A stretch of DNA of 35,893 bases from an uncultured Bacteroidota bacterium (GTDB lineage: Bacteria > Bacteroidota > Bacteroidia > NS11-12g > UBA955): positions 1-35,893 of the forward strand of contig CALMKH010000188.1 of NCBI GenBank assembly GCA_937867025.1. Reading direction: 5' to 3'. Shown here piece after piece: positions 1-35,893 of the stretch. A model generated the notes under the pieces. That model was not told where the DNA came from and did no database searches. It saw only the letters and a program-made list of their open reading frames with translations. The first letter of the stretch is position 1. Each line of letters starts with the position of its first letter. The translations under genes and the position numbers were made by a program.

Positions 1-264
1 CTCAGTGAATCGATTTCAGATGAAGTAATCGCCAAATGCCACCAGTGCGGCAAACCCTGCGATACACACACCAACTGCGCGAATGTAGCATGCAACCTGC
101 TGTTCATCCAGTGTGATTCATGCAGGCAAACTTTCAGCAACTGCTGCAGCGAAGAATGCAGTCAGACAGCCTCCTTGCCTGAGGAACAACAAAAGCTGCT
201 CAGAAAAGGCAAAAACTTTGGACGCCTTGTGTTTAACAAAGGACGCAAGCTTAAAACAAGCTGA
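1..264 (+). CDS. trhO: tRNA uridine(34) hydroxylase TrhO (UPF0176, rhodanese-like), C-terminal fragment
   Basis: The window opens inside a reading frame that ends with TGA at 262-264, so only the last 87 residues are visible. They carry the cysteine-rich tail of the YceA/TrhO (UPF0176) family: CHQCGKPCDTH, then NCAN, CN, LFIQC, CRQTF and CCSEEC. In the full-length family a rhodanese domain precedes this tail, and the enzyme makes 5-hydroxyuridine at position 34 of certain tRNAs. The rhodanese domain and its catalytic cysteine lie outside the window. The ending is basic (GRLVFNKGRKLKTS). Assignment rests on the cysteine pattern recalled from the family; the partial nature is certain. Confidence 0.85.
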   Translation, partial: LSESISDEVIAKCHQCGKPCDTHTNCANVACNLLFIQCDSCRQTFSNCCSEECSQTASLPEEQQKLLRKGKNFGRLVFNKGRKLKTS

Positions 265-314
265 CAAATCTCTGGTCTCCACTGTCATTTTATTGCAATA
301 AAGAACTTCAGTTA

Positions 315-344
315 TTGTTAATTGTATTCATAGGTTTAACTTTG
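315..344 (+). promoter_or_regulatory. Bacteroidota sigma-A promoter upstream of the sorting-domain protein
   Basis: TTG at 315-317 is followed after exactly 19 nt by TAACTTTG at 337-344, a full match to the Bacteroidota -33/-7 consensus (TTG, about 19-21 nt, TAnnTTTG). Transcription would begin near 350, leaving a leader of roughly 118 nt before the ATG at 468. That is much longer than for other genes in this window. Confidence 0.65.
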
Positions 345-350
345 AATAAT

Positions 351-467
351 GCCTCTTAAAACTTTCATGTTAACCAAACCTTCTATTCCTGTAATCTGGC
401 AACCCCGGAGCATGCTTGCCGGGAAGGGATCATACAACGGGCTGCCCTTTTAAAGCGTCTACCATAT
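351..467 (+). promoter_or_regulatory. Candidate structured 5' leader of unknown class
   Basis: Between the promoter and the start codon lie several complementary segments. GGCAA (398-402) can pair with TTGCC (416-420). CCCGG (404-408) can pair with CCGGG (419-423), in competition with the first. AAGGG (424-428) can pair with CCCTT (445-449), which is followed by TTT. GCATGC (410-415) is self-complementary and sits in the first loop. The alternative pairings and the terminal T-run resemble an attenuator or riboswitch-like layout. I could not match it to a class I know (no TPP CUGAGA box, no SAM-I or cobalamin box signature). The structure is seen on paper only. Confidence 0.35.
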
Positions 468-2471
468 ATGAAAACACTATTTACTTTACTGCTTCTATGC
501 TTCTTGGTTAACGTTTCGGCCCAGGTCAGCGCCAATGCCGGCCCGGATAAGGAAATCTGTATCATGGATACCCTGAAAATAACAGGCACTGGCCTGAATG
601 CTGGAGACACAGGGTCTTACCAGTGGAAAGACCTTAATGCCAACATGGTGGTTTCCACCGGTGCTTCTTTTGCAACCAGGATCACGTCCATGACGAGTAG
701 AAACTATGCACTGACGGTCACCCGGCTTACAAATGGCAATACATATTATGCATATGATACTATGCTTGTCACAGTTAATGCTTTGCCTGCATTTGTTTAT
801 AAAGGCATTCCACCAAGGTGTTACCGCGACGGCGCCATTCACCTTACCCTGAGCAGCATAGCTACCGCCAAATCGGGTGACGGAACAGTGAGCGATACAG
901 CCATACGCTATTATCAGCCTTATAAAACTCCCTCCTGGGTTACGGGAGGACCTGCAGGAACTGCGCCTTTTGTCTATGACTTCACTAAATTTGTAGCGAA
1001 TGAACAGGTGCCAAAAACCGGTCTCAGGGATACAATCTGTTATGAATACCGGGACTATAAAGGCTGTTACAATAAGGAATGCAGCGCACTCCGGCTTAAT
1101 CCCAACCCTGTTGTTGAAACCGTGAACGGCGTTTACTGCCAGAGAGCGGGTAAAATCATCCTGAATAAACTGGTGGCCAAACCGTTCAGCAAAGTCGGGG
1201 GGATAGAATCATTCCGGTGCCTGTCTGTCCCGCAAGGCTCCGGAGTAAATGCGAATACCATTATAACTGTCAATACGACTGTTGTTCCCAACTCTTTTGA
1301 ACTCGATCCCGGCAACGAAAATGAACCTTCCAAAGCCGGAGAATACATCATTGAGTATTGTTTCAAGGATGCCCTTACAGGGTGCCAGAGCTGTGACACA
1401 AGCACTGTTCATGTGGTCAGGTTACCGGTCCTTAAGTTCCCTGCCATTCCCAAACAATGCATAAACGGACCCCTGTTGGCGCTCGACAGCCTGGTTACAA
1501 ATGATACAGGAGGAAGGCTTACGGCTGCAAAGTGGGAGACAGTTGAGTATAATCATTCAAGAGACATGTCTGATCCAACGGTTGGGAACAGAATCCTGAA
1601 TTCCGTCAAAAACCAGAAAGATTTCGATCCCTCTGCAGGAACGGGAGATTATCTCGTGAAGGTCACCGATACGTCTTCGGGATGCCCGGTATCCGACAGT
1701 TTTAATATCCTGGTCAACGGTCTTCCAGTTATTCAGATCGATCTTCCGGATACGGTGTGCTCCAATGACAGTGTCTTTATCATGAATAATATTGCACCTA
1801 CCGGTCCTGTCGGGACCTGGTCGGGACAGGGTGTCGACGGCAGAAATTTCGTTCCGTCCACGTTTGTTTCAGGATCCTTTATGAATAGTTCCAGGATCCG
1901 CTACACCTATACACATCCCGCTACCGGTTGCACATCTTCCGATTCCCAGACCATATGGGTCCAGAATCCCGCTGATTTCCAGATAACGGCCACGCCGCGT
2001 CCTAAGCTTCATTACAGGGTGGATTTCAACCTCTCGAACCTCAGCAATATTGACACGCTTAATGGCAAATTCCTGTGGGATTTCGGAGCGACAACATCCA
2101 CCTCGCCCAATCCGAAAAATATCTTCTTTGCAGACAGCGGTACACATACCGTGTATGTTACTGCGGATTACGGCACATGCCAGACAGTCAAGGCCGTTAC
2201 GTTTACACTGGACTATATAACTGTTGACATAGATGATCTGCAAAGGCTGGTCAGAGTTCACCCGAATCCGGTCCATGATGTGCTAACTGTGCAAATGCCA
2301 TTTGATGCCAGGTTATTGGTTTCAGACGTGAACGGAAAACAGGTGAGCGTTACACACCATGCTGGCGGGGAATGCTCATACATTCAGCTGGACGGCATTG
2401 CCTCAGGCATTTACCTGCTGACCGTGGAATATCCCGAAGGCCTTATACGGAAAAAGATCGTTGTGGAATGA
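468..2471 (+). CDS. Secreted protein with PKD-like segment and type A T9SS C-terminal sorting domain
   Basis: 667 residues. A signal peptide is clear: two charged-flanked residues, a leucine-rich core and a VSAQ cleavage-type end near residue 19. The middle is a long cysteine-containing ectodomain with Ig/PKD-type spacing that I cannot assign. A PKD-like unit (FLWDFGATTSTSPNPKN) occurs around residues 535-550. The last ~75 residues form a type A sorting domain: VRVHPNPVHDVLTV, then SDVNGKQV, ASGIYLLTV and a basic IRKKIVVE ending. In this phylum such domains direct export through the type IX system, followed by anchoring to the cell surface or release. No enzymatic motif was seen, so a surface or adhesin role is only an inference. 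The start is the ATG at 468, the first that gives a signal peptide. Confidence 0.8.
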   Translation: MKTLFTLLLLCFLVNVSAQVSANAGPDKEICIMDTLKITGTGLNAGDTGSYQWKDLNANMVVSTGASFATRITSMTSRNYALTVTRLTNGNTYYAYDTMLVTVNALPAFVYKGIPPRCYRDGAIHLTLSSIATAKSGDGTVSDTAIRYYQPYKTPSWVTGGPAGTAPFVYDFTKFVANEQVPKTGLRDTICYEYRDYKGCYNKECSALRLNPNPVVETVNGVYCQRAGKIILNKLVAKPFSKVGGIESFRCLSVPQGSGVNANTIITVNTTVVPNSFELDPGNENEPSKAGEYIIEYCFKDALTGCQSCDTSTVHVVRLPVLKFPAIPKQCINGPLLALDSLVTNDTGGRLTAAKWETVEYNHSRDMSDPTVGNRILNSVKNQKDFDPSAGTGDYLVKVTDTSSGCPVSDSFNILVNGLPVIQIDLPDTVCSNDSVFIMNNIAPTGPVGTWSGQGVDGRNFVPSTFVSGSFMNSSRIRYTYTHPATGCTSSDSQTIWVQNPADFQITATPRPKLHYRVDFNLSNLSNIDTLNGKFLWDFGATTSTSPNPKNIFFADSGTHTVYVTADYGTCQTVKAVTFTLDYITVDIDDLQRLVRVHPNPVHDVLTVQMPFDARLLVSDVNGKQVSVTHHAGGECSYIQLDGIASGIYLLTVEYPEGLIRKKIVVE

Positions 2472-2503
2472 CCTATTGCAGGAGTAAACGGCAATCAGCT
2501 TAG

Positions 2504-2568
2504 AAAAAACAACACTCTACCAGTTCCATAGCCGGCATCTATTCCGGATATTAAACCGATAGAGTGTT
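2504..2568 (-). terminator. Rho-independent terminator of glnN, in the convergent gap
   Basis: AACACTCTA (2511-2519) and TAGAGTGTT (2560-2568) form a perfect 9-bp inverted repeat around a 40-nt loop that contains a smaller CCGG/CCGG pair. On the minus strand the stem is followed by a T6 run (A6 at 2504-2509 on the plus strand), as expected for ending glnN. On the plus strand only a weak T-rich tract follows, so it may serve the upstream secreted-protein gene less well. The loop is long for a classical terminator. Confidence 0.5.
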
Positions 2569-2593
2569 TAAGAGGGTTTGTTGACACTATGGT

Positions 2594-4762
2594 CTATTTC
2601 AGGAACAGAAGATCCCTGTATTTAGGAAGTTTCCATGAATCGTTGTCAATAAGTTCTTCGAGCTTGTCTGCGCTCTCCCTTATGCTTTCGAAATATGGCT
2701 TCACCTTGTCGCAGTAAGCTTTGGCCTTTTTATCAGCGTGTGTAATGAGGTTAGCTTTCCTTCGTTCTTCCGTCATTTTCGCATTGTTGTCCCAGATAGC
2801 GTTGGTATGCTTTGATATTTCCTTCACGATCTGAAGCAGGGCTTTGTTGTCCGTCTTTGAAAGGCCCACCTTTCCAAGGCCTTCAATGGTGTCAACAAGT
2901 TTTTTCTGATAAGCCACGGCAGCAGGAATAACGTAGTTCTTGGCAAGCTCACCCAATATCCTTCCTTCGATCTGTATCTTAAGCACATAATCCTCGTATT
3001 TGATTTCAGTTCTTGCTTCGAGTTCTTTCCTTGTGAAAATGTTATTATTTACAAAGAGGTCCTTGCTGGCTTTGGAGTTGTATGCATCGAGAGCATAAGG
3101 TGTGGTTTTAATGTTGCTGAGCCCTCTCTTTGCTGCTTCCTTCACCCATTCGGCGCTGTATCCGTTTCCTTCAAACAGGATTTTCTTCGACGACTTTACA
3201 TAAGAGATCAGGACCTGCTCAATGGCAGAATGTTTGTTGACTTTTTTCCTGATTAGCGCATCTACATCTTTTTTGAACACGCTTAGCTGGTTTGCCACAA
3301 TGGTATTCAGAACGATAATGGCATTGCTGCAATGATCGCTTGAACCCACTGCCCTGAATTCAAATTTATTTCCCGTGAAAGCAAATGGGGATGTCCGGTT
3401 CCTGTCTGTGTTATCGAGCAATATTTCAGGTATGCGGTATACATTGATGGTCTTTTCGCTCACTCTGCCGGGTTTGCCCGAAGCCTTTGAATGTTCGAAC
3501 TGGTGCAATACCTGGGCCAGGGTGCTTCCTATGAAAACCGACATAATGGCCGGAGGAGCTTCATTGGCGCCGAGACGGTGATCGTTGGCCGCAGTGGCAA
3601 TGCTGGCCCTCAGCAGGTCGGCATGATCATGAACGGCTTTAATGGTATTGATAAAAAATGTAAGGAACTGGAGATTGTCCTGCGGACTCATGCCCGGTGA
3701 CAATAAATTCACGCCGGTATCCGTAACGATAGACCAGTTATTGTGTTTGCCTGAACCGTTAACGCCTTTGAATGGTTTTTCGTGCCATATAACCTTGAGC
3801 TTATGCCTTCCGGCTACCGACTGCATCACGTCCATCAGCAGCGAGTTATGGTCGATGGCTATATCTGCTTCTTCAAACATCGGGGCACACTCATACTGGC
3901 CGGGAGCCACTTCGTTATGCCTGGTTTTAAGCGGGATTCCAAGCTTGAGAGCCTCTTTTTCGAAATCAGTCATGAAATTATATATACGCTCGGGGATGCT
4001 TCCGAAATAATGATCTTCCAGCTGCTGCCCCTTGGCCGGCATGTTTCCTACCAGCGTACGTCCGGCAAACACCAGGTCGGGACGCTGGTGATAAAGTTCC
4101 TCGTCAACCAGGAAATATTCCTGCTCGATTCCAAGAGATACTTTGGCATTTTTTATATTGGTGTCGAAATACTGGCAAACCTCGGTGGCGGTTTTAGTCA
4201 GGAAATTGGTTGATTTGATCAGCGGCGCCTTGTAATCCAGGGCCTCACCTGTATACGCCACAAAAATTGTCGGAATGCAAAGCGTTTTGCCACTGGCTTT
4301 TTCCATGATGAATGCCGGGGAAGAAGGATCCCAGGCACTGTAACCGCGGGCCTCAAACGTATTTCGTATGCCCCCGCTCGGGAAGCTGGAAGCATCAGGC
4401 TCCTGCTGCACCAGGGCTTTTCCCGAGAAATGTTCAACCCCGGTGTCTATTCCGGTAGGTTCAAAGAATGCATCGTGCTTTTCAGCCGTTGAACCGCGAA
4501 GAGGCTGGAACCAGTGCGTGTAATGGGTGGCACCCTTTTCGATCGCCCAGTTTTTCATGCCTTCAGCGATCTGATCAGCCATTTTACGGTCCATGGGTTT
4601 ACCTGTGGTCCTGGCCTCATTAACGGCCTTGATGGCTTCTTTGCTCACATACTCGGCCATAGCTTTGGGACCGAATACGCTCTTGCCGAAATATTCTGAT
4701 ATTTGTTTCATGTTCTTGGATGATTTTGATTCGGAAACGGGTTTGGAGGATGATTGTGCCAT
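2594..4762 (-). CDS. glnN: Glutamine synthetase type III
   Basis: 722 residues from the chosen start, matching the ~700-730 of GSIII rather than the ~470 of GSI. It condenses glutamate and ammonia using ATP. Visible glutamine synthetase motifs are GIEQEYFLVD (211-220, metal-binding glutamate strand), NEVAPGQYE (283-291) and NGSGKHNNWS (335-344, the counterpart of NGSG-H in GSI). The frame stays open 41 codons further upstream to 4885, but a TATTTTTG promoter element at 4780-4787 lies inside that extension. The ATG at 4762 (MAQSSSKP) is therefore preferred; a second internal ATG (MKQISEYFG) is possible. It is divergent from the Fic-like regulator at 4890 and ends at a terminator at 2504-2568. 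Confidence 0.95.
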   Translation of the reverse strand: MAQSSSKPVSESKSSKNMKQISEYFGKSVFGPKAMAEYVSKEAIKAVNEARTTGKPMDRKMADQIAEGMKNWAIEKGATHYTHWFQPLRGSTAEKHDAFFEPTGIDTGVEHFSGKALVQQEPDASSFPSGGIRNTFEARGYSAWDPSSPAFIMEKASGKTLCIPTIFVAYTGEALDYKAPLIKSTNFLTKTATEVCQYFDTNIKNAKVSLGIEQEYFLVDEELYHQRPDLVFAGRTLVGNMPAKGQQLEDHYFGSIPERIYNFMTDFEKEALKLGIPLKTRHNEVAPGQYECAPMFEEADIAIDHNSLLMDVMQSVAGRHKLKVIWHEKPFKGVNGSGKHNNWSIVTDTGVNLLSPGMSPQDNLQFLTFFINTIKAVHDHADLLRASIATAANDHRLGANEAPPAIMSVFIGSTLAQVLHQFEHSKASGKPGRVSEKTINVYRIPEILLDNTDRNRTSPFAFTGNKFEFRAVGSSDHCSNAIIVLNTIVANQLSVFKKDVDALIRKKVNKHSAIEQVLISYVKSSKKILFEGNGYSAEWVKEAAKRGLSNIKTTPYALDAYNSKASKDLFVNNNIFTRKELEARTEIKYEDYVLKIQIEGRILGELAKNYVIPAAVAYQKKLVDTIEGLGKVGLSKTDNKALLQIVKEISKHTNAIWDNNAKMTEERRKANLITHADKKAKAYCDKVKPYFESIRESADKLEELIDNDSWKLPKYRDLLFLK

Positions 4763-4779
4763 AATTCTGAAATCGGTCG

Positions 4780-4787
4780 CAAAAATA
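4780..4787 (-). promoter_or_regulatory. -7 element of glnN (TATTTTTG)
   Basis: On the minus strand TATTTTTG matches TAnnTTTG perfectly and lies 17 nt before the ATG at 4762. No convincing TTG -33 box was found, only GGTTAG about 20 nt upstream. The element decides the glnN start, because the longer reading-frame extension would begin upstream of transcription. Confidence 0.55.
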
Positions 4788-4857
4788 TGATTCTTTCTTT
4801 TTGCTAACCATGTTCTCCGTAAAACATTTTCACAAATTACCAAAAATTGCCATAATA

Positions 4858-4884
4858 TGTCGATAATTTTAATTATTTTCGACA
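4858..4884. promoter_or_regulatory. Candidate operator dyad in the glnN / Fic-like divergent region
   Basis: TGTCGA (4858-4863) and TCGACA (4879-4884) are perfect 6-bp inverted arms separated by 15 nt. The right arm overlaps TATTTTCG (4874-4881), a one-mismatch -7 element for the Fic-like gene 9 nt before its ATG. The position suits autoregulation by the winged-helix protein. Six-bp arms at a free spacing arise by chance fairly often, so support is weak. Confidence 0.3.
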
Positions 4885-4889
4885 CGTAA

Positions 4890-5954
4890 ATGCTAAATAG
4901 TCAATTTCCATATAACGAACTTCCGAAATTGCAGGATATTGTTATAGAACCCGAACGGAAACTGACGGAAGCCTGCAGCACATGCTGGAAAACCCTGTAC
5001 CAGCTGCACGGATTTCTCGATGCCTTCGAAAGTGGCACTGTAAACGGGGATTTATTGCTGCTGCAGCTTGCCGATGCCAGGCATTCTTTTGATCTGGACA
5101 AAAAACCTATCGCCATATCCAGGGTTTTTGAAGCCTATTCCTCTGAAAACGCGCTCGGCGATGACACGCTTGATACCCTGTTTGCCTTCCTTGCCCAGTA
5201 TCGTCATACGGATGAAATCAGTCTAGATACATTGAGCCCTGCATATCTCCTGTCCGGACGAAAAAAAACCGGGCTCTCAAGAGACAGAAAGGATATAAAC
5301 ATCAGGAGTTATCACACCAACCTGACACTGTACACACCCCCCGCCCAGGCTTCAGTAATAAAATCTCTGAAAGAAGATCTTGAATACACCTTCAGGAATC
5401 CGCGAAATGAAGAAGGACTGATACAAATGTGTTTGTGCCACTTTCAGCTGAGGGCCCTGGCGCCCTACAATGCATTGAACGACCACGCTGCCAGGGTTTT
5501 TTCCCAGCTTTGGATCAAGTCGCTGAAACTGAATTTCTCTTTCCTCCCCTTCTCGCGCATCATTTCAGAAAATCGTGAAGCCTATCAGCTGATGATGAGG
5601 GAAGTGGCCGGAAAGGGACGCTACGCCGACTGGTGCCTGTACCTCGTTCAGATCACTACAGAAGCAGCCACCTACCTGCTGGCGAGACTTAAAGACATAC
5701 AATCTCTCAGGAAAAACACTTACGATCTCATTACAAAATACACGGAATATCCATTGCCTGCAGAATTGCTTGGGATCGTTTTCAGCAGACCGTTTATCAA
5801 ACCCAAATACATCACGGAGGCTTTACAATGTCACCGGCAAACCGCTTATGCTTACCTGGGTCATATGGTCAGGGCGGGCATACTCGTTGAAAAAAGGTCG
5901 GGACGCGAAAAGCTGTATTTGCACAAGCAATTGTTGGACGTATTGTCGAATTAA
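4890..5954 (+). CDS. Fic-fold protein with degenerate catalytic motif and C-terminal winged helix
   Basis: 354 residues. Active Fic enzymes carry HPFxxGNGRxxR, where the His is the catalytic base and GNGR binds the nucleotide phosphates. The equivalent stretch here, preceded by a family-like CHFQLRAL, reads APYNALNDHAAR (191-202). The catalytic His is Ala, both motif glycines are lost (Leu, Asp) and the motif Arg is His. Pro192, Asn197 and Arg202 remain. Residues ~290-352 look like the winged helix common in Fic-HTH proteins (LLGIVFSRPF, HRQTAYAYLGHMVRAGILVE, GREKLYLH). It is therefore probably an AMPylation-dead pseudoenzyme acting as a DNA-binding regulator. It faces glnN across a 127-bp gap, making glnN or its own promoter possible targets. 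The fold assignment is by motif alignment by eye. Confidence 0.65.
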   Translation: MLNSQFPYNELPKLQDIVIEPERKLTEACSTCWKTLYQLHGFLDAFESGTVNGDLLLLQLADARHSFDLDKKPIAISRVFEAYSSENALGDDTLDTLFAFLAQYRHTDEISLDTLSPAYLLSGRKKTGLSRDRKDINIRSYHTNLTLYTPPAQASVIKSLKEDLEYTFRNPRNEEGLIQMCLCHFQLRALAPYNALNDHAARVFSQLWIKSLKLNFSFLPFSRIISENREAYQLMMREVAGKGRYADWCLYLVQITTEAATYLLARLKDIQSLRKNTYDLITKYTEYPLPAELLGIVFSRPFIKPKYITEALQCHRQTAYAYLGHMVRAGILVEKRSGREKLYLHKQLLDVLSN

Positions 5955-5993
5955 TCTAAAGAATCCCTAAAAAAGTATTTATTTTGCTGTTTC

Positions 5994-7805
5994 ATGAAAG
6001 CTATCGGTCGAATCCTCAGGCTCATCAGTCCTTTTAAGGCCCTGATCGCACTCAATATGCTTTTTAATCTTATCCAGATCATGGCGGGGCTTTTTTCCCT
6101 GGCCCTTATCATGCCACTGCTGGATTTTATGTTCAACAATAATACGGATGCCCTGAAGCAAAAGGCTGCGGACGGCACTGATTTCAATTCCCTATACAAC
6201 AGTTTCGTTGCCTGGATGACCGAATTCGTCCGGAACGACAAACGCGAAGCGCTGATGTATATTTGTTTTGCACTGATCATAGCAACAATTATCAAAAACA
6301 TTTCAAGGTACATGGCCCTTTATTATCTTTCCATTCTGAGGAACCTGGCCTTGAAGGATATCAGGAAAAAAGTGTACAACAAAGTGCTGGATCTCCCTCT
6401 GTCTTATTTCAGCAATGAGCGCAAAGGCGATATCATTTCGCGCATGAGCAACGATGTGAAAGAAGTGGAATGGAGCATGATGGCATCTGTGGAAGCCATA
6501 TTCAAGGAGCCTGTCACCATCGTTTTTTATATAGGTTCATTGATTTACATGAGTCCCGAACTCACATTGTATGTCATAATGCTGTTGCCAGTCGCTGCCG
6601 GTTCCATTGCTTTGCTGGGAAAATCCCTTCGCAGGAAATCCAAGCGTAACCAGGAACACCAGGGCGCTGTGTTGTCTTTCCTGGAAGAATCCCTGGGCGG
6701 TATCCGTATCATCAAGGCTTTTGTCGTAGAAAAAGTTTTCAGGGATAAATTCAAGGTACTCAATCACCGCTCCACAATAGCCAATATCAAGGTGAGCCAT
6801 AGAGCCGACATGGCCTCTCCTATTTCCGAAACCCTGGCGGTAATGGTGGCTGGCGTATTATTGTGGTTCGGGGGAAACATGGTTTTCGAGGGAGACATAG
6901 CAGGATCAGCTTTCCTCGCTTATTTTGCCATTTTCAGCCAGGTAATTCCCCCGTTCAAGCAGCTGTCGCAGGCATTCCCACTGGTGCAAAGAGGTGCAGC
7001 CAGTATGGACCGGTATGAAGAAATCCTGAATGCCGATGTCAAAATCATAGAAAAACCTGATGCCCTGCCCGTAAAGGAATTCAGGGATACAATCGAATAC
7101 CGCAATATCAGTTTCAGTTATGGCCGGGACCTGGTTCTTGACAATGTATCTTTCGATATTCCAAGGAACCGGAAAGTGGCTCTGGTGGGAGCCAGCGGAA
7201 GCGGGAAAAGCACGCTTGCCGACCTGCTGCCGAGGTTTTATGATGTGTTTGCCGGTTCAATAACAATTGACGGAGTGAACATCAAGGATCTGAAAGTGAA
7301 CGATCTCCGCTCCCTGATGGGCATTGTTACCCAGGAAGCGATACTATTCAACGATACCATCACCAATAATATTATCTTCGGTCATTCCGGGGCCACGATG
7401 GCTGACGTGGAACATGCTGCCAGGCTGGCAAATGCCATGGACTTCATCCAGGCCTCGGAGAAGGGTTTTGATACGGTTATCGGTGAAAGGGGGAGTAAAC
7501 TGAGCGGAGGCCAAAGGCAAAGGCTGGCCATTGCGAGGGCTTTGTTGCGCAACCCTCCCATTCTTATACTCGACGAAGCTACAAGCGCCCTGGACAACGA
7601 GAGCGAGAAACTGGTCCAGCAGGCACTGGACAACCTCAGGCAGGGCCGCACCATACTGGTCATAGCCCATAGGCTGACCACCGTTCAGGACGCAGATGAG
7701 ATCATTGTTCTCGACAAAGGCCGCATTGTTGAACAAGGCACACATGAGCGCCTGCTTGAGTCCAAAGGCTATTATTTCAGGTTGTATCACACAAGCGCTT
7801 ACTAG
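5994..7805 (+). CDS. MsbA-like ABC exporter, fused permease and ATPase
   Basis: 603 residues in the usual order: a membrane domain with about six helices (residues ~15-310) and then an ATPase domain. Walker A is GASGSGKST (399-407), the signature is LSGGQRQR (503-510), Walker B with D-loop is ILILDEATSALD (523-534), and the H-loop is IAHRLTT (~555). Length and layout fit the MsbA/lipid flippase group, which works as a dimer and flips lipid A-core or other amphiphiles across the inner membrane. A Kdo transferase gene lies two genes downstream on the same strand, which favours a lipopolysaccharide role. Substrate cannot be read from sequence, and a drug or lipid exporter is equally possible. 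A near-consensus -7 (TTATTTTG, one mismatch) lies just before the ATG. Confidence 0.88.
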   Translation: MKAIGRILRLISPFKALIALNMLFNLIQIMAGLFSLALIMPLLDFMFNNNTDALKQKAADGTDFNSLYNSFVAWMTEFVRNDKREALMYICFALIIATIIKNISRYMALYYLSILRNLALKDIRKKVYNKVLDLPLSYFSNERKGDIISRMSNDVKEVEWSMMASVEAIFKEPVTIVFYIGSLIYMSPELTLYVIMLLPVAAGSIALLGKSLRRKSKRNQEHQGAVLSFLEESLGGIRIIKAFVVEKVFRDKFKVLNHRSTIANIKVSHRADMASPISETLAVMVAGVLLWFGGNMVFEGDIAGSAFLAYFAIFSQVIPPFKQLSQAFPLVQRGAASMDRYEEILNADVKIIEKPDALPVKEFRDTIEYRNISFSYGRDLVLDNVSFDIPRNRKVALVGASGSGKSTLADLLPRFYDVFAGSITIDGVNIKDLKVNDLRSLMGIVTQEAILFNDTITNNIIFGHSGATMADVEHAARLANAMDFIQASEKGFDTVIGERGSKLSGGQRQRLAIARALLRNPPILILDEATSALDNESEKLVQQALDNLRQGRTILVIAHRLTTVQDADEIIVLDKGRIVEQGTHERLLESKGYYFRLYHTSAY

Positions 7806-7880
7806 CGCCATAAAACCCTTGTCGTGGTAGCCTTCCCTAAATCCTCAATTCTAAAATTTATTAAATCCTGTTTCATTTCT

Positions 7881-7888
7881 TATCTTTG
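7881..7888 (+). promoter_or_regulatory. -7 element (TATCTTTG) directly before the barrel-protein gene
   Basis: TATCTTTG is a perfect TAnnTTTG and ends only 6 nt before the ATG at 7895, so the mRNA would be leaderless or nearly so. It excludes the in-frame TTG at 7886, which lies inside the element, as the start. Confidence 0.55.
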
Positions 7889-7894
7889 CATATC

Positions 7895-8677
7895 ATGTTA
7901 AAATTCTGGAATATTTTTGTGTTGTGTTGCATCCCCCTGGTCACAAAAGGCCAGGACAGTGTGAAAACATCTAAGCCGGGTGTTTTCAGGAATAATGTGC
8001 TTTTCTGTATTAATTACGGCAGGCAGGTGCCTATGGCTGATATGGCCAAGCGTTTTGGTGGAAGCAATTCCGTAGGTTTCACCGCAGCTTACAAATTCGG
8101 AAAGAATTTCCAGGTGCAGGCCGGCATCAATACATTTTTCAGCGGCAAGGTGAAGGAAAGCGGTTTGTTCGATTCCATGAAAGCGAGCAATGCTTATCTC
8201 CTGGATATTAACGGAACGTATGCCGAAGTCCGCCTGTATGAAAGGGGCTATCACTGGCACATCGATTTCGGGAAAATATTGGGCGTAAACAAATTTGAAC
8301 CGAACTCGGGCATACTGCTTACCGGCGGCCTGGGCTTTATGCAGCATAAGATCAAATTCACGTATGAACGCAATGTTTTACCACAGCTTGAAGGAGAGTA
8401 TGCCAAAGGTTATGACAGGCTCAGCAACGGCCTTATGGCGAGAGGTTTTTTAGGCTATCAGAGAATTGATCCCAGGGGAATGCTGAATTATGTGGCGGGC
8501 ATTGAAGTGCTTAACGGTTTTACCAGGAACAGGCGAGAATTCAATTACGACACCAGAGTGCAGGACGACAAGTCGAGGAACGACCTGATGGTCGGTCTGA
8601 AAGTTGGCATCATGATTACCGTTTCGGGGAGGAAAGCCGGAACAAAAAAAGGAGAGGAAGAACGCATATTCGAATAG
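7895..8677 (+). CDS. Exported outer-membrane beta-barrel-like protein, unknown function
   Basis: 260 residues. A short signal peptide (MLKFWNIFVLCCIPLVTKGQ) is followed by alternating polar/hydrophobic strands rich in Gly and aromatics, such as NSVGFTAAYKFGKNFQVQAGIN and GILLTGGLGFM. These are typical of small Bacteroidota porin-like barrels. The C-terminal strand (LKVGIMITVSG) is followed by a charged tail (RKAGTKKGEEERIFE) rather than ending in an aromatic residue. Its stop is 4 nt before waaA, so the two are probably co-transcribed, which suggests an envelope role. I do not recognise a named family. Confidence 0.7.
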   Translation: MLKFWNIFVLCCIPLVTKGQDSVKTSKPGVFRNNVLFCINYGRQVPMADMAKRFGGSNSVGFTAAYKFGKNFQVQAGINTFFSGKVKESGLFDSMKASNAYLLDINGTYAEVRLYERGYHWHIDFGKILGVNKFEPNSGILLTGGLGFMQHKIKFTYERNVLPQLEGEYAKGYDRLSNGLMARGFLGYQRIDPRGMLNYVAGIEVLNGFTRNRREFNYDTRVQDDKSRNDLMVGLKVGIMITVSGRKAGTKKGEEERIFE

Positions 8678-8681
8678 AGGC

Positions 8682-9893
8682 ATGCGGTTATTTTACCTGG
8701 CTGTCATAAAGATTGTTGATATACTGCTGCCATTCGTGTCGGCTGTTTCAGGTTCCCCAAAACTCAAAGCTTTAGTCAGCGGGCGCAAGAAACCGTTTCC
8801 CGTCCTGCCGGAAAAAACGGGGAAAAGATATTGGTTCCATTGCGCGAGTCTTGGTGAGTTTGAGCAAGCACGTCCCGTTATGGAACGCCTGAAATCGCGG
8901 CAAGCGGCATGCAGCCTGGTCGTCTCGTTTTTTTCGCCTTCAGGATATGAACAGAAGCATGATTATGCATTGGCTGACGCAGTAATCTACCTGCCGTCCG
9001 ATACGCCTTCGCATGCGAGGAAGTTATTGGACCATATGCAGCCGGATATTGCCGTTTTTGTCAAATATGAGATATGGTATTACCACCTCAGTGAACTTTT
9101 TAAAAGGCAGATCCCCGTGTATCTTGTATCGGCCACATTCCGTCAGGGACAATACCTTTTCTCTTTCTGGGGCCGCTGGCTTTTCAAGGTTCTTCCGAGG
9201 TATGAAACCATCTTTCTACAGGATAGCCGTTCATACGAGCTGATGAAAAGCAAAGGATTGTCAAACATTATCCTTGGCGGTGACACACGTTATGACAGGG
9301 TGAAACAGAATGCCCTGAACGTTAAAGACAATGAAGTGATCAGGCTGTTCAAAGGCGGGAAGCGCTTAATTATCCTGGGAAGCAGCTGGCCTGCAGAAGA
9401 GGACCTGGTTCAGCAATATCTGGATAATTACCCCTCTGATACATTTAAGATACTGATAGTCCCGCATGATATCAGCCCGGGGCATATCAACGAAATCAAT
9501 AGAAAATTCAAAAAATATCAACCCGTTCAATATACCAATGTGACAGGACACGTAGATACGAATGTCATGATCCTGAACACGATCGGGCATCTTGCAAGCG
9601 CTTATGCGTATGCGGATATAGCCTTTATCGGGGGAGCTTTCGGAAAGGGGCTTCACAATATACTGGAACCCCTGGCGTTCGGAGTTCCGGTGATATTCGG
9701 GCCTCATTATAAAAAATATCCCGAAGCTTCGAAGGCCATGGAATATGAAGTAGCGATAAGTATTCGCGATTTGCAGGGATTAAAGCGTGCCATCGAGCTG
9801 TTTTCACGTGTGCATTCGAAAGAAAAATGCATTGATTTCATCAACTGGAATTCCGGTGCCACCGAACTGGTGATAAAGAAGATAAGTGCTTAA
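8682..9893 (+). CDS. waaA: 3-deoxy-D-manno-octulosonic acid (Kdo) transferase
   Basis: 403 residues, a normal length. The enzyme attaches Kdo to the lipid A precursor at the inner membrane, opening the core of lipopolysaccharide. An N-terminal membrane anchor (YLAVIKIVDILLPFVSAV) precedes WFHCASLGEFEQARPV, in which Glu59 of ASLGE corresponds to the catalytic base of WaaA enzymes. The GT-B C-terminal donor site is visible as IAFIGGAFGKGLHNILEPLAFGVPVIFGP (in parts). The gene starts 4 nt after the barrel-protein gene and 0.9 kb after the MsbA-like exporter, a plausible lipid A assembly group. It is convergent with ruvB. Confidence 0.93.
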   Translation: MRLFYLAVIKIVDILLPFVSAVSGSPKLKALVSGRKKPFPVLPEKTGKRYWFHCASLGEFEQARPVMERLKSRQAACSLVVSFFSPSGYEQKHDYALADAVIYLPSDTPSHARKLLDHMQPDIAVFVKYEIWYYHLSELFKRQIPVYLVSATFRQGQYLFSFWGRWLFKVLPRYETIFLQDSRSYELMKSKGLSNIILGGDTRYDRVKQNALNVKDNEVIRLFKGGKRLIILGSSWPAEEDLVQQYLDNYPSDTFKILIVPHDISPGHINEINRKFKKYQPVQYTNVTGHVDTNVMILNTIGHLASAYAYADIAFIGGAFGKGLHNILEPLAFGVPVIFGPHYKKYPEASKAMEYEVAISIRDLQGLKRAIELFSRVHSKEKCIDFINWNSGATELVIKKISA

Positions 9894-9935
9894 CGTTAGA
9901 AGGCGTCACGGGTTGACATACCTCCGGACTGCCGG

Positions 9936-10964
9936 TTAAAAAAGCTCGCCGGTTCCCTTGTGGTTGGGTATCCTGCCGAGATGCCTGTAAGCGTGCTCTG
10001 TCACCTCCCTGCCCCTCGCTGTCCTCATCAGGTACCCTTCCTGGATCAGGAAAGGCTCATATACTTCCTCGAGCGTTCCGGCTTCTTCCCCGACAGCAGT
10101 GGCTATGGTGTTAATGCCTACGGGGCCTCCTTTGAACTTGTCGATAATCGTACTCAGTATCCTGTTGTCCATTTCATCCAGACCGTGAGCATCGACATTC
10201 AGGGCATCAAGCGCGAACCTGGCTATGTCGAGGTTAATCTCACCATTGCCCTTGATCTGGGCAAAATCCCGCGTCCTTCTCAGCAGGGCATTGGCTATCC
10301 TGGGGGTTCCGCGGCTCCTCCGGGCTATTTCATACGCAGCTTCCTGTACAATTGGCACTCGAATGATTCCTGAAGAACGTATGATGATACTGGCCAGCAG
10401 ATCGGTGGTATAATATTCCAGCCTGTTCGTGATGCCAAACCTGGCCCGTAAAGGCGATGTCAGCAATCCGGAACGGGTGGTAGCCCCCACCAGGGTGAAC
10501 GGGGCCAGGCTGATCTGAACGGAACGCGCGCTGGGACCGCTGTCGAGCATGATATCGATCTTGTAGTCCTCCATGGCAGAGTACAGGTATTCCTCGACCA
10601 CCGGGCTCAGACGGTGAATCTCATCTATAAACAGCACATCTCCTTCCTGTAGATTGGTGAGAAGCCCCGCCAGATCACCGGGTTTTTCAAGAACAGGACC
10701 GCTGGTGATGCGTATGTTGCTTTTCAGTTCGTTGGCAATAATATTGGCGAGAGTGGTTTTACCCAGGCCCGGGGGACCATGCAATAACACGTGATCCAGG
10801 GCCTCTCCTCTCTGAACCGCTGCCTTGACAAATATCTTGAGATTTTCAAGTATTTTTTCCTGCCCGGAAAAATCATCAAAATTGGCCGGACGCAAAACCT
10901 TCTCGATATCCCTGTCAGTTTGGCTTAAATGGTCAGAATCCGGACTTAGGTTTTGGTTCAGCAT
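9936..10964 (-). CDS. ruvB: Holliday junction branch migration helicase subunit RuvB
   Basis: 342 residues from the chosen start. RuvB is the AAA+ motor that, with RuvA, drives branch migration of Holliday junctions. Walker A is GPPGLGKTT (63-71), Walker B LFIDEIH (111-117), sensor 1 is in [20 protein letters not shown], and the arginine-finger region and C-terminal winged helix ([20 protein letters not shown]) are present. A start 10 codons upstream (10994) is possible by frame only. The promoter TATCTTTG at 10973-10980 lies between the two, so the ATG at 10964 is right. ruvA and ruvC are not neighbours here, as is common in this phylum. Confidence 0.96.
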
Positions 10965-10972
10965 TGTTTTTG

Positions 10973-11004
10973 CAAAGATATCCCTGAAAAGCAACCTTTT
11001 TCAA
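10973..11004 (-). promoter_or_regulatory. ruvB promoter (TTG-N21-TATCTTTG)
   Basis: On the minus strand TTG (11002-11004) and TATCTTTG (10973-10980) are separated by 21 nt, matching the Bacteroidota consensus. The element ends 8 nt before the ATG at 10964, implying a leader of only a few nucleotides. Confidence 0.6.
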
Positions 11005-11035
11005 CAAAAATTCCTCTTACAAATAAAAATTTTGT

Positions 11036-12151
11036 ATGAAATTTGTAATAGTAAAGAAGATGACAAGACTATTGATGGTGATAAGTGCGGCAATAATCTG
11101 CCTGCAGGCGGATGCCCAAGTGAATATGGGAGCCAGGTTCAACAAGCTGACCCACGATTTCGGCAAGATTCCCGAAGAGAGCGGCACAGTGTATACTATC
11201 TTCAGTTTCAAGAACATCACTTCGGAACCCATTCATATCGTCAATATCGAAACCTCATGCGGCTGTACCAAGCCCATTTATAGCAAAGACACCATCATGC
11301 CCGGCGACAGCGGTCATATCAAAGCTGTTTACGAAACATGGGGCAGGGATGGCGATTTTTACAAGAACCTGTTCGTACACTTCAACAAGGAAGCATATTA
11401 CCAGCCTTTATCCATAAGGGGATACGTGGTTCCGCAAGCCAATCTGAGCAAAAGGCCTGCAGAATTCACAACAACATACTCTAACCTCGCTTTTACCACT
11501 ACCATAGCTCATTTCCCAGACTTGCTCAATTCCCAGAAGCAGACTACAAAGCTGAAGGTTTACAATTATATGGGATATCCCATCAACATCCTGGAGATAA
11601 AAAGCAAACCCGAATTTGTCACGGTTGACTATGGCGATGGCCTGATAGGCGTGGAAGACACCCTGACCATTACCATTACAATCGACGGCACGAAAATGAC
11701 CCAGTTTGGAGATCAGATGCTGCCTGTAGCTCTGGTTACGGATGATCCGGGCAGTGAAGTGAAGAATATATTTGTAAGGGCTAACCTCAAGGAAGACTTT
11801 TCCAAACTTTCCGGCAAAGAGCTCAAGAATGCCCCGAGGATCGCCATTACTCCCCCCGGAACGATCAGCCTGGGTAAACACTCCGCAGGCGAAAAGTTCA
11901 GCCATACCCTTAAAATTGAGAATACAGGGAAAAAAGATCTGGAAATAAGAAAAATCATCCCAAGCTGTTCATGTATAAGTTTCACCATAGGCAAGCAGGT
12001 ATTAAAAGCAGGTGAATCGACCAACCTGGTACTGACGATAGATACCGTCAACCAGATAAAAGCCGACCTGATAAAACATGTTACACTGCTTACCAATGAT
12101 CCTGCAAAACAGGAGTTGAACCTTAAGATAACGCTTACGGTAACTAATTAA
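11036..12151 (+). CDS. Exported DUF1573 protein with two copies of the domain
   Basis: 371 residues with a signal peptide ending in ADAQ. The N-terminal DUF1573 unit follows at once: THDFGKIPEESGTVYTIFSFKN, then IVNIETSCGCTKP and MPGDSGHIKAVYET. A second unit at ~285-370 has ISLGKHSAGEKFSHTLKIEN, IIPSCSCISF and AGESTNLVLTID. DUF1573 is an Ig-like (ASPM/Hydin-type) domain with a conserved cysteine pair, common in Bacteroidota; its function is not established. An alternative ATG at 11060 (MTRLLMVIS) gives an equally good signal peptide and lies a more usual distance from AT-rich -7-like sequence, so the start is uncertain by 8 codons. It precedes the HtrA protease by 16 nt, so the two are probably one operon. 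Confidence 0.8.
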   Translation: MKFVIVKKMTRLLMVISAAIICLQADAQVNMGARFNKLTHDFGKIPEESGTVYTIFSFKNITSEPIHIVNIETSCGCTKPIYSKDTIMPGDSGHIKAVYETWGRDGDFYKNLFVHFNKEAYYQPLSIRGYVVPQANLSKRPAEFTTTYSNLAFTTTIAHFPDLLNSQKQTTKLKVYNYMGYPINILEIKSKPEFVTVDYGDGLIGVEDTLTITITIDGTKMTQFGDQMLPVALVTDDPGSEVKNIFVRANLKEDFSKLSGKELKNAPRIAITPPGTISLGKHSAGEKFSHTLKIENTGKKDLEIRKIIPSCSCISFTIGKQVLKAGESTNLVLTIDTVNQIKADLIKHVTLLTNDPAKQELNLKITLTVTN

Positions 12152-12167
12152 AGAATCAAATATACGT

Positions 12168-13595
12168 ATGAAAAGGAATATCATAAATGCACTGACCGCG
12201 CTGGTATTTGGAGTAGCCGGCGCATTTATTTTTACCTCCGTCGGCGACCGTCAGCAGGGAAACGCATCCCCGGTTAATAACGACATTAAAGGCATACTGG
12301 CAAATTATAACGGCAAGCCTCTGGAAGGCAGCCTGAGCTTCATCCTGGCTTCTAAAGTCAGCACCCCGAGCGTGGTGTTTATCAAGACCACAGCCCTGGT
12401 TCAGCAGCGCAACCCGTTCGGGTTTTTCTTTGACGGATGGGATCCGTTCGGAAGCATTGGGCAGGTCAGCAGTACCGGAAGCGGTGTTATTGTAAGAAAA
12501 GACGGATACATTGTTACCAACCTTCACGTGGTAAAGGATGCCCAGACAATAGAAGTTGTGCTCAACAACAAGAAAAAGACCTATACAGCCAAACTCATCG
12601 GAACCGATCCTTCCACCGACCTTGCCCTGCTCAAGATCGACGCTAGCGAACTGCCTGCCATCAGCATCGCCAATTCGGATGAGCTGCAGATCGGCGAATG
12701 GGTGGTGGCCGTAGGCAATCCCTTTAACCTTACCTCCACTGTCACAGCCGGCATAGTCAGTGCAAAAGGCAGGAATATCAATGTGGTGAACAACCAGTTT
12801 CCGATCGAATCGTTTATCCAGACCGATGCTGCCATCAATCCCGGCAATAGCGGCGGAGCCCTCGTAAACCTTAACGGTGAACTGGTGGGTATCAATACAG
12901 CGATTTTCAGCAAGACCGGAAGTTATACCGGGTACGGATTTGCAATTCCGTCCAATATTGTTGCCAAAGCAGTGAAGGATCTTATTGACTTCGGGCAGAT
13001 ACAACGCGGATACTCGGGCATGGAAGTCTCCGAAATCGATGAGGCAAGCGAAAAAATCAACAAGCTGGCAGAAGGCGCGCTGGTACTTGATGCCTATGAA
13101 GGCGGGCCTGCGGATAAAGCCGGTATAAAGAAAGGCGATATCATTGTCAAAATACAGGACCACCCGACATCAGGCAAATCAAGCTTTGACGAACATATGT
13201 CGTATTACAGGCCGGGAGATAAAATCAAGATCAATTATTACCGGAACGGTGTTGAAAAGGAAACTACCCTGGTACTGACCAACCAGGACGGCGAAACTTC
13301 ATTGAATGTCAACAGGTCTGTTTCCTCGGAAAAACTCGGCGCCGATTTCACCCCTGTTTCAAAAGTCGAATTGCAGCGCTACAGGATAAACCATGGTGTG
13401 AAAGTGAGCAATATCCGCGGCGGACTTATCAACAGCATGAACATCGAAGACGGTTTCATTTTTACCAAATACAACGGTAAACCATGCACCGATGCGGCCG
13501 AACTGATCAGGCAGCTGGAAAATGCAGGAGGAAGGATACAGATAGAAGGTATCGGCCCGGACGGCGGCAGCAGGATCTATAACTTTTATTATTAA
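12168..13595 (+). CDS. Periplasmic serine protease of the HtrA/DegP/DegQ family
   Basis: 475 residues. An N-terminal hydrophobic segment (NALTALVFGVAGAFIF) acts as signal or anchor. The trypsin-like domain shows the full triad: His120 in TNLHVVKDA, Asp151 in STDLALLKID and Ser228 in NPGNSGGAL. Two PDZ regions follow: the first around RGYSGMEVSEID to VKIQDHPTSGKSS, the second around LGADFTPVSKVELQRY to IQIEGIGPDGG. The protein would degrade or refold damaged envelope proteins. It follows the DUF1573 gene by 16 nt in the same direction and is convergent with dapA. The first PDZ has the usual GGPADKAGIKKGDIIV groove motif. Confidence 0.93.
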   Translation: MKRNIINALTALVFGVAGAFIFTSVGDRQQGNASPVNNDIKGILANYNGKPLEGSLSFILASKVSTPSVVFIKTTALVQQRNPFGFFFDGWDPFGSIGQVSSTGSGVIVRKDGYIVTNLHVVKDAQTIEVVLNNKKKTYTAKLIGTDPSTDLALLKIDASELPAISIANSDELQIGEWVVAVGNPFNLTSTVTAGIVSAKGRNINVVNNQFPIESFIQTDAAINPGNSGGALVNLNGELVGINTAIFSKTGSYTGYGFAIPSNIVAKAVKDLIDFGQIQRGYSGMEVSEIDEASEKINKLAEGALVLDAYEGGPADKAGIKKGDIIVKIQDHPTSGKSSFDEHMSYYRPGDKIKINYYRNGVEKETTLVLTNQDGETSLNVNRSVSSEKLGADFTPVSKVELQRYRINHGVKVSNIRGGLINSMNIEDGFIFTKYNGKPCTDAAELIRQLENAGGRIQIEGIGPDGGSRIYNFYY

Positions 13596-13617
13596 GGTAG
13601 CGTCAGGTACGGACTTC

Positions 13618-14514
13618 TTACTTTGTCCGGCTCATTTTCATTGAGGCCAACAGTTGTTCCCTAACCTTGCCGCTTACGGCAGCCAGAGGCATCCTGACAT
13701 CCACCCCGCAGATACCCAGGGCTTCGAGCAGCACTTTAATTCCCCCGGGACTTCCATCGGCAAATATCAGGTTCATCGCATCAAGCAGGCTGTAGTGCAG
13801 TTTACGGGCTTCAACTATATTGCCCTCAAGCGACAGTTTAACCATGCTGCTGAATTCCCTGGGATATGCATTTGCTATAACGCTTATAACACCGTCCATT
13901 CCAATGGCAATAAAGGGCATGGTCAGTGCGTCATCACCGCTTATCACCGCAAAATTATCAGGCCTGTGCTTGATAATATCCATGCATTGGATAAAATTTC
14001 CGCTGGCTTCCTTTGTTCCAAGAATATTGGGGTGTTCGGCCAGTTTTAAAGTCGCCTCCACGCTTATATTGCTGCCGGTCCTTCCCGGAACATTATAAAG
14101 TATGACAGGGACCGGGGCTTTATCTGCCAGGTGACGGTAATGGTGAACAATACCGTCCTGGTTAGGTTTATTATAATACGGACTCACGCTCAATATGGCT
14201 GAAATGCCCTCAAAATTCTGTTCCTTGATATTTTCAGCAACCTCAAGCGTATAGTTCCCGCCTATGCCGAGCACCAGTGGCAAACGCCCGTTGTTCTCCT
14301 CCTTTATGCAATCAATGATTTGCTGTTTTTCCTTTTTGGTGATTGTCGGACTTTCTCCTGTGGTGCCAAGGATCACCAGGTAATCTGTGCCGTTTTCCAC
14401 CTGAAAGTTGACAAGCTTTTTAAGGCCGTCAAAATCAATGTCGTGGCTGGCTTTGAAGGGAGTAACAAGCGCAACGCCGGTTCCCCTGAGTTTCTTGGAT
14501 AATGGATGTGACAT
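13618..14514 (-). CDS. dapA: 4-hydroxy-tetrahydrodipicolinate synthase
   Basis: 298 residues, a normal DapA length. It condenses pyruvate with aspartate semialdehyde, the first committed step to diaminopimelate and lysine. Visible hallmarks are GTGVALVTPF near the start, LGTTGES (49-55) in the substrate pocket, YNVPGRTG with Tyr140 and Arg145, and the Schiff-base lysine Lys168 in GTKEASGN. It lies 4 nt downstream of the DUF6913 gene and is surely co-transcribed with it. The family also includes N-acetylneuraminate lyase and other aldolases, but the Arg in the GRTG motif favours DapA. Confidence 0.94.
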   Translation of the reverse strand: MSHPLSKKLRGTGVALVTPFKASHDIDFDGLKKLVNFQVENGTDYLVILGTTGESPTITKKEKQQIIDCIKEENNGRLPLVLGIGGNYTLEVAENIKEQNFEGISAILSVSPYYNKPNQDGIVHHYRHLADKAPVPVILYNVPGRTGSNISVEATLKLAEHPNILGTKEASGNFIQCMDIIKHRPDNFAVISGDDALTMPFIAIGMDGVISVIANAYPREFSSMVKLSLEGNIVEARKLHYSLLDAMNLIFADGSPGGIKVLLEALGICGVDVRMPLAAVSGKVREQLLASMKMSRTK

Positions 14515-14518
14515 AATG

Positions 14519-15037
14519 CTATTGTATTTTGCGAAGGTAACGCCCTATTTCAATCAGATAGTTTTCGCAGGGGTCTGCTCCGTTCGGTTTAACTAATAAT
14601 TCGTAAAAATTGGTATCCTCATTCTGCAGAAAAGGACCCACCCTGAATCCCGCCTTTGTAAATACCGCTATGGAAGTGAGATAGGGATGTTCCGACAGGC
14701 AACAGTTCACCAGCAGATCGAACGGCTGGCGGATAAGGTCCAGAAGTTCCTTCTTTTTCGGCACCTGGAACATATTGAAATCACCTTTGCAGCATAAGCG
14801 GTGCAGTTCATTTTCTTTCATGTCGGGCGAAAATTTCTTGATGGGATGAAACGCCAGGAAAGTAATATCCTTTCCGCTTTTCCTGAGGGCATGACCAAAT
14901 GCTTTTATTTCTTCAATATCCGTTTTGGATTGCGTGGCATCCCAGACAAGAAGCACTTTGCGTATTTCATCATACCGTATGGCATGGCGTTCTATGCCCA
15001 GCTGTTTGGATTTCTTTATCAATGACCTTGAATTCAA
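14519..15037 (-). CDS. DUF6913-type protein, unknown function
   Basis: 172 residues, soluble, no signal peptide. It looks like the DUF6913 family of Bacteroidota, a small alpha/beta protein: strands RKVLLVWD, DITFLAFHP, DLLVNCCL and SIAVFTKAGFRVGPF alternate with helices. No catalytic residues stand out. The start is TTG at 15037. No ATG is available upstream before an in-frame stop, and a TAATTTTG element at 15057-15064 sits 19 nt upstream. It is the first gene of an operon with dapA, 4 nt away. Family name is from recall; function unknown. Confidence 0.7.
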   Translation of the reverse strand: MNSRSLIKKSKQLGIERHAIRYDEIRKVLLVWDATQSKTDIEEIKAFGHALRKSGKDITFLAFHPIKKFSPDMKENELHRLCCKGDFNMFQVPKKKELLDLIRQPFDLLVNCCLSEHPYLTSIAVFTKAGFRVGPFLQNEDTNFYELLVKPNGADPCENYLIEIGRYLRKIQ

Positions 15038-15056
15038 CGACGGTGAAAATGAGGTT

Positions 15057-15064
15057 CAAAATTA
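15057..15064 (-). promoter_or_regulatory. -7 element of the DUF6913-dapA operon (TAATTTTG)
   Basis: On the minus strand TAATTTTG is a perfect TAnnTTTG located 19 nt before the TTG start at 15037. It supports this non-ATG start. A clear -33 TTG was not found. Confidence 0.45.
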
Positions 15065-15145
15065 GAGTTTTTTTTTGATTTCTCACCGTTAAGGAAGTGC
15101 ATCCGGCTTATTAACCGACAGAGAAGTGAAAAAAACAGGAACAGG

Positions 15146-16087
15146 TCAGGAATGGATCAGCATGCGCTTTTTAGCAGTGATCTCGAATTTTTCGCCTTCT
15201 TCGGCAAGATCCGTATCAGGGAAAACTTCCCGGGCTTCTTCAAGCAAAGGCTCGAGCTGATCGTACCTGGATGAAAAATGACCGATAATAAGATGACCTA
15301 CTTCCGCCATGCGGGCAATAGTGGCTGCCTGCTCGGCAGTACTGTGGAAGTACAGTGAAGCCCTTTCTTCATTGTTTTTCATGTAGGTAGATTCATGATA
15401 AAGGGTATTGACCCCCTTTATATAATCAACTATCTCCGGATCGAAAATGGTATCCGAGCAATACGCAAAGCTCTTGCATGGTTCGGGATCCGAAGTCAGC
15501 AGGGCATTTTCTATCACCCGGCCGTCCGGCGCAATAAAATGTTCGCCGCGCTTTATGCTTTTGAAAAATGACATGGGTATGTCGTACATCTGCACCGCTT
15601 CCATATTCAGGTGCCTCTCCTTTTTTGATTCTTTTATAAGGAAACCCGTGCAGTGAATACGGTGCTTAAGCGGGAATGAACTCAGCTCAAATGACGCATT
15701 CCTGAGGATGAACTCCTGCCTTGCCGGATTGGTCGGGTAAAACTTTATGTCAAATTTTAAGGTCATGCCCCCGTGAATGATCTGCATATCAATGATTTGC
15801 TTCAGGGGAGGCGGACCGATAATGTGAAGATCCTGCTTCCTTCCAATAAGGCCCATCGTAGAGATCAGGCCGATAAGCCCGAAATAATGGTCGCCATGCA
15901 GGTGGCTTATGCAGATATAGTCGACGTTCGTATGCCGAATACCGAACCTGATTAATTGACTCTGAGTGCCTTCGCCACAGTCAATCATTATTTTTTCGCT
16001 GCCTATTTTTAAAATCTGAGAGCTTGGGTGTCGTTCCCTGGTGGGTGTAGCGCTGCTAGACCCCAGGATGTAAATTTCCGGATTCAA
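15146..16087 (-). CDS. rnz: Ribonuclease Z (tRNA 3' endonuclease)
   Basis: 313 residues, the short bacterial RNase Z length (ElaC type). It cleaves tRNA precursors at the 3' end. The metallo-beta-lactamase fold shows SHLHGDH (61-67, zinc ligands), IDCGEGTQ (35-42) and later FAYCSDT, HESTY, HSTAEQAA and LIIGHFSSRY. The start is TTG at 16087, giving MNPEIYILGSSSATPT. Family members begin only a few residues before LGxSSA, so this non-ATG start is credible and no ATG exists nearby. It is divergent from the short-chain dehydrogenase. Confidence 0.92.
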   Translation of the reverse strand: MNPEIYILGSSSATPTRERHPSSQILKIGSEKIMIDCGEGTQSQLIRFGIRHTNVDYICISHLHGDHYFGLIGLISTMGLIGRKQDLHIIGPPPLKQIIDMQIIHGGMTLKFDIKFYPTNPARQEFILRNASFELSSFPLKHRIHCTGFLIKESKKERHLNMEAVQMYDIPMSFFKSIKRGEHFIAPDGRVIENALLTSDPEPCKSFAYCSDTIFDPEIVDYIKGVNTLYHESTYMKNNEERASLYFHSTAEQAATIARMAEVGHLIIGHFSSRYDQLEPLLEEAREVFPDTDLAEEGEKFEITAKKRMLIHS

Positions 16088-16152
16088 AGTATTTGTGTAG
16101 TTTTAATTATCTATTATACAGCAAAAAAGAAGCCAACCCCCAAAACTTTCCA

Positions 16153-16160
16153 TATTTTTG
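16153..16160 (+). promoter_or_regulatory. -7 element of the SDR gene (TATTTTTG)
   Basis: TATTTTTG matches TAnnTTTG perfectly, ends 10 nt before the ATG at 16171 and fixes that start. An in-frame extension back to 16093 would begin upstream of transcription. Confidence 0.55.
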
Positions 16161-16170
16161 CAAAAAAAAT

Positions 16171-16932
16171 ATGACACGGAAAATCGCTTGGGTAACAGGA
16201 GCAGGTTCAGGAATAGGAAAAGCTTGTGCCCTTTTATTGGCTAAAAATGGCTTCAACCTTATATTATCGGGCCGTAGAAGGCATATGCTTGAACAGGTTA
16301 TGGCCCAGGCTAAAGCCGAATACGATGCTGATTCCCTGGTACTTGAACTGGATGTCCGGAACCGGGAGCAAGTACTAAAAGTGACCAGTGAACTGGACAG
16401 TGCATGGCGTAAAATTGATGTTTTGATCAATAATGCCGGCCTTGCCATGGGGTTATCTTCATTTGAAAATGGTGATCTTGATCATTGGGATATCATGATA
16501 GACACCAATATCAAGGGTTTGTTATATGTATCCCGTGCCGTGGTGCCGCTGATGATAGAGGCGGGAACAGGACATATTGTCAATGTAGGCAGCATAGCTG
16601 GCAAGGAAATATACGCCAACGGCAATGTATATTGTGCCACCAAACATGCCGTCGATGCGTTAAGCAGAAGCATGCGGCTCGATCTCAGCAAATTTCCTGT
16701 CAAGGTATCTGCAGTGCACCCCGGAGCGGTCGAAACCGAATTCTCCATCGTGCGTTTTGAGGGTGATAAGGAAAAGGCCCGCAAAGTGTACGAGGGTTTT
16801 GAAAATCTTGTTGCGGAAGACGTGGCCGAAGCCATATGGTTTATGATCAGCAGGCCTCCTCATGTCAATATCAACGAGCTGACCATTATGCCGACAGCTC
16901 AGCCGATGGCAGGAGTAATTCACAGGAAATAA
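16171..16932 (+). CDS. Short-chain dehydrogenase/reductase, YdfG-like
   Basis: 253 residues. A Rossmann-fold SDR: cofactor site TGAGSGIGKA (9-18), LINNAG (85-90), Asn113 in DTNIKG, Ser141 in NVGSIAG, and Tyr154/Lys158 in YCATKHA. An arginine cluster (SGRRR, 33-37) after the second strand suggests NADP(H). The pattern KEIYANGNVYCATKHAVDALSRSMRLDL and the ending (INELTIMPTAQP) resemble YdfG-type 3-hydroxy acid or serine dehydrogenases. The substrate is an inference. The start is set by the promoter element 10 nt upstream. It ends 2 nt before the ligA stop on the opposite strand. Confidence 0.88.
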   Translation: MTRKIAWVTGAGSGIGKACALLLAKNGFNLILSGRRRHMLEQVMAQAKAEYDADSLVLELDVRNREQVLKVTSELDSAWRKIDVLINNAGLAMGLSSFENGDLDHWDIMIDTNIKGLLYVSRAVVPLMIEAGTGHIVNVGSIAGKEIYANGNVYCATKHAVDALSRSMRLDLSKFPVKVSAVHPGAVETEFSIVRFEGDKEKARKVYEGFENLVAEDVAEAIWFMISRPPHVNINELTIMPTAQPMAGVIHRK

Positions 16933-16934
16933 AA

Positions 16935-19022
<2,088 letters not shown>

Positions 19023-19069
19023 TTATGTCATGGCTGTGCAGCAGTTTTTATATTAATTTGCAGCCCGTA

Positions 19070-19741
19070 ATGATCAAACTGCACGCTTCATGGCTGGAAG
19101 TTCTTGCACCCGAATTTGAAAAGCCTTATATGAAGGACCTGAAAGCTTTTCTTATGAAGGAAAAGGCTTCCAATGTTGTGATTTATCCCCCACCGGCACA
19201 AATTTTCGCCGCTTTTGAGCATACGCATTTTGACGATGTCAAAGTGGTTATACTCGGCCAGGATCCATATCACGGAACAGGCCAGGCGCATGGCTTGTGT
19301 TTCAGTGTCAACAAGAATGTTGACATACCTCCCTCGCTGAAGAATATTTATAAGGAACAGGTTACGGATGTCGGCATCAGCTATCCGTCTCACGGCAACC
19401 TGGTCCAGTGGGCCGACCAGGGCGTTCTGCTGATGAATGCCACCCTGACCGTACGGGCAAATTCCGCGGGCAGCCACCAGAAAAAAGGCTGGGAACAATT
19501 TACGGATGAAGTGATCAAACAGCTCAATGCGCAGCGTGAACATCTTGTATTTATGCTTTGGGGGTCATACGCCAGGAGTAAAAGTGTGTATATCAACCGT
19601 GAGAAGCACCTGGTGCTCGAAGCTCCGCATCCTTCTCCTTTATCCGCCCACAACGGATTCTTCGGATGCAGACACTTTTCAAAGGCAAATGCCTATCTTG
19701 TTGAAAAAGGGAAAACCCCGGTTGATTGGCAAATCACATGA
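19070..19741 (+). CDS. ung: Uracil-DNA glycosylase, family 1
   Basis: 223 residues. It removes uracil from DNA to start base-excision repair. GQDPYHG (63-69) holds the catalytic Asp65, and HPSPLSA (187-193) holds the catalytic His187. FSV after the DPYHG helix and LLMNATLTV complete the uracil pocket. The frame is open 15 codons upstream to 19025, but family members start near MIKLHASWLEVL, and a near-consensus -7 (TTAATTTG, one mismatch) lies 9 nt before 19070. Divergent from ligA; ftsE follows 16 nt after its stop. Confidence 0.96.
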   Translation: MIKLHASWLEVLAPEFEKPYMKDLKAFLMKEKASNVVIYPPPAQIFAAFEHTHFDDVKVVILGQDPYHGTGQAHGLCFSVNKNVDIPPSLKNIYKEQVTDVGISYPSHGNLVQWADQGVLLMNATLTVRANSAGSHQKKGWEQFTDEVIKQLNAQREHLVFMLWGSYARSKSVYINREKHLVLEAPHPSPLSAHNGFFGCRHFSKANAYLVEKGKTPVDWQIT

Positions 19742-19747
19742 TAGTGC

Positions 19748-19755
19748 TAGATTTG
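19748..19755 (+). promoter_or_regulatory. Possible -7 element before ftsE (TAGATTTG)
   Basis: TAGATTTG matches TAnnTTTG but ends only 2 nt before the ATG at 19758. If used, the transcript would start after that codon, making the ATG at 19773 the first usable one. It may be a chance match, with ftsE co-transcribed with ung. Confidence 0.35.
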
Positions 19756-19757
19756 CA

Positions 19758-20480
19758 ATGGAAAACAAACATATGCAGGATCAGGCGGTCATTCATTTAC
19801 AACAGGCAGATATATTCCAGGAAAAAAACCTGGTTCTGCACCAGGTCGATTTCACCCTTCATAAAGGCGAATTTGCCTACCTGATCGGCAAGACCGGCAG
19901 CGGTAAAAGCTCGCTGCTCAAAACACTTTACGGGGAACTTAAACTTGAACTCGGCTCAGGCAGTGTTGCGGGGTTTGACCTTGTAAAACTCAAAAGACGC
20001 CATATTCCCAAGCTCAGGAGACGCCTCGGCATTATTTTCCAGGATTTCCAGTTGCTGACCGACCGCAACGCCAAGGATAACCTGCTGTTTGTTCTGAAGG
20101 CAACAGGCTGGACCAATAAAATGGAAATGTTCAAGCGCGTTGGTGAAGTGCTGCAAATCGTAGGACTTGAAACCAAAGACTACAAAATGCCGCACCAGCT
20201 TAGCGGCGGGGAACAGCAGAGGCTGGTGATAGCAAGGGCCCTTCTCAACAAGCCTGAGATTATTCTCGCGGATGAACCCACCGGAAACCTCGACCCCGAA
20301 ATTTCAAATGATATAACCAGGCTGCTGCAACAGATTGCAAAAGATGAAGGAACGGCGGTCCTGATGGCCACTCACGAACACAGGTTGCTTGAACAATTTC
20401 CCGCAAGAGTGATAAAAGTCGAAAACAATAAGGTGAACAATGATGTCAACTACTCGTCAACAGGTTCATCATTCACCTAG
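19758..20480 (+). CDS. ftsE: Cell-division ATP-binding protein FtsE
   Basis: 240 residues from the ATG at 19758; the ATG at 19773 (MQDQAVIHLQQADIFQ) fits homologues slightly better. It is a single ABC ATPase domain with Walker A GKTGSGKS, Q-loop IIFQDFQLL, signature LSGGEQQR, Walker B IILADEPTGNLD and H-loop ATHEH. The GSGSVAGFDL and LRRRLGIIFQDFQLLTDRNAKDNL stretches (in parts) are FtsE-like. FtsE pairs with the membrane protein FtsX to control cell-wall hydrolysis at division. No ftsX is adjacent. A LolD-type lipoprotein-release ATPase is the main alternative. It lies 16 nt after ung, a functionally unrelated gene. Confidence 0.8.
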   Translation: MENKHMQDQAVIHLQQADIFQEKNLVLHQVDFTLHKGEFAYLIGKTGSGKSSLLKTLYGELKLELGSGSVAGFDLVKLKRRHIPKLRRRLGIIFQDFQLLTDRNAKDNLLFVLKATGWTNKMEMFKRVGEVLQIVGLETKDYKMPHQLSGGEQQRLVIARALLNKPEIILADEPTGNLDPEISNDITRLLQQIAKDEGTAVLMATHEHRLLEQFPARVIKVENNKVNNDVNYSSTGSSFT

Positions 20481-20507
20481 TCCGGTTATTCAATAAAACA
20501 TACCGGA
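20481..20507 (+). terminator. Weak inverted repeat after ftsE
   Basis: TCCGGT (20481-20486) and ACCGGA (20502-20507) are perfect 6-bp arms around 15 nt, starting directly after the ftsE stop codon. No strong T-run follows, so a terminator role is only possible. The remaining gap up to 20578 shows AATATTTG, a one-mismatch -7 element, about 9 nt before the next gene. Confidence 0.25.
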
Positions 20508-20578
20508 TATTCATCCTTTGGACCTCTCGTTAACCCGAGTTGCCTAGGACGGGCAGATAATCAATATTTGCCGTCGGG

Positions 20579-21850
20579 ATGACCGAAGAGCTTCTGCAAT
20601 ATATCTGGCAGATGGGTTTATTCAATGCCAATGACCTTCAGACCACGCAGGGACAAAGTGTGGTCATTCTGAAAAGGGGCAGGCTGAATACGGATTCAGG
20701 GCCTGACTTCAGCAATGCGCGCATAAGAATAGGTGATACGGAATGGGCCGGGCATATCGAGATACACCTGCATTCCGATGATTGGTTCAGGCACAGGCAT
20801 CACCTGGACAAGGCTTATAATAACACCATCCTCCACGTAGTGCTTGAGTTCAGGAACGATATCTTCCGGCAGGACGGGTCAATGGTGCCATGCATAAACA
20901 TCGGAGGCAGGATACGCCAAGGAATCGTTGAACAGTACGAGACCCTTTCCGGTTCCAGGCTATGGATAGCCTGTGCCGGGTTTATACACCGGGTAGATCA
21001 TTTTACAGTCTCCCAGATGTTGGACCGTGTACTGATCCAGAGGCTCGAACGGAAAACAGACCAGGTGAAACAGTGGCTGGACAAACTGGATGCGGACTGG
21101 TCGCATGTGTTGTATCTCGCCATTTCCCGCAGTTTCGGATTCGGCACCAACAGCGATGCTTTTGAACAACTTGCCATACATGTTCCCCTGAACATTCTCG
21201 GAAAACACCGGAATGATCAAGGTGAGCTCGAAGCCCTGTTTTTCGGCACTGCCGGATTCCTGGACAACGAACCTCAGGATGAATATCAGAAAGGCTTGCA
21301 GGATGAATGGGAATTTTTCAGAGTGAAGTATCAGCTCAGAGGGCTGGGACAGAACGCGTTTAAATTCATGCGGATGAGGCCAGGTAATTTCCCTACGCTA
21401 CGCATATCGCAACTGGCGGCTCTGATGGCTGGCAACCATCATTTATTCAGCCTGGTGCTGAACGAGGATGAGCCTGCAAAAATCATTGCCTGCTTCAGGG
21501 TCACGGCGTCGGCTTACTGGCAGACACACTACAAATTTGGCAAAACTGTGCAGCCGCATTCAACCGAACTGAGCATTGCAGCCATACAGAACATCCTGAT
21601 CAATGCAGTGGTTCCGGTGCTTTTTGTATATGGGCAGACGCAGAACGACGAAAGGATGACAGCAAAGGCCATCAACCTTCTGCATCAGCTGCCGGCCGAA
21701 CACAATCACATTATTACCGAATGGTCAAAGTACGGCATTCATTCGCGCACCGCTTTTGATTCCCAGGCTTTGCTGGAGTTGAAGCATAACTACTGCGATG
21801 AGAAAAAATGCCTGGAATGCAGAATAGGGAGTAAGGTGTTGGGGTTATAG
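20579..21850 (+). CDS. DUF2851 family protein, unknown function
   Basis: 423 residues, soluble, no signal peptide. It matches the Bacteroidota-typical DUF2851 family. The conserved N-terminus reads MTEELLQYIWQMGLF, then GPDFSNARI (41-49), WAGHIEIHLHSDDW (56-69) and YNNTILHVVLE (80-90). The order Asp43, Glu61-x-His63 on successive predicted strands superficially resembles a PD-(D/E)xK-type nuclease core, but this is only an inference. The C-terminus has a small cysteine cluster (CDEKKCLECRIG), as in many members. It is convergent with mutS. Confidence 0.75.
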   Translation: MTEELLQYIWQMGLFNANDLQTTQGQSVVILKRGRLNTDSGPDFSNARIRIGDTEWAGHIEIHLHSDDWFRHRHHLDKAYNNTILHVVLEFRNDIFRQDGSMVPCINIGGRIRQGIVEQYETLSGSRLWIACAGFIHRVDHFTVSQMLDRVLIQRLERKTDQVKQWLDKLDADWSHVLYLAISRSFGFGTNSDAFEQLAIHVPLNILGKHRNDQGELEALFFGTAGFLDNEPQDEYQKGLQDEWEFFRVKYQLRGLGQNAFKFMRMRPGNFPTLRISQLAALMAGNHHLFSLVLNEDEPAKIIACFRVTASAYWQTHYKFGKTVQPHSTELSIAAIQNILINAVVPVLFVYGQTQNDERMTAKAINLLHQLPAEHNHIITEWSKYGIHSRTAFDSQALLELKHNYCDEKKCLECRIGSKVLGL

Positions 21851-21861
21851 ACATGGATGTT

Positions 21862-21885
21862 TCAAGCCTGTATTTCAAGGCTTGA
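21862..21885. terminator. Hairpin in the gap between the DUF2851 gene and mutS
   Basis: TCAAGCC (21862-21868) and GGCTTGA (21879-21885) form a perfect 7-bp stem with a 10-nt loop, between two convergent genes. No clear T-run on either side, so termination would need help or the hairpin serves as an mRNA 3' end stabiliser. Confidence 0.3.
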
Positions 21886-21954
21886 CAACTCAAGCCCAAA
21901 CTTTCCTCAGGAAGATCATAGTGAAATTTGTATTGCCAGGTGTATCCTATTGTT

Positions 21955-24558
21955 TTACTCCACAATCTTCCTGAGTTCCTGCAGCTTCATCAGCGCATCG
22001 ATCGGGGTGATGACATTCAGTTCCAACCCTTTCACCTGCCTGTGCAATTCTTCGAGTTTCGGATCGCTAACACCAAACATTGTCAATTGATACTGAGGCA
22101 CTTTCAGCTTTTTCATGGTTTCTTTACCGGTTACCTGGGCGCGGTCTTTTTCAAGCTCTTCAAGTATTTCTTCAGCCCTGCTCACCACTGCCTTGGGTAC
22201 ACCTGCCATCCGCGCCACATGAATACCGAAGCTATGCTCGCTTCCTCCCCTGACGAGTTTTCTCAGGAACAACACCTTGTCTTTTGTCTCCCTCACCGAA
22301 ATATGAAAATTGACGATACCGTCAATGTTTTTTTCAAGTTCGTTCAGTTCGTGATAATGCGTGGCAAAAATAGTCTTAGGCGCTTCGGGATGCCTGCCGA
22401 GGTATTCAGCTATGGCCCAGGCCAGCGACACGCCGTCAAACGTACTTGTACCCCTGCCTATCTCATCCAGGAGGATGAGGCTTCTTGCGCTGACATTGTT
22501 GAGTATCCCCGCCGTTTCAATCATTTCTACCATGAAGGTACTTTCGCCGCTGGAGATATTATCACTTGCCCCAACCCTTGTATATATCCGGTCCACCAGG
22601 CCGAATTCCGCCTTATCCGCCGCTACAAAACAACCGATCTGACCCATCAGCACGGCGAGGGCTGTTTGTCTCAGCACGGCGCTTTTACCGCTCATGTTCG
22701 GACCTGTAAGGATTACTATCCTTTGTTTGTCCTTACTCAGCTCGATATCATTCGGGATATAGGCATTGTCCAGGCCTAACTGTTTTTCAATGACCGGGTG
22801 CCTGCAACCGAGCAGTTGGAGATCAAACCCCTCATTTATCAGCGGCTTCGTATACCCGTTATTCCGCGATACAATGGCAAATCCCAGCAGGCAGTCGAGC
22901 CTGGCCAGCAACTGGCTGTTCAGCTGAATGGGCAATATATAATCTGCCATATGCTGCAGTAGCTCGCTGTATAGCTTCGATTCGATTTCAAGTATCCTGC
23001 TCTCCGCGCTCAGTATCTTGTCTTCGTATTCCTTCAGTTCCTGGGTGATATACCGCTCGGCATTTGACAATGTCTGTTTCCTTATCCAGTCGGAAGGCAC
23101 CTTGTCCTTATGCGTATTTGTAACCTCCAGGTAATAACCGAACACATTGTTGAATGCAATTTTCAAAGAGGATATGCCGGTCCTTTCAACTTCGCGTTTC
23201 TGTATTTCAAGGAGTTTCTCTTTGCCATGATACTGCAGGTTTCGCAATTCATCAAGCTCGCTATCCACTCCATCATGAATGACGCCTCCTTTGTTGACAA
23301 GCAGCGGGGCATCAGGCTTCAGTTCCCGGACGATCTTTTCATTAAGCAGCTGGCATGGATTGAGCTGATCGGCCAGTACCTGCATGTCTGTACCGGGCAT
23401 TTGTGAAGCGGTCTGTTTGATCTGCCGTATACAGTCCAAAGCTTTTGCAAGCTGTAATATTTCCCTCGGATTGGCCCTCAGGAGCGATATCTTGGAAATG
23501 ATACGTTCGACATCGCCGCACTGCGACAGGACATTCGACAATATCTCTGTCGCATCAGAGTTCCGGGCCAGAATTTCCACAGTGTTCAACCTGGAATTGA
23601 TCTCATGAAGATCTTTCAGAGGCAATACGATCCACTTTTTCATAAGCCTGCTTCCCATAGGGGTGGCCGTTTTGTCCAGTATGTCGAAGAGGCATTTTCC
23701 TCCGGGGTAGGTGGGGTACAATATTTCCAGATTCCGGATGGTAAATTGATCGAACCAAACGAACTTGTCCTCATCTATGCGGCTGATCGAGTTGATATGC
23801 CGGATATTTCCCTGCTGGTTGTGCTCGAGATAATATAAAGAACTGCCAGCTGCGACTATTGCCGCGGGGAGATGGCTGATCCCGAAACCTTTCAGTGTAG
23901 AGGTGCCGAAATGGTTGAGCAGTTTTTCCTGCGCGTAATCCGGCTGGAAAACCCAGTCATCCAGCACAAAGTGATAGAATTTATCATTGGTCAACTGCCT
24001 GAAAGTATTTACCTGGCCTTTGCTGATGATGATCTCGGAAGGCCTGAGACTGTTCAGCAACTTGTCGATATATTCCAGTGAGCCTTCGGCAACCATGAAT
24101 TCACCCGTGGAAATATCCAGGAATGAACATCCGGCTTGCGAACCGCTAAAAAATACTGAAGCGAGAAAATTGCTGCTATGGGTATCCAGCACTTTATCAT
24201 TGAACACCACTCCCGGCGTTACGAGTTCCGTCACTCCACGCTTGACGATTCCCTTCGCCATTTTGGGATCTTCCAGCTGGTCGCATATCGCCACCCTGTG
24301 CCCCGCCCTCACTAGTTTGGGCAAATATGTGTCCAGCGAATGATGGGGAAATCCTGCGAGTTCGATTTCGCTGCTGCTTCCGGCCCCACGCTTTGTCTGT
24401 ACTATTCCCAACACTTTAGCCGCAGTGACGGCATCCTCCCCGAATGTCTCATAAAAATCCCCCACCCTGAATAAAAGCAATGCCCCCGGGTACTTTTGCT
24501 TGAACCCGAAGTATTGTTTCATCAGTGGTGTCTGATTATCCGTTATCTTTGCCCCCAT
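21955..24558 (-). CDS. mutS: DNA mismatch repair protein MutS
   Basis: 867 residues. It recognises mispaired bases and signals to MutL. The mismatch-reading Phe-x-Glu motif is present as GDFYETF (Phe35, Glu37). A connector/lever/clamp region follows, then the ATPase with Walker A GPNMSGKS (619-626), STFMVEM, Walker B LILLDEIGRGTST and the FATHYHEL switch. The C-terminal tail is short and helical. The layout is MutS1, not the MutS2 type (no Smr domain). The start ATG at 24558 gives the usual ~25 residues before the mismatch motif. Divergent from the RNA methyltransferase. Confidence 0.96.
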   Translation of the reverse strand: MGAKITDNQTPLMKQYFGFKQKYPGALLLFRVGDFYETFGEDAVTAAKVLGIVQTKRGAGSSSEIELAGFPHHSLDTYLPKLVRAGHRVAICDQLEDPKMAKGIVKRGVTELVTPGVVFNDKVLDTHSSNFLASVFFSGSQAGCSFLDISTGEFMVAEGSLEYIDKLLNSLRPSEIIISKGQVNTFRQLTNDKFYHFVLDDWVFQPDYAQEKLLNHFGTSTLKGFGISHLPAAIVAAGSSLYYLEHNQQGNIRHINSISRIDEDKFVWFDQFTIRNLEILYPTYPGGKCLFDILDKTATPMGSRLMKKWIVLPLKDLHEINSRLNTVEILARNSDATEILSNVLSQCGDVERIISKISLLRANPREILQLAKALDCIRQIKQTASQMPGTDMQVLADQLNPCQLLNEKIVRELKPDAPLLVNKGGVIHDGVDSELDELRNLQYHGKEKLLEIQKREVERTGISSLKIAFNNVFGYYLEVTNTHKDKVPSDWIRKQTLSNAERYITQELKEYEDKILSAESRILEIESKLYSELLQHMADYILPIQLNSQLLARLDCLLGFAIVSRNNGYTKPLINEGFDLQLLGCRHPVIEKQLGLDNAYIPNDIELSKDKQRIVILTGPNMSGKSAVLRQTALAVLMGQIGCFVAADKAEFGLVDRIYTRVGASDNISSGESTFMVEMIETAGILNNVSARSLILLDEIGRGTSTFDGVSLAWAIAEYLGRHPEAPKTIFATHYHELNELEKNIDGIVNFHISVRETKDKVLFLRKLVRGGSEHSFGIHVARMAGVPKAVVSRAEEILEELEKDRAQVTGKETMKKLKVPQYQLTMFGVSDPKLEELHRQVKGLELNVITPIDALMKLQELRKIVE

Positions 24559-24616
24559 ATCCGCTAATAAAATTTCCTGTTAAAAAAGCAAAAATCAAAA
24601 CAAACGATCTCTGCAA

Positions 24617-25138
24617 ATGTTCCGCAAGTTAAGCACTGACCAGTTAAACCGATTAACAATTTATCAATACCGGCAAGCCGGTAAACACCCTGTAGCGATC
24701 GTGCTCGACAACGTCCGGAGTATGAACAATGTAGGCAGTATCTTCCGGAGTGCGGATTGTTTTGGCATTGAAAAGGTTTACCTGTGCGGTATCACTGCCA
24801 CACCGCCTCACAGGGATATACACAAAACAGCCCTTGGTGCGGAGGAAAGCATGGAATGGGCCTATTATCCGGATACGGCTGAACTCTGCCGTGAACTGAA
24901 ACATCAAGGCTATACGCTTATTGCTGTCGAGCAGGTGGAAGGAAGCACTCCTTTAGGGGAAATCAAGCTGGAAAAAGACAAAAAATACGCGGTTATTTTC
25001 GGAAATGAAATTGACGGCGTTTCTGACGGAGCGCTGAATTACTGTGATGCCTGCATCGAAATTCCCCAGTACGGCACCAAGCATTCCTTCAATGTGTCAG
25101 TCTGTGCGGGAATTGTATTATGGGAATTACTGCATTGA
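24617..25138 (+). CDS. TrmH-family (SpoU) RNA 2'-O-methyltransferase
   Basis: 173 residues, a compact SPOUT methyltransferase without an N-terminal substrate-binding extension. The three SpoU motifs are clear: NVRSMNNVGSIFRSADCFG (motif 1), IFGNEIDGVSD (motif 2) and EIPQYGTKHSFNVSVCAGIVLWE (motif 3, in parts). The C-terminal knot would bind S-adenosylmethionine. The target (tRNA or rRNA) cannot be read from sequence. The start ATG at 24617 lies in a 58-bp gap divergent from mutS. Confidence 0.9.
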   Translation: MFRKLSTDQLNRLTIYQYRQAGKHPVAIVLDNVRSMNNVGSIFRSADCFGIEKVYLCGITATPPHRDIHKTALGAEESMEWAYYPDTAELCRELKHQGYTLIAVEQVEGSTPLGEIKLEKDKKYAVIFGNEIDGVSDGALNYCDACIEIPQYGTKHSFNVSVCAGIVLWELLH

Positions 25139-25151
25139 TCTGAAACCGCTT

Positions 25152-25925
25152 TCAGTCATCTCCGCCCCCGAATGGATTTATCTTCAGGATAACTCCTACC
25201 ATGACAGACGGTGTGAAATATGGTATGGCATTGTCGTCGCCATTGGCATTAAACGCATGATATGCCGCGAGCTGCCCGTAAAATTTCACATGCTCAAAGC
25301 CGAACCTGAATTGTACGGCGTGCTCCAGGAGATTGTAGTAACTCTTGCTGTTAAGACGTTTTAAATCGTTTTCCCAGAAACCGCTATCGCTGCCGCTGTA
25401 CCTGGCATTTTTAAAGGTGAGCTGGCTCAGCCGTGCCGAATAGGCCAGCGTGAAATTCTCCCCCGAATAACCGATATTCCCCAGTAAGCCTATACGTTCA
25501 TAATCGCCGTTCAGGTATTCATCCCGGCCGCCTGAGGTCGAGTTCCTGTAATTCCCCTTGCCATAATCACCATACACTTCAAACCTGAGGTTTTCGCTGA
25601 TGTTGCTGTTCAGGAAATAACCGAAACCGAGATTGAGCATATTGCCGCTGTACCGGTACTTTGAAAATTCCATGGAATCGATATTGCCGCTGACCTTTGC
25701 CCCGGAATATCCTGCATAAGCTCCGAGACCGTTGGTAATAGCGCATCCCGCGGTCAGGTCGTATTTATTCAATGCGATGTTTGTTGAACCGTCGAGATAC
25801 AGATCGCCTCTTTCTTCAAAAAAAGGCACGGGGTTGCGGTTTGGCGTGTAGAACCGGGCCCTGCAGGAGCTGAGCAGAGCCCCCGACAAGATTATGAACA
25901 CCCATGTTGTATATTTTTTTGTCAT
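25152..25925 (-). CDS. Lipoprotein with beta-barrel-like body, unknown function
   Basis: 257 residues from ATG 25925. The lipobox LLSSC puts the acylated cysteine at residue 21. The rest is built of Gly/Tyr-rich alternating strands (GLGAYAGYSGAKVSGN, NLGFGYFLNS, FEVYGDYGKGNY) that look like an outer-membrane barrel or a beta-rich surface protein. The frame continues 44 codons further upstream, but that extension has no export signal at its end. A one-mismatch -7 (TAATTTCG) lies about 18 nt before the chosen start. It is divergent from the caspase-like gene across 138 bp. No named family recognised. Confidence 0.65.
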   Translation of the reverse strand: MTKKYTTWVFIILSGALLSSCRARFYTPNRNPVPFFEERGDLYLDGSTNIALNKYDLTAGCAITNGLGAYAGYSGAKVSGNIDSMEFSKYRYSGNMLNLGFGYFLNSNISENLRFEVYGDYGKGNYRNSTSGGRDEYLNGDYERIGLLGNIGYSGENFTLAYSARLSQLTFKNARYSGSDSGFWENDLKRLNSKSYYNLLEHAVQFRFGFEHVKFYGQLAAYHAFNANGDDNAIPYFTPSVMVGVILKINPFGGGDD

Positions 25926-26024
25926 TGAAGTTTTAATTTCACACGAAATTACTAAACTTTGTATGCTGCATACCGTCATTTGAGCCATTATTTCCCTGAT
26001 TTTAATCACCTTGCGTATTTTCAG

Positions 26025-26049
26025 CCAAAAAATGTGGCACCATTTTTGG
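26025..26049. promoter_or_regulatory. Near-perfect inverted repeat over the -7 region of the caspase-like gene
   Basis: CCAAAAAATG (26025-26034) and CATTTTTGG (26041-26049) are inverted repeats differing by one A, with a 6-nt centre. The right arm contains CATTTTTG (26041-26048), a one-mismatch -7 element 15 nt before the ATG at 26064. A 13-bp palindrome, GTATGC-T-GCATAC, lies further upstream at 25961-25973. Confidence 0.35.
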
Positions 26050-26063
26050 AAATTCATAAAGAA

Positions 26064-28097
26064 ATGAAATTATTCATTACAAGCGTCTTACTTCTGCTGA
26101 CCGGTCAAAATATTGCCGCTCAAAAAACCGATTGGCAGCAACAGATCGATTACGAACAGAACCGGATCGAACTGGTTGACGGAGACCTTGATCAGCAGGT
26201 GAATATCGGGAATGCATCCCAGAACAAGCTTGCTACCCGCATTTATATTGGGATGATAGACGAGGCGCAACAGCATATCAGGCTGATGGACGCACGCAAT
26301 GCCGAACTGTATGCCAGGGCATTTTTCGAGTATGTAAGGAAAATAGAAAAGCAGGATATTTACCATCTTTCTTCCGGGCACCGCCAAATGGAGCTTGCCG
26401 GTAAACTCCTTACGCTCAACAACCCTTCCAAGGAACTTGAACTCCTCAAGAACGATCTCAAAACAGGATTGGCTATTTCGGATATCATCAACATTAAATC
26501 ATACGCCAGGGAATACTGGGTTTACGCCGCTAATTTTTATCCTACCGATGTGCTGAATAAATTCAAGGCGCTGGCTTATACCCCCCTCGGAACCGAGGTT
26601 ATAAACGCTCTGGCAAGGATTGACCCGAATGCCATCAAGCAGTATTTCGGATCGAACCACCTCATCGACCGGGCAGTCAAAAACTCCAAGGATTCGGTTG
26701 TACAACTCGTATATTCCATTTATCAGAAATACGGAACACAATCGAAATCGTACGCTCTTCTGGAATATATTCACAAGAAACAGCTCGAACTGGAAGACGC
26801 CGAAACGCTGGCCCGAAATTCAAGATTGTTTTACAAGACACTGATCGAACTTCGCAAAAAGGAGCATATCCTCGCCGATTATACCGTGGAAAAGGAACTG
26901 CAGGCCATCGGCATGGAACGCGTGGTGGAGATCAACCTCCGGCACGAAGACAAGGATACATACCGTTTTGAACCTATTCAGCATGATAATGCGAAAGAGA
27001 TTTACACGGCCATTGTTTACTGTCCGGAAGAAATATTCACATCTACATTTCTGGGCATGTACAAACGTATGATGGCGAAGCGGAAGGATGCTTCGGGCTT
27101 TGATTTCCTGAAGCGGGTGAATTTCAATAAATTCAGGGTGTTTCTGAAGCAGTGCGCCGGTTATAATAAGCTGGATGATTTTTTCAGCACCATGACCGAC
27201 AGCCAGGCTAACGCGCTGATTAAAATGTTCGCAGGAGGACTTTACAATTATGGAGGCAACCTCGGTCCGGCCGTAGATGTAGCCGACACATACGGCAGTC
27301 TTGAGGACGATAATATCAAGATACTGTTCATGCAGACTATAGAAAAAGAACTCAGGACCTGCATTCTGAACAACAACGAACACGGTATAAAAATATACGG
27401 ACTGCTGCTGAGGCTTACGGGCGGAAGACCTGAAAACTACACCTCCATGTACAGCTTTAATGTGCCTGATCTCGACCGGGTAACAAGTTCGGAATTATTC
27501 CCCGACAGCGTGCATATACAGCAGCACTTCTTCTTTGATGATGAAGACGGAACCGCAGCTTTCAACAGTTGGGTAAACCTGTATCCCGCTTCGAGTTATA
27601 AAAAGGAAGACAAAGGCAATTACATTGTATTTAAAACGATACAGGGTAAAAGAATGGAGATCTACGCCAATAAACCTCAGAACGAGATACAGGGCAGGAA
27701 AGACCTCCAGAAATATTTCGAAAGCAGACACAGGTTCCCCGACCTGATCGTTCACAGGGGGCATAGCTATTATATCCAGAATACCCTGGATTACATGACC
27801 AACAGCAACCGCATAGCGATACTGGGCAGTTGCGGAGGATACCAGAACATCAGCAAGGCTATGGAAAATGCGGCAGATGTACATATCATCAGCACCAAGC
27901 AGGTGGGCACCATGGCGGTGAACACGGTACTGATCCAGGAGATATCCGAAACCATCAGGGCCGGCAAGGATGTGGTGTGGATGGATGTATGGAAACAGAT
28001 TGCAGCCAAGCTCAAGAACAATCCCCAGTTTAAGGATTATATCCCTCCTTATAAGAACCTGGGTGCCCGTTTTATCAGGGCTTATAATGAATTGTAG
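26064..28097 (+). CDS. Exported protein with candidate caspase-fold (clan CD-like) C-terminal domain
   Basis: 677 residues. A signal peptide (MKLFITSVLLLLTGQNIAAQ) sends it out of the cytoplasm. Residues ~25-500 are mostly helical with no recognised domain. From ~500 the pattern becomes alternating strands and helices. Strand DLIVHRGHSYY carries His564 and His567, strand RIAILGSCGGY carries Cys590, and a further strand DVHIISTKQVG follows. A His at the end of one strand and a Cys-Gly at the end of the next is the hallmark of caspase-fold peptidases. The His564-Cys590 spacing of 26 equals that recalled for separases. No sorting domain is present at the C-terminus, so it is probably periplasmic. 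Activity and substrate are unknown; it could be a pseudo-peptidase. An upstream in-frame extension lacks a signal peptide at its end. Confidence 0.6.
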   Translation: MKLFITSVLLLLTGQNIAAQKTDWQQQIDYEQNRIELVDGDLDQQVNIGNASQNKLATRIYIGMIDEAQQHIRLMDARNAELYARAFFEYVRKIEKQDIYHLSSGHRQMELAGKLLTLNNPSKELELLKNDLKTGLAISDIINIKSYAREYWVYAANFYPTDVLNKFKALAYTPLGTEVINALARIDPNAIKQYFGSNHLIDRAVKNSKDSVVQLVYSIYQKYGTQSKSYALLEYIHKKQLELEDAETLARNSRLFYKTLIELRKKEHILADYTVEKELQAIGMERVVEINLRHEDKDTYRFEPIQHDNAKEIYTAIVYCPEEIFTSTFLGMYKRMMAKRKDASGFDFLKRVNFNKFRVFLKQCAGYNKLDDFFSTMTDSQANALIKMFAGGLYNYGGNLGPAVDVADTYGSLEDDNIKILFMQTIEKELRTCILNNNEHGIKIYGLLLRLTGGRPENYTSMYSFNVPDLDRVTSSELFPDSVHIQQHFFFDDEDGTAAFNSWVNLYPASSYKKEDKGNYIVFKTIQGKRMEIYANKPQNEIQGRKDLQKYFESRHRFPDLIVHRGHSYYIQNTLDYMTNSNRIAILGSCGGYQNISKAMENAADVHIISTKQVGTMAVNTVLIQEISETIRAGKDVVWMDVWKQIAAKLKNNPQFKDYIPPYKNLGARFIRAYNEL

Positions 28098-28108
28098 GGC
28101 TGCACTTT

Positions 28109-28810
28109 CTAAATATCTACAGGTTTTCCTGCCGGTTTTTTATTCCTGATGAACTTATAACCCAGACAAAAATTGAATCCTGGGTTTGCATCCGTAAATA
28201 TTTGTCCGCCAATCTGGTTATGAACCATAAACGGGAACTGCAATTCGGGCGAGAATGTAAAACGTTTGGTAACGGCAAGCTCCAGTCTGAGAAATGCGGA
28301 GAACACCAGGCTGAGTTTTGGTCCGTGCGATTCTTTCACTTCATACTGGTCCAATGTCCTCCAGCCGTTATCAAAACGAAAACGATGTCCATTGGGCAGG
28401 TGATATATAGTGGTATCATAAACAAACCTCTGGCTGTAATCGATCTTCCTGTCAGCTCCAACAAAACCCTGAATGCCGGCCAGCAGTTTATTCCGGTTAT
28501 ACCTGAACGGAAAGCTTCGCATGATGCTTGCCGCAAGCCCTTTTATATAATTTGTTTCCCTAAATTTAGTTCTGTAGAATAAGGAATCCTGGCGAAAGGT
28601 CTCCTTGTTTTCTTCATCGAGGTGAAATGCCACGAAGTGAATGCCGTAATTGTATTTCCTGTGAAGGGTTTCGATGCCCAGCCGTGCGCCACCGGAGTAA
28701 TAAAATTTCTCGAAGGGTATGACATTAAGCTTTAGCTGCAGTTTAAATGTTTCCTGCGCATTTATCTCTGAAACCAGGCAAAATGCAAACAACAGGCAGA
28801 TGTTTTTCAT
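28109..28810 (-). CDS. Exported outer-membrane-barrel-like protein, unknown function
   Basis: 233 residues. A signal peptide (MKNICLLFAFCLVSEINAQ) is followed by beta-strand-like stretches (YSGGARLGIETLH, KLSLVFSAFLRLELAVTKRFTFSPELQFPF in parts, FNFCLGYKF). The last strand reads FNFCLGYKFIRNK, as in many small barrels, with a short basic/proline tail. Convergent with the caspase-like gene, 11 nt apart. No named family recognised and no enzymatic motif seen. Its upstream side is the long non-coding stretch 28811-29269. Confidence 0.65.
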   Translation of the reverse strand: MKNICLLFAFCLVSEINAQETFKLQLKLNVIPFEKFYYSGGARLGIETLHRKYNYGIHFVAFHLDEENKETFRQDSLFYRTKFRETNYIKGLAASIMRSFPFRYNRNKLLAGIQGFVGADRKIDYSQRFVYDTTIYHLPNGHRFRFDNGWRTLDQYEVKESHGPKLSLVFSAFLRLELAVTKRFTFSPELQFPFMVHNQIGGQIFTDANPGFNFCLGYKFIRNKKPAGKPVDI

Positions 28811-28886
28811 GCCCCTTAAACGTCATACTGATAAAGATTATTGCCGGCGCAGATTATAAAAATGAAAGTCGAACTAATCTTGAGTT

Positions 28887-28901
28887 TGTTAAGGCTTAAC
28901 A
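28887..28901. repeat. 15-bp palindrome
   Basis: TGTTAAG-G-CTTAACA is a perfect palindrome about a single central base, 77 nt upstream of the barrel-like gene's start (28810, minus strand). The position would suit an operator for that gene. Confidence 0.35.
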
Positions 28902-28989
28902 GACAGTTTCGTCAGATGCGCTTGCAAAAAAAGAATAGCGCTGTGTAAGGTAATTTTCTTTGGTATGTGTTCGCCAGGCTCACCCACCG

Positions 28990-29122
28990 TACTTTTTGGC
29001 ATTGCTCAAAAAGTAGGCAAAAACGCTAGTCACTGTAAATGCTTTTAGAGAAAACTAGCGGCTCCAAAATTCCGCGCAGCTAATGGTTTTTGCCAATCCG
29101 GCTCTACCCCAGGCAAAAACCA
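28990..29122. repeat. Three-hairpin element with a competing arm
   Basis: Three perfect inverted repeats follow one another: TACTTTTTG/CAAAAAGTA (28990-28998 with 29007-29015, loop 8), CGCTAGT/ACTAGCG (29024-29030 with 29054-29060, loop 23), and TGGTTTTTGCC/GGCAAAAACCA (29084-29094 with 29112-29122, loop 17). In addition GGCAAAAAC at 29016-29024 duplicates the last right arm, so the strand GTTTTTGCC (29086-29094) could pair either with it, enclosing hairpin 2, or locally. The element could be a dispersed repeat, a structured RNA or a 3' end of the giant gene's mRNA. Confidence 0.55.
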
Positions 29123-29211
29123 GACCCGCTTCCTGCAAACCAAGGCGCATTTTGAACCCTTGTTTTCCTTACTAAAACCATTTAATGTGACGTCCCGCCT
29201 GAGCCATAGAG

Positions 29212-29237
29212 ATAGTTTATCCTTATACGTAAACTAT
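29212..29237 (-). terminator. Hairpin downstream of the giant PKD gene
   Basis: ATAGTTTA (29212-29219) and TAAACTAT (29230-29237) form a perfect 8-bp stem with a 10-nt loop, 33 nt beyond the stop of the minus-strand gene. No T-run follows on that strand, so it is at best a weak terminator or mRNA end structure. Confidence 0.35.
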
Positions 29238-29269
29238 GCTTCTCTGAAAAAAAATGAGTCTCACCGAAA

Positions 29270-32200
29270 TTACCTCAGCAGATGGAATGTCCCTTGCAGG
29301 TTGTATGTCCTGTTATCGGCGCCCAACGCCTCTATATGATACAGGTAAACATCCTGCTGGCAGCGCTCGCCTTGGAAGGTTCCGTCCCATGGAGCCATGC
29401 AGTCCGAGGTTTCGAACACCTTTTCTCCCCAACGGTTAAATACCCGGAAATTATATTTTGAAATATACTGGCCCTTAGGACCGAACTTCTCGTTAATGTC
29501 ATTCATGTCAGGACTGAAGGCATTCGGAACAAACAGTCTGGAAGCCGGATATGCCTGCGCTTCATTTGACAAACTTACGGCGAAATTATTCGTCGGATTG
29601 TGTATATGGCTTACTGCCCGCACCCGGTAAATATAATGAGGTGTGCAGCTTTCCCTGGCGTTCTTGTCAACGAATGAATTTTCAGTGGCCGATGTTTTTC
29701 CCACCAGGATAAATGTCCCATCCTCCTGCTTTTGTTCAACTTCATAATACGCAATGTCCTGATCCCACTTCCGGTAGTGATTCCACATCAAGGCGGGCTT
29801 TTGGGTGGCCTCGTCAAAATATGCTTTCAGAAGTATGGTTTGCGCCATGTTGCTGACAGGCGTAGTGTCTCCGCAATTGTCTATACCCCTCACCGTATAT
29901 ATGTAGCTGTATTGGTCAACCTTCACATGGTGATCCTCGAAAACCGTATCCAGTGCATCAAAATACTTATAGCTGAATACGGGGTCGCCATTGGCAAAAG
30001 TCTTGTACAGCAGGTATCCTTTGATGCCATTTCTGCTCCAGGCATTATTTAACCATTCCACCCTGGAGAATTCATTATTTTCAACAGTGGTCCGCCAGGC
30101 ATAATTAGGCTTGGTGGTATTTATATAATAGGGCTTTGCTGTTGCCGTATCGCTGTTGGAATACTCTTCAAACCCGCCTGACTGTATGGCTTTGATCCGG
30201 TAATTCTTTCGTATATTGCAGGTAATCAGCGTATCGATATAATTCAACTGGTCTGACTTTACGGAATCGAGAAGGACATATGCCTCGGGCAGATCATAAT
30301 CCTGGCGCCATATCTCGTACCTTGCAATACTGTCGAACCCAATGTACGGAGACCATTTGACATGGTTGGCATCCAGTTGCCCGTAAGCCTTTGTCTCGAT
30401 TGTGCAGTGTTCCTGCGAAAGTTCAATATCCGATGAAAAGAGACAAAGGTTCTGGCTTGATATCTTGTAACAATAGGATTCCTTGAGTGTGTGGCACTGG
30501 GGGTCGATGAACACCGTATCCGAAATATCGGTCACATCCGCCATCCTGTAATACTTATTGTTGGATTCGCGATAGATGATATATTTTGTAAAATCGAAGG
30601 TCGGGTACTTTGCAAAAACAAGCTCCACCTGCCTGTTGTTGAGCACTGAAGCCCGGCGTATCGGCACAACAGGCGGCGAAATGGTGTCTCCGACCACGGC
30701 CACCTGGGGTTTGATCATGGTATCCTCGCAGTTCAGTATATCCCTCGCAATAAGCCTCACGTCATATTTGCCAGGAGCGTAATAGATATGCGTTACTTTC
30801 TGCAGGTTGGATGTATTTCCGTCTCCGAAATCCCATTCATAATGCACAACCGAAGTGTCTGAAGTAACCGTGTTCGTAAACGGCATGATATTTCCCAGAC
30901 AGACAAATTCCTTATCGGCTGTGAAATCCGCTACCGGGGCAAATATCTTTATCATGTTGTCAAACGTATCCTTGCAGGTTCCCTTATTCTCGGCGATGAA
31001 CCGTATCTGCTGGTAACCCCTTGCTTCCGGCATGAAGAATGAATCGGTTCCCGGACTTTTTTCGTTGCCGTTGAGGTACCACTTCATTTTTACGTTGGGA
31101 TCCTCATGGTTGCTGACAGTACTGTGACTCACCTTTATCGGCTGATGATAACACAGTCCGCTGAGGGTTGTCCGGGCATCCGGATAATCGAATACTTCAA
31201 TGGTATCTACAGGTGGCAGGGTGTATTTGCATCCCAGCGTATCGGATAATATCATGGCAGGGATGTATCGGCCCCTCTGCTTATAAACATGCTTGAAATT
31301 ATTCCCTTCGCGGACAACACCGTCTCCAAGATCCCATTCCATGGTGGCGGAATCGAGCGTCTTGCCCCTGAAGCCTACAGTATGAGGCAGGCAGCCGTTA
31401 CCACGGTCAAAATCATATGAACCTCTCGGACCGTTTACAATGACATAGCCCGGTTTTTTGAGGGTTGCGGTACAACCGGACTTACTTGTCACGCGCAACG
31501 TTATGTCGTAAGATCCCGGAACGAGGTATAATTTCTGTGGCTCTTTCAGTTGTGAGGTGGTTCCGTCACCGAAATCCCATTCCCATGAAGTCACCTCGCT
31601 TGTAAAGGATTTGGAAAAATCCATGAACTGGCATTGCAACGGCGGGCAGAACCGGCCTGTAGGATCAGCTTTGAACAATGGCTGCAGGGTATTGGGTGAG
31701 ACTTCAAAACTATCTTTGAACACGGTTTTGCATCCAAATTTATCCGTAATGGAAAGCTTGAAGTAATTCATGCCCATGGTCTTAAACTTGGAACTCCAGT
31801 TCTGTGCATTCACTGTCTGGCCATTGCTCATTTCCCAGGTATAGGTCATAGGTCCCTTGGACATGGATGAACTGTCTATGAAAGACTTGAAATAAAAGAT
31901 CGGCGTATCACAGACCGTAAACCTCTGGTACAGGTAACTTGCCACCGGACCTCCGAAAGGCAGCTGGTATTCCTTTTCGGAAATACAGCCATTTCCGGCC
32001 TGTACAATGTGTTTCACTGTAATAAAACTGTCCTTTTGAGGGACGGAGAGCACATCATATTTGGTGATCATTGTGCCTGGCTCAATGATGTCATCGCCTA
32101 TTTTCCAAGCATGGTAATTGTTATCTTTTCCCACCAGGGAATCGATGAGTGTGAGAGTGACCGGCATGCACTTATCGCTGGCAAGGACACTGCTTCTGAG

Positions 32201-34516
32201 CGTAGCTCCGTTGATATTGAAAATAATAAAATTGGTATCCTGGCATTCGCTGGAATCGTAATGTCCTACCAGATACACTTTATATGATCCCGGCGTCTTG
32301 AATATGTATGAAGCCGATTGTTTTGAAGTTGTGTCGCCATTGGGGAATATCCACTTTGAATCTTTAAGTGTGCCGTTGTGACTCAGCGATGCTTTTGAAG
32401 GAGCGCAGTTCTGGTTAAGCGACCATTTCAAACCAGGGTCATTTGGAGGAATGGACAAAAGAGGTGATACCGAATCTACACAATTGAAGGTATCATTCCA
32501 GCCTTTGATTTTATATTCGGAAGGTTCGTATGATGTAATAATTTCCGGTTTTTTATGGTCCAGGATAATCGTATCATCTTTGGTAAGCAGTACTTTGTTT
32601 GCCCAGGAATATGTTGGTTTCAGCGATACCACGGTGTTCTTGCAATCCAGGAATTTAGCCGTCAGATTGATAAACGGCCCATGAAGATAAATCGTGTCGG
32701 CCTCTTCGGATTCCTGTATACAACCGAAATGTTTTGCCTGTATCCTTATCTTATACCTTCCGCCTTTGCCCTGGGAAGTCATGATAGAATCTTTGATAAT
32801 ATCAGCAAGGGTATCGCCTTTATTCATATCCGTTTTTGAATAATGTACCTTCAGGCTGAAAATGGCTTTCTGTTTAACGCTGTCGTGGGACGTATTGATA
32901 AAGTGTATCGTGTCGTTATTGCATAGATGCTTGTTCAATATTTTGAAAGATGGCGTATAGCGGTTACCGACTGAAATCTTCACTGTATCATAAAGGATAC
33001 AACCGTTAATGGTTTCGACACGCGCAATTCCAACAAAATTTCCCGGCTTATTGAATTTTTTATTGACATTTTTGGACTTATAAACCGTATTTGAATCGGT
33101 GAATGTCCATTGGTATGATTTAACACCTTGCAGCAGGTATTCTTTGATTTTGTAATCAGCGCTTTGGGGCAGGCAGTCCGAAAGGCTCTCCGGAGTAGCT
33201 TCAATGCGCTGGGTCCCGACGAGTATCTTGTTCGGCAGTGTCAGGTCCAGACCACAGCCGTAGCTGTTTGTTATGCTGGCAGAAACCTTGTACTCGCCAT
33301 TTTTCTGGTAAATGTGTTCGATAGGAGTCCCCTTGTTAAAAAACTGGGTGCTGTTATCACCGAATTTCCATACACTTGATACATAATCGTTGCCGCTGAT
33401 CTTGAATACCGCCTTGTAAGGAGCCTTGCAGCCAACGGAATCCGTAACACTTATTGTAGCTACCGGTTCAGGATTGATCTTTATCGGAATAACCGTCGAA
33501 TCGCTGCAGCCGCCGCTGCTTACCCTCAGCTTGACACTATAAGTGCCCGGGGCGCTAAAACTGTGCTTCGGGCTTTTGTTAGTGCTGGTGTTACCATCCC
33601 CGAAATCCCAGAAAAATGTAAGTCCCGCCGCTGAAGTAGACGTATTTGTGAATGTAAGACTGTCGTTCTGGCACAGCGACCCGGGCGGAACATTGAATTT
33701 TGCAGTCAGTTTCTCTACATTCACCTGCTTAGTGACGGTATCGTTGCAACCATTGCCAACAGCCACCAGCCTGACATTAAACTTGCCAAAACTGCCGATA
33801 TTGGTGGTAAAATCTTTCCCGCTTCCGTTGCTGCCGTCAGTGCAGTTCCATTGGTAACTGCCGGCTCCCGTGCTGGTATTCGTGGCCTTGAAAACTCCGG
33901 GCAGCATGCAGCTGTAAGTCTTATCAAGAGTAAATCCGGCTTTAGGAGTTGGCTTGATCCTTACATAGTTAGTCTTGGTTTTCAGGCTTTTGCAGCCGAA
34001 ACCGTCGACGATTGTAAGACCAATGATGAAAAAACCGCTATAGGTATAACTATGGCCCGGTGCCTGTTTGTTGCTAAGTGATCCATCCCCGAAATCCCAT
34101 GTCCACTTCGTGATAGTTGTATCCGCTTTTATGGAAAGATCGCTGAAATCCAGTCCTTCTCCAATGCAGCCCACTGTATCGCCTGAGAAATTAGCGGTAG
34201 GATTGGCAAAAACGCGCACTGGACTGAATGTCCTGGTGGATTTGTTACCGCTGGCATCCGTTACAGTCAGGGTGACCGTAAAATTCCCCGATTTGTAATA
34301 AATGGCCGATGGATTTTTGAGGGTCGATTTGTTACCGTTACCAAAATCCCAGAGGTAAGAACTGATGTTTCCCGTGCTCTGATCGGTGAAATTAACCGTC
34401 AACGGCACACAACCTTGTCTGGAGGATAAGGCAAAGTTTGCTACAGGCTGAGCATACGTAAAAGCTAAACCCATTGATAGACACACAATTACACAAAACT
34501 GCCTTAAAGAAAGCAA
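29270..34516 (-). CDS. Giant PKD-repeat surface protein with gliding-associated (type B) T9SS sorting domain
   Basis: 1748 residues. A signal peptide ends near AYTYAQ-type residues (~22). Residues ~25-1270 hold roughly a dozen PKD-like units; recognisable cores include LWDFGNG (~55), WTWDFGDG (~138), FFWDFGDGNTS, WEWDFGDGTTS, MEWDLGDGV and YEWDFGDGNTS, with others eroded. Residues ~1275-1655 look like fibronectin III-type units (YIIYRES, YEIWRQDY, YLLYKTF, YYEVEQKQ). The end (~1659-1748: FVPNAFSPDMND, FNRWGEKVFET, WDGTFQG, DVYLYHIEA) is the gliding-motility-associated CHU_C domain used for type IX export. It is probably an adhesin or surface fibre; no enzyme motif. The start is TTG at 34516, as no upstream ATG exists and later ATGs destroy the signal peptide. 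Confidence 0.85.
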   Translation of the reverse strand: MLSLRQFCVIVCLSMGLAFTYAQPVANFALSSRQGCVPLTVNFTDQSTGNISSYLWDFGNGNKSTLKNPSAIYYKSGNFTVTLTVTDASGNKSTRTFSPVRVFANPTANFSGDTVGCIGEGLDFSDLSIKADTTITKWTWDFGDGSLSNKQAPGHSYTYSGFFIIGLTIVDGFGCKSLKTKTNYVRIKPTPKAGFTLDKTYSCMLPGVFKATNTSTGAGSYQWNCTDGSNGSGKDFTTNIGSFGKFNVRLVAVGNGCNDTVTKQVNVEKLTAKFNVPPGSLCQNDSLTFTNTSTSAAGLTFFWDFGDGNTSTNKSPKHSFSAPGTYSVKLRVSSGGCSDSTVIPIKINPEPVATISVTDSVGCKAPYKAVFKISGNDYVSSVWKFGDNSTQFFNKGTPIEHIYQKNGEYKVSASITNSYGCGLDLTLPNKILVGTQRIEATPESLSDCLPQSADYKIKEYLLQGVKSYQWTFTDSNTVYKSKNVNKKFNKPGNFVGIARVETINGCILYDTVKISVGNRYTPSFKILNKHLCNNDTIHFINTSHDSVKQKAIFSLKVHYSKTDMNKGDTLADIIKDSIMTSQGKGGRYKIRIQAKHFGCIQESEEADTIYLHGPFINLTAKFLDCKNTVVSLKPTYSWANKVLLTKDDTIILDHKKPEIITSYEPSEYKIKGWNDTFNCVDSVSPLLSIPPNDPGLKWSLNQNCAPSKASLSHNGTLKDSKWIFPNGDTTSKQSASYIFKTPGSYKVYLVGHYDSSECQDTNFIIFNINGATLRSSVLASDKCMPVTLTLIDSLVGKDNNYHAWKIGDDIIEPGTMITKYDVLSVPQKDSFITVKHIVQAGNGCISEKEYQLPFGGPVASYLYQRFTVCDTPIFYFKSFIDSSSMSKGPMTYTWEMSNGQTVNAQNWSSKFKTMGMNYFKLSITDKFGCKTVFKDSFEVSPNTLQPLFKADPTGRFCPPLQCQFMDFSKSFTSEVTSWEWDFGDGTTSQLKEPQKLYLVPGSYDITLRVTSKSGCTATLKKPGYVIVNGPRGSYDFDRGNGCLPHTVGFRGKTLDSATMEWDLGDGVVREGNNFKHVYKQRGRYIPAMILSDTLGCKYTLPPVDTIEVFDYPDARTTLSGLCYHQPIKVSHSTVSNHEDPNVKMKWYLNGNEKSPGTDSFFMPEARGYQQIRFIAENKGTCKDTFDNMIKIFAPVADFTADKEFVCLGNIMPFTNTVTSDTSVVHYEWDFGDGNTSNLQKVTHIYYAPGKYDVRLIARDILNCEDTMIKPQVAVVGDTISPPVVPIRRASVLNNRQVELVFAKYPTFDFTKYIIYRESNNKYYRMADVTDISDTVFIDPQCHTLKESYCYKISSQNLCLFSSDIELSQEHCTIETKAYGQLDANHVKWSPYIGFDSIARYEIWRQDYDLPEAYVLLDSVKSDQLNYIDTLITCNIRKNYRIKAIQSGGFEEYSNSDTATAKPYYINTTKPNYAWRTTVENNEFSRVEWLNNAWSRNGIKGYLLYKTFANGDPVFSYKYFDALDTVFEDHHVKVDQYSYIYTVRGIDNCGDTTPVSNMAQTILLKAYFDEATQKPALMWNHYRKWDQDIAYYEVEQKQEDGTFILVGKTSATENSFVDKNARESCTPHYIYRVRAVSHIHNPTNNFAVSLSNEAQAYPASRLFVPNAFSPDMNDINEKFGPKGQYISKYNFRVFNRWGEKVFETSDCMAPWDGTFQGERCQQDVYLYHIEALGADNRTYNLQGTFHLLR

Positions 34517-34544
34517 AGTATTTTCCAGTTGTTTGTTTGGAAGA

Positions 34545-34552
34545 CGAAAATA
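34545..34552 (-). promoter_or_regulatory. Possible -7 element of the giant PKD gene (TATTTTCG)
   Basis: One mismatch to TAnnTTTG on the minus strand, 28 nt before the TTG start. The same TATTTTCG variant precedes the Fic-like gene at 4874-4881. Confidence 0.3.
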
Positions 34553-34569
34553 CGGGTATTCGCGTTGCT

Positions 34570-35893
34570 TTAAAAAGTTATTTTTTTGTAAATTAATGCT
34601 CTGGAATAACCGGACCTGAATTCGCGTACAGACTTAAGGCGTAGTGTATCAGGAGGATTCCAGTCCAAATTACCCGGGGAGCAATAAATAAAATATGTTG
34701 ACCTGTCAGAAAAACCAGTATCCGGCACAAAGTGCCTTTCCTTGTAATACCCGAACCTCGGGTCAAGCGGAGCATACATCAGGGGGAATGCGAAACCAAT
34801 GGTGTCATGCCTGAATGCACCCGAATTCACATAATCAAAGGCCTGGCTGCTGGTTTTTACCAGGTGCCGGTAACTCATATCCGATTCCTCGTACCTTTTC
34901 CCATTGTCGATATATAAAAAATTGCAAGCAAGGCCTGCGATTAAAAGCACAATCGGCATCATGCGGTTGATCTTGCCAAACGACCATACCGCAGTGGCAA
35001 ATAGGATAACGGCAAAGGGTATCAGACTTAAAAAGTAACGTTCTAGGGCGTCAGCAATAGAAGAAAAAACAGTAAATCCGGCGCAGAACACCAGTATCAG
35101 CATGATATTCCTGTCATACGGCAGTTTAAGCGTGCCTTTTCTGGCGAGATACCATGCAATGGCTGAAACCAGAATGATGCTGTAAAAAAAACGTCCCTGG
35201 TCGATAAAAGTGAATTCTACCGGGTAATCCCATATTTTCTGCAGCATGCTTGCCAGTTCAAGCTTGGATTTCCCGACGTTGACGGGATTAAGGTACCATC
35301 CGTAGGTCTGTTTTTGTATCACGAGGAACGCGGCAAAAACGATGAAAGGAATGGTATAGACCAAACAGAGCCAAATGGTGGTTTTCCTATCCCTGTCACC
35401 CGCCAGGAAACTGAGCGCATGATTTACAATAAATGCAATCAATATGACCATACCGGTCTCTTTGGTCATAACAGCCATAGTGGCAAACAGCACGGATAAC
35501 CCGTATCTCTCCCTCGCATGAAAATAGATCGCATAAACAAAACAGAGGGCCAGGAACGTTTCGAGCAGCACCTGTGTCGACTGCGCGATGACCACCGGCT
35601 GTGCCAGGCACAGCAGGAAAGCCATCATGGCAATGACATGATTTTTACTTAATGTATAGGCTAAAAGGTAAGTTCCGTATGCCAGGGCCACGGTAAAGAT
35701 CATTGTGGAAGTGTGCATCACTTCGACACTGCTGCCGAACACAGTGGCTATGGAGGCCATGATGCAATGCAGAAGCAGGGGATGCCCGTAACTCATGTTA
35801 GCCGGAATAGCCGAAGGCAGGATAGATATGCCGTGATCCAGCATATAGATCACACCGCTCATGTATCCGGCCATTTCATCCCAGAAATACGGC
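34570..35893 (-). CDS. Membrane glycosyltransferase, GT39/ArnT (PMT)-like, N-terminus cut by window edge
   Basis: At least 440 residues; the frame is open to the end of the window, and the first visible residues are PYFWDEMAGY. The Asp-Glu after the first segment, followed by SYGHPLLLHCI, matches the conserved early loop of polyprenol-phosphate-sugar-dependent transferases (GT-C fold), where an acidic residue is catalytic. About ten hydrophobic segments follow, for example IFTVALAYGTYLLAY, MMAFLLCLAQPVVIA, FLALCFVYAIYF and LIPFAVILFATAVW. The C-terminus is soluble. It would transfer a sugar on the periplasmic side to lipid or protein; the substrate is unknown. A methionine at 35874 is unlikely to be the true start, since the motif continues upstream of it. 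Confidence 0.8.
   Translation of the reverse strand, partial: PYFWDEMAGYMSGVIYMLDHGISILPSAIPANMSYGHPLLLHCIMASIATVFGSSVEVMHTSTMIFTVALAYGTYLLAYTLSKNHVIAMMAFLLCLAQPVVIAQSTQVLLETFLALCFVYAIYFHARERYGLSVLFATMAVMTKETGMVILIAFIVNHALSFLAGDRDRKTTIWLCLVYTIPFIVFAAFLVIQKQTYGWYLNPVNVGKSKLELASMLQKIWDYPVEFTFIDQGRFFYSIILVSAIAWYLARKGTLKLPYDRNIMLILVFCAGFTVFSSIADALERYFLSLIPFAVILFATAVWSFGKINRMMPIVLLIAGLACNFLYIDNGKRYEESDMSYRHLVKTSSQAFDYVNSGAFRHDTIGFAFPLMYAPLDPRFGYYKERHFVPDTGFSDRSTYFIYCSPGNLDWNPPDTLRLKSVREFRSGYSRALIYKKITF

Follow-up and report, generated by a model that had tools for sequence, protein, structure and literature searches.

A conserved chromosomal gene for an exported protein

The window, that is, the whole stretch of 35,893 nucleotides that was analyzed, carries at 26064–28097 of the forward strand an open reading frame that translates without internal stops into 677 residues, with MKLFITSVLLLLTGQNIAAQ at the N-terminus; full-length orthologs are present in the order of the source genome, and the opposite strand of this interval contains in-frame stops. 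A longer frame opening with a TTG at 25959 would place extra residues ahead of the signal peptide, but the relatives favor the ATG at 26064 as the start. Residues 1–20 (26064–26123, forward strand) form a predicted signal peptide without a lipobox, and since a similar hydrophobic N-terminus occurs in 47 of 50 relatives (by simple hydropathy, not SignalP), the initial annotation of the product as an exported protein holds. The same simple measure detected neither a lipobox-like motif nor a later stretch resembling a membrane helix in any of the 50 relatives. A Sec-type signal peptide combined with neither of these features suggests a soluble periplasmic protein. The proteins encoded at 468–2471 and 29270–34516 of the window have a matched type IX secretion tail, whereas Pfam found none in the 677-residue protein. 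The one at 29270–34516, on the reverse strand, has 1748 residues and combines seven PKD stretches with a type IX secretion tail of the CHU_C kind.

The predicted layout comprises a mostly helical N-terminal part of about 450 residues, followed by an alpha/beta domain of about 200 at the C-terminus. Averaged over stretches of 40 residues, conservation is about 0.4 in the N-terminus versus 0.6–0.7 in the C-terminal domain (residues 470–677; 27471–28094, forward strand), which alignments (A2–A4) and a crude strand/helix order delimit as the candidate caspase-like catalytic domain. The alignment also reveals a conserved patch in the N-terminal half, residues 291–331 (26934–27056, forward strand), of which R301, T326-S327 and G331 are retained even in the homologs from Azospirillum.

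Upstream of the gene lies that of a SpoU-type RNA methyltransferase (24617–25138, forward strand), which also occurs in the flanking sequence of the gene at 31 of 40 loci from the same order, and mutS (21955–24558, reverse strand) is a neighbor in 30 of these 40, so that both adjoin the gene in about three quarters of the loci. Between spoU and the gene under study, the window and some close relatives contain an inserted gene (cluster 3; 25152–26057, reverse strand) without Pfam match, the product of which is lipoprotein-like in a relative. In a second Bacteroidia family (f4), the gene is flanked by what the sequences suggest to be a divergent histidine kinase/response regulator pair on one side and an ABC exporter on the other, beyond which lies the ATP synthase operon. 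The settings are stable within the order and within f4 and differ between them; this stability within each group gives the appearance of a core gene rather than of a mobile defense or toxin cassette. The neighborhood points to no partner.

Distribution and descent

Among the near relatives, 63 of 97 genomes have exactly one copy of the gene, with one incomplete genome carrying two fragments, and 39 loci belong to named genomes, nearly all labeled Bacteroidota. Across 392 genomes of the phylum, strong matches were obtained only in the source genome and in f4, which, judging by its more than 100 genera and its genomes of 2–9 Mb, is probably the Chitinophagaceae. There, the gene occurs in 283 of 296 genomes (about 96%) and in 101 of 103 genera, some genomes having two or three copies. 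In some of them (e.g., L088, L089), a second copy is more divergent and has different neighbors, yet keeps HRGHS and GSCGG.

Outside the phylum, four plasmids of Azospirillum encode homologs of about 25% identity, annotated as hypothetical proteins only, in which HRGHSY and GSCGG are intact and most of which have signal-peptide-like starts. On these large plasmids (L193–L196), genes for ethanolamine ammonia-lyase, DUF1194, LysE and GGDEF proteins adjoin the homolog in three of four cases. The phage collection and the viral contigs contained no relative, so that, to the extent of these collections, the gene does not belong to phages. In the tree, the order of the source genome, f4 and Azospirillum are separate, in agreement with the lineages. 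This fits vertical inheritance within Bacteroidota, mostly as a single copy, and a single ancient split from, or transfer to, Azospirillum. A role as toxin or defense factor was considered and judged unlikely, given the conserved chromosomal setting, the vertical tree and the lack of a PADLOC match.

The His and Cys blocks and a possible caspase-like fold

The motifs DLIVHRGHSYY (His564, His567), RIAILGSCGGY (Cys590) and DVHIISTKQVG, as well as the distance of 26 residues between His564 and Cys590, were reproduced from the translation. The pattern of strand, His, 26 residues, strand and Cys is on its own at chance level: in a background of 526 unrelated open reading frames neighboring the gene at its loci it was found in 3 (about 0.6%), versus 2.55 after shuffling, and with any gap from 20 to 55 it was found in 52 (about a tenth), versus 73 after shuffling. 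A single occurrence in one sequence thus carries no evidential weight, which lies instead with conservation among homologs.

Among 53 relatives from the same order, H564, R565, G566, H567, S568, Y569, G588, S589, C590, G591 and G592 are 100% identical. In a set of 175 sequences combining this order, f4 and the four Azospirillum proteins, H564, R565, G566, H567, S568, G588, C590, G591, D493 and D495 are identical throughout, as are N620, W639, W643, Y659 and P662, and H567 and C590 are always 23 residues apart; the invariance extends to the Azospirillum homologs despite their identity of about 25%. A 176th relative (L241), which the extraction rule had removed from this set, also retains both His and the Cys. 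The initial annotation would have been contradicted by free variation of His564, His567 and Cys590, and all three proved invariant in the 175 relatives. The residues fall into the block H564-R-G-H567-S-Y569 (27753–27770), which closes a hydrophobic segment, the block G588-S-C590-G-G592 (27825–27839) with the candidate nucleophile Cys590, which closes another, and the acidic loop D493-E-D495-G496 (27540–27551) following the first strand, all on the forward strand. In part of f4 (e.g., L075, L072), the acidic loop is longer and reads GDEDQDGQLSF, which resembles an EF-hand and has a weak match to the EF-hand in Pfam. Two His and one Cys that remain unchanged in about 175 relatives probably mark a real cysteine enzyme.

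The family is unnamed in the family libraries searched: Pfam, NCBIfam, PHROGs and PADLOC returned nothing above cut-off for the 677-residue protein, Pfam and NCBIfam likewise yielded no hit above threshold for eight diverse relatives, and a profile search of PDB sequences gave chance matches only, such as the SWIRM domain of LSD1 at HRxHSY. As observed separately, the source genome additionally encodes an ordinary Peptidase_C14 protein and gives two matches to Peptidase_C25 (G000:C318:12937-13650, G000:C80:13151-14272).

The order of a strand with His before a strand with Cys is shared with clan CD, as had been proposed, and both residues are invariant throughout the family. The caspase/haemoglobinase fold has parallel strands in the order 2-1-3-4, with its catalytic dyad where beta-3 and beta-4 end (PMC4357240). 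Crude propensities suggest here a strand at 483–491, a hairpin at 519–525/531–534, a helix at 540–555, a strand ending before H567, another ending before C590, a helix, a strand at 606–610 and further helices. This predicted order is compatible with that clan CD core, except that the hairpin replaces the single second strand. Coevolution, calculated from 175 sequences that count as about 110 effective ones at 80% identity, yielded a few believable pairings and is too weak for a fold; the signals, at the hairpin 521–535 and in a parallel pairing of 559–562 with 579–582, beside the His and Cys strands, weakly fit the caspase/haemoglobinase fold.

When the family profile was compared by hhalign with alignments of C14, CHAT and C25 built here, no significant match was obtained (probabilities 0.2–10%), and the scores for C14 and C25 were within the decoy range. 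The best local match was to CHAT and placed Cys590 on the catalytic Cys, with a score of 25–28 versus 20.8 for the best of 29 decoys, although it covers only 16–18 columns and is not significant. Of the controls, C14 and CHAT recognized each other (89%), and C14 and C25 also failed, which means that the comparison lacks power. The usual motifs of clan CD are His-Gly and Ala-Cys (PMC12445089), in place of which the family has a nearly invariant Gly-His-Ser and Gly-Ser-Cys-Gly-Gly. Because the clan is defined by fold, this mismatch lowers the odds of membership and does not exclude it; membership is plausible, and the protein is quite possibly a distant cousin of the caspases.

CHAT proteins (PF12770, including TPR-CHAT/Csx29) likewise have an invariant Cys preceded by two invariant His and provide the best local profile match at the Cys strand, but they differ by H-x-x-x-H-G and Ala-Cys, by a gap of 46 residues (first sequence of A5) and by the lack of significance of that match. 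The gingipains and PorU (C25) and clostripain (C11) are cysteine peptidases of clan CD that are exported too and use a His-Cys dyad. In the gingipain RgpB an acidic S1 residue follows the first strand (PMC4357240), a position that may be comparable to that of the acidic loop here. The present protein differs from this group in that it matches neither family, lacks a type IX secretion tail and has an hhalign score against C25 inside the decoy range.

Separase (MEROPS C50, clan CD), to which the initial annotation had likened the protein by its spacing and layout, has a large helical N-terminus, a C-terminal domain with His and then Cys, and a Gly preceding the catalytic His. In the human enzyme these are G2002-H2003-G2004 and C2029 (PMC12609080). 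The counterpart of this Gly-His is G566-H567-S568, so that H567 rather than H564 is the likelier catalytic His, lying 23 residues from C590. The separase-like spacing of 26 depends on H564 and was rejected as a diagnostic feature; such spacing also occurs by chance. Moreover, TPR-CHAT, described as most closely related or homologous to separase, has its dyad H585/C627 at a gap of 42 (PMC9729208), and the spacing is therefore not diagnostic among clan CD families. The Pfam separase model gave no match at E<=10 for the 677-residue protein, and none for its relatives. The argument from layout is weak as well, since a helical N-terminus with a C-terminal protease is found in many unrelated proteins too. 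The protein is bacterial and exported, with a likely spacing of 23 instead of 26, His-Ser instead of His-Gly and no sequence link to separase, and the analogy is weak. As for the proposed new group of caspase-fold peptidases, the protein and its relatives do lie outside every family searched, but the assignment to the fold received no significant support from the C14, CHAT and C25 profiles, and its separase-specific argument is weak.

A putative cysteine hydrolase of the envelope

Taken together, the sequence data suggest that the gene probably encodes a vertically inherited, periplasmic, caspase-like cysteine hydrolase that forms an unnamed family. We consider it rather probable that the C-terminal domain of a Sec-exported soluble protein works as a cysteine hydrolase, in all likelihood as an endopeptidase of caspase-like fold, with a housekeeping role in the envelope being the likelier one. 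In the inferred dyad, His567 (G-H-S) and Cys590 (G-S-C-G-G) would stand at the ends of neighboring parallel strands, Cys590 serving as nucleophile and His567 as base (H564 being possible), while the G588-S-C-G-G turn would provide the oxyanion hole. The S1 pocket may be lined by D493 and D495, which follow the first strand; if so, Arg or Lys would be the expected residue before the cleavage site. Basic P1 residues are recognized by Asp163 in RgpB, Asp365 in MALT1 and Asp95 in TbMCA2 (PMC4357240), and the position of D493/D495 may roughly match these. The N-terminal part with its patch of R301, T326-S327 and G331 may hold, position or gate the substrate, and the enzyme might act in processing or quality control of exported proteins. 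Since almost every member of a large family keeps the gene in a fixed chromosomal context, such a housekeeping role is likelier than one in defense or as a toxin.

Among the alternatives, an alpha/beta cysteine enzyme of another fold, for instance with a class I glutamine-amidotransferase-like or racemase-like Rossmann domain and a Gly-x-Cys-Gly-Gly nucleophile turn, would be an amidase or hydrolase instead of a peptidase. The short G-x-C-G-G-Y-Q turn is indeed shared with the class I amidotransferases (GATase_3), and the sole recurrent subthreshold matches in Pfam and NCBIfam were those of GSCGGYQ with GATase_3 and cobyric acid synthase and those with Amdase; all of them, however, stayed below cut-off (lowest E-value over 46 members, 0.0035). 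A class I amidotransferase requires a His-Glu downstream of the Cys, and the 175 sequences have two invariant His before C590 and none after it, so that the amidotransferase reading fails and a different fold of this kind is, on the whole, unlikely. A caspase-like fold that does not cut peptides, but serves as a binding or a ligase/transpeptidase protein and uses the His/Cys block for other chemistry, seems to us more doubtful still: PorU, a C25 protein, acts as a sortase, and His-Ser in place of His-Gly and the unusually long invariant block H-R-G-H-S-Y would suit such a function, but both dyad candidates are fully invariant, as in active hydrolases, and no degenerate member was seen among the 175 sequences. 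That His564, His567 and Cys590, together with D493/D495, build a metal-binding or structural site in a non-catalytic periplasmic binding or stress protein is very improbable, for the H-x-x-H spacing, the invariant Asp residues and the EF-hand-like DxDxDG loop of some relatives (a weak Pfam match) are set against a Gly-rich G-S-C-G-G turn behind a hydrophobic strand, which would be typical of nucleophiles and not of metal ligands.

The chances appear evenly balanced that the caspase-like hydrolase favored here constitutes, in full, a new exported peptidase family with its core in a major Bacteroidia family and relatives in Azospirillum, acting as a housekeeping periplasmic protease gated by its helical domain. 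A gene present in about 96% of the sampled f4 genomes, with invariant His and Cys and without an entry in the family libraries searched, is a strong candidate for an overlooked enzyme of the envelope. The usual settings of clan CD are death, defense and virulence; if the protein is caspase-like, the clan would gain a family with an exported housekeeping role.
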